From positions 4,323,501 through 4,387,500 of the forward strand of contig NZ_CP040710.1 in the NCBI RefSeq assembly GCF_005943945.1: a stretch of DNA of 64,000 bases, read 5' to 3'. Position 1 is the stretch's first letter, and every line of letters starts with the position of its first letter. The position numbers were made by a program, and so were the translations under genes. This document shows, piece after piece, positions 1 through 64,000 of the stretch. Below the pieces are notes generated by a model that made no database searches, was not told where the DNA came from, and saw only the letters and a list, made by a program, of their open reading frames with translations. This DNA is from Aggregatimonas sangjinii (GTDB taxonomy: Bacteria > Bacteroidota > Bacteroidia > Flavobacteriales > Flavobacteriaceae).

Positions 1-829
1 GGGTGTCATGAATGTATTCCGGATCGGCGGCCCACATAAAATCGTGTACCATAGGAGCTTTAAAATGCCAGGTAAGTGTTTTTCCTTTTTTTTTCTTGAT
101 CTTGGTGCTGGCTTCCTCATACCCATGACCAATTTCCTGTGGGTTTTGAAGGTAGCCCGTACCGCCCACGGTGTACTCTTTATCAATCGTAAGTTTTACG
201 TCAAAATCACCCCAAACCCCATGAAATTCCCTGGCAATGTAGGGGTCTGCATGCCATCCTTCAAAGTCGTACTCCGCCAATTTGGGATACCATTGACTCA
301 TGGAAAGTGCCACACCATCCTTATTGTTTCTTCCGGCACGACGAATCTGCACGGGAACCTGTCCCTTGAACTCCATAGCGAAGGTCGTTTTGCCCCCAGG
401 AGGTATGGGTTTAGCCAAATCGACGACCAAAACGGTGCCTTCCTCGTTGAACGAAACATCAGCTCCGTCCTGCTTTAGAGCGGTGGCGTGCAAGTACCCG
501 ATTTCACTATCCGTTAAGGGAGTGATGCGGCTGTTTTTTTCTTCGGTGACCATACGCCCATCGGGATCGGCAATACTTTCCAATCGGGCATTCATTTCAC
601 TACCCGGTTGAAATGCATTGAAATAGAGATGGTAATACACCCGGCTTAGTTGATCGGGAGAGTTATTGGTATAGACCAATTTTTGGGTCCCTGTATATTG
701 AAACGTTTCCACATCCATATCCACTTCCATGGTGTAATCGACATGTTGCTGCCAATAAGAAGTGTTTTGCGCCACGGCGCCTGCCGTCATAATAACGGCC
801 AATAGTGTTGTCTTTAAGAAATACCGCAT
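1..829 (-). CDS. M1 family metallopeptidase, N-terminal part
   Basis: The reading frame starts at the ATG at 827-829 and stays open to the left window edge, giving about 276 residues. Residues 1-20 form a signal peptide ending near AVAQ. The mature part begins with the beta-sandwich typical of the N-terminal domain of Bacteroidota M1 aminopeptidases, including the hallmark VYYHLYFNAF around residue 70 and a conserved SMSQWYPK near residue 185. The HExxH zinc site of this family lies further on and is outside the window, so activity cannot be judged. The gene starts only 6 bp after the stop of the subtilase gene, so the two are probably co-transcribed, which suggests a secreted peptide-degrading pair. 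M1 assignment is from the pattern of the N-domain, not from the active site. Confidence 0.85.
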   Translation of the reverse strand, partial: MRYFLKTTLLAVIMTAGAVAQNTSYWQQHVDYTMEVDMDVETFQYTGTQKLVYTNNSPDQLSRVYYHLYFNAFQPGSEMNARLESIADPDGRMVTEEKNSRITPLTDSEIGYLHATALKQDGADVSFNEEGTVLVVDLAKPIPPGGKTTFAMEFKGQVPVQIRRAGRNNKDGVALSMSQWYPKLAEYDFEGWHADPYIAREFHGVWGDFDVKLTIDKEYTVGGTGYLQNPQEIGHGYEEASTKIKKKKGKTLTWHFKAPMVHDFMWAADPEYIHDT

Positions 830-835
830 AGTATA

Positions 836-2467
836 TTATAATTGTATTTGTCCTCTTGAAACGGCTTCTGCCATGATCAACGCATTGTAGGCGTTGACCA
901 TTTTCCCTGATGTAGAGATTTCCGCCAATGGGGCGGTTTTCGTCGTATCCCCGCCTAAAATTACCTTTGCTTTCGGGGCTAGGCCCGATTCCATAATGAT
1001 TCGTTTTACTTGTGAGGCGGTCAACTTAGGATACTGTGAGCGAATAAGGGCTGCTACACCCGACACTGCGGGGGCGGCCATTGAAGTACCACTGTTGTAG
1101 TCGTATTCGTTGTCGGGCATAGTAGAGTAAATTTGTCCGCCTGGCGCAAAGACATCCACATTGATATCACCATAGTTCGAAAATTGAGCGACCATTTCAG
1201 CACCATATTTGGGTCCTAAAGCTCCGACCGTAATGACATTGTCACTTATCTCGGCACCGTTGTTTACTTGATCGTTCGGGAAATTCGGATTGCTTGGGTC
1301 ATCGAGATTGGCACCGTCGTTCCCGGCCGCGTGTATAAAAAGAACATCCTTTTCAGCGGCATATTTAATGGCATCGTATACCCATTCGGCATTCGGGGAA
1401 AACGATTTTCCAAAACTGGCGTTGATGATTTTGGCCCCATTGTCGACAGCGTAACGTATTCCCAATGCGATATCCTTATCGTATTCATCTCCATTGGGTA
1501 CGGCCCGAATACTCATGAGTTCAACATTGTTCGCGACCCCGTTTGCACCAAGTCCATTATTCCGTTCCGCCGCGATGATTCCGGCAACGTGTGTACCATG
1601 ATCCTCCCCTTCAGCAACGCTTTGTGGGTTTCCGTTGCCATAGTTGGTATCATTGATATCATAAGGGTCGTCCCCCACGACCGATCGACCGTCAAAATCA
1701 ACATTATAGTTATAATTGGCTTGATCAGCATAATAGGTAATACCGCCTTCCAACTGTTCCATCAATTCCGAAATACTATCGGCATAATTGAACATTTGCG
1801 TTAAAACCCCAACATGCTGTTGCATCGCTTCGTTTTTGGGCTTAATTCCTGCCAAATCCTCTTTGGTATACGTATCCTTGCCAAGCTCTTTTTTCACGGC
1901 AGCGTCGGCATTCTTTACCGTCTGTGCAATTTGTTCCAAACGTTGCTTTTCGGATACGGCCTTGGCGTATTCCGCCTCAACCTTGGCTTTGGCCTTGGCC
2001 TGTGTGGCGGCGTCACCAAGTTTAAGTTTTACGATACGGGTGGCCTCCAATTGTTCGTTATATGAATCGCCTAAAAAATTGTACCCGTGTATATCATCAA
2101 CATAGCCATTGCCATCATTGTCTTTTCCATCGCCCGGCTTTTCTTTGGAATTCGTCCAAAGTACGTCGTTTAAATCTTCGTGTTTCAAGTCCATACCGGA
2201 ATCGATTACTGCGACGATCACCGTTTTACCCTTCTTGTTATTTAGAATATCCTCGTACGCCTTATCTACGCTCATTCCGGGAATGGTATCGGCGACCAAA
2301 TCCAAATGGCCCCAATTTTGTTTTTCGGCATCAGTGAGTTCGGATAACTTTAGAGGGGTGTCGTCAATATTTTCGACTGGGGTAAGTACTAAGTTTGTCG
2401 CTCCACATCCTACCAGGGCGAGCATAATAAAAAAGGTATAAATCGTCTTTGAAAAAAATCGTATCAT
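836..2467 (-). CDS. S8 family subtilisin-like serine peptidase, lipoprotein
   Basis: A secreted subtilase of 543 residues. The open frame reaches up to 2557, but the ATG at 2467 is chosen because it places a clean lipoprotein signal (Cys21 after LVG) at the N-terminus. The catalytic triad is visible: Asp89 in VIDSGMD, His290 in HGTHVAG and Ser462 in GTSMAAP, with the oxyanion Asn383 in AAGND. An insertion of about 200 residues separates Asp and His; residues 150-240 are Ala/Lys/Glu-rich and probably form a coiled coil. This insertion is longer than in classic subtilisins but is common in Bacteroidota 'peptidase S8' lipoproteins. It sits upstream of and nearly touching the M1 peptidase gene. 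The protein should be anchored in the outer membrane or exported. Confidence 0.93.
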   Translation of the reverse strand: MIRFFSKTIYTFFIMLALVGCGATNLVLTPVENIDDTPLKLSELTDAEKQNWGHLDLVADTIPGMSVDKAYEDILNNKKGKTVIVAVIDSGMDLKHEDLNDVLWTNSKEKPGDGKDNDGNGYVDDIHGYNFLGDSYNEQLEATRIVKLKLGDAATQAKAKAKVEAEYAKAVSEKQRLEQIAQTVKNADAAVKKELGKDTYTKEDLAGIKPKNEAMQQHVGVLTQMFNYADSISELMEQLEGGITYYADQANYNYNVDFDGRSVVGDDPYDINDTNYGNGNPQSVAEGEDHGTHVAGIIAAERNNGLGANGVANNVELMSIRAVPNGDEYDKDIALGIRYAVDNGAKIINASFGKSFSPNAEWVYDAIKYAAEKDVLFIHAAGNDGANLDDPSNPNFPNDQVNNGAEISDNVITVGALGPKYGAEMVAQFSNYGDINVDVFAPGGQIYSTMPDNEYDYNSGTSMAAPAVSGVAALIRSQYPKLTASQVKRIIMESGLAPKAKVILGGDTTKTAPLAEISTSGKMVNAYNALIMAEAVSRGQIQL

Positions 2468-2570
2468 GTAATATGCAGTTAGAATTAGTATTTTAAAGAA
2501 CCTTTGCGCTCTTGCGGCGCGTAATTTACAACTTTCATTTTGAACAAGTAGCGTCACTTAGCCATCCCGT

Positions 2571-3431
2571 TTAGCCGAATAGCTCCTCGAACGTCTGTAT
2601 CTTGTCAAGGCGCACCCCTTTTTCAGTTTGTTTTAAGGTGCAGAGTTGATTGTGGGCATCATGTTCAAAAAAGAGATAACAGTCCGTTTTCACCGCCCTA
2701 TTCAAAAAGGTCTCCTTTTCACTTAAAGTCAATAGTGGACGGGTATCATAACCCATTACATAAGGTACGGGTATGTGCCCTACGGTAGGTATCAAGTCGG
2801 CAACGAACACCAAAGTCTTTCCTTTATATGAGATGTGTGGCACCATTTGCTTTTCGGTATGTCCATCGACAAAAAGAATGCCAAACCCCAACTCGGACTG
2901 CTTTTGAAATGCATTTTCACCTCTGGACACGAATCGCAATTGCCCACTTTCCTGCATAGGGAATAGGTTTTCTTTTAAAAAGGATGCTTTTTCGCGCACA
3001 TTGGGATTGGTCGCCCATTGCCAATGGTTTTGGTTAGTCCAAAAGGTCGCATTTTTGAAAGCAGGTTCGTAGCCTGAGCCATCTTTGTTCCTCTGAATGC
3101 TGCCCCCACAATGGTCGAAGTGCAAATGTGTCATAAAAACATCGGTAATATCGTCTCGATGAAAACCGTATTTAGCCAATGAACCGTCTAACGAAAAATC
3201 GCCCCACTGATAGTAATAGGAAAAGAATTTGTCCGATTGTTTGGTACCCAGTCCCGTATCGATCAACGTAAGGCGATTTCCCTCTTCGATCAGAAGGCTG
3301 CGAGCGGCAATATCGATCATGTTTTTGGAATCGGCGGGATTGGTCTTTTGCCAAATGGACTTGGGTACCACACCGAACATGGCACCACCATCAAGCTTAA
3401 AATTTCCCGTTTCTATGGGGTAGAGGGTCAT
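2571..3431 (-). CDS. MBL fold metallo-hydrolase
   Basis: A soluble metallo-beta-lactamase-fold hydrolase of 286 residues with no signal peptide. The dinuclear metal site is complete: His102, His104, Asp106 and His107 in HLHFDH, then His191 (VDGHTE), Asp212 (VADLIP) and His257 (FEHDAH). This ligand order and the overall length fit the AHL-lactonase-like branch of the fold, but many members hydrolyse other esters or lactones, so the substrate is unknown. It lies 103 bp upstream of the subtilase gene on the same strand and may start that transcript. Confidence 0.9.
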   Translation of the reverse strand: MTLYPIETGNFKLDGGAMFGVVPKSIWQKTNPADSKNMIDIAARSLLIEEGNRLTLIDTGLGTKQSDKFFSYYYQWGDFSLDGSLAKYGFHRDDITDVFMTHLHFDHCGGSIQRNKDGSGYEPAFKNATFWTNQNHWQWATNPNVREKASFLKENLFPMQESGQLRFVSRGENAFQKQSELGFGILFVDGHTEKQMVPHISYKGKTLVFVADLIPTVGHIPVPYVMGYDTRPLLTLSEKETFLNRAVKTDCYLFFEHDAHNQLCTLKQTEKGVRLDKIQTFEELFG

Positions 3432-3878
3432 AGGTGCAAAAATAGCGAATTATCGGCTACTGCGATTTTAGGCGATGTATTACTTAAACCTTTTAGACCA
3501 TATGGCATAGTGCCGCAGCCGTTCGCCCAGTTGCTTTAAAAAAAAAGATTATTGGTCTTACTTCTTTTCCGCTTAACAAGGCATCGCGTTATAGGATTAT
3601 CAAAACCTTCGTGTCCGATTTCAGGTGATGATATGGATGATAGAATTAGCCCATCGTCGCAAAGCCAAATGCATACTATCGATACCCAATTAAATGTGTT
3701 GAATTAGAGAAATTCAGAGCCTGGTAATGACACGGTGGGATGCCGATTACGGTATAAATGAGAGGCCAGACTACGAACGGTATCCGAAACAGAATGCCCT
3801 TTGGCTTATCGATCGTTATTACAAAAAGATATGATTTTTCAATCGTTGTGTTTATCTTGCTAGTTCACTTTATGATAA
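3432..3878. other. intergenic region, no gene seen
   Basis: 447 bp between divergent genes (metallo-hydrolase leftward, antiporter rightward). Short open frames here have no family resemblance. It must hold the promoters of both genes, but no confident promoter element is visible. Confidence 0.5.
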
Positions 3879-5729
3879 ATGATAGAACTCGCAGGAATTA
3901 TAATTTTAGGCATCATAGCCCAATGGGTTGCTTGGCGACTTAAGTTGCCCGCGATTCTACCTTTGATTCTCATCGGGCTTTTGGTAGGGCCGGTCGCTAC
4001 TTTATATACCGATGACGGGAGTAAGCTTATAGAACCGATATGGAACAACACAAAAGGACTATTTCCCGGAGAAGGTCTCTATTATTTCGTTTCCTTGGCG
4101 ATAAGCATCATCCTATTTGAAGGCGGTCTCACCTTAAAACGTTCCGAAATACGCAATGTCGGGCCTGTAATTACCAAACTGATTACTTTAGGAAGCCTTG
4201 TCACTTTTTTTTGTGCGGGTATTGCGGCACATTTCATTTTTGGCCTGAACTGGCAAATATCGTTTCTGTTCTCCGCGCTGATCATTGTTACCGGGCCAAC
4301 GGTGATTACGCCCATATTGCGCAATATTCCGTTAAAGAAAGACATTTCGGCGGTATTGAAATGGGAAGGTATTCTCATCGACCCTATCGGTGCCCTTGCC
4401 GCTGTACTGGTATTCGAATTTATAAGTGTGGGCGAGGGGCAAGCGTATACCTTGACCGCTTTGATAGAATTCGGAAAAATTCTGCTGTTCGGCTTCACGT
4501 TTGGCTTCACTTTCGCACACGCTTTGACATTTACCGTCAAAAAAAATCTAATCCCCCATTATTTGATGAACGTCGTATCGCTATCAGCCGTGCTCTTAGT
4601 ATTCGTGATGTCGGATGTTTTCGCGCATGAGTCTGGCTTATTGGCCGTAGTGGTCATGGGGATGGTCATGGGCAATACCGATTTGCCCAACATCAAGGAA
4701 TTGCTCTACTTCAAGGAGTCGTTAAGCGTGCTTTTAATATCGATATTATTCATCTTATTGGCCGCGAATATCAATATGGCCGACCTACAACTTATTTACA
4801 ATTGGAAAACGGTTGCCCTTTTTGCGACTATAGTCTTCGTAATTCGCCCGTTGGGCGTGTTCTTAAGTGCTGCCGGGTCTAACCTTAGTTTTCGGGAAAG
4901 ACTGTTCATCGGTTGGGTAGGGCCTCGTGGAATCGTGGCCGCGGGAATTGCTTCGTTGTTCGGTTCAAAATTAATTCTCCAAGGGGAGCCCGGGGCAGAA
5001 TATATCACCCCTTTGGTCTTTATGATCGTGTTGGGCACGGTTTTACTTAATGCAACGACCGCAAGGGTATTCGCCAAAATGGTGGGTGTGTTTCTGAAGA
5101 AATCGGAGGGCATATTGATTGTGGGCGCTTCAAAAGTTTCACGGCTTATCGGGGCCTATCTTAAAGATAACAATCGCCATGTCGTTTTGATTGACAGTAA
5201 CCGTTCCAATATTGCCAAGGCAAAAAATTTAGGGCTGGAAGCGCTTTCGGTAAATATTTATTCCGATTCGTTAAACGATAATATCGAGTTGAATGATATC
5301 GGGTATTTGATGGCGCTTACGGCCAATTCCGATATCAATAAATACGCTACTTCAAAATTTGGAAAGCAATTCGGCGAAAACGGTTCTTTTCGTCTAGTTG
5401 ATACCGAAGAGATGAACGACCCGGAAAACAATCCCAAAGATGGACTCTTTTCGCATACCGATGATTTTATAAAATTGACCGAAGCGGCGCGTAAGTATCC
5501 AGAAATACATGAAATCGAGCTGAAGGATCAAGAACATTATGAGGGCCTCATCGAAATCACCAAAGCTGATAAAGACATCATTCCCATATTCTTAAAAACC
5601 CCGAAAGGTGACATCAAAATCATATCTTCTTTTAGTACGGAATTCAATGACATTCAAGAAGGCTCTCATTTGGCCTATTTGGGAAAACTATTCGATGTTG
5701 AAAGCGCCCTTGCCGATGATGAAAGTTAA
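3879..5729 (+). CDS. CPA1-type cation:proton antiporter with RCK-like C-terminus
   Basis: 616 residues. Residues 1-405 form about 12-13 hydrophobic membrane segments with the antiporter signature TGPTVITPILR near residue 140 and a conserved GWVGPRGIVAAGIASL near residue 350, as in CPA1 NhaP-like exchangers. Residues about 405-520 form a Rossmann-like TrkA-N/RCK domain (GILIVGASKVSRLIGAYL, then VVLIDSNRSN), followed by a TrkA-C-like tail to the end. The family exchanges Na+ or K+ for H+ across the inner membrane, and the RCK part usually senses nucleotides or ions. It is a single-gene unit, and the transported ion is not settled by sequence. Confidence 0.92.
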   Translation: MIELAGIIILGIIAQWVAWRLKLPAILPLILIGLLVGPVATLYTDDGSKLIEPIWNNTKGLFPGEGLYYFVSLAISIILFEGGLTLKRSEIRNVGPVITKLITLGSLVTFFCAGIAAHFIFGLNWQISFLFSALIIVTGPTVITPILRNIPLKKDISAVLKWEGILIDPIGALAAVLVFEFISVGEGQAYTLTALIEFGKILLFGFTFGFTFAHALTFTVKKNLIPHYLMNVVSLSAVLLVFVMSDVFAHESGLLAVVVMGMVMGNTDLPNIKELLYFKESLSVLLISILFILLAANINMADLQLIYNWKTVALFATIVFVIRPLGVFLSAAGSNLSFRERLFIGWVGPRGIVAAGIASLFGSKLILQGEPGAEYITPLVFMIVLGTVLLNATTARVFAKMVGVFLKKSEGILIVGASKVSRLIGAYLKDNNRHVVLIDSNRSNIAKAKNLGLEALSVNIYSDSLNDNIELNDIGYLMALTANSDINKYATSKFGKQFGENGSFRLVDTEEMNDPENNPKDGLFSHTDDFIKLTEAARKYPEIHEIELKDQEHYEGLIEITKADKDIIPIFLKTPKGDIKIISSFSTEFNDIQEGSHLAYLGKLFDVESALADDES

Positions 5730-5878
5730 TGGGGCCGACGCTTAAGTGAACCTTTTGTAAGGTTACATAGTGTATTCAATTGATGTTGTTTCGGTGAAAG
5801 AACCGTAAAGGTCGCTAGAAAACAGTGACCGCTACTTGGTGAAAAACCGTACCGTGAATTGACCGGCGTATACCTTTA

Positions 5879-6112
5879 CTATCCCGAAAAGGTTTCCGTA
5901 CTCCACACTTTAACCGTAATATCCTCAAAGGTGATTTCTTGTTGCCCCTCTACAAGCATTTTGTAAAAATGGATGGAGGATTCCCGTTTTATTTTTTCTT
6001 CCAAAAGATGGTTGTCTATCTCGCCACTTTCCTGCCTCCATATAAAACAAGACTGTTGGGCGATTTCAATGCGATTGTGAACGGCGTGAAATTGTGCGAT
6101 ATAAGTTGTCAT
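5879..6112 (-). CDS. small hypothetical protein downstream of lepA
   Basis: 77 residues starting 85 bp after the lepA stop on the same strand. No signal peptide or membrane segment is seen. The composition is ordinary soluble protein with an acidic middle (LLEEKIKRESS) and an aromatic C-terminal part. I do not recognise a family. It is kept because it is co-directional with lepA and reads like real coding sequence, but an overlapping frame on the other strand is almost as long, so the call is uncertain. Confidence 0.45.
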   Translation of the reverse strand: MTTYIAQFHAVHNRIEIAQQSCFIWRQESGEIDNHLLEEKIKRESSIHFYKMLVEGQQEITFEDITVKVWSTETFSG

Positions 6113-6197
6113 GGGAGAAACATTAGATTTCCCTCCATAACGGGTTAAGTAAGTTTTATATTACAATAAATCGACGTACTACATGAAAAGTTATTAA

Positions 6198-7994
6198 CTA
6201 GTCGTTCAATTTGAGTACGGCCATAAAGGCTTCTTGGGGCACTTCTACGTTGCCCACTTGGCGCATCCGTTTTTTACCTTTTTTCTGTTTTTCCAAGAGT
6301 TTACGCTTCCTTGAAATATCGCCCCCATAACACTTGGCGGTAACATCTTTACGCAAGGCTTTTGTAGTTTCCCTAGAAATGATTTTGGCTCCGATAGCTG
6401 CTTGAATGGGAATATCGAACTGTTGCCTCGGGATGAGTTCCTTTAATTTTTCACACATCTTTTTACCGATATTCACGGCATTGTCGGCATGAATAAGCGC
6501 CGATAGGGCATCAACGGGCTGCGCGTTCAATAAGATATCTACACGCACCAACTTGGAAGGTCGCATCCCGATCGGGGCGTAATCGAAGGAGGCATATCCC
6601 CTTGAAACCGTTTTTAAACGATCGTAAAAATCGAAAACGATTTCCGCTAGGGGCATATCGAAATTCAATTCTACACGTTCCGTGGTCAAATAGGTCTGGT
6701 TGGTAATTTGCCCTCTTTTTTCGATACACAACGACATTACATTGCCCACAAAATCGGATTTTGTAATAATCGTCGCCTTTATATAAGGTTCTTCTACCCT
6801 GTCGATGCTCGAAGGGTCGGGCAAATCGCTCGGGTTGTTGACGATCAATGGGGTGTTCGGATTTTTACGGGTAAAAGCATGGTAACTTACGTTGGGCACC
6901 GTCGTAATGACGGTCATGTTGAATTCCCGTTCCAAACGCTCCTGGATGATTTCCATGTGGAGCATTCCCAAAAACCCACAACGAAAACCGAAACCTAGTG
7001 CAGCACTGCTCTCTGGTGTGAATACCAAGGAAGCATCGTTTAATTGCAATTTTTCCATCGAAGAGCGTAATTCTTCAAAATCTTCGGTATCTACGGGATA
7101 AATTCCGGCAAAAACCATGGGCTTCACATCTTCAAAACCGGCAATAGCATTTTGCGTTGGCATGGCCGCATCGGTTATGGTATCGCCCACCTTGACTTCC
7201 CTAGCATCTTTAATTCCCGTAATCAAATAACCCACATCACCTGCCTTGATGCTTTGCTTGGCTTGCTGGGTCAATTTTAAGGTCCCTACCTCATCGGCAA
7301 AATAATCTTTATCGGTCGCCACGAATTTTATCTTCTGCCCTTTTTTGATTTCCCCGTTGATGACGCGAAAATAGGTTTCAACTCCGCGAAAAGGATTGTA
7401 CACCGAGTCAAAGACCAGGGCTTGCAACGATTCGTTCAGATTGCCTTCCGGTGCCGGAATGCGCTCTATAATCGCAGTAAGAATTTCCTGTATACCGATA
7501 CCGGTTTTGGCACTTGCAGGTATTACCTCTTCGGCCTTGCAACCTAACAGGTCCACTATATCATCGGTAACTTCTTCAGGATTGGCACTTGGGAGGTCTA
7601 CCTTGTTCAATACCGGAATGATTTCCAAATCGTTTTCCAGGGCCAAGTACAGATTACTAATGGTCTGCGCCTGTATGCTCTGGGCGGCATCCACAACCAA
7701 GAGGGCTCCTTCACAGGCGGCGATCGATCGCGAAACTTCATAGGAGAAATCTACATGGCCCGGCGTGTCGATCAGGTTCAGGATGTATTCCTGGCCTTCA
7801 TGAATGTACTCCATTTGTATGGCATGGCTCTTAATGGTAATACCGCGTTCGCGCTCCAAGTCCATACTATCCAACAATTGCTCCTTTTTCTCCCGTTCGG
7901 TCACCGCTCCCGTAAAATCCAACAGGCGATCGGCCAAGGTACTTTTACCATGGTCGATATGAGCGATAATACAGAAGTTCCTAATATGTTTCAT
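6198..7994 (-). CDS. lepA: translation elongation factor 4 (LepA)
   Basis: 598 residues, the normal length for EF4/LepA. The GTPase motifs are intact: G1 AHIDHGKST at 11-19, the switch GIT at 51-53, DTPGH at 76-80 and NKVD at 130-133. The EF-G-like domains follow and the LepA-specific C-terminal domain ends with the basic stretch [17 protein letters not shown]. LepA binds the ribosome, where it back-translocates tRNAs or assists assembly and initiation. The gene starts at a clear ATG and diverges from the beta-barrel receptor gene. Confidence 0.99.
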
Positions 7995-8295
7995 AAACTT
8001 TTTCTCTTACCCATGAGGGTTCATCAGCGTTTGCAAAGATAGTCTAAAATCGGGATGCGTAAAGCGTCGGCTGCCAAACACTTGGGGATGGTAAAACTTT
8101 TATTTCGATGGTGAAATTCGGTAGCACCAGATGTAAAACCTAAACAAGCTAGGTTAAATTTAACCTTGATTCGATTATAGGAATAGTTCTTCTATTGATA
8201 ATGGTTTTATCACATAAAATTATAGATAATGTGCTCGTTTTGTGTAGGGTTATACAGATAAATAATATTATTTTTGCCATTAGCCTCATTCCATT
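7995..8295. other. divergent intergenic region
   Basis: 301 bp between lepA (leftward) and the beta-barrel receptor (rightward). It is AT-rich toward the right end and contains a TAnnTTTG promoter match listed separately. No RNA gene or coding frame is seen. Confidence 0.5.
8269..8276 (+). promoter_or_regulatory. candidate -7 promoter element (TATTTTTG)
   Basis: Matches the Bacteroidota -7 consensus TAnnTTTG and lies 19 bp before the receptor start codon. A TTTG at 8239-8242 could be the -33 element, but at 26 bp the spacing is longer than usual. Confidence 0.4.
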
Positions 8296-10698
8296 TTGAA
8301 ACACCTACCCTTAGTTATTACGATGCTACTCTTCTCGGTAGTTTCACTTTTCTCGCAGGACTATACCTTAAGCGGTGTTGTAAGGAACGTTGAAGGAATG
8401 CCGATAGAATTCGCTAATGTTTTTATGTTGAATAGGGAGTATTCGACCCTATTAAAAGGCACCACTACGGATGCGAACGGAAAATTTCAACTTACAGGAG
8501 TCGATAAAGGCACTTTTTTTATCAAGGCCAGCTATATTGAGGCCGAATCGGAACCGATTCTTTTCGAGGTCAAGGGCGACATCGATAGCTTGAATATCGT
8601 GTTGAACAACAACCAACAGCTTGATGAGGTGGTCGTCATCAAGCAAAAACCCCGTTTGGAACGTAAGGTAGATCGTTTGGTCTTCAATGTAGAAAATACC
8701 GCTTTGGCCGATGGGGATATCTGGGAAGTCCTCAAGAAAACCCCTAACTTGTTAATCATCAATGACAAGTTAACCATCAAGGGAAGCGGTTCTGTAGGCA
8801 TATTGATCAATGGCCGCAAAGTGAATATTCCCGAGAAAGATATTATCAATTTGCTATCGGGAACTTCGGCAAGTTCCGTGGAATCGGTCGAGGTGATTAC
8901 CAACCCTCCGGCCAAATACAGTGCCGAGGGCGGAATGCTGGTCAATATCGTATTGAAGAAAAATCTGGTTGCGGGCTATAATGGTGCGATCTATAATAAG
9001 TATACGCAGGGCGTTTTCGCGCGTCATACCCTAGGTACCGATCATTATTTCAGGGGAAGCAAGACCGCGTTTTCGGTAAATTACAGCTACGCGAGAAATA
9101 AAAGTATCGACCGATTTACCGATAACACCACTTTCTTTGAAAATGATGGTACGACCAGTGCTTGGGTTTCTACGCAAGACGTCCTCAGGCGACGGGAGCG
9201 GCACAATGTCTCGGCTTTTTTTGATTACGATATCGATGCAAGAAACCGGCTGAGCTTGTCGAGCATCAATTTATTCCAACCCAAATTATTTAGCGAAAAC
9301 GATTCTGAAACCCTGATCGGGGCTACGACCGATGCATCAGCAACAAGTTTTACGACCTTGAACCGTTCGGAAGCCGAGCAATTGAACACCTCGCTCTATT
9401 TAGATTACGTGCATACGCTGAAAAAAGGGAGTGAACTTTCGTTCAATACCCACTTTACCTACTACGACACCAATCGGCCCCAAATCATCGCGACCGATTT
9501 TTTCGATGCAAATGGAAGCCTGACAGGGGAGAACGACTTTTTAACGGATTCGGAACAGCGCATTAATCTTTTTAGTATACAGTCCGATTACAGCACTTCC
9601 TTAAGCGATAAACTCGATTTGGAGGCAGGTGTTCGGTATGCCGATATCAATTCGGCGAGTAGCGTAACCCAAGAGGGTTTCGATACCGGTCAGATGGGGC
9701 TGAACCCGACAGAAAGCGGAAATTTTGCATATGATGAAGCCATTTGGGCAGCTTATGCAGGTCTGAACAACCGAGGAGAACTATGGCGCCTGAATACCGG
9801 CCTGCGAGCGGAATATACGGAGACTGTCGGCGATCTGGATACCGCACCAGAACCTAATGAACGCAGCTATTTGGAACTCTTTCCGTCATTTTCGATACAG
9901 TACCTTCCCTCAAAGAAGCACAATCTCAAATTGTATTACTATAGGCGCATTACCAGGCCCCGATACAATAGTGTGAACCCGTTTCAAATTTTTATTACCA
10001 ACAATTCCGTGGTAGAGGGAGAGCCCAATTTGCTCCCGGCTACTCGAAACTACGTGTCTGCGGGCTATACCTACGACAAGGGCTATACGCTAGAACTGTT
10101 CTATCGAAACGAGAAAAATCCGTTTCAAATGTTTCTCGAACAGGACAATGAAAGTAAAATCTTTATCACCAAGACCGCGAATTTTGAGCGTAACATCAAT
10201 TATGGGGTAGATGTAACCGTGAATAAAATGCCGTTGCGCTTTTGGGATTTTTATATCGTTGGAAGTGCCTACAGCGTACAGTATAATTTTATCGACTCCG
10301 CCTCCGGACAGGAAATCACCAATCAGGGATGGACGTACAAAATCAGAAGTAACAATACATTTACCCTTTTGGCCGACAAAAGCCTATTTGCGGATCTTGA
10401 TTTTTACTATGTCTCCGATTTGGTGCGTGGGAATCAGGTACAGGAAAGTTACAATCAATTAAGTTTTGCGCTACGAAAAACCTTTTGGGAGAAAAAGGCC
10501 AGCGTTTCCCTAGGTTTGACCGATATCTTCAACCAAGGCAATATTTTCCAAATACGGCGATATGCCAATCAGGACAATACGTCACTCTACAGACCGGAGA
10601 ATAGGCTTTTTACCTTTGGCTTTCGGTATAAATTCGGAAATACGGGCATCAAGGCCAACAGCAAATCAAAAGGCTTGGAAGAGCGCAAAAGGCTCTAG
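8296..10698 (+). CDS. outer membrane beta-barrel receptor (TonB-dependent-like)
   Basis: 800 residues beginning at a TTG codon. The first ATG is nine codons further on, inside the signal peptide, so TTG is the better start. After the signal peptide (about 1-21) comes a carboxypeptidase-regulatory-like beta-sandwich (LSGVVRNVEGMPIEFANVF, about 24-105), then a plug-like region (about 110-225) and a long beta-barrel ending in an aromatic residue pattern (FTFGFRYKFG). It fits the 'outer membrane beta-barrel family protein' group of Bacteroidota, relatives of TonB-dependent receptors often acting alone. No SusD partner is adjacent, so the ligand is unknown. A basic tail (SKSKGLEERKRL) follows the last strand. 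Confidence 0.88.
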   Translation: MKHLPLVITMLLFSVVSLFSQDYTLSGVVRNVEGMPIEFANVFMLNREYSTLLKGTTTDANGKFQLTGVDKGTFFIKASYIEAESEPILFEVKGDIDSLNIVLNNNQQLDEVVVIKQKPRLERKVDRLVFNVENTALADGDIWEVLKKTPNLLIINDKLTIKGSGSVGILINGRKVNIPEKDIINLLSGTSASSVESVEVITNPPAKYSAEGGMLVNIVLKKNLVAGYNGAIYNKYTQGVFARHTLGTDHYFRGSKTAFSVNYSYARNKSIDRFTDNTTFFENDGTTSAWVSTQDVLRRRERHNVSAFFDYDIDARNRLSLSSINLFQPKLFSENDSETLIGATTDASATSFTTLNRSEAEQLNTSLYLDYVHTLKKGSELSFNTHFTYYDTNRPQIIATDFFDANGSLTGENDFLTDSEQRINLFSIQSDYSTSLSDKLDLEAGVRYADINSASSVTQEGFDTGQMGLNPTESGNFAYDEAIWAAYAGLNNRGELWRLNTGLRAEYTETVGDLDTAPEPNERSYLELFPSFSIQYLPSKKHNLKLYYYRRITRPRYNSVNPFQIFITNNSVVEGEPNLLPATRNYVSAGYTYDKGYTLELFYRNEKNPFQMFLEQDNESKIFITKTANFERNINYGVDVTVNKMPLRFWDFYIVGSAYSVQYNFIDSASGQEITNQGWTYKIRSNNTFTLLADKSLFADLDFYYVSDLVRGNQVQESYNQLSFALRKTFWEKKASVSLGLTDIFNQGNIFQIRRYANQDNTSLYRPENRLFTFGFRYKFGNTGIKANSKSKGLEERKRL

Positions 10699-10840
10699 AA
10701 AACAGGCCTTATGCCGAACCATACATTCCTAAGCCTATCAGCAGGTAGACCCTGCCAGAATAAAAAGCACGATTATCGCTACATACAAATAGTAGTTGTC
10801 ATTGCCCTGACTGATCAACGTTATGGCGGTCATTTTTAGA

Positions 10841-11038
10841 TTAACCCAACCCACAAAGCCCAAAGGCAATTAACAAACAACTTCCTCCTATAATTAGACA
10901 CACCTTAGCTGCCTTTTTACTTTTGGCTATCAATAGGATAAGGCCAAGGAGGAGAAAGCCGATGGCTGGTGCGAACATGACAAAGCCAAAAAAGGCCATA
11001 TCGCTGATATAAATTTCCAATGGAAAAGGTCTAATCAT
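10841..11038 (-). CDS. small two-helix membrane protein (paralogue 1)
   Basis: 65 residues with two hydrophobic helices (about 15-38 and 44-63) split by a short basic linker KSKKAAK. It resembles the next gene upstream in length, topology and the pattern G-P-A-x-x-F-L-L...KKAK...GICG, so the pair probably arose by duplication. It is the last gene of the operon with the Lgt-like and radical SAM genes, 9 bp after its paralogue. I do not recognise a named family. The context suggests a membrane accessory to lipid modification. Confidence 0.65.
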   Translation of the reverse strand: MIRPFPLEIYISDMAFFGFVMFAPAIGFLLLGLILLIAKSKKAAKVCLIIGGSCLLIAFGLCGLG

Positions 11039-11047
11039 GAGTTGCGA

Positions 11048-11233
11048 CTATTTCGTGTCCAGTGTAAAATTAGCGAGCATAATACCGCAAATACCAAGAC
11101 TGATCAACAGGTATACCCCGGTCAGTATAAAGAAAATCTTCGCTTTTTTCACGTCATTTTTAATCAGCATGATAAAGGCGATGACTAAAAAAAGTAGCGC
11201 CGGGCCGAACATCAACAACAGAATTCCTATCAT
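11048..11233 (-). CDS. small two-helix membrane protein (paralogue 2)
   Basis: 61 residues, two hydrophobic helices separated by KNDVKKAK. The start codon overlaps the radical SAM stop by 4 bp (ATGA, 11230-11233), which is classic translational coupling and is the main reason to believe in this short gene. It resembles the downstream 65-residue protein. No known family is recognised. A role at the inner membrane beside the radical SAM enzyme is inference from the operon. Confidence 0.7.
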   Translation of the reverse strand: MIGILLLMFGPALLFLVIAFIMLIKNDVKKAKIFFILTGVYLLISLGICGIMLANFTLDTK

Positions 11234-12624
11234 AATACTTCTTCTTGCAATTCTTTCAAACGCTCGATTTTGTCATCCCTATAAAACAGGTTCATGGTCT
11301 CGAACGGAATAATTTTATAGTCTTTGTTCACGATGTGTACACACGATTTTTTGATGGCCCGCACGTCAAAATTATGGGCATCTATAAATTGCATGATGAT
11401 GATACGAAAGAGATTGTCGTACCCAAGCTCGGGGGCATCGATTTCGGGTAGACAGCACATGATGGATTTTAGGTTTTCCGACGCGCTTTCCACGGAATTG
11501 CCCGTGCTGAACAACTCGATCATCTTGCCGTGCAAATGCTCATCCTGCTCGTAGATAATGGTATTCTTACCTTCGTTCAACAGGTCGTCCGGATTGATGT
11601 ATCGCGTTAACGGACTCACCTCATCCCCCAATTTGAGGGCATAGGCCATGACGAGGGCATCGGGATTGCAGGGTACCGGAATCAAATCATCGGGATCAAA
11701 AATGGGGGACTGCTCCAATATTTTCCGTCGTACTTCGGTTAAGGTGATTCTATTTTCATCGACTTCAAAATTCTCCAAGCGGCCTGCAATCTGCGTGGGT
11801 TGGAACGTGACGCCCCGAATGCATTTTTGTTTGAGGGCGAAGTCGATGGTAGTGCCCATTTCATGATCATTGAGCCCTTTTTGCAAGGTGACGACCAGTG
11901 TGGTGGATAGATTGAGTTTGTTTAGGTTTTCAATGGCTTTTAGGCGCGTATTGGCCAAATCGGCACCGCGAAGGGTCTGTAACACCTTATTATCCAACGA
12001 ATCAAATTGCAAATACACCTCGAAATCGGGGGCGTAGGTAGCCAGTTTTTCCGCGAAAGTGAAATCCTGGGCGATTTTTATCCCGTTGGTATTGACCATC
12101 AAGTGCCGAATAGGCAAGGACTTGGCATAGTCCATAATCTCAAAAAATTGTGGGTGTATGGTAGGCTCGCCCCCGCTGAGCTGCACCACGTCGGGCTCGC
12201 CTTCATTTTTAACGATAACATCCAACATCCTTTTGATTTCATCAAGGGTTCGGTGCCTACCGTAGGTGGGTGAAGAGCCTGCATAGCAAGTCGGGCAGGT
12301 CAGGTTGCAGCGGTCCGTGACCTCGACTACGGTCAAACAGGAATGCTGTTCATGGTCTGGGCATAATCCGCAGTCGTAGGGGCATCCGTAATGTGTTTTG
12401 GTGTTGAAGGTTTTCGGATATTCCGAAGCTTTGTTGTAATTGCGTATGTTCTTGTAGTATGCGATATCGTCTGCAATGAGCACTTTGCTTCGGCCGTGTT
12501 CCTTACAGTTTTTCATCATGTACACCTTCTCGTTTTCAAAAATGATTTTCGCGTCGACCCGTCGTAAACATTCCGGGCAAAGACTTAGGGTAAAATCATA
12601 ATAGGTGTAATTTTTTTCCGGCAT
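11230..12624 (-). CDS. radical SAM protein, MJ0619/tetraether-synthase-like
   Basis: 464 residues. The radical SAM motif is C106-NLT-C110-PT-C113, followed by GGEP at 151-154. In front of it is an unusual metal-rich N-terminus: C16-PE-C19, C40-KEHG with His43 (a rubredoxin- or zinc-like site), then C81, C85, C88 and C96, enough for an additional iron-sulfur cluster. Several further Cys lie in the C-terminal third (VPCNPD, MCCLPE, KKSCVH). This layout recalls the COG1964 group that includes archaeal MJ0619 and the tetraether lipid synthase Tes, which join or methylate unactivated carbons. Its start overlaps the Lgt-like gene by 29 bp and its stop overlaps the small membrane gene. A lipid or lipoprotein acyl substrate is inferred, not shown. 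Confidence 0.88.
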   Translation of the reverse strand: MPEKNYTYYDFTLSLCPECLRRVDAKIIFENEKVYMMKNCKEHGRSKVLIADDIAYYKNIRNYNKASEYPKTFNTKTHYGCPYDCGLCPDHEQHSCLTVVEVTDRCNLTCPTCYAGSSPTYGRHRTLDEIKRMLDVIVKNEGEPDVVQLSGGEPTIHPQFFEIMDYAKSLPIRHLMVNTNGIKIAQDFTFAEKLATYAPDFEVYLQFDSLDNKVLQTLRGADLANTRLKAIENLNKLNLSTTLVVTLQKGLNDHEMGTTIDFALKQKCIRGVTFQPTQIAGRLENFEVDENRITLTEVRRKILEQSPIFDPDDLIPVPCNPDALVMAYALKLGDEVSPLTRYINPDDLLNEGKNTIIYEQDEHLHGKMIELFSTGNSVESASENLKSIMCCLPEIDAPELGYDNLFRIIIMQFIDAHNFDVRAIKKSCVHIVNKDYKIIPFETMNLFYRDDKIERLKELQEEVL

Positions 12625-13378
12625 ACAGGATGGCTTGTAGAATGAATTTTCGATAGTACAGCAAACAAATTAGGCATAAATATTGGATGCTGCTCAGACC
12701 GAGGATGAAAAAGCTGTTCGGTTTAAGGAACTCCAAAAGGAAGCGAAGTGAAAAATAGGTGACCATAAAGAGTTTGAACAAGGCCCCATCTGCACAGCCG
12801 TCTTTACGGAAGTACAAATTTTTTATGCAGACGAATAAAAAAAGGAGAAAGGCGATTTCGTACAAAGCGACCGGATGTCGGGAAAGTCCGTTGCCCAAAT
12901 CCATCCCCAGAAAAAAATCGGTTTCCTTTCCGTAGGTGAACTCCTTTACACCTGCCAAAAAACAACCCATGCGCCCGATGATGATGCCGACGATGATCGG
13001 TAGGGTAAACAAATCGCCAGACGAACGTTGTTCCCCGATTATTTTCTTGGCCAGTTCTACACCCAGCAAGCCGCCAAAGAGTCCGCCCATGATGGTCTTG
13101 TTGTTCAGGAGGGCAATCCATCCTTGCTCGTAGTGCAAAGGCGGGTTTTCTAAAAATGCTATGAAGCGCGAAAAGAATAGCGCACCGAAAATGGCACCGA
13201 TGATGATGGAAAGTCGATTGTTCGCTGAAATGGCATCGCTACTTCGCTTCCGAAGCAGAACGTAATACCGAAAAGCCACAAAAAAGGCCATATACTCCAA
13301 TATCAGGTGCACATTCCATTTTATACCGAACAGTATAGGTTCATAGGGTATGGAAAAGGATAGCAGGATTTGGGTCAT
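12596..13378 (-). CDS. prolipoprotein diacylglyceryl transferase-like membrane protein (Lgt paralogue)
   Basis: 260 residues, about seven membrane segments. Lgt landmarks can be aligned by eye: the GGLFGGLLG loop (98-106), GRMGCF (135-140), SRHPVALYE (167-174) and LRFLLEF (211-217). The two essential arginines of E. coli Lgt (143 and 239) appear kept as Arg136 and Arg212, but the position of catalytic His103 is Phe101 and the GN of the signature GRxGNF is GC. The protein is therefore probably not the housekeeping Lgt. It may transfer or bind another glycerolipid. It is the first gene of a four-gene operon with the radical SAM protein, which overlaps its end. A true lgt should exist elsewhere in the genome. 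Confidence 0.85.
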   Translation of the reverse strand: MTQILLSFSIPYEPILFGIKWNVHLILEYMAFFVAFRYYVLLRKRSSDAISANNRLSIIIGAIFGALFFSRFIAFLENPPLHYEQGWIALLNNKTIMGGLFGGLLGVELAKKIIGEQRSSGDLFTLPIIVGIIIGRMGCFLAGVKEFTYGKETDFFLGMDLGNGLSRHPVALYEIAFLLFLFVCIKNLYFRKDGCADGALFKLFMVTYFSLRFLLEFLKPNSFFILGLSSIQYLCLICLLYYRKFILQAILYAGKKLHLL

Positions 13379-13419
13379 TTGGTTGTGGTCAGAAATATAA
13401 AAAGTTTGAATCGTGACGT

Positions 13420-13570
13420 CATTGCGAGGAGCCGCAACAATAGGTAAATAATAGTAAAATCTTTATGGCGATGAAGCAATCTGTTTAAACTTAAGCATGA
13501 GGGCCACGGATTGCAATGTCGCCTCAACTATGTCACGTGCATCCGACCTTGCCTTTGGCTCCTCACAATG
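13420..13570. repeat. REP-like palindromic element, copy 1
   Basis: Outer arms CATTGCGAGGAGCC (13420-13433) and GGCTCCTCACAATG (13557-13570) are inverted with one mismatch, and an inner GAAGCAATCTG is present. The same arms recur at 16.0-16.3 kb. It sits between two genes and ends 6 bp before the propeller gene's stop codon. Confidence 0.7.
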
Positions 13571-13576
13571 TCTACC

Positions 13577-14713
13577 TTATTCCGCCTTTTGGGAGGGGCC
13601 AGGGGAGGCCTCTTGCCACTCGGCGATAAACAAATTCGTATCGCGGGTGCCACCGTTGTTCCGGTTGCTGGAAAAGGCCAAATATTGGCCATCATTCGAA
13701 AATACGGGAAAGGCATCAAAGGTCTCGCCATGGGTTACACGCTCCAGATTCTTACCATCGGTATCGATAAAATAAAGATTGAAAGGGAAGCCCTTTTCGG
13801 CCTCAAAATTACTGGAAAACAGGATTTTTTTTCCCGAAGGATGAAAAAACGGACTCCAATTTGCGTTGCCCAGAAAGGTTAGCTGTCTGAGGTCGGTACC
13901 ATCCGCATTGCAGATAAAGAGCTCCATTTCGGTAGGTTCAACCAGTCCCTCTGCCAACAGATCCTTATATTTTTTAATGGCTTCCGGGGTTTTGGGGCGA
14001 GAGGCCCTAAAAATAAGTTGGGTGCCATCGGGCGAGAAAAAGGCCCCACCATCGTAGCCCAGCTCATTGGTCACTTGCTGTACATCGGTTCCATCGATAT
14101 TCATGGTGTACAGTTCCAGATCCCCACTTCTCGTAGAGGTAAAAACGATTTTATCGCCCTTCGGTGAAACGGTGGCCTCGGCATCATACCCGGGCTCGTT
14201 GGTCAATTGGGCCGTAATATTCCCTTCCAAATCGGACACGAAAATATCGAACGAATCGTAGACGGGCCAGACGTAATTTCCATTTTTACGCAAGGGTACC
14301 TCGGGACATTCCTTATCGACCAAATGGGTGGAGCCATATACGTAACTCTTGTTGTCCGGTAGAAAATAGGCACAGGTCGTACGGCCGAAACCAGTGCTTA
14401 CCATCGGCGGCTTTTTATCCTTAAAACTCTCCTCGATGTTCATCAAGAACATTTGATCACAATTCATGCCCCAGGCCGCGTTGTTCGATTGAAAAATCAT
14501 TTGCTTATCGTCCCAGCTCCAATAGGCCTCGGCATTGTCGCCCCCGAAGGTAATCTGACGAATGGACTTGAAATATTTTTCCTCGGGGTAGATGAGGGTA
14601 TCGTTGCCGGCCATTAAGGAGGTTTCTTGTTCCGGCTGTGGAGCTGTTTTTTTAGGGTCGGACTTGCAGCTCCAGAACCCTATAATTGCAAGCAAGAGCA
14701 GGTATTTTCTCAT
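13577..14713 (-). CDS. TolB-like PD40 beta-propeller lipoprotein
   Basis: 378 residues with a lipoprotein signal (Cys16 in FWSCKSD). Residues about 45-365 hold repeated PD40/WD40-like blades of the type 'SPDGTQLIFRASR', 'SPKGDKIVFTSTRSGD', 'HPSGKKILFSSN' and 'SNDGQYLAFSSNR', each with an alternating 'LYTMNIDGTD' strand. Such proteins bind partners in the periplasm or at the membrane and have no catalytic site. The gene diverges from the M28 peptidase with only 32 bp between start codons, so the two may be co-regulated. The C-terminal tail is short and Pro/Ser-rich. Confidence 0.85.
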   Translation of the reverse strand: MRKYLLLLAIIGFWSCKSDPKKTAPQPEQETSLMAGNDTLIYPEEKYFKSIRQITFGGDNAEAYWSWDDKQMIFQSNNAAWGMNCDQMFLMNIEESFKDKKPPMVSTGFGRTTCAYFLPDNKSYVYGSTHLVDKECPEVPLRKNGNYVWPVYDSFDIFVSDLEGNITAQLTNEPGYDAEATVSPKGDKIVFTSTRSGDLELYTMNIDGTDVQQVTNELGYDGGAFFSPDGTQLIFRASRPKTPEAIKKYKDLLAEGLVEPTEMELFICNADGTDLRQLTFLGNANWSPFFHPSGKKILFSSNFEAEKGFPFNLYFIDTDGKNLERVTHGETFDAFPVFSNDGQYLAFSSNRNNGGTRDTNLFIAEWQEASPGPSQKAE

Positions 14714-14721
14714 GGGATGCT

Positions 14722-14729
14722 TAATTTTG
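14722..14729 (+). promoter_or_regulatory. candidate -7 promoter element (TAATTTTG)
   Basis: An exact TAnnTTTG match 16 bp before the M28 peptidase start, in the very short divergent spacer. No clear -33 TTTG is seen. Confidence 0.4.
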
Positions 14730-14745
14730 CATAAAAATAAAGGCT

Positions 14746-15972
14746 ATGGTGCGTATTCTAATGTTTCTGTCGTTAATTTTTCTGGGACTCTATTCCTGCA
14801 AAACGGAAAAAACCGAAAAAATTTCGTTGCAAGAAGACATTGCTATCTTAGCGAGCGATAGTTTGCAAGGGCGTGAAACGGGAACATCGGAAGAACTGCT
14901 TGCGGCGGATTACCTGCAAAAGCGTATGCAGGGTATCGGTCTGCTGCCCAAGGGAAATGCCGGCACCTATTTTCAGACCTTTACTTTCAAACCCAAAAAC
15001 GACCCACATAGCGAGGTGCAATTCGGAACCGGCGATAGCACGATTACCGGAACGAACGTTATCGGTTACCTCGACAACGAAGCGGACAAGACGGTTATCA
15101 TCGGAGCCCACTACGACCATTTGGGCATGGGGGGCGAAGGCTCTTTGTACGCCGATGGGGAAGCGGTTCACAACGGCGCGGACGATAACGCCAGTGGGGT
15201 TGGGGTGATGCTGCAACTGGCCGAAAAACTCAAAGATTCCCTTACCGGAAGCAATTATCTATTCATCGCGTTTTCGGGCGAAGAAATGGGCTTATTGGGG
15301 AGCAATTACTTTTCAAAAAATCCGACCATTGACTTAAAAATGGCAAATTTCATGATCAATATGGATATGGTAGGGCGACTGCGGAATAATAAAACACTGT
15401 CCATCAGCGGCACAGGTACGACGCCCGTCTGGAAACAGGTCCTGAACGCGACCAACCCCGGCTTTCAACTGGTGTTGAGCGAATCGGGCATGGGGCCGAG
15501 CGACCATACCTCGTTCTATCTGCAGAATATTCCGGCCCTGCACTTTTTTACGGGACAGCATGAAGATTACCATAAGCCTTCCGACGATGCCGATAAATTG
15601 AATTATGAGGGCATGCAAATGATCGGCAATTACATCCTAAGCATTATCGCCGAGCTGGACGATGCTAAAAAACTGGCGTTCCGCACGACCAAGAACGAAA
15701 GTGAGGATGTGCCGCGCTTTAAAGTGGCCTTGGGCGTAATGCCCGATTACCTTTTTGATGGAAAGGGCATGCGTATCGATGGCATTACCGAAGGCCGTCC
15801 TGCTGCCGCTGCCGGCCTCCAAAAAGGGGATGTAGTCGTGCAATTGGGCGATAGTACGGTCGTTGATATGATGAGCTATATGCGGGCGCTCTCCAGTTTT
15901 GAGGAGGGCAATTCCACAAAGGTCGTGGTAGACAGAAAGGGTGAAAAGATCGAAGCTGACATCACTTTCTAG
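14746..15972 (+). CDS. M28 family zinc aminopeptidase with C-terminal PDZ domain, lipoprotein
   Basis: 408 residues, lipoprotein signal with Cys18 (LYSCKTE). The M28 catalytic domain spans about 30-310 with all zinc ligands and catalytic residues in order: His in GAHYDHLG, Asp in NGADDNASG, the Glu pair in FSGEEMGLLG, Asp in NMDMVGR and His in QHEDYHKPSDD. Residues about 325-405 form a PDZ domain (ITEGRPAAAAGLQKGDVVVQLGD), which binds peptide C-termini. M28/PDZ fusions are common in Flavobacteriia and act outside the inner membrane on peptides. It is divergent from the propeller lipoprotein. Confidence 0.93.
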   Translation: MVRILMFLSLIFLGLYSCKTEKTEKISLQEDIAILASDSLQGRETGTSEELLAADYLQKRMQGIGLLPKGNAGTYFQTFTFKPKNDPHSEVQFGTGDSTITGTNVIGYLDNEADKTVIIGAHYDHLGMGGEGSLYADGEAVHNGADDNASGVGVMLQLAEKLKDSLTGSNYLFIAFSGEEMGLLGSNYFSKNPTIDLKMANFMINMDMVGRLRNNKTLSISGTGTTPVWKQVLNATNPGFQLVLSESGMGPSDHTSFYLQNIPALHFFTGQHEDYHKPSDDADKLNYEGMQMIGNYILSIIAELDDAKKLAFRTTKNESEDVPRFKVALGVMPDYLFDGKGMRIDGITEGRPAAAAGLQKGDVVVQLGDSTVVDMMSYMRALSSFEEGNSTKVVVDRKGEKIEADITF

Positions 15973-16027
15973 TAGCACGCATTTGCAAGGAGCGTCGAAT
16001 TTATCCGATATCAGTAATTTCACCCCA

Positions 16028-16255
16028 TGTCACATTGAGCGCAGTCGAAATGCCTAGGAACACGCCATTTCGAGGAGCGTCAACTTTCTTTGATGCGAGC
16101 AGCGAGATGAGCGCGATGCGGCAATCTGTCAAGCCCCTGCACTAGCTTGAACAGATTGCTTCGCCGCCAGGACCAAGTTACACACGTTCAGTTTTTTCAA
16201 GGCTCCTCGCAATGACGTTTTGTTTCACATTCTTTGCGGGCTCCTCGCAATGACA
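16028..16255. repeat. REP-like palindromic cluster, copy 2
   Basis: In the 345-bp gap between the M28 gene and dusB. It holds CATTTCGAGGAGC (16066-16078), an inner hairpin GCAATCTGT (16121-16129) / ACAGATTGC (16151-16159), and two right arms GGCTCCTCGCAATGAC (from 16201 and again from 16239). A partial element of a second type, TGTCACATTGAGCGCAGTCG, begins at 16028. No coding frame is convincing here. Confidence 0.7.
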
Positions 16256-16284
16256 ACTGATATGAACCTTCCCTGATTTTTCCT

Positions 16285-16292
16285 TAAATTTG
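16285..16292 (+). promoter_or_regulatory. candidate -7 promoter element (TAAATTTG)
   Basis: Exact TAnnTTTG match 25 bp before the dusB start codon. No convincing -33 partner. Confidence 0.4.
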
Positions 16293-16317
16293 CCCTCCGA
16301 AAAGAAAAAGAATCGCG

Positions 16318-17310
16318 ATGCCCAAAATAGGTGACATACAACTACCCGATTTTCCGCTGCTCTTGGCGCCTATGGAAGATGTAAGCGACCCGCCCTTCCG
16401 TGCGCTATGCAAAGAGCAGGGCGCCGATGTGGTGTATACGGAATTTATCTCCTCCGAGGGCTTGATTCGGGATGCGGCGAAAAGTGTAATGAAATTGGAT
16501 ATCTATGAAAAGGAGCGTCCGGTCGGTATTCAGATTTTTGGGGCGAATTTGGATTCGATGCTGCGTTCTGTCGAGATCGTAGAGCAATCGGGTCCCGATA
16601 TCATCGACATCAATTTCGGTTGCCCGGTAAAAAAGGTGGTGAGCAAGGGAGCCGGTGCCGGTATCTTAAAGGATATCGATTTGATGGTATCGTTGACCGA
16701 GGCTATGGTGAAGCATACCAAACTCCCGGTAACCGTAAAAACCCGTTTGGGCTGGGACGACGATTCGATTCGTATCGTGGAGGTTGCGGAACGTTTACAG
16801 GATGTAGGATGCAAATCGATTGCCATTCACGGGCGAACACGCGCCCAGATGTATAAAGGTGAAGCCAACTGGAAGCCCATTGCCGAAGTAAAGAACAATC
16901 AGCGAATGCACATTCCCGTTTTCGGTAATGGCGATGTAAACAGTCCGGAAGCCGCCATGAAAATGCGGGACGAATACGGTTTGGATGGGGCGATGATAGG
17001 ACGCGCCAGCATCGGATATCCTTGGTTTTTTAAGGAGGTAAAGCACTTTTTCGAGACGGGCAGCCATGCCACCCCTCCGACCATGGAAGAACGGGTAAGC
17101 GCTGCCAGACGCCACCTGCAAATGGCCATTGCTTGGAAAGGGGAAACCCTAGGGGTTTTTGAAACGCGCAGACACTATACCAACTATTTTAAGGGCATTC
17201 CCGATTTCAAGCCCTACCGTATGAAGATGGTTACCAGTGATGCCTCGGTTGATGTTTTTGCTGCCTTTGATGAGGTTCTTGAGAAATTCTCGCATCACCA
17301 GTTCGTATAA
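16318..17310 (+). CDS. dusB: tRNA-dihydrouridine synthase (DusB type)
   Basis: 330 residues forming an FMN-binding TIM barrel. The N-terminal LLLAPMEDVSDPPFR, the catalytic Cys102 in NFGCPVKKV, the FMN-phosphate loops IHGRTRAQMYKGEANW and VFGNGDVNSPE, and GAMIGRASIGYPW are all present. The enzyme reduces specific uridines in the tRNA D-loop with NADPH. The C-terminal helical domain (about 250-330) is complete. Convergent with the permease gene, 9 bp apart. Confidence 0.97.
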   Translation: MPKIGDIQLPDFPLLLAPMEDVSDPPFRALCKEQGADVVYTEFISSEGLIRDAAKSVMKLDIYEKERPVGIQIFGANLDSMLRSVEIVEQSGPDIIDINFGCPVKKVVSKGAGAGILKDIDLMVSLTEAMVKHTKLPVTVKTRLGWDDDSIRIVEVAERLQDVGCKSIAIHGRTRAQMYKGEANWKPIAEVKNNQRMHIPVFGNGDVNSPEAAMKMRDEYGLDGAMIGRASIGYPWFFKEVKHFFETGSHATPPTMEERVSAARRHLQMAIAWKGETLGVFETRRHYTNYFKGIPDFKPYRMKMVTSDASVDVFAAFDEVLEKFSHHQFV

Positions 17311-17319
17311 GAACAGCGG

Positions 17320-18516
17320 TTAGGCCAATAACTTCTGATTGACCCTGCTACTCGCGATTTTTGCGGCTAGTAATCCCAGTACGACAATGGTAGCCAGTAC
17401 AATGACTACATTTTGCAATTGGTATTCTACCGGATAGGCCAAACTCGGCGTGATTTTAAGCCACCCGAATGCCAGTTGGGAAGCGATGAGAAGGGAACCG
17501 AGCACTACGCCGATGAGTCCACCTAGACTAGTGACCAAAACACCCTGCACAAAATAAATTCGTCTCAAGGCCTTGATGGTGGTGCCGAGGTTGTACAAGG
17601 TTTTCGAATTTTGTTGTTTGTCCAAGATCATCATGGTAATGGCCCCGACCACGTTGAAAAGGGCAATGATCAAGACCAAGGTAAAAATCAAATAGGTCGC
17701 TACATTTTCGGTATTGAGCATACGATGCAGGGTACCGTTCTGTTCCTGACGGTTTTTCAGAACGATTTTATCCCCGAATATTTTTTGAATCCCGTCCCTT
17801 ATCAACTTGGGGTCCTTGGTGGCATCGAGCTTAAAATTGATGCCTGAAATTTGAGAACTGTCTTTTTCCAACAGCGCTTGGGCCAAGGATAATTGCGTAA
17901 ATACATATTTCTTGTCCAGGGCTTCCTCTACGCCGTAAAAGCCACTAATGACCAAGGGTATGTCGTTGTACGGTTTTGCTTCTTGGGAAATGGAACCTTT
18001 ACCCGGTTTGGGGGCTAGAATCTGCATCGGACGACGAAATTCGTTCGTGGTAACCCCCAGTATTCTCGAAATTCCGATACCCGCAACGCCCTGCAGCTCG
18101 TTGATCGACCAGTTGCCGAAGATCATGGTACTATCTACCCCGGTAACGGAGTTGTAATTGGCATCCACCCCTTTGATATAGGCGATATGGCTTTTCTCCC
18201 GATGGGAGAGGATTACTTTTTCCTCGATTTCCTTGGCATAGGTGGCTACTCCATTTACTGCCCTCAAGTCATTTTCCTGTGCTGCGGAAATCGAAAAAAA
18301 CTTGCCCGTAGCCGGTAAGGCTTTTAAATCGGGATCGAAGGTACTCGTAAACGAGAGGCTAAAGGTCTTGAGCCCGGCAAATCCGGAAAGCACCACGAAT
18401 AAGGCTGCAGAACCGATAACAATAACTAGAAAAGTGATGAAATTGATAACATTCACCGCATTCTGGCTGCTTTTAGACCTCAGGTAGCGCTTGGCGATGT
18501 AGAGCGAAAAGTTCAA
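17320..18516 (-). CDS. LolC/LolE-like ABC transporter permease
   Basis: An inner-membrane FtsX/LolCE-type permease of about 398 residues. There is one N-terminal membrane helix (FITFLVIVIGSAALFVVLSG), a large periplasmic domain of about 200 residues, and three C-terminal helices starting at YLIFTLVLIIALFNVVGAITM. A longer frame opens with ATG at 18564 inside rbfA, but the first 16 residues look unlike protein and the family usually begins MNFSLYIAKRYL. The TTG at 18516, 7 bp after the rbfA stop, gives exactly that, so it is preferred. The family moves lipoproteins or exports substrates with a separate ATPase. No ATPase gene is adjacent. Confidence 0.85.
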   Translation of the reverse strand: MNFSLYIAKRYLRSKSSQNAVNVINFITFLVIVIGSAALFVVLSGFAGLKTFSLSFTSTFDPDLKALPATGKFFSISAAQENDLRAVNGVATYAKEIEEKVILSHREKSHIAYIKGVDANYNSVTGVDSTMIFGNWSINELQGVAGIGISRILGVTTNEFRRPMQILAPKPGKGSISQEAKPYNDIPLVISGFYGVEEALDKKYVFTQLSLAQALLEKDSSQISGINFKLDATKDPKLIRDGIQKIFGDKIVLKNRQEQNGTLHRMLNTENVATYLIFTLVLIIALFNVVGAITMMILDKQQNSKTLYNLGTTIKALRRIYFVQGVLVTSLGGLIGVVLGSLLIASQLAFGWLKITPSLAYPVEYQLQNVVIVLATIVVLGLLAAKIASSRVNQKLLA

Positions 18517-18523
18517 ACAGCGG

Positions 18524-18916
18524 TTATGATTTTTTTCGTTTGGGAAGTAAGTCCCTGTTTTCAATGGGGTTTTCTTCCCCTTTCAGGGATTTTTCGATAT
18601 TCTCGATATAGTCGAGGGAATCATCAAGAAAAAACAGCAATTCGGGAACACGTCGTAACTGGTGTCGGGTACGTTGGGCAAGCTCGTGTTTGATCAGGGG
18701 TTGGTTCGATTTGATGCCCTCCATAAGCGCAGCGGCCTCGTTGTTCGGGAAAATGCTCACATATACTTTTGCGATGGAAAGGTCGGTGGTAACCGTGACC
18801 TTCGATACCGAAATGATGGTACCTCTGATACCACCATCAATGGCGGCCCTTTGCAGGATATCGACGATATCTTTTTGAATGACTCCCGAAATCCGCTTCT
18901 GTCGTTGTGTTTCCAT
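18524..18916 (-). CDS. rbfA: 30S ribosome-binding factor A
   Basis: 130 residues with the KH-like fold signatures of RbfA: RQKRISGVIQKDIVDIL at the start, VTVTTDLSIAKVYVSIFP in the middle and RRVPELLFFLDDSLDYIENIE near the end. A frame extends to 18931, but the ATG at 18916 (METQRQKR) is the normal family start. It assists 16S rRNA maturation of the small subunit. It heads a two-gene unit with the LolE-like permease, an arrangement often seen in Flavobacteriaceae. Confidence 0.96.
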   Translation of the reverse strand: METQRQKRISGVIQKDIVDILQRAAIDGGIRGTIISVSKVTVTTDLSIAKVYVSIFPNNEAAALMEGIKSNQPLIKHELAQRTRHQLRRVPELLFFLDDSLDYIENIEKSLKGEENPIENRDLLPKRKKS

Positions 18917-19045
18917 ACGGCAAAAATACACATTGTATTGCGTATTTTAGTAGATTCAGAATAGCATCTCGCATTTGCTCAAAGTTAGGTTAGTCAAGGT
19001 GGGACGCTAAACTCTTGAAATTCCTTCAGTATAAATATTTTCAGT

Positions 19046-19486
19046 ATGCATAAAATAGAACATATAGGTATTGCGGTAAACGATTTGAAGGCGTCGAATG
19101 CCTTGTTCGAAAAGCTATTGGGCGTACCGCATTATAAAATCGAGGAAGTCGCTTCGGAAGGGGTACGCACCTCTTTTTTCCAGTCCGGTCCCAATAAAAT
19201 CGAATTGTTGGAAACCACCCGTGAAGACGGGCCGATTGCCAAGTTTCTGGAGAAAAAGGGCGAAGGGGTACACCATATCGCCTTTGCCGTAAACGACATT
19301 CGGGCTGAAATCGAACGCTTGACATCGGAAGGGTTTAGGGTGCTGAACGAAATCCCGAAAAAGGGTGCCGATAACAAGCTGGTCGCTTTTTTGCACCCGA
19401 AGGGAACCAACGGGGTTCTGATCGAACTTTGCCAGGAGGCCCCCTCCGAACCTGAGCTAGGCGGGAAGGGGCCAATTGATCTATAA
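19046..19486 (+). CDS. mce: methylmalonyl-CoA epimerase
   Basis: 146 residues, a two-module VOC/glyoxalase-fold protein. The metal ligands are apparent: His6 in KIEHIGIAV, Glu53 region (NKIELLE), His76/77 in GVHHIAFAV and Glu127 in GVLIELCQ. It interconverts (R)- and (S)-methylmalonyl-CoA between propionyl-CoA carboxylase and methylmalonyl-CoA mutase. The C-terminus carries a short extra tail (EPELGGKGPIDL). Stand-alone gene just before the tRNA. Confidence 0.93.
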   Translation: MHKIEHIGIAVNDLKASNALFEKLLGVPHYKIEEVASEGVRTSFFQSGPNKIELLETTREDGPIAKFLEKKGEGVHHIAFAVNDIRAEIERLTSEGFRVLNEIPKKGADNKLVAFLHPKGTNGVLIELCQEAPSEPELGGKGPIDL

Positions 19487-19573
19487 ACAGATGTTTTTTA
19501 TTGCTTGTAGCCTATAAAAATAAGTAGTAATATTGCAGTCCGATTTTTAGCTATAACGCTACTGCATCGGAAC

Positions 19574-19647
19574 GGTCCTATAGCTCAGTTGGTTAGAGCA
19601 CCTGACTCATAATCAGGTGGTCCCTGGTTCGAGCCCAGGTGGGACCA
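19574..19647 (+). tRNA. tRNA with CAU anticodon (elongator Met or Ile2)
   Basis: A complete cloverleaf: acceptor GGTCCTA/TGGGACC with discriminator A, D-arm AGCTCAGTTGGTTAGAGC, anticodon stem CCTGA/TCAGG with loop CTCATAA, and T-arm CCTGGTTCGAGCCCAGG. The G1-C72 pair and lack of three GC pairs in the anticodon stem exclude the initiator. Met versus lysidine-modified Ile2 cannot be decided by eye. CCA is not fully encoded. Confidence 0.95.
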
Positions 19648-19663
19648 CAATGACATGACAAAA

Positions 19664-19687
19664 GCCACTCCCGAATGGAGTGGTTTT
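19664..19687 (+). terminator. intrinsic terminator after the tRNA
   Basis: Perfect 7-bp stem CCACTCC (19665-19671) / GGAGTGG (19677-19683) with loop CGAAT, followed by TTTTCTC. Confidence 0.7.
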
Positions 19688-19745
19688 CTCATTCTAAATG
19701 GTTTGGGCGAGAAGTTAATATCAACCTGTCTCGCCGGCAGCCTTC

Positions 19746-19885
19746 CCACTTCGTGCCTCACACTTCCCACTTCCCACTTCGAGCTTCCAACTTCGAGCTT
19801 CCCTCTTCCCACTTCCCACTTCGTACCTCACACTTCCCACTTCGAGCTTCCAACTTCGAGCTTCCCTCTTCCCACTTAAAACTTC
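19746..19885 (-). repeat. heptanucleotide tandem array A
   Basis: Twenty consecutive 7-bp units in perfect phase. Read on the minus strand they are mostly GAAGNNN: GAAGTGG, GAAGCTC, GAAGTTG, GAAGAGG, plus GAGGTAC/GAGGCAC. A block of about nine units is duplicated. The stop codon of the APC permease (19876-19878) is the first three bases of the unit TAAGTGG, so the array starts inside the last codons of that gene and runs downstream of it. Compare arrays at 30978, 32233 and 34358. Confidence 0.9.
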
Positions 19886-21156
19886 CGTTTCGACATAAAA
19901 TAGGTGCCAATCCCCGCCAGCACAAAAAGTAAGCCGATGGCACTTTCTTTTGGCCGTTCCACGAGCATATACCCCAAAATCCAAACGCTAAAAAGGATAA
20001 AGGCGATTTGCAAGAAGGGTTTTAACGGACTCCGATAGGCCCCTTCTCGCCGCTTTAACCAAAAGACGGAAGCAACGGTCAGGGTACCCATCAGCTGCAG
20101 TACAAAGCTGGCGTAGAGCAGTACCTCTTCAAAAGTACCGGTTAAAGTGAGCAAGATACTTACCCCGGCCTGAAACCAAAGGGCGCGTACGGGGACGCCA
20201 TTCGCATTCTTGACCGCCAGTTTGCGCCAGAGCGAATGGTCTTTGGCCATGGCAAACGTGACCCGAGAGCCGATCCAGAGGTATGCGCTTACCGTAGCGA
20301 TCAACTGTATGGCGATACCATAACTGATCCAACGCCCAATTTCATTACCGAATAGGTTCTGAAAGGCGATAAAGGCCACCTCCACGTTCCCGGAGAGTTG
20401 GGCAACCGACGCATGTTTAAGGAACACGATTTGAATCAAAACGTACAACAGGGTCACAAAGGCGGTACCGACGATTAGGGCTTTTGGCAGGTTGCGCCGT
20501 ACGTCCTTGATTTCATCTACGATATAGGCCGCGGAGTTCCATCCGGTATAGGCATAGGTGACATACAATAAGGAAACGGCAAATCCTGGTAACAACACTT
20601 CGTTTTGCCAAGCCGCGCTCCAATCGATAGCATTTTCCGGAACCGGGGCATACACCAACCCTAAGATGATCAAGAGCAGTAGAAACCCGATTTTGAATGC
20701 CGTGGAAATGTTATGGAATTTCCCGCTTTGTCCGATACTTACGGAATGCAGCGCCGCCAACAGCAAAATCACCCCGACCCCGAACCAATCGGTGAACAGC
20801 GCAGGGTTGATCGGACTCAAATAACTTTTCATCGCCATCACCGAAATCGCAATGGGCGCGGTAAACCCTACGGTCAAGGATATCCACGCGTAGACATAGC
20901 CGACCAAGGGGTGTATCAATTTGGAAAGGAAAATATAATCACCACCCGATTCGTCAAAATGGGTGCCTAGTTCGGCGTAGGTAAAGGCCCCGATCAAGGC
21001 GAATACTCCGCCCAAGCCCCAAAGCCATACGATACTCCACGTATTTTGAATTTCGGCCACTTGAAAGCCCAGGCTGGTAAACACCCCGGTACCGATCATA
21101 CTGGAGATGACCAAAGCGGCTGCCGTTGTCCAGCCAATTTTTTGTTTTGGGATCAT
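19876..21156 (-). CDS. APC superfamily amino acid permease
   Basis: 426 residues with about 12 membrane helices. The N-terminus KIGWTTAAALVISSMIGTGVFTSLG carries the APC motif for substrate backbone binding, and ESGGDYIFLSKLIHPLVGYVYAW and GWNSAAYIVDEIKDVRRNLPKAL follow in the family order. It resembles the LAT/YfnA-like branch that takes up or exchanges amino acids. The last residues (KRKF) and the stop codon lie in heptanucleotide repeat array A, so the C-terminus may have been reshaped by the array. Confidence 0.93.
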   Translation of the reverse strand: MIPKQKIGWTTAAALVISSMIGTGVFTSLGFQVAEIQNTWSIVWLWGLGGVFALIGAFTYAELGTHFDESGGDYIFLSKLIHPLVGYVYAWISLTVGFTAPIAISVMAMKSYLSPINPALFTDWFGVGVILLLAALHSVSIGQSGKFHNISTAFKIGFLLLLIILGLVYAPVPENAIDWSAAWQNEVLLPGFAVSLLYVTYAYTGWNSAAYIVDEIKDVRRNLPKALIVGTAFVTLLYVLIQIVFLKHASVAQLSGNVEVAFIAFQNLFGNEIGRWISYGIAIQLIATVSAYLWIGSRVTFAMAKDHSLWRKLAVKNANGVPVRALWFQAGVSILLTLTGTFEEVLLYASFVLQLMGTLTVASVFWLKRREGAYRSPLKPFLQIAFILFSVWILGYMLVERPKESAIGLLFVLAGIGTYFMSKRKF

Positions 21157-21284
21157 GGGTGGGTAAGCTACTTAAAATCCTTCAAATTGGAATAGGCAAA
21201 CACTTTTCGATATTTTGAAATGATACGGTTGCCCCAAAAGCTCAAGACCGTTATTTATAGGATATGAACCAATCTTGGCATTGG

Positions 21285-21434
21285 TTAAACTTTGCTGGGA
21301 AGTACGCCGAATTTCTCCTTAAAACTTTTGGTGAAATACGACAGGTTCGCATAGCCCACAGAATACGCAATTTCCGATACCGAGCCTACCTTTTGGTTGA
21401 GCATGGTTTTCGCTTTGTTCAGCCGAATATCGTT
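21285..21434 (-). pseudogene. AraC family regulator, C-terminal remnant
   Basis: About 50 residues are clearly the second helix-turn-helix of an AraC-type regulator: VNDIRLNKAKTMLNQ, then SVSEIAYSVGYANLSYFTKSFKEKFGVLPS, ending at the stop codon at 21285. Upstream of 21434 the frame has no AraC character, so about half the DNA-binding domain and any sensor domain are lost. It abuts the opposite-strand remnant that begins at about 21441. Confidence 0.8.
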
Positions 21435-21440
21435 CACCAA

Positions 21441-21824
21441 GTACGAGCCGCCACAGCCCAATATACCGATGTAAACGTGGCCACGAACGAGGGCTTTTTT
21501 GATGCCTCGGGCTTTGTACCGAATATGGGCCACCACTATGTGTTGCCCGCGAGAATGGACGGAACTTTTGAACTTGAAAAACCCGAAATTATTTTATACG
21601 CCCCGGATAGCAATGGTAACATGGAGTTTGTCGCGGTGGAGTATGCCGTACCCATTGGAGATTTGGACAACCCCGGCCTCCCGCCAGAAGGCTTTACCGG
21701 CGATTTGGATACTTGGGAAATCAACCCCAATCTAAGCCAGTGGCAATTGCACGTATGGCTGGTCAAGGAAAACCCGGATGGTATTTTTGCACCGACCAAT
21801 CCTGAGATAGGGGATGGCAATTGA
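21441..21824 (+). pseudogene. C-terminal remnant of an unrecognised secreted-type protein
   Basis: About 127 residues from ATAQYTDVNVATNEGF through VPNMGHHYVLPARMDG, LEKPEIILYAPDSNG and EFVAVEYAVP to a natural C-terminus. The spacing of these motifs matches a conserved family of unknown function with an MGxHY motif. The open frame has an ATG at 21264, but that first part is just the antisense of the AraC remnant, so the true N-terminus is missing. Confidence 0.6.
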
Positions 21825-21851
21825 TATGTATTTCTTGAGTTTGTTTTTTAG

Positions 21852-21877
21852 CGCCCTGCGAGATCGGGGCGTTTTTA
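21852..21877 (+). terminator. intrinsic terminator
   Basis: Stem CGCCC (21853-21857) / GGGCG (21868-21872) followed by TTTTT, about 28 bp after the stop codon of the plus-strand remnant. Confidence 0.65.
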
Positions 21878-21907
21878 CAATTTGAGTACAGTAACAATAG
21901 CCATGCT

Positions 21908-24781
21908 TTAGGCAGTCATGCCGTTTACGAAAATTTCAACAAATTCCTTCATTTTCAAAATGATACGTTCGCCAATTTCGCGGGCTTTTAAAATACTAGG
22001 GCGATTGTCAAGGCACCTGAAAACTTCATCGCGAATAGGCTCTTGACCACTGTAGATATAACTTTCTACGAGTGCATTGAACTGTTTTTGGTCAAGATTT
22101 TCATCTTCACATAACTTGGCTAGGGCTAATACTTTTTGCTCGTGCCAATACTTTTCAAACTCATCTTGTATGGCATCGACATCGTCTATTTTAGGAAGGT
22201 TTTCTTCTATAAACTTCTTTATGAGTTCGCGCTTGCTTCGCAATTCAACCTCGCCGGACAATAATTCAATAATTGCTTTCTTCTGTGCAGCCGCTTCTGA
22301 TTGTTTGGACTCTTTTAGTTTCGCCAATAGTCGTAGAATGTAGGCAACATTAATTTGGTCGCGATGAATGAGCTCCAACTCAAAATCAATATCATCTAAG
22401 ATGGAGGTTTTATGTTTTTGCCTATCCATTTTCACCTTATCATAAAGGTCTAGATACTTGCTTTTAAAATTATCAAAGGTCCGTTCGTCGATATCTAAAT
22501 CGTCCCAATCAAAGTCCACATAAGATTCTAACACGTTTTTGGCTCGCAGTAACTTTCTAAAGGCTTGTACGAATTCTAACTCTTGGTCTTCACCTCGCAA
22601 ATCATCAACGCTTTGATAAGTTGGTGTAAGTTGTAACAAGTTTGCTAGTGCCTCATCAAACTTTGAAGCAATGGCTTCGTAAGGAGGAATTATAATATCT
22701 TCTTTGGCATTCTTATTTGAAAATAAAGTGATGGCTTCATCGGTCACTTCTTTTAAATTTCGAAAACAAAGAATATTACCTTGAGATTTTTTTTCGCCGA
22801 GAATACGATTGGTGCGAGAATAGGCTTGTATCAATCCATGATAACGCAAGTTTTTATCCACGTAAAGTGTATTTACTTTTTTGGCATCAAACCCTGTCAA
22901 CATCATGTTGACCACAATAACCATATCCAGAGGGTCCTTAGCGTCATTAAAAGTTACTTTTTCTCTATCTTTTAATCGTTTACTGATGTCTTTAAAATAG
23001 TTTTCAAATTGTTGACCGTCTTTGGTTGAAAAGCTGGTATTATACATGGTATTGTAGTCTCCAATGTACTCGTCTAACTTGTCTCTAGTATGACTGGTTT
23101 TGTATACAGACGCGGGTTCTGCAGCAATATCAAACTCGTAATCTGGCAGATAGTCTTGCGCATCTTTATCTTCTTCATTGGCACCGTACGAAAAGATAGC
23201 AGCAATACGTAAGTTGTGTTCTCCTGCTTCCTTTTTACGTTTAAAGATATCGTAGTACTTGGTTAGGGTATCAATACTACTTGTTGCAAACAAGGCGGAG
23301 TATTCTTTGTTAAAGGTTTTTTGGCTGTGATATGCGATGATATAATCGGTAATTTTTTCCAATCGCTTTTCATCGGCAAAGACTTCGGCTTTGTCAATGT
23401 CTTCGACTTCGATGTCTATGAAGTTGTTGCCTTTTTGTTTGTATTTGCCAACATATTCAATCCCAAATTTTAAGACGTTCTGGTCGGCAATAGCATCTGT
23501 AATCACATACTTATGTAAGCATTGTCCAAATAAGTCCTTGGTAGTCCGTTTCCCTAAATCGTTTTTGGAGGCATTGTCTGCAAAGATGGGTGTGCCGGTA
23601 AAACCAAATAATTGACTATTCGTAAAATACTCCGTAATGCGTTGATGAGTATCTCCAAATTGAGACCGATGACACTCATCAAAAATGATGACTACTTTTC
23701 TATCTTTTAAGGTGGAGAGCCGCTTTTTGTAATGGTCTTTGCTAATGGCATTGTTGAGCTTCTGAATGGTTGTCAACACCAATTTGGAATCATCGGTAAG
23801 CTGCCTGACCAAATTATGGGTGTTGTTCGTAACATCTACACTGTCTTTTTTAAAGCTGTTGAATTCCTTCATCGTCTGGTAGTCCAAATCCTTTCGGTCT
23901 ACCACGAACAGCGCTTTATAAACTGTGGGTAGGTCCATGATAATTTGGCTTGCCTTAAACGAGGTTAAGGTCTTACCAGAACCTGTAGTATGCCAGATAT
24001 AACCATTATCTGTGCTGATTTTTACTTGCTCTACCAATTTTTCAACCGCATAATATTGGTATGGACGCAGAATCATAAGAATCTTATGCGTCTCATTTCG
24101 TACAATATACTTGGCAATCATTTTTCCTAAATGATCTGGATTTAGGAATTCTGAAGCAAAGTCTGTAAGCTCATTTATGTTTTTGTTAAGTTCATCAGAC
24201 CAAAAGAAAGTTTGCTTTACAGACTGTAAGGCGTTATTAGCCAAATATCTGGTGTTTACGCCATTGCTAATTACAAACAACTGTACATACTGAAACAAAC
24301 CATGATTCGACCAAAACGAATGCCGTTGGTAGCGATTGATTTGGTTAAAGGCTTCTTTAATTTCTAAACCACGACGTTTGAGTTCTATTTGTACTAATGG
24401 CAAGCCATTAACTAAAAGCGTTACGTCATAACGATTTTTATAAGTGCCTTCTTGAGTGATCTGATTCGTTACCTGAAACAGGTTCTGGGTCCAATCCTCA
24501 CTATTAAAAAAGCGGATATAGGTGGGTTCTCCTTGATCGTTAAAAAATTGAAAACGGCCTCGTAGGGTTTTGGCTTTTTCAAACACATTACCTTTGGCCA
24601 GATGGTTTAGTATGGTCTCAAACTCTTTTTCAGAAAAGCTAGTTTCGTTAAAAGCCTCCAGTTGGCGTTGCAAATTTGTCAGCAAGGCCACTCCTTCTGA
24701 AACAACTACAGGTTGATGTCCCAAACCAACAAGTTGTTGGATCAGATTTTTTTCAAGAATAGCCTCCGATTGTACACTCAC
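21908..24781 (-). CDS. hsdR: type I restriction enzyme, HsdR subunit
   Basis: 957 residues. The N-terminal nuclease domain shows the PD-(D/E)xK core as YDVTLLVNG...VQIELKRRG (about 115-140). Two RecA-like helicase domains follow with Walker A HTTGSGKT (about residue 265), the DEAD-like box IIFDECHRSQFG and LFGFTGTPIF, then motif V/VI region MMLTGFDAKKVNTLY...YSRTNRIL. The C-terminal 250 residues are helical and should dock to HsdM. It cleaves DNA after translocation when the HsdS target is unmodified. It is separated from hsdS by an extra gene. The region is visibly more AT-rich than the flanking housekeeping genes. Confidence 0.97.
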   Translation of the reverse strand: MSVQSEAILEKNLIQQLVGLGHQPVVVSEGVALLTNLQRQLEAFNETSFSEKEFETILNHLAKGNVFEKAKTLRGRFQFFNDQGEPTYIRFFNSEDWTQNLFQVTNQITQEGTYKNRYDVTLLVNGLPLVQIELKRRGLEIKEAFNQINRYQRHSFWSNHGLFQYVQLFVISNGVNTRYLANNALQSVKQTFFWSDELNKNINELTDFASEFLNPDHLGKMIAKYIVRNETHKILMILRPYQYYAVEKLVEQVKISTDNGYIWHTTGSGKTLTSFKASQIIMDLPTVYKALFVVDRKDLDYQTMKEFNSFKKDSVDVTNNTHNLVRQLTDDSKLVLTTIQKLNNAISKDHYKKRLSTLKDRKVVIIFDECHRSQFGDTHQRITEYFTNSQLFGFTGTPIFADNASKNDLGKRTTKDLFGQCLHKYVITDAIADQNVLKFGIEYVGKYKQKGNNFIDIEVEDIDKAEVFADEKRLEKITDYIIAYHSQKTFNKEYSALFATSSIDTLTKYYDIFKRKKEAGEHNLRIAAIFSYGANEEDKDAQDYLPDYEFDIAAEPASVYKTSHTRDKLDEYIGDYNTMYNTSFSTKDGQQFENYFKDISKRLKDREKVTFNDAKDPLDMVIVVNMMLTGFDAKKVNTLYVDKNLRYHGLIQAYSRTNRILGEKKSQGNILCFRNLKEVTDEAITLFSNKNAKEDIIIPPYEAIASKFDEALANLLQLTPTYQSVDDLRGEDQELEFVQAFRKLLRAKNVLESYVDFDWDDLDIDERTFDNFKSKYLDLYDKVKMDRQKHKTSILDDIDFELELIHRDQINVAYILRLLAKLKESKQSEAAAQKKAIIELLSGEVELRSKRELIKKFIEENLPKIDDVDAIQDEFEKYWHEQKVLALAKLCEDENLDQKQFNALVESYIYSGQEPIRDEVFRCLDNRPSILKAREIGERIILKMKEFVEIFVNGMTA

Positions 24782-24790
24782 ATGGTAAAA

Positions 24791-26311
24791 TTAGTCAATT
24801 AACTTACCAAAAAGAATACTGGTGGCTATGCCTACGGTATGAATGCCATTTGTCTCTCGCCATTGTACCTCAAAATTAAGTTGGGGTTTTCCTTTATTAT
24901 TGTAGGTGACAACGGGTATACCCAGCTTCCAGTTCGTACGTTTAAAGTCACCAAATGATCTGCTGATACTTGCCGATAGGCCCGAACGGCCTTGAACTAA
25001 ACCTGTAAACTCAAGGGATAATGCTGGTACTAAAGCATCTTCGTATGTTGTAATATAAACATTTTCAGTGCTATTGATTATCTGTAAGTCATCAACGGGC
25101 GCAGCAACAGTTTGTAAGGATTTTGCACCGATATTATCAAATGCGATGTTATTGCCATTGCTTACTGAAAATTTGGGCGATATTAAGATGCCGGAATCAT
25201 CGTTCCATTTGGTTAAATACGACCACGATACGTTAAAGTTCATTGTTCTAAAACTATTGTTTGTTCTCGTGGTATCGGAATCAGAGGGTATGGTAACAAA
25301 ATTTTCTGCACCTAAACCTGCAAAGAGGTCTAACGATAGCCATTGGGCGCTTACAGTTCTGAACAATCTATTTTTCTTGATAAATGCAATCTCATCAGCA
25401 GCCATTTTGGAATAGATACCATTATATGCCTTTCTGCCTAGTTTATCCAAGGTATTGTAGTAATCACTTTCGCGCTTTAATTCTTTGTTAAAGTTTTTGT
25501 CAAATAATATATCCAAAGAGTCTTGATTTGATTCCTTTTCAAACTCTTTTATCCAATTTTTAGCGGTTTCCTTGTGTTTTTTGGAGAGTACACTGTCCCT
25601 ATATTCCATAACCATTTCATTGCGATCAATGACAATCTGGTTATCCACTTCCTTAGGCTTAAAATTGATTTTGCCATCTATGATCCAACTGAATTTTCCT
25701 TTAAAGGCAATATTGTTTTCCTGAAGTTCCCCTTCTTTAAATAAAGTGCCGAATTCATCTTTGGTCTTAACCTCTGCTCCTAAGCTCAAAGTTGTATTCA
25801 AATTGTTACTTCTGTTTTTCAATGACCTCAGGTCGATGTTCCAAAGAAAATCGAATGTTTTTTTAGTGGTATTGTAACTTCCCGAAAACTTGGTGAAGCT
25901 AACATCGGTACCACCGGAGTAAAAGGTAGAAATTTCGTTGGCCAAAAAAGTATTGAGCATTTTATCATTATAAATTCCCTTTTTTAATAATCGCTTCTGT
26001 GCATCAAATTTCTTTGCTTCTTCCAGCAAAAGTTCAAGATTATAGTAAGGTCCGACACCTTTACTTTCTTGTTCGATTAGCCTTTCTAGCTGTGCAAGCT
26101 GTTCATCATTTTTAGCTCTTTTTTTTGCTATGGCGACTGCCTTATTGAATATTGATTTATTGTAATTTTTTACTGCCGATTGCACTAAAATCTTAATATT
26201 TTCAGATTTTAGATTTCTAATTTCTTCACTATTTAAATTTTGGTCCTGTGCTGTTATACTGAAAATAAATACCAAAAAAAATGATATTGTTAATAGAATA
26301 TTATTTTTCAT
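24791..26311 (-). CDS. secreted, probably outer-membrane protein of unknown function inside the R-M cluster
   Basis: 506 residues from the ATG at 26311, which starts a good signal peptide (MKNNILLTISFFLVFIFSITAQ); a longer frame from 26344 is less likely. Residues about 25-140 are helical and Lys/Glu-rich. Residues about 150-506 are rich in alternating polar/aromatic strands (SFTKFSGSYNTTKKTFDFLWNIDL, SLEFTGLVQGRSGLSASISRSFG) and end with VGIATSILFGKLID, as in a beta-barrel. I do not recognise a family. It lies 9 bp before hsdR and 60-92 bp after hsdS, from which a terminator-like hairpin divides it. An envelope protein in a restriction operon is odd. Confidence 0.75.
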   Translation of the reverse strand: MKNNILLTISFFLVFIFSITAQDQNLNSEEIRNLKSENIKILVQSAVKNYNKSIFNKAVAIAKKRAKNDEQLAQLERLIEQESKGVGPYYNLELLLEEAKKFDAQKRLLKKGIYNDKMLNTFLANEISTFYSGGTDVSFTKFSGSYNTTKKTFDFLWNIDLRSLKNRSNNLNTTLSLGAEVKTKDEFGTLFKEGELQENNIAFKGKFSWIIDGKINFKPKEVDNQIVIDRNEMVMEYRDSVLSKKHKETAKNWIKEFEKESNQDSLDILFDKNFNKELKRESDYYNTLDKLGRKAYNGIYSKMAADEIAFIKKNRLFRTVSAQWLSLDLFAGLGAENFVTIPSDSDTTRTNNSFRTMNFNVSWSYLTKWNDDSGILISPKFSVSNGNNIAFDNIGAKSLQTVAAPVDDLQIINSTENVYITTYEDALVPALSLEFTGLVQGRSGLSASISRSFGDFKRTNWKLGIPVVTYNNKGKPQLNFEVQWRETNGIHTVGIATSILFGKLID

Positions 26312-26358
26312 CTCGGTCTGGGTTTTGGTTAATATACCAAGCAAGTTAGTAAAGCTTG

Positions 26359-26392
26359 CCTATCAAAAACATACCCAAAGATGGGTATTTTT
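26359..26392 (-). terminator. terminator-like hairpin after hsdS
   Basis: Perfect 7-bp stem ATACCCA (26371-26377) / TGGGTAT (26382-26388) with a 4-base loop. On the minus strand it is followed by GTTTTTG, and on the plus strand by TTTT, so it could work both ways. It would separate hsdM-fic-hsdS from the hsdR part or attenuate read-through. Confidence 0.6.
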
Positions 26393-26403
26393 GCTTTCCC
26401 ATT

Positions 26404-27675
26404 TTACACAAAAAGCTGCTGTAATAGCCCTTTTTTAAATAGTTGCGTTTTTTCTATTTGTTGAGCAACCGTTTCTATTTTGGTGTCTAGCGCAGATAAA
26501 TAGTTGGCGATTTGATGTTGTTCTTCTTTGGATGGAAAAGGAACTTTAAACTTCTTTAAATCACTTCCATTAATTGAATTTATTGTTGCTCCTAAATTTC
26601 TATGCACTTCTTTCTTATATTCTTTGGAATCAAAATAATGAAGTAAAAAATCATTGTAATCACTTCTGTAAATTGTCATAAAAGCACCAAACGCCAATCC
26701 TTCTGATTCCTTATCTATTCTTGCATTTTTACCAATTAATCTTTTACTACCATTTCGAACGCAAATCAATACATCATTTTCTTGGACTGAATTAAAGTTG
26801 TCAACATTTACAAATACGTTATCATTAAAATCCAATTTTCTACCCTGAACATTAGATGACCTTAACACTAAAACACCTTCATCTTCTTCAACAATTTCTT
26901 TTGGACTATAAGTTAAACCTGAGACTATGCAGCCAACCTCTCCCAACCTCTTATCCTCCCAATCCGGATATTCACTACCATCTTCTTTTTTAAACCGCAA
27001 CTGCTGGCTAAAAAGCTGCTGCATCACCCCTTTTTTGTACTGCTCCAACAGCTCCTGCTTTTGAGTGAGTTGCTGGATTCTGGTATCGACTGCGGTTAAA
27101 AAACGGGCGATTTTTTGTTGTTCGGGGAGGGGTGGAAGATTTAGCTTAAGTGATTTTAATTGCCTGCTATAAATATGTACAACTGAATTTCCTTGAGCCA
27201 GCCTTGCAATATCAAATTTCTTTTTACTATTTAAATAGTATGAAAGAAAGATTCCATCTTTTTCTGTTTTAATGATATTTAAATCCCCTCCCAAAGCAAC
27301 TCCTTTTTTAGTAACACAAGCAGCCGTTGCAATATCGATTTGTGTTTCTCCAGAGGCAGGAATTATAACATAATTCTCCTCACTAAAAACTAAATCTTCA
27401 ATAGGTATGTTAGTTTTGGATTTAACGTTTGTTATTACTTCATCATACTCTGTGTATAGTTCTCCATACCTAATACATTCTGTTTTTCCGTCATCAACGA
27501 TGTCCGCTTTTGAAATATTCTTGCCTTTACTAAATGATGCAATTTGTCCTAAAATATTTTCTTCCCACTCACCTTCAAATTCCTTAAAGCGTAGTTGTGG
27601 CACTAGGGAGTAAGATGAACTTGCTCGATCCTGGTTCGCAATGGTATTAGGCATGGTATTTATGGTTTGGGCCAT
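26404..27675 (-). CDS. hsdS: type I restriction enzyme, HsdS specificity subunit
   Basis: 423 residues in the standard two-half layout: target recognition domain 1 (about 28-180), the first conserved helical spacer LPPLPEQQKIARFLTAVDTRIQQL, domain 2 (about 235-375) and the second spacer PSKEEQHQIANYLSALDTKIE. Both spacers end with the parallel 'KKGVMQQLF' / 'KKGLLQQLF' sequence. It chooses the bipartite DNA target of the methylase and restriction complexes. Upstream lies a phased TTAAC site array rather than the direct coupling seen between hsdM and fic, suggesting separate control. Confidence 0.96.
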   Translation of the reverse strand: MAQTINTMPNTIANQDRASSSYSLVPQLRFKEFEGEWEENILGQIASFSKGKNISKADIVDDGKTECIRYGELYTEYDEVITNVKSKTNIPIEDLVFSEENYVIIPASGETQIDIATAACVTKKGVALGGDLNIIKTEKDGIFLSYYLNSKKKFDIARLAQGNSVVHIYSRQLKSLKLNLPPLPEQQKIARFLTAVDTRIQQLTQKQELLEQYKKGVMQQLFSQQLRFKKEDGSEYPDWEDKRLGEVGCIVSGLTYSPKEIVEEDEGVLVLRSSNVQGRKLDFNDNVFVNVDNFNSVQENDVLICVRNGSKRLIGKNARIDKESEGLAFGAFMTIYRSDYNDFLLHYFDSKEYKKEVHRNLGATINSINGSDLKKFKVPFPSKEEQHQIANYLSALDTKIETVAQQIEKTQLFKKGLLQQLFV

Positions 27676-27699
27676 TCTTAATTGAATTGTACTATTTAA

Positions 27700-27791
27700 T
27701 TAACATATTCCCTAAACGTGTTAACGAAATGACGTTTTTGTTAACATGTTTTGTCAATACGTTAAACTTTTGCTTGAAATGCTAACATATT
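27700..27791. promoter_or_regulatory. five phased TTAAC-like sites upstream of hsdS
   Basis: TTAACATATT (27700), TTAACGAAAT (27721), TTAACATGTT (27741), TTAAACTTTT (27762) and CTAACATATT (27782). Start-to-start spacing is 21, 20, 21 and 20 bp, two helical turns, so all sites face the same side of the DNA. Sites 1, 3 and 5 are the best matches, exactly 41 bp apart. The array fills the space between the fic stop and the hsdS start. It looks like an operator or a degenerate 41-bp direct repeat. Confidence 0.6.
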
Positions 27792-28880
27792 TCAAAGTTT
27801 GTAGTCATATTGTGTAAAAAGGGCCATCAAGGCCGTATTAATAAAATATACGTCTCTTCCAATTTTAACTTTTTCCAACAACTTATCGGCATGGCTTGCA
27901 ACTGTATCCAGATACTTCGCAGCAGTTTGCCGGGTGACATTTAGGTCTTTTTCCAAAAAGTCGATCTTAGTATACGGGTGCATAAAAAGGTTGTTTATTA
28001 AGTCTTGACTATAAATTTTTGCATAGTCTTTTCGAATAGTATGTTTGTAATTTTGCATAGCCTGTTTAATCCCTTTTACAAGACTTATGCTTTGTTTGGC
28101 AACCGATTCAACGCCTTCAATAACGAATAAAATCCATGCTTCCCAAGTATCTTCATCCCTTACCGATTGAAGCAAAGCATAATATTGAGCCTTGTTCTGA
28201 ATAAAATATCGGCTTAGATAAAGTGTTGGGTAGTCTAACAGCTCTTTTGCAATGAGATATAAAATATTGAGTATTCTTCCCAGTCTTCCATTCCCATCAT
28301 AAAATGGATGAATACTTTCAAATTGGTGGTGAATAATGGCCATTTTAATCAAAGGGTCCACATTATCCATATTATCGTCATTTATATAGTCGATAAGATT
28401 GCTCATAAAGCTTTTGATATCATGCGCATTTTGAGGAGGGGTATAGACAACCTCTTTGGTTTTATCATTTTTTAAGTCTGTTCCAGGCACGATTCTGTAA
28501 CCTGCATCGTTTTGTTCCAATTCTTGATGAATTGATAATATAAGACCATTGGTAATCAATCTTTTCTCCTCAACAAAAGAAAACCCTTTCTTAAGTGCGG
28601 TCGAATAATGCTGAACTTCTTTTGCAGCAACATTTTTCACGAGATTAAGATTCAGTCCTGCCCTAAATAATTCATCATGCGTTGTAATGATGTTTTCTAT
28701 GGCCGAACTATCCTTTGCCTCTTGTAAGGCCAATGTGTTCAATAAGATACCAACATTGGGTACTGTCGCATGAACACCTTTTAATTCGGCTAGTGCCGCA
28801 CGTGCGAACGCCAATTTTTTCAGAACCTTCTTGCTTTCTAAATCTTTGGTAAGCGGTAATTTTGGAATACTATAATTCAT
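27792..28880 (-). CDS. Fic family protein with C-terminal winged helix
   Basis: 362 residues. The Fic core motif HPFYDGNGRLGR begins at His191, with all residues needed for AMP transfer. The inhibitory motif (S/T)xxxE(G/N) is present near the N-terminus as SSAIEN (58-63), so this is a self-inhibited class II Fic enzyme. The last 80 residues look like a winged helix (FLEKDLNVTRQTAAKYLDTV). Fic proteins attach AMP or related groups to target proteins. The start is 2 bp after the hsdM stop, so it is translated with the methylase. Its target is unknown; the winged helix could act on the adjacent TTAAC array, but that is a guess. Confidence 0.95.
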   Translation of the reverse strand: MNYSIPKLPLTKDLESKKVLKKLAFARAALAELKGVHATVPNVGILLNTLALQEAKDSSAIENIITTHDELFRAGLNLNLVKNVAAKEVQHYSTALKKGFSFVEEKRLITNGLILSIHQELEQNDAGYRIVPGTDLKNDKTKEVVYTPPQNAHDIKSFMSNLIDYINDDNMDNVDPLIKMAIIHHQFESIHPFYDGNGRLGRILNILYLIAKELLDYPTLYLSRYFIQNKAQYYALLQSVRDEDTWEAWILFVIEGVESVAKQSISLVKGIKQAMQNYKHTIRKDYAKIYSQDLINNLFMHPYTKIDFLEKDLNVTRQTAAKYLDTVASHADKLLEKVKIGRDVYFINTALMALFTQYDYKL

Positions 28881-28882
28881 AT

Positions 28883-30475
28883 TTAAAACGGTGTATCAAT
28901 ACCCAATTCTTTGCAAAACTCGGCTATGGTAGTATTGGTGGTATCCATGTCTTTTTCTAAGTCTTTTAACTGGTCGGAAACAGCCTGCAGGTCCACTGGT
29001 TCTTCTTCTTCAAAAGTATCTACATACCGAGGGATATTAAGGTTGTAATCGTTTTCGCGTACTTCTTCTAACGTCGCCACATAGCTGTATTTGTCCACTT
29101 CGGCTTCGCTCAGCGCACCGTTGACATAACTTCGATACGTGACAATAATTTTATCAATATGTTCTGGTAACAATACATTTTGGGTCTTTACTTTTTCAAA
29201 AGCATTACTGGCATCAATAAATAAAATACGGTCGCTGAGCGTAGTCGAAGCACGGTGTTTTTTTAAGACCAAAATACAGGTTGGGATGCTTGTGCCGTAA
29301 AATATATTGGCTGGTAGGCCGATGACGGCATCGAGCTGGTTTTTATCCTCGATAAGGTATTTGCGTATATGGCCTTCGGCAGCACCTCTAAAAAGCACAC
29401 CATGAGGTAGCACACAGGCCATGGTGCCATTATCGTCCAACTGGTGGACCATGTGCTGTACAAAGGCAAAGTCGGCCTTGCTTTTGGGTGCCATTTTACC
29501 ATAAGGTGAAAAGCGCTCGTCACTAATAATGGCATCGGGATTCCACTTGGCCGAAAATGGCGGATTGGCCACTATGGCTTCAAAACGTTGGTCGCTATGC
29601 TTTGGTGACGGGTTCACCAAGGTATCTTCATTATAAATATCGAAACGTTTGTAATGCACATCGTGCATTATCATGTTCATACGACACAAGTTATAGGTGG
29701 TTGGGTTGCTTTCTTGTCCGTAAAATCCACCTACTTCCTTTACTTCTTTTGCCACTCGCAAGAGTAATGAGCCGGAACCACAAGTTGGGTCGTAAACACT
29801 TTTGAGTCGGTTTTTGCCGGTTGTGACAATTTGCGCCAAAATCTTGGATACCTGTTGCGGGGTATAGAATTCGCCGGCTTTTTTTCCGGCACCTGAAGCG
29901 AATTGCCCAATAAGGTATTCGTAAGCATCACCCAACAAATCGCTTTCCCGGTTTTCTAAATCGAAATTTATACCTTCTAAATGGGTGAGCACTTTAACAA
30001 TGAGTTCGTTTTTGGCTTCTTCGGTTTTGCCGAGTTTGCTACTGGTGAGATCCAAGTCTTCAAAGAGGTTGCCAAAGTCGTCCTCGCTTTCGCTTCCCAT
30101 GGTGCTTTGTTCGATATTGGTCAACACCTTTTGAAGGTCTTCCAATATAAACTTGTTGACACCTCCCGAGTTACCGCGTTTGGCAAGTTCGCTAAAGAGT
30201 TCGGTGGGTTTCAAAAAGTAGCCAAGTGCATCGAGCGCATCCAGTTTAATGGCTCCCATATATTCCTTTTCCATAGGATGACCAATGATTTGGTCATAGG
30301 TCAACCCGTCTGGCGCTAAAGCCTTGTTGGCCTGTAAGGCCATTTTTCGGCTCAAGTATTTGTAAAAGATAAAGCCTAGTATATAATCACGAAAATCATC
30401 GGCATCCATATTACCACGAAGGTCGTTGGCGATGTTCCAAAGGGTTTGGTGTAGTTGTTGTTGGTCTTCTGACAT
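28883..30475 (-). CDS. hsdM: type I restriction enzyme, HsdM methyltransferase subunit
   Basis: 530 residues. An N-terminal helical domain (1-150) precedes the N6-adenine methylase fold, with the SAM-binding DPTCGSGSL (229-237) and catalytic NPPF (304-307). The segment AGEFYTPQQVS before it is typical of HsdM. With HsdS it methylates adenines in the bipartite target and protects the host. It is the first gene of the restriction cluster and is preceded by a -7-like element and TGCACAA repeats. Confidence 0.97.
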   Translation of the reverse strand: MSEDQQQLHQTLWNIANDLRGNMDADDFRDYILGFIFYKYLSRKMALQANKALAPDGLTYDQIIGHPMEKEYMGAIKLDALDALGYFLKPTELFSELAKRGNSGGVNKFILEDLQKVLTNIEQSTMGSESEDDFGNLFEDLDLTSSKLGKTEEAKNELIVKVLTHLEGINFDLENRESDLLGDAYEYLIGQFASGAGKKAGEFYTPQQVSKILAQIVTTGKNRLKSVYDPTCGSGSLLLRVAKEVKEVGGFYGQESNPTTYNLCRMNMIMHDVHYKRFDIYNEDTLVNPSPKHSDQRFEAIVANPPFSAKWNPDAIISDERFSPYGKMAPKSKADFAFVQHMVHQLDDNGTMACVLPHGVLFRGAAEGHIRKYLIEDKNQLDAVIGLPANIFYGTSIPTCILVLKKHRASTTLSDRILFIDASNAFEKVKTQNVLLPEHIDKIIVTYRSYVNGALSEAEVDKYSYVATLEEVRENDYNLNIPRYVDTFEEEEPVDLQAVSDQLKDLEKDMDTTNTTIAEFCKELGIDTPF

Positions 30476-30514
30476 GTATTAATTTCAATTTGTCCGAATG
30501 TACTAAAACCCCCA

Positions 30515-30522
30515 CAAACCTA
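30515..30522 (-). promoter_or_regulatory. candidate -7 element for hsdM (TAGGTTTG)
   Basis: Minus-strand TAnnTTTG match 39 bp before the hsdM start. No -33 partner stands out. Confidence 0.4.
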
Positions 30523-30567
30523 GAGACAAAAATTTTAAAAATACATTTTGTGAATCTATCTAATGTC

Positions 30568-30618
30568 ATGCACAACCAATTGCCTTTTTTTGTGCACGTT
30601 CAACTTGATATGCACAAC
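30568..30618. promoter_or_regulatory. three TGCACAA sites upstream of hsdM
   Basis: ATGCACAAC at 30568-30576 and 30610-30618 in the same orientation, with TTGTGCA at 30590-30596 inverted between them. They lie 46-103 bp upstream of the -7-like element, a place suited to a regulator binding site. Confidence 0.4.
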
Positions 30619-30784
30619 TATTTCCATTTTTTTGTTCTTATGAATAGCATCAAATGCGATGGCTTATCATCATTTAACTGTTTTTAAAACCCTGATACGC
30701 CACATTTTTTCAAAAAAACATAAATAAAATGTCCCCAAAAAGTTTTATGCGCGATATACTTAAAAACCGCATAAACACACTAAT

Positions 30785-30985
30785 ATGAAACTAGGACAAA
30801 ACCTCTTTAAAAAAGACCAGTCGCTTTGGGGCAAGCCCCTAATCGCCTACGACGACACTAAAATGAATGCACTGTTTTCAGAAATGCATCAAGCTGAAAA
30901 TAGTGAGGCCGTTCCTGTACGCTCTACACCGCAAGGGCCCGAAGTCTCCCTGGAGACCGAGCTGTATTTGATGTTGCACTCATAA
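30785..30985 (+). CDS. small hypothetical protein
   Basis: 66 residues, soluble, without a signal peptide. The N-terminus is MKLGQNLFKKDQSLWGKP and the rest is polar. I do not recognise it. It is co-directional with and 31 bp before the coiled-coil membrane gene. Its stop codon lies in the first unit of heptanucleotide array C, the same arrangement as at three larger genes nearby, which supports it as a real gene. Confidence 0.55.
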   Translation: MKLGQNLFKKDQSLWGKPLIAYDDTKMNALFSEMHQAENSEAVPVRSTPQGPEVSLETELYLMLHS

Positions 30986-31012
30986 CTCGCAACTCATAAC
31001 TCATAACTCTTT
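30978..31012 (+). repeat. heptanucleotide array C
   Basis: Five in-phase units on the plus strand: ACTCATA, ACTCGCA, ACTCATA, ACTCATA, ACTCTTT. The stop codon of the 66-residue gene (30983-30985) is made by the first unit and the first base of the second. Confidence 0.75.
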
Positions 31013-31016
31013 CCAA

Positions 31017-32234
31017 ATGGTATTCACCAATCAACAGCTTAAAAACATGGCGTATCGCTCCGCGAATCTAGGCATGCGGCCACAGGAAGATTTTATCTTG
31101 GACGAAAAGAAAATCATCAATGGCTACAAAGCTCAAAAATATGGCCTCAACGAACGTATTGGCGAACTGGGCGAATCGCTCTCCGACCATATTCGTAAAA
31201 TGGAGCTGGTCAAAGGGCAATTGTCCAAAGAAGTAGTGGCGGTGAACAAGTCGAATACCGCGGCCATCGAACAGGAAATTACACATCAAAAAGGGCTCAT
31301 CACCCATCAAAAAACGGACATCAAAAACCATATTCGCCGTTGTCAACTCAACGGCGATTCCCTAGAAAGTGCCTTTAACGTAGACGAAATCAACAGTGCC
31401 GAAGATTTCGAACCGGCAGCGGCACAACCGAAAGTGAAAGCACAACCGAAAAGCAAACAGAAACGGATACCGATTTGGTTGCTGTATGTCATCGAGGTCC
31501 TATTTATTTTCGGCGAAGGGGTGTTGTTCTACAACATCCTGACCGAAACCCATGACCTTCCCGAAATCATCCTACGGTCGGTCTTTTTTATTCCCATCGT
31601 CTTTTCTGCGAGTTTTTTGACCTCCCGGAAGCTACCGTTGCGGTGGGTATGGCTGCCCACACTGTTGATTCTAAGTGTCTATACCATACTGACCTTTACG
31701 GTCATGGAATGGTTCTTTGAATCGCAAGCGTTGGAGGAAACGCTCACCTTCACCGACTTCTTTATCAAAAACGGTTTCCTGATACTTGGGGCGGTCATGA
31801 TGGTCACGCTGGCCTTGTTCCTTTCGAATGCGGTAAAGAGTATTTACAATCGTTCCGATGCCCAGGAGAAAGTGAAAAAGCCAGTCGTTGAAGTAGAAGA
31901 AATCACAACAGAAAAATCCCCCCAGCAATTGGATCTGGATTTAAAGTTCCGCGAACTCAAAGGGGCCTACAAACGCCTAAAAAAGTTGGAAAATCAACAA
32001 TTGGAATCCCATGAAGCGGGAAAAAACGAATTCAAACGGATTTTGGGTGATGTGACCGTACTGGAGCAACAAGCCAATGGCATTTCCGAAAAAATCGGGG
32101 CATGTGAAAAAGAACTGAGCACCTTGGAAATCAATTCCTTCGAAGAACTGAGCAAATACCGCGAGCACTTTGAGAATTATTGCGATAGCGACCAGCTCCT
32201 TCGATGGAAGCAGTTTGATTTTATGGAGGTGTGA
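31017..32234 (+). CDS. coiled-coil membrane protein of unknown function
   Basis: 405 residues. Residues about 40-105 and 315-390 are charged heptad-like helices, probably coiled coils (QLDLDLKFRELKGAYKRLKKLENQQLESHE). A Lys/Pro-rich linker leads into four hydrophobic segments between about 150 and 275 (IPIWLLYVIEVLFIFGEGVLFY onward). No known family is recognised. It is followed by a VWA-like lipoprotein, a membrane protein and a penicillin-binding protein on the same strand, so it may belong to an envelope complex. Its last codons and TGA stop merge into heptanucleotide array B. Confidence 0.75.
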   Translation: MVFTNQQLKNMAYRSANLGMRPQEDFILDEKKIINGYKAQKYGLNERIGELGESLSDHIRKMELVKGQLSKEVVAVNKSNTAAIEQEITHQKGLITHQKTDIKNHIRRCQLNGDSLESAFNVDEINSAEDFEPAAAQPKVKAQPKSKQKRIPIWLLYVIEVLFIFGEGVLFYNILTETHDLPEIILRSVFFIPIVFSASFLTSRKLPLRWVWLPTLLILSVYTILTFTVMEWFFESQALEETLTFTDFFIKNGFLILGAVMMVTLALFLSNAVKSIYNRSDAQEKVKKPVVEVEEITTEKSPQQLDLDLKFRELKGAYKRLKKLENQQLESHEAGKNEFKRILGDVTVLEQQANGISEKIGACEKELSTLEINSFEELSKYREHFENYCDSDQLLRWKQFDFMEV

Positions 32235-32482
32235 GGAGGGAGGTACGAGGTACGAAGTGGGAAGTGGGAAGCTCGAAGCTCGAAGCTCGAAGTTGGAAGT
32301 TGGAAGTTGGAAGAGGGAAGCTCGAAGTTGGAAGTTTGATGCTGGAAATTTGATGCTGGAAGTGGGAAGTGGGGTTCGAAGTGGGAAGAGGGAAGAGGGA
32401 AGCTCGAAGCTCGAAGCTCGAAGTTGGGAGTTGTAAGTTTGAAGTTGGAAATGAGGATTGAGAGAATAGAGAATAGAGAGGT
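32233..32482 (+). repeat. heptanucleotide array B
   Basis: Twenty in-phase 7-bp units from 32233, a 5-base GGTTC interruption at 32373-32377, then about fifteen more to 32482. The units use the same set as array A: GAGGTAC, GAAGTGG, GAAGCTC, GAAGTTG, GAAGAGG, GAAGTTT. The unit phase includes the last two bases of the TGA stop codon at 32232-32234. The purine-rich strand is again the sense strand of the upstream gene. Confidence 0.9.
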
Positions 32483-32501
32483 CGGGTAGGTGTTGAATGA
32501 T

Positions 32502-32603
32502 TGCAAAATGTCACGCTGAGCTTGTCGAAGCGCACTCTTCATGGGGAATAGGTCTTCGACAGGCCTGCCTCGCCGGCAGGCAGGCTCAGCGTGACATTTT
32601 GCA
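32502..32603. repeat. REP-type inverted repeat with 20-bp perfect arms
   Basis: Arms TGCAAAATGTCACGCTGAGC (32502-32521) and its exact reverse complement (32584-32603). Inside are a second stem TGTCGAAG/CTTCGACA and a GCCTGCC/GGCAGGC hairpin. A related partial element (TTGAGCGCAGTCGAAAG) follows near 32697. The rest of the gap to 32744 holds only a small GTTCTA/TAGAAC hairpin and no gene. Confidence 0.8.
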
Positions 32604-32744
32604 GTAGTTCTATCGAAGTAGAACTTTGTGCCGGATGGGTTTGCGACAGGCCTTTAATGCCTTTCGAACCAAAATAGGTCCCGACTCAGCCTGTCTTGAG
32701 CGCAGTCGAAAGCCTCGACCAGACACATAAAAAAAAACACAAAA

Positions 32745-33476
32745 ATGAAAAAAGCAATTATTTTCGGCACTCTAGCAATAGGAACCCTACTTTTCACAAG
32801 CTGCGAAACGGAGTGCGAGGAGGTCGTTACCAAAAACATCACGGTATTGGTCGATGCGACGGATTCGCTGTTGATCGACAAGGCGAAGCACGAACTGCGC
32901 AAGGAGAATTTTGAACAGCTGGTCAATCAAGAATTGGGGCTGACCGACAACCCGAAATGCTTTACGGTCAATTACGATTTTGGTATCATTTCTACCCAAA
33001 GCTATTACAACCCGAATTCAACGGCGCTGTCGCACACCGATTGGGGGCAGGCGCGAAACAAGCTGGTCATCGGATGGCGCGATTTTTATGCTTCCCATGA
33101 GGAAAACCTGAAAAGCCTCGATTCCGTGGGTATGATGGAAAGTACCTCCCTCTTTCCCACCTTGATCAAGGCCATCAACAAGACCGAAGGTACCATCATC
33201 GTGGTCAGCGATCTGATCGAGAACAATCCAGCGGTCAATTTTTATAAGAATCCGCCCATCACCCCCGAACAAATGGACACGGCCTACGATAAAATGGTAC
33301 AGTACTATTTGCCCGATAACCTTCATCACAAAGACAAACGGCAGGTCATTTTTATCGTGATGTCGGAACCGAAAAACGATGCCGTCGTACATAAGGCTAG
33401 GGCATTTTGGAAGTATACCCTTGAGGAGAACCTCGGCCTGAATGTCTCCTTCGCAGACGGAATCTCAACCCTGTAG
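32745..33476 (+). CDS. VWA-like lipoprotein of unknown function
   Basis: 243 residues with a lipoprotein signal (Cys20 in LFTSCETE). The first strand ITVLVDATDSLL carries a DxTxS arrangement (Asp37, Thr39, Ser41) like the metal-binding MIDAS site of von Willebrand A domains, and the later strand GTIIVVSDLIEN is the expected buried Asp strand. The C-terminal part alternates helices and strands to RQVIFIVMSEP. I infer a VWA-like protein-binding module facing the periplasm. It is followed 2 bp later by a multi-pass membrane protein, suggesting a shared complex. Confidence 0.75.
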   Translation: MKKAIIFGTLAIGTLLFTSCETECEEVVTKNITVLVDATDSLLIDKAKHELRKENFEQLVNQELGLTDNPKCFTVNYDFGIISTQSYYNPNSTALSHTDWGQARNKLVIGWRDFYASHEENLKSLDSVGMMESTSLFPTLIKAINKTEGTIIVVSDLIENNPAVNFYKNPPITPEQMDTAYDKMVQYYLPDNLHHKDKRQVIFIVMSEPKNDAVVHKARAFWKYTLEENLGLNVSFADGISTL

Positions 33477-33478
33477 CC

Positions 33479-34360
33479 ATGCCTGCGGTCGTCGCTTATC
33501 TCTTGCTTGTCTTCTTGGCGGTACTGTCGTGCGTGTTGTTTTACATTCCGCGGAACAACTGGTTCAATGCCCGTGTGGCGAAGGAAGAAGGCTGGGGTAC
33601 ATTTAAGATCCTGTTAATCGGCATGTGTACCAGTCTGCTGTGTTTTGTGTTCAGCAAATTGCTCTTTTCGGCCTTCTGTCTCAGTATTTCCTCCAGTATT
33701 ATCGAATACAACATTTTGATGAACAATGTGTATTGGTATGATTCCGAGCTGCTTTCACCCTTGCGGAACATCAAATACCCCATTTCCTATTTCGGAATGC
33801 ATACGCTCTCCTATTTTGCCGGCTTGTACGCGGTGCTCTTTTGTTTGAGCAAACTGAACATCACCTCAAGTTACAATCTCTCCCATGATCGATTGAAACT
33901 CCAATTCATGTGTTTGGGGCTGTTTATGTTTTTCGAGACGCTGCTGTACGTTTCCTATCCTTTTCAAACCTTTGACAGTGCTTGGCGGGTGTTCCATAAT
34001 TTCTTGGCGGTCTTTTTGGCCAGACTGCATTTTACGGCCTGTTTGTTTATCGCCGCCTGGTTGCATTTTCATCACGAATGGGTGAAACTAGCGGTGAAAG
34101 CAAAGGTCTTGTCCGTTCGTTTTCATTGGCTCTCCGGCGTCTTTGAATCGGTCCGGAATACCTTGGCTTTTTTTGTGACCTTGGGTGCCCTTTTTCTGCT
34201 GCCCGCCTACATCAGAATGTATTCGTCCTCCAGTTTCGGCCTGTTTGTGGCGCTGCTCTTTAACGGCGGACTGCTGTTCGTCTTCTGGCGATGGGTAAGT
34301 CCGGCCATCTATCATCTGATGCGCTTTATTTCCGATTTCGAAAAACGAAAAGCGGTTTGA
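33479..34360 (+). CDS. multi-pass membrane protein of unknown function
   Basis: 293 residues with about seven hydrophobic segments, starting AVVAYLLLVFLAVLSCVLFYIP. The start is 2 bp after the VWA-like lipoprotein stop, so the two are tightly coupled. No family is recognised. Polar loops are short apart from one around residues 75-100. Its TGA stop is the first unit of heptanucleotide array D. Its partner role with the VWA-like protein and the penicillin-binding protein downstream is inference. Confidence 0.75.
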   Translation: MPAVVAYLLLVFLAVLSCVLFYIPRNNWFNARVAKEEGWGTFKILLIGMCTSLLCFVFSKLLFSAFCLSISSSIIEYNILMNNVYWYDSELLSPLRNIKYPISYFGMHTLSYFAGLYAVLFCLSKLNITSSYNLSHDRLKLQFMCLGLFMFFETLLYVSYPFQTFDSAWRVFHNFLAVFLARLHFTACLFIAAWLHFHHEWVKLAVKAKVLSVRFHWLSGVFESVRNTLAFFVTLGALFLLPAYIRMYSSSSFGLFVALLFNGGLLFVFWRWVSPAIYHLMRFISDFEKRKAV

Positions 34361-34420
34361 AGAGGGAGCTATGAGGGACAAGGTAAAAGGTACGAAATAC
34401 GATGTACGAAGTGGTAGGTA
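34358..34420 (+). repeat. heptanucleotide array D
   Basis: Nine in-phase 7-bp units beginning with the stop codon: TGAAGAG, GGAGCTA, TGAGGGA, CAAGGTA, AAAGGTA, CGAAATA, CGATGTA, CGAAGTG, GTAGGTA. More degenerate than arrays A and B. It is followed by a GCCTGCC/GCCGGC-type piece and a half REP element (GCTCAGCATGACA near 34481). Confidence 0.65.
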
Positions 34421-34504
34421 ATAGGCCTGCCTGCCGGCACACAGGCGCAGTGCTTTGGTGTTCCTAGGTGCCTCGACGGCGCTCAGCATGACAGTAGGCG
34501 GTTT

Positions 34505-36454
34505 ATGATTAGCGTAATTGAAAATAACGAAACAAAACAGATGAACGACTGGATAAAAGCGATAGCGGTAGTGGGCGGGGTGTTTTTGGCACTGCTACTA
34601 TTTCATGTGATTTGGCCGTCGAAAATGAAGATGGAGCCCCATGCCAATTTTATTTCGTCGGTGAGGGACGAGCAACAAAATATTTTGGCCGTTTTTGGGG
34701 AGAACACTATCCTTAATAATCGGTTGACGGCGGAGGAACTGAAGGCAATGAACGCTAAAGGGGAATTGAACAAGTTCCCTATTGTTCCGGTGATGTCGTA
34801 CGAGGAACTTCCGGAAAGCTACGTGTATTTTTTGACCAAGGTGGAAAGCAAGAACTTTTTTGGTTTTGGAAAGGACAATGTTTTCGGTATGTCCTTTTCC
34901 GGTATTGCCCGATTATTTAAAGGGAAGGCCGACGGAGGCTCGAACATTCCCCAGCAATTATTAAAGAACGCCATCCATAAAAAAGAAGGGATGGGCACGA
35001 TTTATTTGTCCCGAAAATACGGGGAGCAATTGGCGGCCTTTCAGATGGTGAAATCGGCTAGTCCGGAGGAAATTTTACTGGCCTACACCAATTACTCCGG
35101 CAACTTCTTTTACGAACGCGATTTCTCGGGCCTTATTCTGGCTTCCTATTCCATTTTTGGCCGTCCGCCGCATGCACTCAATGACCTGGAAATGCTGCTG
35201 ACCGTCAAAACCTTAAAAGGTGCCAGCGAACTAAAGGCCTTATGCGATGATGGCGTCACCAACCGGGAAGCGATCAAGGCATATATTCTGGACTTTTTCG
35301 AACTGATTGCCGAAGAACCAGGGGATAAAAAACGACTACGGGAAATGCAATCCATGGAACTGTATTTCGCCAAAGGAAATCAGCTCAGAAACACCTCGGC
35401 GCTCACCAATTTTTTCCACAAGACTAAAAAGCAGACCGAACAACGTTTTGCCACCCAATACATTTCGTCAATCACCCAGGAGAATCAATCAAAACTGCAG
35501 GAAGCAACAAGTGCCTTTTCGAAGCGCTTCCAAAAACAGTTGGCGGTCGAAGGGTATGATCTGGAAGTTTCCCTAATTGCCGTAGATATCAAAACGGGAA
35601 ATATCGAGGCCACTTTAGGGAACCGAAAAAATAGTGGTGCCATCGCCAATTTTACCGACTATGGGGAGGGTTTCCAATGCGGGTCTATTTTAAAACCCTT
35701 GGTGTTTCTGGAACTTTTTGAAAACTACGATTTCGATGCCAATACCAAGCTCTTCAATGGTGATTTAAAGGAATACAAATACAACCCTAGTAACGTGGGC
35801 AAAAAGCTTTTGAACAAGGAAGTACGGGTCGGGGATGTGTTGAAATACAGTCTGAACAAGGCTGCGGTGAATTATCGGGTGTATGCCAACCCCTTGGAGG
35901 TTGCCCGTCATGTGGAAGACAAACTCTCCGAAGTGGAAATTTCCTCGAATCCATCCTACAGTTTGGGAGAATCGTACATTTTGGGCACTAAGACCATGAC
36001 CCCATGGGAGGTGGCCCAAGCCTATCAAATGCTATTCAATGAAGGGGAAGCGGTACCCTTGAGTCCATGGAAATACATCATCGACCCCCATCTGCAGGAT
36101 ACCATTTTTGATGGACGTTCGAAAAAGCGAAAAACACTGTATACAATGGCAAGTGCCAAAAGCATCAAAAGCCTATTGCCCCACGCCTTTGAAGCTGGCG
36201 GCACCTGTCATCGTTTACGGCAATTTCTGCCGAAAGAAAAGCAGTATTACGGGAAAACCGGTACGACCGGCAAGGCAAAGGACGGTTGGACGGTCTTGAG
36301 CGACGGTAAAAAATTGATCGTGGCCTGGGCCGGTTATGTCAAAAATGAAAACGGCCTGTTGAACCGAAAAGGCGCGCCGGCGATTCCCTCGAAATCCGGG
36401 GCGGGATCCGCAGGTATTCTTGCGGCGATGGCGTATAGCAAATTGTATCGGTAG
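34505..36454 (+). CDS. divergent class A penicillin-binding protein (GT51 + transpeptidase)
   Basis: 649 residues; a start at residue 13 (34541, MNDWIKAIAV) is also possible. A membrane helix (about 17-37) is followed by a GT51-like glycosyltransferase domain: candidate catalytic Glu114 in KVESKNFFGFG where the family has ED, then GGSNIPQQLLKN (144-155), RKYGEQLAAFQ and SPEEILLAYTNYSG. The transpeptidase domain has SILK with Ser394 and Lys397, SLN (449-451) and KTGT (584-587), so acylation should be possible. The family polymerises and cross-links peptidoglycan. It is shorter and more divergent than the usual PBP1. It ends a run of envelope genes of unknown function, hinting at a specialised wall machine. 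Confidence 0.88.
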   Translation: MISVIENNETKQMNDWIKAIAVVGGVFLALLLFHVIWPSKMKMEPHANFISSVRDEQQNILAVFGENTILNNRLTAEELKAMNAKGELNKFPIVPVMSYEELPESYVYFLTKVESKNFFGFGKDNVFGMSFSGIARLFKGKADGGSNIPQQLLKNAIHKKEGMGTIYLSRKYGEQLAAFQMVKSASPEEILLAYTNYSGNFFYERDFSGLILASYSIFGRPPHALNDLEMLLTVKTLKGASELKALCDDGVTNREAIKAYILDFFELIAEEPGDKKRLREMQSMELYFAKGNQLRNTSALTNFFHKTKKQTEQRFATQYISSITQENQSKLQEATSAFSKRFQKQLAVEGYDLEVSLIAVDIKTGNIEATLGNRKNSGAIANFTDYGEGFQCGSILKPLVFLELFENYDFDANTKLFNGDLKEYKYNPSNVGKKLLNKEVRVGDVLKYSLNKAAVNYRVYANPLEVARHVEDKLSEVEISSNPSYSLGESYILGTKTMTPWEVAQAYQMLFNEGEAVPLSPWKYIIDPHLQDTIFDGRSKKRKTLYTMASAKSIKSLLPHAFEAGGTCHRLRQFLPKEKQYYGKTGTTGKAKDGWTVLSDGKKLIVAWAGYVKNENGLLNRKGAPAIPSKSGAGSAGILAAMAYSKLYR

Positions 36455-37075
36455 AATTGCAATGCCTGGTCAAAACCTATTTTATGAGCTAGATCAAGGG
36501 CAAATTAAGAGTATGGAACGACTAAGTATCCGATAGTTTAAGGACAAAGCGTTGGCTTTGGGCCTATGCTCGGCTTGATTTTTAACCGCAAAGAACGCAA
36601 AGGTTCAGCAAAGGGCGCAAGGAATTTGTACTTAAATTTTCGTTATGAAACCAGTCCAAAATGGGATAGAATTTTTTAGAGAAATGTACGTGTTCCTTTC
36701 CTAGACTTACCTCCTTACGGTTACCGGGCTCATCGCTTTTCGCGTTTAAATTTTTAGCATCGTACCGACGCCTATGTAAACTTTAATTCACGTCGCTTAG
36801 GTAACAGGCCCATTGTACAACTAGTTTTTATTCGCTAACTTTAGAATATACCATCAGAAAAAACACCGCTTTTTGATATAAAACTACGTACCGCATCATT
36901 TGGTCCCGTTTAGCACAGAACAGGGTTATTGTACTTCCCATCAGCATGGTTGAACGTTCTTTTTACCAGCCCGGCGAACTGTAATACAATTAAAAACCGT
37001 TTTTCCCCGTGGGTATGGTAGGGTTTATCTAACCTTAGTGGTTTTATGCTATAGAGCTGAAAAGCAGCACCACCG
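36455..37075. other. intergenic region with a short CGCAAAG repeat
   Basis: 621 bp without a convincing gene. 36584-36631 holds CGCAAAGAACGCAAAGG and related GCAAAGGGCGCAAGG units, a repeat type I have seen in other Bacteroidota. A CAAAGC/GCTTTG hairpin lies at 36545-36560 but has no T-tract. A minus-strand frame at 36910-37113 is not believable. Confidence 0.5.
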
Positions 37076-37480
37076 ATGAACAACTTGAACAAGAAAATAG
37101 CAGCGGATTTCAAGGGCCAAGTACCATCTGAGCAAACGCCCCCGGTTCCGGAAGATGCGTACTACAAAAAACTTGGAGCCTATCTTTTTCTACTGTATCA
37201 ATTGTACCTTAAAAAGGAAACGAGCCTGGAACCGGAAATTCAGGCGGCCCTGTGGAGAAGGGTACATTTCAACGAAGACTTTGCGTTTAAAATCCGGATG
37301 TTGCAAATGGATTATTTAGGTAGTGACAGTGCCGTTTCAGAAGGCAATGTAGATCTGGCAATCAGTGGGCTGTTTCCGATTGCGGAATCGGAAATATTGG
37401 AAGCTGTTTGCGACCAATCCCAAAATACGATCAAGGAGTATAAAGCAACCGTCCTTGAATTATTGAATGCCACACCTTAA
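37076..37480 (+). CDS. hypothetical protein
   Basis: 134 residues, soluble and acidic toward the end, mostly helical by composition. The N-terminus is MNNLNKKIAADFKGQVPSEQTPP. No family is recognised. It converges on the sigma-like gene with a 4-bp overlap of the stop codons. An antagonist or partner of that protein is conceivable from the position alone, with no sequence support. Confidence 0.6.
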   Translation: MNNLNKKIAADFKGQVPSEQTPPVPEDAYYKKLGAYLFLLYQLYLKKETSLEPEIQAALWRRVHFNEDFAFKIRMLQMDYLGSDSAVSEGNVDLAISGLFPIAESEILEAVCDQSQNTIKEYKATVLELLNATP

Positions 37481-38196
37481 ACAGCCAGTTTGGTCCGTAG
37501 GCCCAATAAGTATTTTTCGATGAGTTTCGGGTCTATTTTTTTACTGATCGGTAGCCTATAAATATCGATGATTGCCGGAAGTATATGTCGCGCGATCTTT
37601 ATAGCTATTTTCTTTCCCTGCCTGCAAGCCCATTTTCGTTGCGCCTCGAACACCTTTTTTTCAGCACCGTTAAAGATATCCGGAAACTTTTGTCCCTCTA
37701 TAAACCGCCTACGCAAGACTTCCTTTTTGGTCGGCTCGAAGTTCGAAAGTTCGATATAGTCTTTTACACTACGGCTCATTTCCAACAAAACGGTATTCTT
37801 ATGTTCGCCCCATAGGGTATCAAAAACACAGGGCTCCGCTTCGATGTGCAGTTGCGATGCATCTTCGGCATAAGGCATCTTGCTGCGCAGCACGTTTACA
37901 TAATCCAGACAAAGGTTTTTGATGACGGGAAAATAATAGGTAGTAATTTGGGCGGTGCACTTTTCGGGTATCAATTTTCCCGAGCGGTATCGTTTGAGTT
38001 CCTTAAGGTAGAGGTCCGAGAAAATACTTTTTGCATGGCCCACGAGATTTTCATGAAACCCAAGACGACGCAACCAATGTTTGATCAAGGGTTCAACGGT
38101 GGTGTAAAATCGCTTGTGATGTGTTGCATTACCCGGGTCGTTCAGGTAATCGTAGACGGTATTCCACGAAGGATGGTAAATTGGTTTGTGCCCCAT
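37477..38196 (-). CDS. sigma-70-like DNA-binding protein
   Basis: 239 residues. The first half (about 25-105) resembles sigma region 2 in helix pattern, with EPLIKHWLRRLGFHE, FSDLYLKELKRYRSGK and ITTYYFPVIKNLCLDYVNVLRSK. The second half has a region-4-like stretch LSNFEPTKKEVLRRRFIEGQKFPDIFNGAEKKVFEAQRKWACR, where a helix-turn-helix would sit. The match is weak, and the tail of 50 residues is not typical for ECF sigma factors. No anti-sigma gene with a membrane helix is adjacent. It could also be a phage- or plasmid-type regulator. Confidence 0.6.
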   Translation of the reverse strand: MGHKPIYHPSWNTVYDYLNDPGNATHHKRFYTTVEPLIKHWLRRLGFHENLVGHAKSIFSDLYLKELKRYRSGKLIPEKCTAQITTYYFPVIKNLCLDYVNVLRSKMPYAEDASQLHIEAEPCVFDTLWGEHKNTVLLEMSRSVKDYIELSNFEPTKKEVLRRRFIEGQKFPDIFNGAEKKVFEAQRKWACRQGKKIAIKIARHILPAIIDIYRLPISKKIDPKLIEKYLLGLRTKLAV

Positions 38197-38631
38197 GATT
38201 AGATTTTGGTCTAAGCGGTGTCAAAAGATGCGTCTTAAAGCAAATTTCAAAGTAAAAATTCTATATAAGAAGTCTTTAAGGGATACTATAGTATAACGGA
38301 AGATTCGATGACATATTTTAAATAAAATCGAAAAAAACCGTGGATTACAGTCCGTATAAATTAGTAACCTTTTTAGTGTGTTTCATACCGTTTTGTGGTC
38401 ATGGCGGAAAAGGGGATGCACATCCCGAAATACCAATTTTGGTTCTTCCATAAAGGGCGGACGAAAACAGCATCTTTGTTGTCAATTTTGTACTTTTCCA
38501 GACCCTTTCTGTATCGAATTATCGGAAACAATGGGTAGCTTTGGAACATCGGGAAGATTTCCGATAACCGCATAATGACAGCCGTATCGAAAAAAGTACG
38601 GGAAGCTTAAGCATGATAAAATATTGATTAT
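38197..38631. other. intergenic region upstream of the uronate genes
   Basis: 435 bp between divergent genes. AT-rich near 38310-38380. No convincing gene, RNA or exact TAnnTTTG element is seen, although the promoter of the eda-uxaC-oxidoreductase unit should lie here. Confidence 0.45.
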
Positions 38632-39300
38632 ATGGCGCACTATTCAAGAATTGAAGTGGCAACGGTAATGAAGGAAACCGGTATGGTTCCCCTGTTTTAC
38701 CATTCCGATATCGAATTGGGAAAAAAAGTATTGCGCGCCTGTTATGACGGCGGAGCGCGCCTTATGGAATTTACCGCTCGGGGCGACTTTGCCTTTGAGG
38801 TCTTTTCCGAACTCAACAAGTTCGCCATTGAAGAACTTCCCGGAATGATTATGGGTGTCGGGTCGATTACCGATGCCGGGGCGGCCAGTATGTTTATGCA
38901 AATGGGGGCGAATTTTATCGTTACCCCATCACTTCGTGAAGACATCGCTATTGCCTGCAATCGCAGAAAAGTGTTGTGGTCTCCGGGTTGTGGCTCGCTT
39001 ACCGAAATCAATAAGGCAGAGGAAATGGGCTGTGAGATTATTAAACTATTTCCCGGATCTACATACGGACCTGGTTTTGTTAAAGCGATACGAGGCCCGC
39101 AACCGTGGACGAACATTATGCCCACTGGAGGCGTCAGTACCGATGAAGCGAACCTTCGCGCTTGGTTTGATGCCGGCGTGACCTGTGTCGGTATGGGATC
39201 TAAATTAATCAGCAAGGATATTTTGGCAAAAAAGGATTTCGAGGGGCTAAAAGCACTCGTAAAAGATACCCTGGCCTTGATCAATACTATACGTAGCTAG
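38632..39300 (+). CDS. eda: KDPG/KHG aldolase
   Basis: 222 residues, a class I aldolase TIM barrel. The Schiff-base lysine is Lys138 in EIIKLFPGS and the general base Glu46 is in LMEFTARG, matching Glu45 and Lys133 of the E. coli enzyme. GVGSITD and MPTGGVSTDEANLRAW are also conserved. It splits 2-keto-3-deoxy-6-phosphogluconate into pyruvate and glyceraldehyde 3-phosphate, the last step of the uronate route encoded here. It is the first gene of a plus-strand set with uxaC (10 bp gap) and an oxidoreductase. Confidence 0.96.
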   Translation: MAHYSRIEVATVMKETGMVPLFYHSDIELGKKVLRACYDGGARLMEFTARGDFAFEVFSELNKFAIEELPGMIMGVGSITDAGAASMFMQMGANFIVTPSLREDIAIACNRRKVLWSPGCGSLTEINKAEEMGCEIIKLFPGSTYGPGFVKAIRGPQPWTNIMPTGGVSTDEANLRAWFDAGVTCVGMGSKLISKDILAKKDFEGLKALVKDTLALINTIRS

Positions 39301-39310
39301 CACCAATTCT

Positions 39311-40711
39311 ATGAAAACGTTTCTAACGGAAGATTTTTTATTGCAGAATACATTCGCCAAACGGCTGTACCATGATTACGCGAAGGACTTGCCCATCATC
39401 GACTACCACAACCACCTACCTCCCGATGAAATCGCGAACAATCGGGTCTTCGAAAACATAAGTCAGGTCTGGTTGGCGGGCGACCACTACAAATGGCGCG
39501 CGATGCGCGCTTTGGGCATCGATGAAAAATACATTACTGGGAATGCCTCGGACAAGGAAAAATTCATGAAATGGGCCGAAACCGTCCCCTTTACCGTGCG
39601 CAATCCGTTGTACCATTGGACGCATCTGGAACTGCAACGCTATTTCGGTATCGACACCCTCTTATCCCCTGACAATGCCGAGGAAATTTATGAAACCACT
39701 TCCGCAAAACTTCAGGAAAATTCCCATCATACTGTTGGGCTGCTACAGCAAATGAAGGTCGAATACCTCTGTACTACGGACGACCCTACCGATAGTTTGG
39801 AACATCATAAGCGCATTGCGGACCAGCAATTGTCGCCCAAGGCCTTCCCCACTTTTAGACCGGACAAGGCTTTCGCGGTCGAGGATGTGGCCGTGTACAA
39901 TGGCTATCTCCAAAAATTGGAATCGGCGACTAGTTCAACAATAAAAACCTATTTCGATTTATTGGCCGCGCTGGAAAACAGAATCGACTATTTTCACGAA
40001 GTTGGCGCGCGATTGGCCGACCACGGCTTGGAGCAATTGTATTATTTCGGCAAAGAGGAGCACAATTGCGAAACACTATTTTTGAAGGTCAAGGAAGGAA
40101 AATCGCTCTCCACCGATGAGGTAGCCTTTTTTAAGTACAAAACCCTCCTTTTTTTATGTAAGGCTTACCACAAACGGGGTTGGACCCAGCAGTTTCATCT
40201 CGGGGCCATTCGGAACAACAATAAGAGACTTTTAAACGATTTAGGACCGGATACCGGTTTTGATTCCATGGGGGATTTTTCGCAGGCTAGGGCGTTAAGT
40301 GGATTTTTGAATAAGTTGGACAGCACCGATGAACTGACCAAAACCATCCTCTACAATCTAAATCCGTCCGACAACGAGGTCTTTGCGACCATGGCTGGGA
40401 ACTTTAATGATGGCAGTATTCGCGGGAAAGTACAATACGGCTCTGCATGGTGGTTCTTGGACCAAAAAGACGGGATGGAAAAGCAGCTCAATACGCTATC
40501 CAATATGGGCTTGCTGAGTTGTATGGTCGGGATGTTGACCGATTCCAGGAGTTTCCTTTCCTTCCCCCGACACGAATATTTTAGACGGATACTGTGCAAC
40601 CTTATCGGTACCGATGTTGCCAACGGAGAATTGCCCGATGACGAAAAATGGTTGGGAAAAATCGTAGCGGATATCAGTTACCACAACGCCAAAAACTACT
40701 TTTCGCTCTAA
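39311..40711 (+). CDS. uxaC: glucuronate/galacturonate isomerase
   Basis: 466 residues, full length for UxaC, of the amidohydrolase-like fold. The metal motif HNHLPPDEIANN starts near residue 34 and TTDDPTDSLEHH near 150; WWFLDQKDGMEKQL and MLTDSRSFLSFPRHEYFRR mark the C-terminal half. It converts D-glucuronate to fructuronate (or galacturonate to tagaturonate) in the cytoplasm. Together with the mannonate dehydratase and SDR oxidoreductase on the opposite strand it completes the glucuronate branch. No tagaturonate-specific genes are seen, so glucuronate is the likelier substrate. Confidence 0.97.
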   Translation: MKTFLTEDFLLQNTFAKRLYHDYAKDLPIIDYHNHLPPDEIANNRVFENISQVWLAGDHYKWRAMRALGIDEKYITGNASDKEKFMKWAETVPFTVRNPLYHWTHLELQRYFGIDTLLSPDNAEEIYETTSAKLQENSHHTVGLLQQMKVEYLCTTDDPTDSLEHHKRIADQQLSPKAFPTFRPDKAFAVEDVAVYNGYLQKLESATSSTIKTYFDLLAALENRIDYFHEVGARLADHGLEQLYYFGKEEHNCETLFLKVKEGKSLSTDEVAFFKYKTLLFLCKAYHKRGWTQQFHLGAIRNNNKRLLNDLGPDTGFDSMGDFSQARALSGFLNKLDSTDELTKTILYNLNPSDNEVFATMAGNFNDGSIRGKVQYGSAWWFLDQKDGMEKQLNTLSNMGLLSCMVGMLTDSRSFLSFPRHEYFRRILCNLIGTDVANGELPDDEKWLGKIVADISYHNAKNYFSL

Positions 40712-40757
40712 GATTGGTGTTTTAGGCTAAGAAAATCCCCAAAACGATTGTATAATC

Positions 40758-41741
40758 ATGACCCGAATGGAAAAAGTAAGATGGGGCATCATCGGTTGTG
40801 GTGATGTGGCAGAGGTAAAAAGTGGACCGGCATTTCAGCAGTTGGACAATTCAATGCTAGTGGCCGTCATGCGCCGTAATGGGGATAAGGCAAAGGATTT
40901 CGCCAAACGCCATAAGGTTTCCCTTTGGTCAAATGACGCCGACGAATTGATATACCATACGGATATTGACGCGCTGTATATCGCAACCCCGCCTTCCACA
41001 CATCTAGAGTACGCTTTGAGGGCGCTCGAAGCGAACAAAAATGTGTATTTGGAAAAGCCCATGGCGCTGACCTCGGAAGAGGCGTCGCAAATATGCAAGG
41101 CCGCCGAACAAAGCGATGCCAAAATAGCGGTCGCCCATTATCGAAGGAGGCTGCCCGCCTTTTTAAAGGTCAAGCAACTGATTGAGGCCAATGTGATTGG
41201 CACGGTGCAATTCGCAGACATCCAAATCCTGCAGCCCCCAAAAACGGATATGATAGCGGACACCGATGACAATTGGAGGCTCAGGCCCGAAATTTCAGGT
41301 GGGGGCTATTTTTACGATATCGCTCCACATCAAATTGATTTGATGTATCACTTTTTTGGCGATTTTGCCGAAATAAAAGGTTGCGCTACGGCCTATCCCG
41401 ATCGGTCCAGTGTTGCACATACCGTAAATGGGGTCATCGCTTTTAAAAGTGGAATACAGTTTCGGGGCATCTGGAATTTTAGCGCAGTGGAGGCCAACAA
41501 AAAGGACGAATGCACTATTTATGGCACTGAAGGTAAAATCGTCTTTTCCTTTTACGGGGAAGCCGTACAACTTTTTACAAACGATGGCATGGAGGAGTTT
41601 ACCTTTCAAAATCCGAAGCACATCCAACAACCCATGATCGCCTCCGTAAACGATTATTTTTTAGGGAAGGGCAGTAATCCCTGTTCCGCAGAAGAGGGCC
41701 TGGTTGTCATGCGGGCATTGCAGCAACTCAAGGGTGGATGA
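40758..41741 (+). CDS. Gfo/Idh/MocA family oxidoreductase
   Basis: 327 residues. The N-terminal Rossmann motif WGIIGCGDVAEVKSGPAF (about 9-26) and the hallmark EKPMAL (about 97-102) are present. The C-terminal alpha/beta domain contains SGGGYFYDIAPHQIDLMYHFFG with the usual catalytic His. It is a cytosolic NAD(P)-dependent sugar dehydrogenase of unknown substrate. Its place behind uxaC suggests it oxidises or reduces a uronate-derived sugar, or serves a non-glucuronate sugar of the same polysaccharide. The start Met is 46 bp after the uxaC stop. Confidence 0.93.
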   Translation: MTRMEKVRWGIIGCGDVAEVKSGPAFQQLDNSMLVAVMRRNGDKAKDFAKRHKVSLWSNDADELIYHTDIDALYIATPPSTHLEYALRALEANKNVYLEKPMALTSEEASQICKAAEQSDAKIAVAHYRRRLPAFLKVKQLIEANVIGTVQFADIQILQPPKTDMIADTDDNWRLRPEISGGGYFYDIAPHQIDLMYHFFGDFAEIKGCATAYPDRSSVAHTVNGVIAFKSGIQFRGIWNFSAVEANKKDECTIYGTEGKIVFSFYGEAVQLFTNDGMEEFTFQNPKHIQQPMIASVNDYFLGKGSNPCSAEEGLVVMRALQQLKGG

Positions 41742-41884
41742 TCGTTTCTGGCTGCCAGTCAAAAGTCTGCAATTGGTTTGCTACAGATAACTATCCGCAT
41801 AAGTTTCGATAAAAAATTTTGGTCAATCGAGTCTTGTAGTTTTATTTAATAAGCCAATCCAAGGGAATTAAGTTGAAAAGAGCA

Positions 41885-43183
41885 TCAAAGTCCGAACTGT
41901 CTGGGGAGCCATAAACTCAAGCTCGGGAAATAGGTGACCAGAAACAGCGCGATGATCATGGCAATGAATAAGGGTAATAGTGGTTTTACGACCTTTTCAA
42001 TGGTGGTTTTGGCAATACCTACACCTACGAACAATACCGAGCCAACAGGCGGTGTACATAGTCCGATACAAAGGTTGAGGACCATAATAATCCCGAAATG
42101 CACCGGATCCAGTCCCAGTTTGGTCACTACGGGTAGAAATATCGGCGTAAAAATGAGTACGGCCGGGGTCATATCCATAAAGATACCCACGAACAGCAAT
42201 AGCAGGTTGATGATCAACAGGATGACAATAGGGTTATCGCTCAGCGCCAGTAATCCCGAACTGATTTCCTGTGGGATATTTTCATAACTCAGTGCCCAGG
42301 ACATGCTCATGGATGCTCCTATCAGTAGCATCACGATGGCCGTGGTCGCTGCGGAATCCAATAAGATCTGCGGAAGTTTTGGAAAGCTGATTTCCCTGTA
42401 GATAAAACCTAAAATCAGGCTGTAGAGCACGGCAATGGCCGAGGCTTCGGTTGCCGTAAAAATACCGGATACGATGCCCCCAATGACCACGACCAGCATA
42501 AACAGACTGGGAAGGGCATCGATCATCGTTTTGAAGATTTCTTTCAGGCTGCTGCGCTTACCTACCTTGTAGCCTTTTTTCTTTGCCCAAAACGAGGCGA
42601 CGATCATCAAGAACAAACCCGTTAAAATACCCGGAATATAGCCCGCTAAAAACAAGGCGGCTATAGAGGCCCCGCCACTTGCCAAGGAATAAACGATCAA
42701 CACATTGCTCGGCGGAATGACCAAGCCGGTGGTTGCTGCCGTAATATTGACCGCAGCCCCAAATTCTCTGGAATAGCCTTCTTTTTCCATCTCCGGACCT
42801 AAAATACTCCCCATGGCGGAAGCGGCTGCCATGGCCGAACCGGCAATGGCCCCCATCAGCATGGCCGATATGATGTTGATCAGTGCGAGTCCACCGGGGA
42901 GAGCTCCCACTAGTGTTTTGGCAAAGGCAATGAGCCTATGGGCAATGCCGCCCTTGTTCATCAACTCCCCCGAAAGTATGAATAGGGGTATCGCCAAAAG
43001 GGCAAAGCTATCGAGCCCCGTACCGATACGTTGGGAAACGGTGGTAAATGCCGGAATAATCGGAATGCTGACCAACAAGGTCAGGGTCGACGAAATGGCG
43101 ATGCTCCAGGCTACCGGCGTACCAATGGCCAAAAGGCAGATAAAACTGATCACTAAAACGAGAATTGGTGCGTATTCCATCAT
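41885..43183 (-). CDS. dctM: TRAP transporter large permease subunit (DctM type)
   Basis: 432 residues, about 12 membrane segments, full length for DctM/SiaM. The conserved LFILSGELMNKGGIAHRLIAFA (about 70-90), the long glycine-rich region AMLMGAIAGSAMAAASAMGSILGPEM, and GLCTPPVGSVLFVGVGIAKT near the end are clear. It forms the ion-coupled channel that imports the sugar acid handed over by DctP. It is the last gene of the eight-gene minus-strand operon, 3 bp after dctQ. Confidence 0.96.
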   Translation of the reverse strand: MMEYAPILVLVISFICLLAIGTPVAWSIAISSTLTLLVSIPIIPAFTTVSQRIGTGLDSFALLAIPLFILSGELMNKGGIAHRLIAFAKTLVGALPGGLALINIISAMLMGAIAGSAMAAASAMGSILGPEMEKEGYSREFGAAVNITAATTGLVIPPSNVLIVYSLASGGASIAALFLAGYIPGILTGLFLMIVASFWAKKKGYKVGKRSSLKEIFKTMIDALPSLFMLVVVIGGIVSGIFTATEASAIAVLYSLILGFIYREISFPKLPQILLDSAATTAIVMLLIGASMSMSWALSYENIPQEISSGLLALSDNPIVILLIINLLLLFVGIFMDMTPAVLIFTPIFLPVVTKLGLDPVHFGIIMVLNLCIGLCTPPVGSVLFVGVGIAKTTIEKVVKPLLPLFIAMIIALFLVTYFPSLSLWLPRQFGL

Positions 43184-43186
43184 GAT

Positions 43187-43675
43187 TTATCGTTTTAGGA
43201 TGTCTGAAATTTGATAATAGATGATTAGGAGTCCGCTTATGGGAATGACCACATACACCACGGACAGGGGTACCTGTAAGGCAGGTGAATTTTGGTCGAG
43301 CACATGGGTGATGTAGACCAAGCGCGACCCACCGATGACCATAGCACCCAAACAGAATAGTATGACCAAGATGCGCACGATAAGCTTTAATCGTTTTTGC
43401 GTTTTTTCGCTAAGGCGGGAGGGGAGCACATCAATTGCGACATGCAGGTTTTTTCCCGAAACATAGGCAGCGCCCAATATTCCCACCCATATCATAAGAT
43501 ATCTGGCGAGCTCGTCGGTGAATGAACTTGGGGAACCCAATATAAAACGGCTGGCCACCTGCCAAAGCACGTTTAAGACCATAATGGCCATAATAATGAC
43601 CAGAAAATTGGCGAGAAGTTTATCGATGGTTTGTCGTAGTTGCATCAGGTTGGTTTTTCGATTATCGGGTTTCAA
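43187..43675 (-). CDS. dctQ: TRAP transporter small permease subunit (DctQ type)
   Basis: 162 residues, four membrane segments, with the family pattern VLNVLWQVASRFILGSPSSFTDELARYLMIWVGILGAAYVSGKNLHVAIDVL. A second Met 10 residues in (43645) is an alternative start. It scaffolds the large subunit in the inner membrane. Located between dctP (37 bp) and dctM (3 bp). Confidence 0.95.
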   Translation of the reverse strand: MKPDNRKTNLMQLRQTIDKLLANFLVIIMAIMVLNVLWQVASRFILGSPSSFTDELARYLMIWVGILGAAYVSGKNLHVAIDVLPSRLSEKTQKRLKLIVRILVILFCLGAMVIGGSRLVYITHVLDQNSPALQVPLSVVYVVIPISGLLIIYYQISDILKR

Positions 43676-43712
43676 CGAGTGGTTACCCGCAGAAATGCCC
43701 GGAGCAATGGGT

Positions 43713-44690
43713 TTATTTGGTTTCCTGTATTCGAGTAATCAATTCATAAAACTCCTCGTCTTCTTTGTATTTATCAAAGGAGTCCTCGATTTTATCGGCG
43801 AAAAGGGTCTTGTCGGGGCGTATAATTTCTACGCCCGCTTTTTTAACGGCCTCCAAGGCTTCGTTTTCGGCCTCTAGCCATAAAGTGCGTTGGTAGGCTA
43901 CGGATGTTTTTACGGCCTGTTGCAGCCAGCCTTGTTCTTCATTCGATAGCTTTTCCCATAAATGGGTGCCGGCCAATAGCACATCGGGCAGGACGGTATG
44001 CTCATCCAAGGTATAGAACTTACAGACTTCATAATGTCGAGAAAGGTAAAAACTAGGCGGGTTGTTCTCTGCCCCGTCTACGACCCCTTGCTGTAACGCC
44101 GTATACAATTCACCCCATGATATGGGTGTGGGGGAACCTCCCAGACCACTTACCATATCCATGGCCGTAACGCTTTCCATAACCCGTATTTTTTGACCGA
44201 CCAGGTCTTCCGGAGTATGCACGGGTTTATCCTTGGTATAAAAACTGCGGCTTCCGGCATCGTAATAACCCAAGCCTTTGAGCCAATATTTCTCCCCGCC
44301 ATTGAGCAGTCCTTGCCCTATCGGACCATCTAAAACGTTGAAGGAATGCTGTCGGTCCCGAAAAAGGAAGGGTAGGCCGAGCACTTTCATCCGTGGCGCA
44401 AAGTTCTCCAGGACCCCCACTGAAACCTTTGTCATGTCAAGACTTCCGATTTGCAACAGTTCCAAACATTGGCGTTCGGTTCCCAATTGCTGACTAGGGT
44501 ATATTTCGAGTTTCATTTTACCATCGGAAATGCGTTCCAGATCTTCGCCCATTTTCACCATAGCGATATGTACCGAGTGGCTTACATCCAAACCATGCCC
44601 CAAACGCAAGGTTCTGGTACCTGAAGCTTCCGAACAGGAGAACGTGACCCCTAAAATAAGGGAGAGCAGTAAGAGTATTTTTAATTTCAT
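43713..44690 (-). CDS. dctP: TRAP transporter substrate-binding protein (DctP type), lipoprotein
   Basis: 325 residues with a lipoprotein signal (Cys19 in VTFSCSE), so it is tethered instead of free in the periplasm. The DctP fold is evident: RLGHGLDVSHSVHIAMVKMGEDL, KMKLEIYPSQQLGTERQCLELLQIGSLDM and KIRVMESVTAMDMVSGLGGSPTPISWGELYTALQQGVVDGAENN. The conserved Arg of KIRVMES binds the carboxylate of acidic substrates in this family. Its operon with uronate enzymes points to uronates or keto-deoxy sugar acids as cargo. Confidence 0.95.
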   Translation of the reverse strand: MKLKILLLLSLILGVTFSCSEASGTRTLRLGHGLDVSHSVHIAMVKMGEDLERISDGKMKLEIYPSQQLGTERQCLELLQIGSLDMTKVSVGVLENFAPRMKVLGLPFLFRDRQHSFNVLDGPIGQGLLNGGEKYWLKGLGYYDAGSRSFYTKDKPVHTPEDLVGQKIRVMESVTAMDMVSGLGGSPTPISWGELYTALQQGVVDGAENNPPSFYLSRHYEVCKFYTLDEHTVLPDVLLAGTHLWEKLSNEEQGWLQQAVKTSVAYQRTLWLEAENEALEAVKKAGVEIIRPDKTLFADKIEDSFDKYKEDEEFYELITRIQETK

Positions 44691-44714
44691 GGCATGTGCT
44701 TTAAAAATCGAATA

Positions 44715-45893
44715 TTACTTAATCTCAACGACCAATGGATTTTTCAAGCAATCAGCAAATCGGGTCAAATAGTCGTTCCATTCGGCTTTGTTTTCGAATT
44801 GTCCACTTTTCTTCCATCCAAAACCCGCATAATATGTGGCCTTATCGTTCAAGGTTGCGATATGGGCATAAAAGTTGCTTTCGTCCGTTTTATCCGTGTC
44901 ATAATATTCGAAACCGGCCATGGCCATTCCGGGAACCACGATGGCGGTACCCAGTTCGGAATCTTCATGGGGCTCCCAATAACTGATCCATCCGTCTTCC
45001 TGATGTATGTCTTTCGTACCCTTCTTATCATGCAGGGTAAGCCCGGCCGATATCGTGTCGGTGCCCGTTAGCATCACTTCGAATTTGGAAAGGTTGCTAC
45101 CATAGTCCAGGGTAATTCTTTTCTTTTCTGAAATCGTATCGCCGGCAGCGTCCCAATCGGCATAGGTCAACTCAAAACTTGTTTGAAGCGGCCCGTTGTG
45201 CAGGGTTTTCCAGGAGGTGAAATTTTTTGAAATGTAGTAGGTGCTGTCCACTTTCTTGGCGATTCCGCCTACACCCCGGCTAATGCCTACATGAAAATTA
45301 TCCAAGCCCTCTCCGTTGTCTTCGTGGTAGCTCCCATCGGTTTCAAGTTCCTTATGGTACCACTTATCGATAATAGGGTAATCTACCCGCTTCAACCAGG
45401 CATCCATACCGCTGGATAAGGTTCCGCCCTTCACGCCGTCCTCCTTCATTTTTTGTGCAGTGGGCCCATAGGTACGAAAGGCTACCCGATTATTTTCCCA
45501 AGCGTAATCATCGGTTCGTTCGGGTACGAATCGCGAATAGCAGGCGGGAGTATCTTCGGAATCCATTTTTTTATCCGTAGGTACGATTTCATACGTTTTT
45601 TCCGCGTTTGCCGCGATTTCGGGCTGAAATAGAATCGCATCCATGTTTCCATCGGCATCGGTGTCGATGAGCTGGCTAACCAATTCCGTACCGTCGGCGA
45701 TATCCTTAATGAGCAAATTCCCATCGGGATTTTCCAGTCCCAGGGAAGCAATCGGGACCGAAACGGTTTCAAGCGACCGATTGATGGCCATGTCGTTTTT
45801 CACGACGATTTGCGGATTGGGTTTTTCTTTTTCGCCACAAGACACCACAAGGATGGTAGCGGCTAGGATTGAAATCAAGTTGAAGTTTCGCAT
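44715..45893 (-). CDS. DUF4861 domain lipoprotein of the uronate operon
   Basis: 392 residues, lipoprotein signal with Cys19 (LVVSCGEKE). Nearly the whole protein fits the DUF4861 pattern, with VAFRTYGPTAQKMKEDGVKGGTLSSGMDAWLKRVDYPIIDKWY in the middle and the late YYAGFGWKKSGQFENKAEWNDYL. No enzymatic activity of this domain is established to my knowledge. The fold is probably beta-rich and periplasmic. It sits between kduD (9 bp) and dctP (24 bp), so a function on the imported uronate oligosaccharide, or delivery to the TRAP system, is plausible. Confidence 0.85.
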   Translation of the reverse strand: MRNFNLISILAATILVVSCGEKEKPNPQIVVKNDMAINRSLETVSVPIASLGLENPDGNLLIKDIADGTELVSQLIDTDADGNMDAILFQPEIAANAEKTYEIVPTDKKMDSEDTPACYSRFVPERTDDYAWENNRVAFRTYGPTAQKMKEDGVKGGTLSSGMDAWLKRVDYPIIDKWYHKELETDGSYHEDNGEGLDNFHVGISRGVGGIAKKVDSTYYISKNFTSWKTLHNGPLQTSFELTYADWDAAGDTISEKKRITLDYGSNLSKFEVMLTGTDTISAGLTLHDKKGTKDIHQEDGWISYWEPHEDSELGTAIVVPGMAMAGFEYYDTDKTDESNFYAHIATLNDKATYYAGFGWKKSGQFENKAEWNDYLTRFADCLKNPLVVEIK

Positions 45894-45902
45894 CGTTACA
45901 AT

Positions 45903-46691
45903 TTAGGTTTCGTTGGATGGTTTTCCGATGGTCGCCAATATTCCTCCATCAACGTACAATATGTGTCCGTTTACAAAATCGCTGGCCCTGGAGGCTAAAA
46001 ATATGGCTGCTCCGGCCAAATCGTTCGGATCGCCCCATTTGGCGGCCGGCGTTCGATTCACTATAAATTCGTTAAAGGGATGTCCTTCGACTCGGATAGG
46101 TGCGGTTTGCGAGGTGGCGAAGTAGCCCGGGCCGATACCATTGATCTGAATATTGTGTTTGGCCCATTCAGTAGCCATATTTTGGGTGAGCATTTTCAGA
46201 CCTCCTTTGGCAGCTGCGTAGGCACCTACCGTATTTCGTCCCAGTTCGCTCATCATCGAGCAAATGTTGATGATTTTACCCTGCTTTCGAGCCATCATGC
46301 CCTTCACGACATGTTTCGACATAATAAACGGGCTCACCAAATCGATATCGATTACCTCCTTGAAGTCGGCCACTTCCATTTCTTCAAGCGGTGTTCGTTT
46401 AATGATTCCCGCGTTGTTCACGAGAATATCGATAGGGCCAACTTCACTTTGTATTTTGCCTATCGCCTCGATGACCTGGGCCTCGTCCGCTACGTTGAAC
46501 CGGTAACCGACGGCCTTGATGCCTTCACGTTCAAAGTGTTTTACGGCATCATCGATTTTTTGTTGGGAGGAATTGCCGTTCACCACCAAGGTCGCACCGG
46601 CCTTTCCCAATCCTTTTGCCATGGCCATGCCCAGCCCATGGGTACTGCCCGTAACCAAAGCGATTTTTCCTTTTAAGTTGAATAATTCCAT
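45903..46691 (-). CDS. kduD: 2-dehydro-3-deoxy-D-gluconate 5-dehydrogenase (KduD)
   Basis: 262 residues, classical SDR. The cofactor motif TGSTHGLGMAMAKGLG (about 15-30), NNAG at about 90 and the catalytic Ser and YxxxK (SMMSELGRNTVGAYAAAKGG) are complete. It reduces 5-keto-4-deoxyuronate-derived 2,5-diketo-3-deoxygluconate to KDG. Gluconate 5-dehydrogenases look very similar, but kduI lies 9 bp upstream, which favours KduD. Confidence 0.9.
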   Translation of the reverse strand: MELFNLKGKIALVTGSTHGLGMAMAKGLGKAGATLVVNGNSSQQKIDDAVKHFEREGIKAVGYRFNVADEAQVIEAIGKIQSEVGPIDILVNNAGIIKRTPLEEMEVADFKEVIDIDLVSPFIMSKHVVKGMMARKQGKIINICSMMSELGRNTVGAYAAAKGGLKMLTQNMATEWAKHNIQINGIGPGYFATSQTAPIRVEGHPFNEFIVNRTPAAKWGDPNDLAGAAIFLASRASDFVNGHILYVDGGILATIGKPSNET

Positions 46692-46700
46692 TTCCCGAGT

Positions 46701-47540
46701 TTATCTTAAGTCCGTTATTTTGGCTACATCCATATCGCCATAATCCAAATTTTCCCCTGCCATACCCCAAATAAAGGTGTAGTTCGATGTACCGGATCCG
46801 CAATGAATGGACCATGGTGGGGAAATGACCGCTTCGTGGTTTTGCATCCATATATGTCGCGTCTCCTGCGGTTGCCCCATAAAGTGACATACAGACTGTC
46901 CCTCAGGCACATCCAGGTAGAAATAGACTTCCATTCTTCTATCATGTACGTGGGCAGGCATGGTATTCCATACACTTCCCGTTTTCAATTCGGTCATTCC
47001 CATTTGTAATTGGCAGGTAGTGACGACACCACCGATGATCATTTGGCTTACGGTACGGTGGTTGGCCGTTTCCAATGAGCCCAGCTCAATCTTGTTCGCT
47101 TCTGCAAGGCTCACTTTTTTGGTGGGATACGAAGTATGTGCGGGTGCCGAATTCAAATAGAATTTTGCCGGTTTATCCCCATCCTCACTTTTAAAAATGA
47201 CCTCCTTTGCGCCCTGCCCGATATACAGCGCATCTTTGTGGCCAAGGGCATAAGAGGTGCCGTCTACCGTTACCGAACCGGCATCGCCCACATTGATAAT
47301 GCCCAATTCACGGCGTTCCAAAAAGTATTCGGCCTTAAGCGGGTCTATGGCCTCCAGTGTCAAAGGACTTACCGGAACCGCCGAACCCGCGATGTAGCGG
47401 TCGTAATGGGTATAAGTGAGTTGTACTTTGCCCTTTTGCATCAGGTCGTCTATAAGGAACTCATCGCGGAGTTCCGTCGTGTTATATTTTTTAACTGCCT
47501 CCGGACTTGAAGCATAGCGTGTCTCGTAAGATGTTGACAT
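46701..47540 (-). CDS. kduI: 5-dehydro-4-deoxy-D-glucuronate isomerase (KduI)
   Basis: 279 residues, the normal KduI length, double cupin. The zinc site is visible in MPAHVHDRRMEVYFYLD (two His and Glu) and SIHCGSGTSNY. It isomerises 4-deoxy-5-keto-uronate, the ring-opened form of unsaturated uronates released by GH88, to the 2,5-diketo sugar acid used by KduD. It is 12 bp after uxuA and 9 bp before kduD. Confidence 0.97.
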   Translation of the reverse strand: MSTSYETRYASSPEAVKKYNTTELRDEFLIDDLMQKGKVQLTYTHYDRYIAGSAVPVSPLTLEAIDPLKAEYFLERRELGIINVGDAGSVTVDGTSYALGHKDALYIGQGAKEVIFKSEDGDKPAKFYLNSAPAHTSYPTKKVSLAEANKIELGSLETANHRTVSQMIIGGVVTTCQLQMGMTELKTGSVWNTMPAHVHDRRMEVYFYLDVPEGQSVCHFMGQPQETRHIWMQNHEAVISPPWSIHCGSGTSNYTFIWGMAGENLDYGDMDVAKITDLR

Positions 47541-47552
47541 AAATTATAGGAG

Positions 47553-48743
47553 TTATGAATTATATAATGCTTTTCTAATACCGGTTTCAAGGCCTCTAAG
47601 CTCGGCCAAACCTCTTAGGCGGCCAATACCAGAATATCCGGGATTTGTTTTTTTACGAAGGTCGTCGAGCATCTTATGCCCATGATCGGGCCGCATGGGC
47701 ATTCTGAGGTCTTTTCGGCCTGCCGACTTCCGCTTTTTCTGTTCGTTGATCAAAGCTTTCATGACGCCGTACATATCTACATCCCCTTCCAAATGATTGG
47801 CCTCATGAAAGTTGCCTTCGGCATCCCGTTGGGTGCTACGTAGGTGAATGAAGTGAATACGGTCTCCCAAACGATCGACCATTCCCGGCAAGTCATTGTC
47901 GGCACGAACCCCAAAAGAACCTGTACAAAATGTGAGTCCGTTGTTCGGGCTGTCTACCGCTGCATACAATTCCTTGATATCCTTTTCGGTACTCACCACC
48001 CGGGGCAATCCTAAAATAGGATACGGCGGATCATCGGGATGTATACACATGAACACCCCCGCTTTTTCGGCGGCGGGTATGATTTGCTCTAAAAATGCGA
48101 ACAGGTGTTTTTTCAATTGGGCGGGACCAATGCCGTCATAGGTGCTTAAAATCGTATTGAACTCTTTTAAAGAATAGCCTTCCTCGGCGCCGGGAAGCCC
48201 GGCGATGATATTGTTCGAAAGTGTTTTTTTACCTTTTTCGTCAAGCGTATCGAAATACCGGCGAGCGGCGGTTTTCTGTTCATCGGTGTAGGATTCCTCG
48301 GCACCCGGCCGTTTGAGCATAAACAATTCGAATGCCGCGAACGCTGCAGCCTCGAACCGCAATGCGGTAGAACCATCGGCCATCTCATAGTCGAGATTTG
48401 TACGGGTCCAGTCCAAGACCGGCATAAAGTTATAGCAAACGATGTCAATACCGCAGATGCCTAAATTGGTGAGTGTCTGTTTGTAGTTTTCGATATAGCC
48501 CTCGTACCCATCGGCCTGCGTTTTGATGGCCTCATGAATGGGAACGCTTTCGACGACCGACCAGCTGAGGCCTGCCGATTCAATAATTTCCTTTCTTTTA
48601 CTGATTTCGGCAATAGGCCATACTTCTCCGTTTTTTATATGGTGCAAGGCCGAAACTATTCCCGTCGCGCCCGCTTGTTTTATGTCGGAGAGGGACACCG
48701 GATCGTTGGGACCGTACCATCGCCATGTTTGTTCTAGATTCAA
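47553..48743 (-). CDS. uxuA: mannonate dehydratase
   Basis: 396 residues, TIM barrel of the UxuA family. The start [36 protein letters not shown], the metal ligands around [19 protein letters not shown] and [13 protein letters not shown], and [11 protein letters not shown] near residue 345 are all typical. It dehydrates D-mannonate to KDG. It shares the operon with the SDR oxidoreductase just upstream (15 bp), which would supply mannonate. Confidence 0.97.
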
Positions 48744-48758
48744 ATCGTTTGTTTTAAA

Positions 48759-49592
48759 TTATACCCCGCTGTAGGCGCTGAAACCACCATCAACAGGAAC
48801 TACGACACCGGTCACAAAAGAAGCCCCTTCGCTACAAAGCCATAGCGTAGTGCCGATAAGATCTTCGGGTTTTCCGAATTTGCCCATGGGTGTTTGGTCT
48901 ATAATCTGATTTCCCCTGGGCGTGAGCGAGCCATCGCTCTGTGTTAGTAAGGCCCTGTTTTGATCGGTCAGGAAAAATCCCGGGGCCAGGGCGTTCACGC
49001 GAATCCCTACCTTCGAGAAATGCACGGCCAACCATTGGGTAAAGTTTGAAACGGCCGCTTTCGCACCACTGTAAGCCGGAATTTTGGTGAGGGGCGTAAA
49101 AGCGTTCATTGATGAAATGTTCAAGATACTACAACCCGATCTTCCAACCATATCCAAGGCAAAAACCTGTGTCGGTAGGAGCGTTCCGATAAAATTAAGA
49201 TTAAAAGTAAATTGAATGCCGGAAGTATCCAAATCGAAGAAGGTCTTAAAGCCCTCGGTCGTATCGCTTAAATCGTTTTCCTCTAAATAGGGGTTACTTG
49301 TGGTACCCAGAGGGTGGTTTCCTCCCGCGCCATTGACCAGAATATCACAAGGCCCTAGTTGGTCGTTGATTTCCTTTTTTGCGGTTTCCAAGGAATCCTT
49401 TTCCAAAACATTGGCGACCACACCGATTGCGGTGCCTCCCGATGCGTTTATTTCATTAGCTACTTTTTGGGCGGCTTCTTTTTTCAGGTCTAAAACCGCG
49501 ATTTTATGGCCTTGTGCGGCCAGCGCTACCGCCAAGGTGCTGCAAAGCACCCCACCGGCGCCTGTTAAAACGACTACTTTTCTATCCATCAA
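48759..49592 (-). CDS. SDR family D-mannonate oxidoreductase (fructuronate reductase)
   Basis: 277 residues (ATG at 49592 or one codon later). SDR motifs: VVVLTGAGGVLCSTLAVALAAQG (4-26), NGAGGN (about 88-93), catalytic SSMN and YSGAKAA, with a PDGS-like extended substrate loop (NPYLEENDLSDTTEGFKTFFDLD). By its place before uxuA it should reduce fructuronate to mannonate. E. coli uses the unrelated long-chain UxuB, so this is a non-orthologous replacement known in several Bacteroidota and other phyla. It is the first gene of the eight-gene operon. Confidence 0.85.
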   Translation of the reverse strand: MMDRKVVVLTGAGGVLCSTLAVALAAQGHKIAVLDLKKEAAQKVANEINASGGTAIGVVANVLEKDSLETAKKEINDQLGPCDILVNGAGGNHPLGTTSNPYLEENDLSDTTEGFKTFFDLDTSGIQFTFNLNFIGTLLPTQVFALDMVGRSGCSILNISSMNAFTPLTKIPAYSGAKAAVSNFTQWLAVHFSKVGIRVNALAPGFFLTDQNRALLTQSDGSLTPRGNQIIDQTPMGKFGKPEDLIGTTLWLCSEGASFVTGVVVPVDGGFSAYSGV

Positions 49593-49718
49593 TTTATGTT
49601 ATCTTTCATTATTTAGTGAAGGAAGTCCCTAAGATAGGTCCCTCCTTTCAAATTTCAAGTATTTAATCCAAACGAACTAATCCGTTTGCCGAACAATAGT
49701 ACATAAAGGGGTACACTC

Positions 49719-49734
49719 ACGTTCATTTGAACGT
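49719..49734. promoter_or_regulatory. candidate operator palindrome
   Basis: ACGTTC-ATTT-GAACGT, a perfect 6-bp inverted repeat in the 249-bp divergent region between the uronate catabolic operon and the beta-helix gene. It is placed to control either direction. No regulator is assigned. Confidence 0.4.
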
Positions 49735-49841
49735 TTTTAAAAGTACGCCATACTGTAAATGTATCTGTCCTGTGGTATCTTGGTGCAACACTTATTTTAC
49801 TCCGCCGTACTGGATTTTTGAAATAAAAAACGAAATGCTAT

Positions 49842-51509
49842 ATGAGACACCTTAAAAAATACTTCAAATGGTTCTTTCTGCTACCGGTAGCCATACTGGT
49901 TCAGGGCATTGGTTTTTCACAAGAATTGCCCTCCATCCTCACTTCTTCAAAGTCGGATGACGAGTCGTATCTGCCCGATTTTAGTTATGCGGGCTATGGT
50001 TTCGGGGAAATCGAGATCCCCAACTTGGAAGGTAGCATTATAAACGCTAGCGACTATGGCGTAATTGCCAATGACGGTCTTGATGATTCGAAGGCTTTGC
50101 GAAAGGCGTTGGAGGCAACAAAGGATATGATTGGGAGTACGATTCTTCAGTTGCCGAAAGGACGGTTGATTTTGAGCGACGTGCTCTATCTCGAGCGGAG
50201 CGATTTCGTGCTCAGGGGAGCGGGATCGGGCGCAGACGGAACGGAAATCTACTGCCCAAGACCCATGATGTATATGAAAGACCCCGAAGTATTGGCAGAG
50301 CTACGGGAATACCTACTACAATTTGATAAGCGACAGCGCGAACCGGAAAATAACATCGACCTTCCTTTTTCCCAATATGCCTGGTCGGGGGGCATGATTT
50401 GGACCCAAGTACCGGGCGAGCGCGTGAAATCGTATCTAGGGAAATATGATGTCCCGGAAACCGTGGTCGCTGAGATTTCGAGTGGGGAGCGAGGTGCACA
50501 CAAGCTACGGGCCAAGAACATTTCGGGACTGCAAGTGGGCGATGTCGTGCAATTGCAATTGTTCAATAAAACAGGCAGTCCGGATTCGGATTTGGTCAAG
50601 GACATGTACAAGAATACCGACGTCAAGGTCGGATCACATCATTGGGAGTTCCCCACCTTACCATTGGTGCGGCAAGAAGTGCTGGTGACCAAAATAGCAA
50701 AAAATGAGATTACGATAAAGACACCCCTAACCGTTGCCATAGCACCCGGCTACGAAGCGCGAATGGTGAAATGGAAGCATCTAAAGCAAGTAGGTATCGA
50801 ACACTTGCGGATGACTTTTCCCGATGCGTCCTTTATTGCCCATCATGTAGAACGCGGTTTCAATGGAATATTCCTAACACGGTTGTACAACAGTTGGGTA
50901 CGTGACGTGGTCATTCATAATGCGGATAGTGGGATACTCACCGAAGAAATTGCGAATGTGACGATTTCCGATATTCAGACTACGGGCGGAAACAAAGCCC
51001 ACTATACCGTTGCCATGGCAGGGGTGCACAATGTTTTGGTCGACAACCTAAAAGTGTTCAACCGTGCCGAACATCCCTTGAGTTTCAATACATTTTCAAC
51101 GAAGAATGTCTATCGCAATTGCGAGGTGTTCGTTCAACCGGTTTTGGACCAACATTCAGGCGCCAACCATCAAAATCTGTTCGACAACATTACCGTTCAT
51201 TTGAATCCTAATGAAGATGGCAGCTACCCTTTATTTGCGGGGGGCGGAGCTCCCTATTGGAAACCTTCACATGGTGCCTTTAGTACGTTTTGGAATATAA
51301 AGGTCAGTCTTTTGAGCGGATTGGACAGTACGAGCCCGCTGCTCCTTAACGGAATGAGCGACGGCCCGTTTGCCCGCGTCATCGGGGTTTATGGGAACCA
51401 TCCATTGAAGATAGCATACGGCCCCAAGGCCTATATCGAAAATACCAATAATGAAATTGTAAAAATTCCTTCACTCTACGATTATCAAAGGACCGCACGC
51501 CTGCGTTAA
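49842..51509 (+). CDS. DUF4955-like right-handed beta-helix protein
   Basis: 555 residues with a signal peptide (about 1-26, ending GFSQE). The N-terminal part carries the pectate-lyase-like start NASDYGVIANDGLDDSKALRKALEATK, where parallel beta-helices of GH28 and several lyase families begin. From about residue 320 there are successive coil repeats (NGIFLTRLYNSWVRDVVIHNADSGI, VTISDIQTTGGNKAHYTVAMAGVHNVLVDNLKVF), then HPLSFNTFSTKNVYRNCEVFVQPVLDQHSGANHQN. This latter block resembles DUF4955. It could be a polysaccharide lyase or hydrolase for the PUL substrate, but no catalytic residue can be named. It stands alone, 68 bp before the regulator gene. Confidence 0.75.
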   Translation: MRHLKKYFKWFFLLPVAILVQGIGFSQELPSILTSSKSDDESYLPDFSYAGYGFGEIEIPNLEGSIINASDYGVIANDGLDDSKALRKALEATKDMIGSTILQLPKGRLILSDVLYLERSDFVLRGAGSGADGTEIYCPRPMMYMKDPEVLAELREYLLQFDKRQREPENNIDLPFSQYAWSGGMIWTQVPGERVKSYLGKYDVPETVVAEISSGERGAHKLRAKNISGLQVGDVVQLQLFNKTGSPDSDLVKDMYKNTDVKVGSHHWEFPTLPLVRQEVLVTKIAKNEITIKTPLTVAIAPGYEARMVKWKHLKQVGIEHLRMTFPDASFIAHHVERGFNGIFLTRLYNSWVRDVVIHNADSGILTEEIANVTISDIQTTGGNKAHYTVAMAGVHNVLVDNLKVFNRAEHPLSFNTFSTKNVYRNCEVFVQPVLDQHSGANHQNLFDNITVHLNPNEDGSYPLFAGGGAPYWKPSHGAFSTFWNIKVSLLSGLDSTSPLLLNGMSDGPFARVIGVYGNHPLKIAYGPKAYIENTNNEIVKIPSLYDYQRTARLR

Positions 51510-51537
51510 CAAAGAAATGCGCAAATATCAGTATCTT

Positions 51538-51545
51538 TAAATTTG
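51538..51545 (+). promoter_or_regulatory. candidate -7 promoter element (TAAATTTG)
   Basis: Exact TAnnTTTG match 32 bp before the start of the hybrid regulator. No clear -33 element. Confidence 0.35.
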
Positions 51546-51577
51546 TTCCTAACCACTGAAAATGCCGCCGGGATACT

Positions 51578-54500
51578 ATGAGGGCTATACGAACTACATT
51601 ACTATTCGTCTTATTGGGGTGCTTTTACTTGCTGGGGCAGGAAAAGGGCTATCAATTTAAACATCTGAACACTTCCGATGGCCTTTCGCAAAGTTCGATC
51701 ATCGCCATGGAGCAGGATACCTTGGGACGCATGTGGTTGGGTACGCGTGATGGGCTCAACCTCTACGATGGCACGGATTTCAAGGTGTATCGAACCAGTG
51801 AGGGCGACACTACCAGTATCAGTAATAGCGATATTCTCTCTATTACCGAAGATTCGGAAGGCTACATTTGGGTGGGCACCTACAATGGTCTCAATCGCTA
51901 TGACCCCAAGAGCGATACTTTTACACGTTTCTTTTATTCCAATGCCGAAAATTCGCTAAGCAATAACACCATATGGTGCATTACTGAAATGCAAAACGGC
52001 GAGTTATGGATGGGGACTTCCAACGGTCTTTCGATCTATGATAAAAAAACGAATCGATTTCAAGCGGTGTACAGCTCCAATTCGGGCGATTCGCTTCCTT
52101 CAAATTATGTACTCAGTATTACGCAGACCAATGATGGAGCTATATGGATCGGGACATCCAACGGTTTTTGTAAGACCATCCGAAATGGTTCAGAGAAGCC
52201 TACCTTCGAAACCCTGGCATTGAAAGGCGGCAACATCCACCCGTTCGTTCAAACGATTGTTTCTTGTGATAAAAATAGTCTATGTATCGGTACCAAGAAT
52301 ATGGGTATGCTCAAGTTCGATTTGCTTTCGGAGCGCTATATCATCAAACCGAGCTATCAGAAAAATACCGATGTGCGGGCCATAGTTACCGATTACAATG
52401 GGAAGCTTTGGTTAGGGACTTCTGAAGGAATCGTTCTTTTGGAAAATGACAAGGCCATTGCCAGTTTAACGAGCCAAACGAACAGTTCGGGCGGTTTAAG
52501 CCACAACTACATCAAGTCTTTACTCGTCGACAAAAAAGGCTCCATTTGGATCGGTTCGTACCATGGGGGTATTGATATTTGGGATGCTTCCAATATCAAC
52601 TTTTTAGATTACAGTGAATACTTAGACCGGAATAAATTAGGTAGTAGGGTGGTCAGCGCAATAGCCTCTGACCATGGCGAGGAGCTGTATATTGCAACGG
52701 AAGGGGGAGGAATAACCATTTTGAATACCGAAGAACAACGTGCCGATTATTTGAATATGGCAAATTCGACCGGTTTGGTCAGCAACAATATCAAATCTTT
52801 ATCGCTCCAGGAAAATTTCTTGTACATCGGAAGTTTCAATAAAGGCCTCATGGCGTACGATCTTTCGAAAAAGGCGTTTGCCGATACTAAATTATCGGAC
52901 TCGCTTCGGCATTTAACGAAGAATATAGGAATTTACGATATCGAGAAGGGAATCGGAAATACCCTATGGCTGGGTACTTTTGGAGAAGGACTGATACAAT
53001 ACGATCTAAAAACCGGACACCATAACATTTTACAGACCTATGATGATAAAGGGGCAGGGCTCTCGAGTAATAGGATACGCAGCTTAATGATCGACCGGTC
53101 ATCGAATGTTTGGGTGGGTACGCAAAGCGGTCTTAACCTGTTGCCCTACCAAAACGGAATATACGATCCCCAGAAAATCAAGCATTTCCAGTACGACAAG
53201 GATACCGGTTCCGGAGATGATATCCTTACCATTTACCAAGACGCTCTCGGGGCTATTTGGGTGGGAATTCGAGCAAAGGGCCTTTTTAGGTTTGACGGGA
53301 AAGAGTTTCAGAACGTTCCCATACGAACCACAAAGTCCATCACGTCGATTTATGCCATCGCTGAAGATCAAGACAACGTACTTTGGATGAGCAGCAATCA
53401 AGGCCTCATTAAATATGAAACGCGTACCGATGCATTTACCCTTTTTACCCAAAAAGACGGCTTGGCCGGGAATGAGTTCAGCAGTGGCGCCGTCCTGAAA
53501 ACGAAAGGTTCGAAGTTTTATTTCGGGGGCCCGGGAGGCCTATCTTTTTTCGATGCCCGCAATATTGCCAAAAATGACTTTTCCCCACAAGTGATTTTGA
53601 CCGATTTCAATATCAAAAATGAACCCATATCGCCGAAGGACGAAAACGGAATTTTGGAACAAAGCCTGCCGTATACCAAGAAAGTAGCACTAGCATATGA
53701 CAATGCCAATTTCTCCATTAACTATGCTATCCCGAATTTCGTAAACCCCGCAAGTAATCAATACCAATATCGTATGGTGGGATTGGAGGAAAACTGGACG
53801 ACGACTACCCGAACCCAGGCGAATTATACCATTCAAAAACCCGGCAATTACACCTTTGAGGTCAAGGGGGCCAATAATGATGGGGTTTGGAATGCCGAGC
53901 CTACTTCGATTCAAATCGAGGTGCTACCGGCACCGTGGCGTAGCGTTTGGGCATTTACGCTGTATGGAATATTGCTTTTTGGCGCGATTTGGGGCTTCGG
54001 GAACATCATCAGGTCACGTACCAAGCTGAAGCACGAGCTGCAGTTAGAACATCTTAAAAATCAACAAAATATTGAAAACAATGATGCCAAACTGCGTTTT
54101 TTTACCAATATCTCCCATGAGTTCCGGACACCGTTGACCTTGATTACAGGACCGCTGCAACAGCTTTTGGAGGATTACAAGGGAAGCCGCTATGTCTACA
54201 AAAAACTGCTGGTCATGGAGAGCAATGCCAATCACCTCTTACAGCTCATCAATAGATTGATGGACTTTAGGAAGCTGGAACATGAAAGGGTAAAGCTCGA
54301 AACCGCCGAAGGCAATATCGTTAAATTTTTAAGGGAAATTTTTCTTTCCTTCACTGAATTTGCGAAGGGTCGAAATTATGAGTACAGTTTCACCACCGAA
54401 TCGGAAGAAATATTGGTGTACTACGATCGGCCTAAATTGGAGCAGGTTTTTTACAATTTGATTTCGAATGCCTTCAAATATACTCCTCAAGATGGCCAAA

Positions 54501-55672
54501 TTGCTATTGAAATACGTACTGGGGAAGAAAATATTACCATCGACGTAAAGGATTCCGGCCACGGCATACCCGAGGAGTATCGCGAACGGATTTTCGATCG
54601 CTTTTTTGAAATTCCGGAATATAGGCGCGATGTGACAGAACAAGGTACTGGTACCGGCATTGGCTTATCTATAGCGAAGCGAATGGTCGAACTTCATAAA
54701 GGCTCGATTGCGGTGATAGGCGACACTAAAAAAGGGAGCATTTTTCGAGTAACACTTCCTTTAGGCAAGGAGCATCTGCAAGAAAATCAGATTATCCCCA
54801 ATTTTAAATTCAGTGATGATCTGCGCCTCTATACCTCGCAATTGGAACAGGGTCAAGAGAATAATGAGGCTATTATAAGCGAACTGCTGCTCAACCAGGA
54901 AAAATATGTCATTTTATTGGTAGAGGACAATACGCCCTTGCGCAATTTCATGAAAGACCTTCTAAAGGAAAAATATAATGTATTAGAAGCGGGAGATGGT
55001 CAGGAGGCCATGCAGAAAGCGCTGAAATTCGTGCCTGATTTAATTGTTTCCGACGTTATTATGCCGCGAATGGTCGGGACCGAACTTTGTGCCAAAATCA
55101 AGGAGAATATCAAAACCAGCCACATCCCCGTCATTTTATTGACCTCAAGGACCTCCTTGCTCTACAAGTTCGAAGGTTTGGAAAGTGGGGCCGACGACTA
55201 CATCAGCAAGCCCTTTGACGTTCGCGAATTTCAATTGCGGATCAAGAACCTCATCGAATCATCGAAACGGTTGCGTACCAAATTTTCCAATGACAATGGT
55301 TTCAAACCGAATGAGATAGCAGTCTCTTCGATCGATGAAGAACTTCTGGTAAAGGCGTTGCAGATCGTAGAAGACAATATTTCGAACGATCAGTTCGATA
55401 TTCCCACATTTAGTTCCGAGCTCGGAGTAAGCAGAACCTTATTATTTACGAAAACCAAAGCATGGACGAATATGACTCCGAATGAGTTCATACAGGAGGT
55501 TCGTATGAAACGGGCCGTGCAGCTTTTGGAGCAGGACAAATTGAACATCTCTCAAGTAAGTTATAAAGTAGGATTTAAAAATCCGAAATACTTTAGCAAA
55601 TGCTTCCAGAAAAAGTATGGAATAACGCCCTCAAGCTACACGGAAAAGTTTTCCGAAAACTTCACCGATTAG
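51578..55672 (+). CDS. hybrid two-component system regulator (propeller sensor, kinase, receiver, AraC HTH)
   Basis: 1364 residues in one chain. A signal peptide (1-21) is followed by about 14 propeller-type repeats of the 'GRMWLGTRDGLNLYD' / 'YIWVGTYNGLNRYD' pattern (about 35-700), a Y_Y_Y domain (about 705-785) and a membrane helix at about 790-810. The kinase has His847 in NISHEFRTPLTLI, NAFKYT, DSGHGIPEEY and GTGTGIGLSIAK. The receiver domain (about 1108-1225) has Asp1159 in IVSDVIMPRM, and the AraC-type HTH occupies about 1255-1360. Such regulators bind a periplasmic oligosaccharide and activate their PUL directly. It precedes susC, its most likely target. Confidence 0.96.
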   Translation: MRAIRTTLLFVLLGCFYLLGQEKGYQFKHLNTSDGLSQSSIIAMEQDTLGRMWLGTRDGLNLYDGTDFKVYRTSEGDTTSISNSDILSITEDSEGYIWVGTYNGLNRYDPKSDTFTRFFYSNAENSLSNNTIWCITEMQNGELWMGTSNGLSIYDKKTNRFQAVYSSNSGDSLPSNYVLSITQTNDGAIWIGTSNGFCKTIRNGSEKPTFETLALKGGNIHPFVQTIVSCDKNSLCIGTKNMGMLKFDLLSERYIIKPSYQKNTDVRAIVTDYNGKLWLGTSEGIVLLENDKAIASLTSQTNSSGGLSHNYIKSLLVDKKGSIWIGSYHGGIDIWDASNINFLDYSEYLDRNKLGSRVVSAIASDHGEELYIATEGGGITILNTEEQRADYLNMANSTGLVSNNIKSLSLQENFLYIGSFNKGLMAYDLSKKAFADTKLSDSLRHLTKNIGIYDIEKGIGNTLWLGTFGEGLIQYDLKTGHHNILQTYDDKGAGLSSNRIRSLMIDRSSNVWVGTQSGLNLLPYQNGIYDPQKIKHFQYDKDTGSGDDILTIYQDALGAIWVGIRAKGLFRFDGKEFQNVPIRTTKSITSIYAIAEDQDNVLWMSSNQGLIKYETRTDAFTLFTQKDGLAGNEFSSGAVLKTKGSKFYFGGPGGLSFFDARNIAKNDFSPQVILTDFNIKNEPISPKDENGILEQSLPYTKKVALAYDNANFSINYAIPNFVNPASNQYQYRMVGLEENWTTTTRTQANYTIQKPGNYTFEVKGANNDGVWNAEPTSIQIEVLPAPWRSVWAFTLYGILLFGAIWGFGNIIRSRTKLKHELQLEHLKNQQNIENNDAKLRFFTNISHEFRTPLTLITGPLQQLLEDYKGSRYVYKKLLVMESNANHLLQLINRLMDFRKLEHERVKLETAEGNIVKFLREIFLSFTEFAKGRNYEYSFTTESEEILVYYDRPKLEQVFYNLISNAFKYTPQDGQIAIEIRTGEENITIDVKDSGHGIPEEYRERIFDRFFEIPEYRRDVTEQGTGTGIGLSIAKRMVELHKGSIAVIGDTKKGSIFRVTLPLGKEHLQENQIIPNFKFSDDLRLYTSQLEQGQENNEAIISELLLNQEKYVILLVEDNTPLRNFMKDLLKEKYNVLEAGDGQEAMQKALKFVPDLIVSDVIMPRMVGTELCAKIKENIKTSHIPVILLTSRTSLLYKFEGLESGADDYISKPFDVREFQLRIKNLIESSKRLRTKFSNDNGFKPNEIAVSSIDEELLVKALQIVEDNISNDQFDIPTFSSELGVSRTLLFTKTKAWTNMTPNEFIQEVRMKRAVQLLEQDKLNISQVSYKVGFKNPKYFSKCFQKKYGITPSSYTEKFSENFTD

Positions 55673-55757
55673 GAATTAGTGCTCTTACGACCCCGTATTT
55701 TAAGGTTTTCGGATTTTTGACACCCTACTTCCGTATTTTTAATACACTGGCTTAACA

Positions 55758-55765
55758 TAACTTTG
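55758..55765 (+). promoter_or_regulatory. candidate -7 element before susC (TAACTTTG)
   Basis: TAnnTTTG match 120 bp before the susC start, just ahead of the micro-ORF at 55771. If it is real, transcription would begin about at the micro-ORF start codon. Confidence 0.35.
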
Positions 55766-55770
55766 GTAAA

Positions 55771-55863
55771 ATGAAAATCAAGAAGTTTCAAAAGAGATGG
55801 ATTGAGGTCGCGCTGGTGGCCTTTATCGTCTTGATCGGACTCTTGATCATCTATCTCAATTAA
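55771..55863 (+). CDS. micro-ORF: 30-residue single-helix membrane peptide
   Basis: ATG to TAA, 30 codons. The peptide starts MKIKKFQKRWIEVALVAF, a basic head of about ten residues, then runs into one hydrophobic helix and ends IYLN. It ends 22 bp before the susC start codon in the same direction. The charge and hydrophobicity pattern is that of a small bitopic membrane protein and is unlikely by chance in a leader. The caveat is the nearby TAACTTTG element, which would put the transcript start so close that this frame would be leaderless or untranslated. Confidence 0.4.
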   Translation: MKIKKFQKRWIEVALVAFIVLIGLLIIYLN

Positions 55864-55885
55864 ACTCAACTCAAAATTCGAACTT

Positions 55886-58800
55886 ATGTTGAAAAACAAA
55901 AAAAAGAACAAATGGATGAAGCCTCTTCTTTTAGGTGTTTTCGTCCTTCTGGGGGCCTTTGGGTTTGCTCAGGAAAAAACAATTACGGGAACGGTGGTTT
56001 CCAGCGAGGACGGACTCGAGATACCTGGCGTTAACGTGGTTGAAAAGGGTACGAACAATGGTACATCGACCGATTTTGATGGTAACTACAGCATTACGGT
56101 ATCTGGCGATGATGCCGTATTGGTGTTCAGTTACATCGGTTATGTGAGCCAAGAACAAAGTGTTTCCGGTACGAATCAAATAAATGTATCACTGGCCGAA
56201 GACGTAAGCGCTTTGGAAGAAGTGGTTGTCGTAGGATACGGTACCACTAAGAAAAGCGATATTACGGGATCGGTTTCCTCGGTGAAGGCAGAGGAACTGG
56301 CGGCGTTTCCCGTATTGAGTGCAGAACAGGCCTTACAGGGTCGTGCGGCAGGGGTCGCAGTACAATCCAACAACGGTGGGGAGCCCGGTGCCCCTATAAG
56401 TATAAGTATACGGGGTAACACCTCCATTGGTTCGAGTAGTGCCGCTTTGGTTGTGGTAGATGGTTTTGTGGGTGGTGCGCTGCCGCAACCTACCGATATA
56501 GAATCCATAGAAATCCTAAAAGATGCTTCGGCAACTGCAATATACGGTTCCAGAGGTGCGAACGGGGTTATCATGGTTACGACTAAAAAAGGAAAGAAAG
56601 GAAGAATGCTGGTTGAGATCAACTCTTCTTATTCTTCGCAGAATACAACTGAAAGAATCGAATTATTGAATGCGAATCAATTTGCGGCGTACCGGCAAGC
56701 CATCAATCCCGCTTATATTCAGGGAACAGCACAAACCGACTGGCAAGATTTGATTTATAGAACAGGAAATATTTCAAATCATCAACTATCATTTTCGGGT
56801 GGCAGTGAAAACATCAACTATTACGTTTCCGGGAATTATTTCAACCAAAAAGGGGTCGTGATCAATTCGGGCTTCGAGCGATTCTCTTTCTTGAGCAACG
56901 TAGACGTACAGGCAACGAAAAGATTAAAACTAGGCTTCAATGCGTATGCCAACAGAGGCAATAAAGACGGAATCCAAAGTCAAGCCGGAAGTGGCGGTAG
57001 TGGTGGCGGGGATGTGATATCCACGGCCTATCGTTTTGCGCCGGACACGCCGATTCAAAATGAGAACGGAGTGAACACGACGAACCCCGTTGGCGATCAA
57101 TTCGATAATCCTTTCGCTATCGCGACCGAATCAATAGATGAAACAAAGACCGATGAATATCGGGCCAATTTTTATGCGGACTATGAGCTTTTAAAAGGCT
57201 TGAATTTTAAGACGACCTTTGGTTACAGTACCGATAATCAAACACGCGGGCGGTTTCAACCATCCACGCTTATTGGTCAGGCAAGTACTCAAGGTGGTAT
57301 TGCCAGTGTGGCGTCCGTTAAGGGAACGAATATCATCTCGGAAAACTATTTGACCTATACCACGGAGATAGGCAAAGGCAATCTTACCGCATTGGCGGGC
57401 TACTCCTATCAAAAGGATAGGACGGAGCGGTACAGCGCCGGGGCGCAAGGTTTTCTAAGTAATAGCTTATCTTATTTCGCACTTAATGCCGGGTCCGATA
57501 TTCAGACACCGACCTCATCGCTCACCGAACGCGAAATCGTTTCGCTTTTCGGCAGATTGAATTACGAATATGATGACCGTTATTTGCTTACGTTTACGGC
57601 AAGACGTGACGGCGCATCCAATTTTGCAAGAAACAACAAGTATTCATTTTTCCCATCCGGAGCGATCGGTTGGAGAATTTCCAATGAAGGATTCCTGAAG
57701 GATAACGAAACACTATCAAATTTAAAATTAAGGGCCAGTTATGGGGTTACCGGTAACCCATCCATCACGCCGTATCAGTCATTGGCCAATTTTCAGCCGA
57801 TATATGCGAATGTAGGAGATCAAACCGTTGGGGCGGTAGTGCCGGATTTGATCGAAAATCCGGATCTGAAATGGGAATCTTCCTATCAGGCCAATATCGG
57901 GATGGACTTGGGCTTTTTAAATGATCGTATCGCCCTTACCTTAGACTACTATTCGATTGATACGGAAGATTTGATTTTACGAAATTCCGGTTTGCCGGAG
58001 TACGCCGGACTTTTGAGTAATCCTTTCCAGAATGTAGGTGAAATAAATAATACTGGCTTTGAAGTGACACTGAATACCAAAAACGTCGTCAAGGAGAATT
58101 TTTCGTGGTCTACGGATTTAAACTGGTCAACGAATACCGTGGAAGTGGTCAAATTGATTGAAGGAGCGGATATATTTTTAGATTCCTCGCCGGGTTCTTT
58201 CCTGCAGGACGAAACACATATCTTGCGTGAAGGCGAACCTGTGGGCGTGTTTTGGGGCTATGAGTACCGAGGGGTAAATCAAGGCACTCCGGAACCGGGC
58301 ACTGCAGGCTACTCCGAGACAGGCGCCGGAGACGAACTCTTTACCGATTTAAACGGAGATGGCGTCATCACAGGGGACGATCGTAAGATTATCGGTGATC
58401 CCAACCCGGACTGGATAGCGGGATTGAACAACAACCTTAGGTATAAGAACTTCGATATGAATATTTTCTTTCAAGCATCCGTGGGAGGGGATATCTTTAG
58501 CTATACCTTCCTTGAATTGGCCTCCGGGGAATCGAACGCGACGCCAGCCGTGTTGAATGCTTGGACGCCTTCTAATACCAATACCGATGTGCCCTCGGCG
58601 GGGGTACGCGAGAAGCGCATAACCGACCGTTTTGTTTACGATGGAAGCTATGTACGTTTGAAAAACCTATCATTAGGATATAACCTTCCTATTGACATTG
58701 TTGATAAAATTGGGATGCAAGGCATACGAATTAGCCTGAGTGGTCAAAATTTATTAACTTTTACTGACTTTCCTGGTACTGACCCAGAAGCCCAATATAG

Positions 58801-58900
58801 GAGCACTGGAAGCCAAGACAGTAATGTGAACAGAGGTTTCGATTACGGAAGCTATCCGAACATTCGGTCGTATACCCTATCGGTTAATTTGAAGTTCTAA
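55886..58900 (+). CDS. susC: SusC/RagA family TonB-linked outer membrane protein
   Basis: 1004 residues. A signal peptide (about 1-28, ending GFAQ) is followed by a carboxypeptidase-regulatory-like domain (about 31-110, TGTVVSSEDGLEIPGVNVV), the TonB-box region EEVVVVGYGT (about 113-122), the plug (about 123-235, with SIRGNTSIGSSSAALVVVDG and ILKDASATAIYGSRGANGVIMVTTKKG) and a beta-barrel to the C-terminal LSVNLKF. It imports oligosaccharides of about two to a dozen sugars using TonB energy, with SusD as the lid. The symbol is family-level. The start ATG is 213 bp after the regulator stop. Confidence 0.97.
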   Translation: MLKNKKKNKWMKPLLLGVFVLLGAFGFAQEKTITGTVVSSEDGLEIPGVNVVEKGTNNGTSTDFDGNYSITVSGDDAVLVFSYIGYVSQEQSVSGTNQINVSLAEDVSALEEVVVVGYGTTKKSDITGSVSSVKAEELAAFPVLSAEQALQGRAAGVAVQSNNGGEPGAPISISIRGNTSIGSSSAALVVVDGFVGGALPQPTDIESIEILKDASATAIYGSRGANGVIMVTTKKGKKGRMLVEINSSYSSQNTTERIELLNANQFAAYRQAINPAYIQGTAQTDWQDLIYRTGNISNHQLSFSGGSENINYYVSGNYFNQKGVVINSGFERFSFLSNVDVQATKRLKLGFNAYANRGNKDGIQSQAGSGGSGGGDVISTAYRFAPDTPIQNENGVNTTNPVGDQFDNPFAIATESIDETKTDEYRANFYADYELLKGLNFKTTFGYSTDNQTRGRFQPSTLIGQASTQGGIASVASVKGTNIISENYLTYTTEIGKGNLTALAGYSYQKDRTERYSAGAQGFLSNSLSYFALNAGSDIQTPTSSLTEREIVSLFGRLNYEYDDRYLLTFTARRDGASNFARNNKYSFFPSGAIGWRISNEGFLKDNETLSNLKLRASYGVTGNPSITPYQSLANFQPIYANVGDQTVGAVVPDLIENPDLKWESSYQANIGMDLGFLNDRIALTLDYYSIDTEDLILRNSGLPEYAGLLSNPFQNVGEINNTGFEVTLNTKNVVKENFSWSTDLNWSTNTVEVVKLIEGADIFLDSSPGSFLQDETHILREGEPVGVFWGYEYRGVNQGTPEPGTAGYSETGAGDELFTDLNGDGVITGDDRKIIGDPNPDWIAGLNNNLRYKNFDMNIFFQASVGGDIFSYTFLELASGESNATPAVLNAWTPSNTNTDVPSAGVREKRITDRFVYDGSYVRLKNLSLGYNLPIDIVDKIGMQGIRISLSGQNLLTFTDFPGTDPEAQYRSTGSQDSNVNRGFDYGSYPNIRSYTLSVNLKF

Positions 58901-58916
58901 TAAAAAAAATACTACG

Positions 58917-60428
58917 ATGAGAAATTTAAAATATTTAGGAATTTTTGTAGCACTGGCCACAGTGGTCGCGTGCTCGGATTTAGAAGAAGTCCCAGTGGGA
59001 AGACTTTCCCCTGATGGATTGGTGCAATCCCCTGCGGACGTGCAAACATTGATCAATGGGGCCATAGGTAACATGGCTACGGAACGCTATTGGGGTAGAA
59101 AACTCTCACTGCCCATTATGCTTAGAAGCGATATGGTCTCGATAGGGGATTTAGGTACTCCAGGCCGTAGGCAGGAGGTCAACAATTTCTCGATGGGTGC
59201 CGATAATGGTATGGTAACTGCGCTATGGCCAAAAGCTTACGAAGTTATCGCCGGAACGAACGAGGCTATTTTCTCGGCTAATAACTTGGATGCCGAGCCG
59301 GCGCAAATAGACCCAGTACGGGCACAAGCACACTTTTTTAGAGCCTATACCTACTACCATTTGGTCCGTTTGTTTGGATCGATTCCGTATTTAGATGCGC
59401 CTGTGGAAGACATTAATGTTGCTTTGTCTATTTCCAAAACATCTGCCGATGAGGTGTATTCGAACATTATCGCAGATCTTGAAGAGGCTAAATTGAATTT
59501 GCCGGATGTGCAGCCTACGACGGCTTTGCCTTCTAAGGCAACCGCAGCAGCCTTTCTTGCCTCAGTATACCTAACCCTGGGGGATTTCCAAAAAGCATAC
59601 GATGAAGCGAAATTCGTCATCGATCGCGAAGGGGATTTCGGACTGGCTCTCGAAGCTGATTACCAAGATTTGTTCAATGCCGGCGTAAGGAGCTCCGAAC
59701 CATTGTTAACACTCGATTTCAATGGTTTCAGTGATGGCGATACCGGTAGGGATTATGCACCCGCACTTACCGGGATCAGGGCAAATGAACGCGGCAATAT
59801 CGGTGGCGGATGGTCGGTCGCAGTGCCCACCATAAATGTATACAACAGATGGGACGGTCGCGATTACAGAAAGGCCGTTAGTTTGGATACTACGGGAATC
59901 TTCAATGGTGTTGAAGAATCGTTTGATAAATTTCCGGAGTTCGATTCCCGAAACATTCAAAGTGCCTACATTGCCAAATATACGCGGCTCATTGGGGCCT
60001 CGGGGACAGGGAACGGAAGGGCCTCTAGTTTGAACTATAATTTAATGCGATATGCCGAAGTACTGCTTATCGCTGCGGAAGCATTGAATGAAATAACCCC
60101 AGGTTCCGATGAGGCGGCCGGATACGTGAATCGCGTTCGCGAACGCGCGCGCAATGGTAATGATTCTGGCTTTCCGGAGGACATCGAAGATGGGATGTCT
60201 CAAGACGAATTTAGGGATATGGTCTTAGAAGAGCGCAAATGGGAATTGGCCTTTGAGTTCAAAAGATGGTACGACATCAAGAGAAGACAGTTGGGTTCCG
60301 AGGTATTCGGGCCAGATGGTTTAGAGCCGCAACCCAATTTCGATCCTGCCCGGGATTATTTATTCCCACTACCCGGCGATGAATTGGAACGTAATCCGAA
60401 CTTAGCACCGAATAACCCCGGTTATTAA
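58917..60428 (+). CDS. susD: SusD/RagB family nutrient-binding lipoprotein
   Basis: 503 residues, lipoprotein signal with Cys19 (VVACSDLEEVP). The tetratricopeptide-like core is marked by ARAQAHFFRAYTYYHLVRLFGSIPYLDAPV (about 139-165), TKATAAAFLASVYLTLGDFQKAYDEAK-like helices, and the C-terminal LMRYAEVLLIAAEALNE and EERKWELAFEFKRWYDIKR. It binds the polysaccharide at the cell surface and forms the lid of the SusC channel, 16 bp upstream. The symbol is family-level. A stem-loop follows its stop. Confidence 0.97.
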   Translation: MRNLKYLGIFVALATVVACSDLEEVPVGRLSPDGLVQSPADVQTLINGAIGNMATERYWGRKLSLPIMLRSDMVSIGDLGTPGRRQEVNNFSMGADNGMVTALWPKAYEVIAGTNEAIFSANNLDAEPAQIDPVRAQAHFFRAYTYYHLVRLFGSIPYLDAPVEDINVALSISKTSADEVYSNIIADLEEAKLNLPDVQPTTALPSKATAAAFLASVYLTLGDFQKAYDEAKFVIDREGDFGLALEADYQDLFNAGVRSSEPLLTLDFNGFSDGDTGRDYAPALTGIRANERGNIGGGWSVAVPTINVYNRWDGRDYRKAVSLDTTGIFNGVEESFDKFPEFDSRNIQSAYIAKYTRLIGASGTGNGRASSLNYNLMRYAEVLLIAAEALNEITPGSDEAAGYVNRVRERARNGNDSGFPEDIEDGMSQDEFRDMVLEERKWELAFEFKRWYDIKRRQLGSEVFGPDGLEPQPNFDPARDYLFPLPGDELERNPNLAPNNPGY

Positions 60429-60450
60429 TCACAAGCATTCTTTTGTGGAT

Positions 60451-60472
60451 ACGGCCTCGTAGGCGAGGCCGT
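60451..60472 (+). other. stem-loop between susD and the GH88 gene
   Basis: Perfect 9-bp stem ACGGCCTCG (60451-60459) / CGAGGCCGT (60464-60472) with a TAGG loop, 22 bp after the susD stop and 30 bp before the GH88 start. There is no T-tract, so it may stabilise the susCD mRNA end instead of terminating transcription. Confidence 0.6.
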
Positions 60473-60502
60473 GCCTCCACTTGTACCTTCAAAAAATTAT
60501 TC

Positions 60503-61687
60503 ATGGCGAAAACTTGCTATTCCGTAGTAGCTATTGCATTTGTATTCCTATCCGTAGCCTGCAAATCCGATGGTACGAAAAAAACAGAAACACCGGCCAT
60601 AAGCGTTGATTCGCTCTTGCAGATCAGGTATCAAAACCTCTTGCACTATCCGGTGGATTCCATGTCCTTTCCCAGGAGCTATACCCGAAGCACCAAGACG
60701 ACTAGAAAAGTACCTTCAAAGGACTGGACCAGCGGCTTCTTTCCGGGAAATCTATGGCAGCTCTACAAATTAACGGGCAACAAAGCGTACAAAGAACGCG
60801 CCTCGGAGTGGACGGCCTTAATGGAAAAGGAGAAACTGAACGGCAAGACCCATGATATGGGATTCAAGATATATTGCAGTTTCGGTGAGGGTAACGAAGT
60901 TGAAAAGAGCGCTTTTTACCAAGATGTTATTGTAGAAAGTGCGCAGACCTTGGCCACCCGATTCAACGAGAACGTCGGTAGCCTTCGTTCGTGGGATTTC
61001 AATAGCGATGTTTGGGAGTTTCCCGTAATCATCGATAATATGATGAATCTCGAATTGCTATTTGAAGCGACTCGAATCAGTGGCGACAGTGCCTTTCATA
61101 AAATGGCCGTTACCCATGCCAATACAACACTCAAAAATCATTTTCGACCCGACAACAGTAGTGTACATGTAGTGGTTTATGATACCATCACCGGTGTGGT
61201 GAAAGAAAAAGTGACCCACCAGGGTTTCGATGCGGAATCGGTTTGGTCTAGAGGTCAGGGATGGGGAATCTATGGGTATACCATGTGTTATCGCTTTACC
61301 AAAGACCCAGCCTACTTGAAACAAGCGGAAGCAAGTGCACAATTCTATTTAAACCATCCGAACTTACCGGAAGATGGCATCCCGTTTTGGGATTTAAAAG
61401 ATCCGGCCCTACCCGATGCAGTTAAAGACGTATCTGCCGCTACGATCATTGCCTCGGCTTTGCTGGAGTTAGCTTCGTATTCGGATCAACCGGAATATCA
61501 GGCTTATGCGAATAAGGTCATGGAAACACTACATTCCACCGAATATGTGTTGGATAGGGATATCGACGCACCGTTCATTTTAGACCACAGTACGGGTAAC
61601 TGGCCCAAGAAAGATGAGATGGACGAACCCATTGTGTATGGTGATTATTATTTTTTAGAAGCGCTTCTGAGAACAAATAAACTTTAA
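60503..61687 (+). CDS. GH88 unsaturated glucuronyl hydrolase, lipoprotein
   Basis: 394 residues from the ATG at 60503, which gives a lipoprotein signal (Cys20 in LSVACKSD); a frame from 60443 only adds residues read through the stem-loop. The (alpha/alpha)6 barrel has both catalytic Asp residues of the family, Asp118 in KTHDMGFKIYCSFGEG and Asp178 in VIIDNMMNLELLFEA. SRGQGWGIYGYTM and FWDLKDPALPDAVKDVSAATIIASALLEL are also typical. It hydrates the double bond of a 4,5-unsaturated glucuronate at the oligosaccharide end made by a lyase and releases it to the KduI/KduD route. Confidence 0.95.
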   Translation: MAKTCYSVVAIAFVFLSVACKSDGTKKTETPAISVDSLLQIRYQNLLHYPVDSMSFPRSYTRSTKTTRKVPSKDWTSGFFPGNLWQLYKLTGNKAYKERASEWTALMEKEKLNGKTHDMGFKIYCSFGEGNEVEKSAFYQDVIVESAQTLATRFNENVGSLRSWDFNSDVWEFPVIIDNMMNLELLFEATRISGDSAFHKMAVTHANTTLKNHFRPDNSSVHVVVYDTITGVVKEKVTHQGFDAESVWSRGQGWGIYGYTMCYRFTKDPAYLKQAEASAQFYLNHPNLPEDGIPFWDLKDPALPDAVKDVSAATIIASALLELASYSDQPEYQAYANKVMETLHSTEYVLDRDIDAPFILDHSTGNWPKKDEMDEPIVYGDYYFLEALLRTNKL

Positions 61688-61695
61688 TCTATCTT

Positions 61696-64000
61696 ATGAA
61701 AAACCTCCGTTTCTTGTTCTCGACAATTGTGATTTGCATATGGTTTTCCTGTGCGATCAAAGCGCAGGATACCGCGCCCCGTACAAAACAAAATATCAAT
61801 GAAAAGTGGGGGTATTCGGAAAATCCCGTAGCGACGCCAGCTGAACTACAATCGGAGAGTACTTGGGCGACGGTCGATTTGCCACATAGTTGGAATAGTG
61901 AGGATGTAACCGATAACGTTCCCGGGTATCGCAGAAATGCAAGTTGGTACAAAAAGGATGTGAACATTCCCGAAATCGATTCAGACAAAAGATACCTGCT
62001 CTATTTCGAGGGGGCCAATATTACCACTGCAGTTTATGTAAATGGGAATAAGGCCGGAGAACATATAGGAGGCTACATTGGGTTCGAAATCGACATGACA
62101 CCCTACCTCAAAGTGGGCTCGAATGAAGTTTTGGTCCGTGTAGATAATGGCTATGACCGTGATGTAATCCCGTCGCAGAAAAGCGACTTTTTTATCTATG
62201 GAGGCCTTACAAGGGATGTATGGCTGCTGACGAAACCGATTACCGCAATCGATGGGGTAAAGATTTCAACACCTCAGGTATCAAAAGCGAGCGCGTCCTT
62301 AAAAGTCGTCGTTCCTATCTCGGCGTACGATGGTAAAACGGGCATGGAGGTAGAGGTAGTGCTAAAAAATCCTTCAGGAAAGAAAGTGGCCTCGGAGAAC
62401 GTTGACGTGACCTCTGAAACGGTAGAAGTATTATTTGAAAAGATACGAAAACCCCAATTATGGGACACCAAAACGCCCAACCTGTATACTGCCGAAATCA
62501 AACTTATCGAAAAAGGCAAAACGATTGATGCGACATCCGAAAAGGTTGGCTTTCGATGGTTCGAATTTGTTGATAACGGTCCGTTTTATTTGAACGGGGA
62601 GCGTTTGCTATTGAGAGGAACACACAGACATGAAGAACATGCGGGAGTAGGAGCGGCCATGTCAAATGAATTGCATCGTAAAGACATGGAGCTGATCAAG
62701 GAGATGGGCGCGAATTTCGTTCGTTTGGCGCATTATCCTCAAGATCCTGAAATTTACAAGGCTTGCGACGAACTTGGGTTATTGGTATGGGATGAGCTGC
62801 CTTGGTGCCGCGGGGGATTGGGAGAAGACGTTTGGCAAGCGAATACCAAGAACATGCTCAAGGAGATTATCGACCAGAACTACAATCACCCAAGTATAAT
62901 TATTTGGTCTTTGGGCAACGAAATGTACTGGCTACCCGATTTTGAAGGCGGCGGCGATACCGCGAAAATGAATTCATTTTTAACCGAGTTGAACGAAATC
63001 GCCCACGATATGGACCCTACCCGTAAAACCGCGATTCGAAAATATTATGAGGGCGCTGAACTCGTAGATGTCTTTTCGCCCTCTATATGGTCAGGTTGGT
63101 ACTCGGGAAGTTATAAAAGCTATCAAAAAGCTGTTGAAACCTACAAGAAAGAGTATAAACACTTTTTACATGCAGAATATGGTGGATCAAGCCATGTCGG
63201 GCGGCATAGTGAAAATCCCATAACCGGTGAAGGGCAGATACAGTCCGACGGATGGGAAGAGGCAATCGTTCAAACAGAAGTGGCCAACATCGCCCAAATC
63301 GGCGATTGGAGCGAAAACTATATCGTAGACCTTTTCGATTGGCACTTACGAATATCTGAGACAGATCCGACCTTTGTGGGCAATGTACAATGGGCCTTTA
63401 AGGACTTTGGAACGCCATTGCGTCCAGAAAACGATATCCCCTACATGAATCAAAAAGGGCTGGTAGATCGGGAAGGAAACCCAAAGGATGCTTTTTATGT
63501 ATTTAAAAGTTATTGGGCCGACGAACCGTTCACTTATATCGAATCGCACAGTTGGACCGAACGTCAAGGCCCGAGTGATTTGGCTAGGAACGTGAGTGTT
63601 TTCAGTAATTGTGAAAAGGTAACACTTTATCACAATGGGAAAAGTCTCGGTGAAAAAACCAAGGACCTCAAGAATTTTCCGGCATCGGGATTACACTGGG
63701 ACGTGGCATTCGCAGAAGGGAATAACGAGCTCGTAGCGAAGGGTGTTACAGCAAATGGTGGCGTCGCCAACGACACTTTGAAGGTAAACTACCGCTATAC
63801 TAAAAATGGCGCGGCCAAAGGCTTGACCTTAAGTGCCGAAAAAATGGACAATGGAAATTATATGGTTACCGCCATAGCCAAGGATAGTGACGGAATGCGA
63901 TGTCTTGATTACGAAGACAAGGTATATTTTCAGTGTTTGGAAGGCGGGAAGGCCAAAAAACACCAAGGTACCCCGACGGGAAGCGAAATTATAGGAATGG
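61696..64000 (+). CDS. GH2 family glycoside hydrolase, N-terminal part
   Basis: 768 codons are visible and the frame runs off the window. A signal peptide (about 1-24, ending AIKAQ) precedes a sugar-binding jelly roll (about 35-180), an Ig-like domain (about 185-290) and the TIM barrel (about 295-580). The acid/base is Glu409 in WSLGNEMYW and the nucleophile is Glu494 in HAEYGG. The C-terminal Ig-like region (about 600 on) has begun. GH2 enzymes include beta-galactosidases, beta-glucuronidases and others; the PUL context suggests beta-glucuronidase or beta-galactosidase. It starts 8 bp after the GH88 stop. Confidence 0.95.
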   Translation, partial: MKNLRFLFSTIVICIWFSCAIKAQDTAPRTKQNINEKWGYSENPVATPAELQSESTWATVDLPHSWNSEDVTDNVPGYRRNASWYKKDVNIPEIDSDKRYLLYFEGANITTAVYVNGNKAGEHIGGYIGFEIDMTPYLKVGSNEVLVRVDNGYDRDVIPSQKSDFFIYGGLTRDVWLLTKPITAIDGVKISTPQVSKASASLKVVVPISAYDGKTGMEVEVVLKNPSGKKVASENVDVTSETVEVLFEKIRKPQLWDTKTPNLYTAEIKLIEKGKTIDATSEKVGFRWFEFVDNGPFYLNGERLLLRGTHRHEEHAGVGAAMSNELHRKDMELIKEMGANFVRLAHYPQDPEIYKACDELGLLVWDELPWCRGGLGEDVWQANTKNMLKEIIDQNYNHPSIIIWSLGNEMYWLPDFEGGGDTAKMNSFLTELNEIAHDMDPTRKTAIRKYYEGAELVDVFSPSIWSGWYSGSYKSYQKAVETYKKEYKHFLHAEYGGSSHVGRHSENPITGEGQIQSDGWEEAIVQTEVANIAQIGDWSENYIVDLFDWHLRISETDPTFVGNVQWAFKDFGTPLRPENDIPYMNQKGLVDREGNPKDAFYVFKSYWADEPFTYIESHSWTERQGPSDLARNVSVFSNCEKVTLYHNGKSLGEKTKDLKNFPASGLHWDVAFAEGNNELVAKGVTANGGVANDTLKVNYRYTKNGAAKGLTLSAEKMDNGNYMVTAIAKDSDGMRCLDYEDKVYFQCLEGGKAKKHQGTPTGSEIIGM

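Follow-up and report, generated by a model that had tools for sequence, protein, structure and literature searches.

A conserved set of Lgt paralogue, Tes-like radical SAM protein and Cys-tailed microproteins in Bacteroidota suggests a new way of attaching lipid to protein

What do a paralogue of the prolipoprotein diacylglyceryl transferase Lgt, a radical SAM protein and two very small membrane proteins do together? The question is raised by four minus-strand open reading frames at positions 10841-13378 of the window, the 64,000-nucleotide stretch of the Aggregatimonas sangjinii genome that was analysed (Table 1). An earlier note had given overlaps of 29 bp and 4 bp followed by a gap of 9 bp between these genes, in exact agreement with the ORF coordinates, and had proposed a modification of lipids or lipoproteins by the two enzymes, passing over the tiny membrane proteins.

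Table 1. Positions of the genes and of the ligand motifs within the window.
Feature	Position	Strand	Evidence
Lgt paralogue, 260 aa	12596..13378	-	Pfam LGT, 74.1 bits (gathering threshold 24.9)
Tes/TrsS-like radical SAM protein, 464 aa, HMPTM zinc-ribbon/rubredoxin-type N-terminus	11230..12624	-	PDB Tes 7tol, E 1.1e-69
Rubredoxin-type ligand motif C16-x2-C19-x20-C40-x2-H43 of the radical SAM protein	12496..12579	-	Spacing as in Tes
N-terminal auxiliary cluster ligands C81, C85, C88, H91 of the radical SAM protein (C96 just beyond)	12352..12384	-	Alignment to Tes
Radical SAM motif C106xxxC110xxC113	12286..12309	-	Sequence; invariant in 11 rows of alignment A1
Microprotein 1, 61 aa, two hydrophobic segments, Cys49 in SLGIC-G (codon 11087-11089)	11048..11233	-	Sequence, motif statistics
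Microprotein 2, 65 aa, Cys62 in FGLC-G (codon 10853-10855)	10841..11038	-	Paralogue of microprotein 1

The two enzymes

The radical SAM protein had been likened to the MJ0619/Tes group on account of its CxxxCxxC motif at residues 106-113 and additional Cys and His residues at 16, 19, 40, 43 and 81-96. All of these were present, and the additional ones correspond to metal ligands of Tes with the exception of C96, at whose place Tes has Ile. The CX2CX20CX2H spacing is identical to the rubredoxin-type motif of Tes, reported as C9X2C12X20C33X2H36 (PMC9433317), and C81, C85, C88 and H91 align with C73, C77, C80 and a His of Tes. Homology to Tes extended along the protein in two stretches, and Pfam analysis gave Radical_SAM and Zn_ribbon_HMPTM matches. 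The protein thus has in common with the archaeal tetraether lipid synthase (Tes or GDGT-MAS, MJ0619; PDB 7tol/7tom) the rubredoxin-type motif, the N-terminal cluster ligands, CX3CX2C and the equivalent (Met411) of Met439, a labile ligand of the C-terminal [Fe4S4] cluster of Tes, but differs from it in operon partners and in the C-terminal Cys set, as only Cys428 is kept of the C-terminal Cys pair and PFC motif, whereas Cys319, Cys390 and Cys391 are new. It also has Ile431 in place of Tyr459, a residue reported to be dispensable for Tes activity (PMC9433317). The best-scoring curated NCBIfam family was that of the radical SAM (seleno)protein TrsS (NF045646), the partners here being the Lgt-like protein and the microproteins; the score of 330 bits remained below the cut-off of 490, which none of ten relatives scored reached either. 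Likewise, 290 bits were obtained against the Tes family (NF045702; cut-off 450, ten relatives 137 to 324 bits). The proposed likeness therefore stood insofar as Tes and TrsS are the nearest families, but membership of the curated Tes family did not.

A grouping with peptide-modifying SPASM enzymes, which the earlier note had set against a Tes-like identity, was not found, as no SPASM peptide maturase family exceeded its cut-off among the best 25 of 64 NCBIfam families (best score 58 bits against 650) and none of the five Pfam matches was to a SPASM domain. With a maximum 19-residue hydropathy of 0.97, the radical SAM protein lacks transmembrane segments and is probably cytosolic. Its predicted structure, based on an 11-row alignment, was poor (pLDDT 52) and the model was set aside. 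In a tree of the family the 22 Lgt-linked rows from Bacteroidota formed one group (100/99), while the order among the Tes, methyltransferase-linked, distant and actinobacterial rows is untrustworthy owing to very long branches; its topology separates the Lgt-linked rows of Actinomycetota from those of Bacteroidota, and thus the tree gives no support for a single origin of the linkage.

The Lgt-like protein passed the Pfam LGT model but scored below the curated family TIGR00544 (35.7 bits vs 118.9). Fold comparison of its AF2 model (pLDDT 90.3) with the PDB gave a single match at E ≤ 0.001, to E. coli Lgt (5azb; E 3.9e-6, TM 0.58, rmsd 5.8), and the fold of the modelled protein is that of Lgt. 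Residue mapping to the E. coli enzyme paired His24 with Tyr26, Arg136 with Arg143, Cys139 with Asn146, Arg212 with Arg239 and Glu216 with Glu243. As had been claimed, both essential arginines are kept and GC stands for GN at the Asn146 position; Arg136, Arg212, His24 and Cys139 are all invariant in the 52 rows of alignment A2. In three distant members outside A2 (L145, L146 and L148) the Tyr26 position is occupied by Tyr, as in Lgt, and the Asn146 position by Cys. The paralogue therefore shares with E. coli Lgt (5azb/5azc) the Pfam family, the fold, both arginines, the Glu243 equivalent and the HP..YE motif, but departs from it at Tyr26, Asn146 and His103 and in having no linked classic lipoprotein substrate.

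The catalytic His103 was previously said to be replaced by Phe. No His was found at this position in either alignment, but the identity of the replacement depended on the alignment, being Phe101 with MAFFT and Met97 with phmmer against 5azb. Met97 fits better by its spacing to Asp122 and Arg136 and by its location at the start of model helix 96-114. Moreover, the absence of His103 carries less weight than earlier claimed, because Lgts of other phyla are also reported to lack it (PMC13251419). The telling changes are those of Tyr26 to His and of Asn146 to Cys. As both residues are essential in E. coli Lgt and yet are changed here, the transferase activity of the paralogue may have been lost. 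The distant homologue MSMEG_5408 of Mycobacterium smegmatis carries the same two changes and is presumed to have low activity, and the available part of the report on it mentions no radical SAM or microprotein partner (PMC13251419).

Conservation of the gene set

In a sample of 395 Bacteroidota genomes, surveyed with thresholds that we set, the radical SAM protein was present in 31, all of which also had the Lgt-like protein, as compared with only 1 of the 364 genomes lacking the radical SAM protein. Upstream sequence was available for 77 genome_contigs loci, and in 76 of them the Lgt-like gene preceded the radical SAM gene in the same orientation; in G092 (locus L132) and G328 it was located away from the radical SAM gene. 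The linkage on which the earlier proposal depended was hence strongly conserved. Carriers of the operon include Zobellia uliginosa DSM 2061 and a Maribacter type strain. Pairwise distances of the two proteins correlated (r = 0.88, n = 97, species kinship uncorrected), and the same trio, with very different microproteins, was detected on plasmid records of Mycobacterium branderi and Nonomuraea (evidence from 6 of 9 matched plasmid records). The most ordinary reading would be a spare Lgt gene and an unrelated radical SAM gene that are neighbours by chance, and the presence of two further Lgt genes in the A. sangjinii genome means that the paralogue could be redundant; the co-occurrence in the phylum sample and the recurrence of the trio in Actinomycetota make this reading hardly credible, and a chance neighbourhood was rejected on the strength of the survey.

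Rather than being incidental, the two small proteins represent a third part of the system that is likewise conserved, is present in multiple copies at some loci and has a nearly invariant Cys. Microprotein 2 is a paralogue of microprotein 1 (40% identity in alignment A3) and carries Cys46 and Cys54 besides Cys62. Neither matched a Pfam or NCBIfam family over cut-off, and six other microproteins matched none in Pfam. When microproteins were selected solely on location and hydrophobicity, 99 of 101 had a Cys within the last 20 residues, with 108 Cys in the 2020 residues of these tails vs 24 in the 5072 residues elsewhere. In 77 of 79 loci a Cys-tailed ORF of this type followed the radical SAM gene within 1 kb, the background rate elsewhere in these loci being 0.011 per kb of strand, and the two genes mostly overlap or abut. 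At least two copies were present in 15 of 75 loci. A microprotein profile matched 15 of 60 genomes (A. sangjinii included), 13 of which had the radical SAM gene, and in those 13 every match adjoined that gene. The survey showed that the radical SAM protein, the Lgt paralogue and at least one Cys-tailed microprotein travel together, and the three are a conserved system in Bacteroidota. No such system was described in the literature matches listed, as judged by title and opening of the abstract.

The profile had no match in 11 of the 75 loci. Microproteins beyond its reach, in M. branderi, Nonomuraea and three distant members, are encoded next to the same enzyme pair and still end in GGLCTG, VGVCTG, AGICTG, FGAC or FGSC. 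No recognised microprotein was detected near the radical SAM gene in L098 (where the downstream sequence comprises only 1.05 kb), L100 and L132. L053 and L081 each have one copy without Cys plus another with Cys. The orphan genes look decayed: a lone Lgt-like protein in G075 has lost His24 and Gly121 (read by eye), and an orphan microprotein in G012 has no Cys, the assembly of G012 being only 80% complete, so that the operon may be missing from it.

A lipobox-like motif and a proposed pathway

Alignment of the 99 tails on their Cys revealed Gly or Ser at position −4 (95/99), Leu or Phe at −3 (84/99), Gly, Ser or Ala at −2 (98/99) and Ile, Thr or Val at −1 (82/99), corresponding to a lipobox-like [GS]-[LF]-[GSA]-x-C motif that is preceded by a hydrophobic stretch and a mean of 3.3 Lys/Arg and followed by a tail of 3-12 residues. 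The lipobox of bacterial lipoproteins, L-[AS]-[GA]-C, follows an N-terminal signal peptide, and the residue before its Cys is usually Gly, Ala or Ser. Although the Leu/Phe at −3 and the small residue at −2 agree with it, the microproteins were rejected as classic lipoproteins, as their Cys lies near the C-terminus and is preceded by Ile, Thr or Val. The pattern resembles a signal peptide and is predicted to leave the Cys outside, where the last helix reaches the periplasm, on the membrane side that also holds the active site of Lgt. We know of no last-helix Cys as an Lgt substrate; the microprotein Cys appears the likeliest lipid acceptor.

Taken together, the gene set suggests a so far undescribed mechanism by which a purpose-made lipid is linked to protein. 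We consider the chances about even that it encodes a dedicated three-part pathway, in which the radical SAM enzyme would tailor lipid tails and the Lgt paralogue would put the lipid on the microprotein Cys. In such a pathway the cytosolic radical SAM enzyme would abstract hydrogen from an acyl chain of a glycerolipid and alter this chain; the most likely alteration is a C-C bond between two tails, as formed by Tes. The Lgt paralogue, with its re-cut active site (His24, Cys139, no His103), would then take the altered lipid from a phospholipid donor and form a thioether between lipid and microprotein Cys. A signal peptidase step is not envisaged because the residue at −1 is mostly bulky, and the product would be a helix-anchored, lipid-bearing microprotein. 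A more specific version is tentative and rather doubtful: that the diacylglyceryl transferred has tails pre-joined by the Tes-type enzyme, so that the protein would bear a macrocyclic or membrane-spanning lipid, free of signal peptidase processing. This would be a new class of protein lipidation, occurring in common Bacteroidota (Maribacter and Flavobacterium, for instance) that to our knowledge are not known for membrane-spanning lipids. The general role in lipid or lipoprotein modification put forward in the earlier note fits both enzyme families (the Tes-like match and the Lgt fold), while the chemistry itself is what we infer.

Three other roles for the microproteins were weighed against that of lipid acceptor. 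Both enzymes might make a free modified membrane lipid, whose tails are joined or methylated or whose headgroup is exchanged, the microproteins acting as anchors or subunits to recruit the radical SAM enzyme to the membrane and their Cys being structural or redox-active. Free lipids are the substrates of Tes (PMC9433317), joining of iso-C15 chains has been proposed for bacterial Tes homologues (PMC8941075), iso-C15 makes up a large share of the 3-hydroxy acids of soil Bacteroidota isolates in some table rows of PMC10025309, and the overlapping or abutting genes would suit an anchor. However, an anchor needs neither tandem copies nor an outer-face Cys kept while the remaining sequence diverges beyond recognition, and we regard this role as possible but on the unlikely side.

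Precursor peptides are typically small, sometimes multi-copy, and encoded beside a radical SAM gene. The microproteins resemble them in these respects, and the radical SAM enzyme might therefore act directly on the microprotein, perhaps linking the Cys sulfur to a carbon of a lipid or peptide, with the Lgt-like protein as an accessory lipid-presenting scaffold; the Tes reaction indeed proceeds via a carbon-sulfur bond (PMC9433317). This is less probable still, as the SPASM and peptide-maturase cut-offs were unreached among the best 25 of 64 families, the Cys is predicted to face the periplasm whereas the radical SAM protein lacks any transmembrane segment, and linkage is as tight for the Lgt-like protein as for the radical SAM protein. 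Finally, small two-helix proteins often regulate membrane enzymes, and the microproteins could be sensors or regulators of an envelope pathway with the Cys as a redox switch, the two enzymes making an unrelated product. The tandem copies and the presence of the pair in 13 of the 15 profile-matched genomes favour a substrate or stoichiometric part instead, and render regulation quite improbable.

Bacterial Tes homologues, reported to number 456 (PMC8941075) and to occur in 281 MAGs (PMC11868695), have been taken as hints of membrane-spanning lipids, and hundreds of them have no confirmed role. With a constant partner in the Lgt paralogue and a candidate protein substrate, the role of one large Tes-like group becomes directly testable, and such proteins should not be counted as tetraether synthases in environmental surveys. 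If correct, lipidation of the microprotein Cys would mean a novel lipoprotein type as well as a novel radical-based route to lipids. A comparable non-canonical lipidation, by a dedicated enzyme with a lipobox-like partner, has been proposed for the Skillet-1 Lipocone and its lipobox-like GS substrate, which differs in enzyme family and in having Ser in place of Cys (PMC12419801).

Conserved linkage of the Lgt paralogue, the radical SAM protein and the microproteins

ORF prediction from the sequence reproduced exactly the four minus-strand genes and the overlaps described in the earlier note. Pfam assigned Radical_SAM and the HMPTM zinc ribbon to the radical SAM protein and LGT to its Lgt-like neighbour; searches of Pfam and NCBIfam with the window microproteins gave no family above cut-off. 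Neighbouring genes and the operon versions found elsewhere are listed in the table; a look-alike of the PD40 propeller gene, as judged by eye, was also present upstream in L007, L008 and L011 (L denotes a locus with its flanks, G a sampled Bacteroidota genome). In three Flavobacteriaceae loci (L067, L047 and L069), a gene that we take to be lepA directly follows the microproteins.

Locations of the neighbouring genes, operon versions and single genes
Feature	Location	Strand	Remarks
PD40 (TolB-like) propeller protein	window 13577-14713	(-)	upstream of operon, same strand
Outer-membrane beta-barrel gene	window 8296-10698	(+)	convergent to operon
Presumed lepA (elongation factor 4)	window 6198-7994	(-)	about 3 kb from microproteins
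Mycobacterium branderi plasmid set	L156:5328-8521
Nonomuraea set	L157:4090-7467
Distant set version	L145:7986-11588; L146:3435-6941; L148:7553-11117
Tes-like gene adjoining methyltransferase	L152:7968-10336; L154:5893-8171; L155:5974-8177		Mycolicibacterium vanbaalenii, two haloarchaea
High-GC radical SAM member	L137:1486-2904
Solitary Lgt-like gene, G075	L160:7504-8349	reverse
Orphan microprotein, G012	L161:734-943

Of 584 loci found by scanning named genomes, the best 80 were taken (L034–L113); judged by record title, all are from Bacteroidota, and they include Maribacter, Zobellia, Arenibacter, Flavobacterium, Tenacibaculum, Aquimarina, Lewinella, Fulvivirga and Mucilaginibacter. The radical SAM ORF was closed in 79 of these best 80, and an Lgt-like gene was detected in 75 of the 79; of the other four, L085, L101 and L106 were without upstream sequence, and L095, whose radical SAM ORF leaves the contig, carries the Lgt-like gene upstream too. 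The linkage of the pair proposed earlier was thus upheld, the Lgt-like gene lying upstream of the radical SAM gene on the same strand in 76 of the 77 testable loci from the best 80 of 584, with L100 as the sole real exception. It mostly overlaps or sits just upstream of its partner, its start being at most 4.8 kb away, and is split into two pieces in L074 and L076.

Profile searches, run on an equal number of genomes, with identical handles among those listed (most negatives are not), and with cut-offs of our own choice, matched 31 of 395 Bacteroidota genomes for the radical SAM protein (E ≤ 1e-60) and 32 of 395 for the Lgt-like protein (E ≤ 1e-25). All 31 fall within the 32, and G092 and G328 have the Lgt-like gene at another genome position, away from the radical SAM gene. 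Distances between the radical SAM proteins and between the Lgt-like proteins were correlated (r = 0.88, n = 97, with close relatives included and species kinship uncorrected). The surplus genome, G075, has a solitary Lgt-like gene with no radical SAM partner detected; in its product, read by eye, His24 and Gly121 (window numbering), invariant in the 52-row alignment of Lgt-like proteins, are both replaced, as if this lone gene were decaying.

An Lgt fold with a changed active site and Tes-type metal sites

Two other Lgt genes of the window genome scored 216 and 194 bits versus 74 for the paralogue and encode the usual His and Asn; the paralogue is therefore not the housekeeping enzyme. Its structure model (pLDDT 90.3) had E. 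coli Lgt as the only PDB match at E ≤ 0.001 (TM 0.58, rmsd 5.8). Both key arginines are retained, as the earlier note had stated, in the counterparts of Arg143 and Arg239, and counterparts of Glu243 and of the HP..YE motif were found. Tyr26 and Asn146 of E. coli Lgt are replaced by His24 and Cys139, both invariant across the 52 rows; the Cys139 equivalent also occurs in the distant members L145, L146 and L148 and in actinobacterial members, and that of His24 in M. branderi and Nonomuraea, the three distant members having Tyr. According to the accessible parts of the source, Tyr26, His103, Arg143, Asn146, Gly154 and Arg239 are essential in E. coli Lgt (PMC13251419; see also PMC4728403), His103 varies among Lgts, distant Lgts show Asn146 to Cys, and MSMEG_5408, with both changes seen in the window, has a presumably low activity (PMC13251419, 2026).

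Homology of the radical SAM protein to Tes extends over most of its length in two stretches (E 1.1e-69), and its ligands for the rubredoxin site, the N-terminal cluster and the SAM cluster are those printed for Tes in the accessible parts of PMC9433317. Tes Met439 corresponds to Met411, and Tes Tyr459, which Phe or Leu could replace in Tes according to the same parts, to Ile431. Ser427 and Glu442 occupy positions that are Cys near the C-terminus of Tes. Cys319, Cys390 and Cys391, new relative to Tes, are conserved across the 22 Bacteroidota rows compared, and the Cys set is different again in distant and actinobacterial members. The proposed likeness to the Tes group stands for homology and for these three ligand sets, but the C-terminal Cys set is shifted, and the protein, like all ten relatives scored, stayed below both curated cut-offs, Tes and TrsS, so that it falls in no group named by NCBIfam. 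The Bacteroidota rows formed one group (100/99) in a tree that left the deep branch order unsettled, and the window protein lacks any membrane-spanning stretch, its hydropathy over 19 residues peaking at 0.97. In the high-GC member L137, the rubredoxin-type His43 is replaced by Cys.

A near-invariant cysteine in the microproteins and a proposed lipidation

The microprotein was picked as the first hydrophobic ORF of 45–140 codons starting −40 to +120 bases from the end of the radical SAM gene, blind to Cys (hydropathy set to 0). Applied to the 115 distinct loci that have a radical SAM ORF, this rule yielded 101 microproteins, 99 of them with a Cys within the last 20 residues (108 Cys in 2020 residues there, 24 in 5072 in the remainder); L053 and L081, whose picked copy has no terminal Cys, each have another copy with one. 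Among the 14 loci without a pick, the microprotein lies somewhat farther downstream in L043, L044 and L074, between the Lgt-like and radical SAM genes in L016, L017, L126, L127 and L128, and after the Lgt-like gene in L140 and L141 (L145 and L148 with wider flanks); L133 stops at the contig edge, and no microprotein was recognised near the gene in L098 (with just 1.05 kb downstream), L100 and L132. In 77 of 79 loci an ORF of this make-up lay no more than 1 kb beyond the radical SAM gene, the background density of such ORFs elsewhere in the same loci being 0.011 per kb of strand.

Alignment of the 99 on their Cys revealed Gly/Ser at −4 in 95, Leu/Phe at −3 in 84, Gly/Ser/Ala at −2 in 98, Ile/Thr/Val at −1 in 82 and Gly at +1 in 72. 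A hydrophobic stretch lies ahead of the Cys and a tail of 3–12 residues follows. As the 15 residues preceding this stretch hold a mean of 3.3 Lys/Arg, the positive-inside rule predicts the Cys at the outer (periplasmic) face, the predicted side thus being that which the Lgt active site is presumed to face in E. coli, according to the available parts of PMC4728403.

We favour a pathway in which the radical SAM enzyme would tailor lipid tails and the Lgt paralogue would perform a diacylglyceryl-type transfer onto the microprotein Cys, with no signal peptidase step; if true, this would represent protein lipidation of a new class. Alternatively, the microproteins may be anchor proteins of a free-lipid pathway, or the set may be a peptide-modifying system or have a regulatory role. 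Both enzymes belong to known superfamilies, but in the part of the literature searched neither their combination nor the candidate substrate was found. Already in print, in the parts available, are bacterial Tes homologues with role unconfirmed (PMC9433317, PMC8941075, PMC11868695) and one proposal of a non-canonical lipidation that involves a lipobox-like partner (PMC12419801).

A Flavobacteriaceae-type microprotein profile matched 15 of 60 genomes, the window's own included. Every match adjoins a radical SAM gene in 13; the other two, G034 (marginal, E 1.6e-4) and G012 (80% complete), are without one detected, and the G012 orphan ends in SSGFFYAIIA, Cys being absent. In G040 and G053 the operon is present, but its microproteins escaped this profile. 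The profile gave a single copy in 49 of the 75 loci with 2.5 kb downstream and none in 11; 13 had two copies, one had three and one had four.

Versions in Actinomycetota and distant genomes

The microproteins of M. branderi, Nonomuraea, L105, L138, L139, L145, L146 and L148 scored E 0.6 or worse with the profile and nonetheless share the Cys motif. Plasmid records searched at the protein level gave nine matches, six of which were examined, and Persicobacter (Bacteroidota) carries the standard set on such a record. The trio is also present in Actinomycetota, where very different microproteins keep G-x-C-T-G near the C-terminus. In M. branderi, the order is Lgt-like gene, two genes whose products have hydrophobic ends (151 and 118 aa, with GGLCTGLNP and VGVCTGLNP followed by a short tail) and radical SAM gene; in Nonomuraea, the Lgt-like and then the radical SAM gene come after the gene of a 368-aa protein that is hydrophobic at its C-terminus and carries SAGICTGINP close to its end. 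No annotated Lgt was present in the 6–8 kb flanks of the Tes-like gene of M. vanbaalenii and the two haloarchaea. In the distant loci L145, L146 and L148, the Lgt-like gene is downstream of the radical SAM gene, with an ICMT/PEMT-family membrane methyltransferase and DUF4395 between them in L145 and L146 (Pfam) and apparently the same two genes, by eye only, in L148; the microprotein gene comes after the Lgt-like gene, and its product carries FGAC or FGSC close to the C-terminus.
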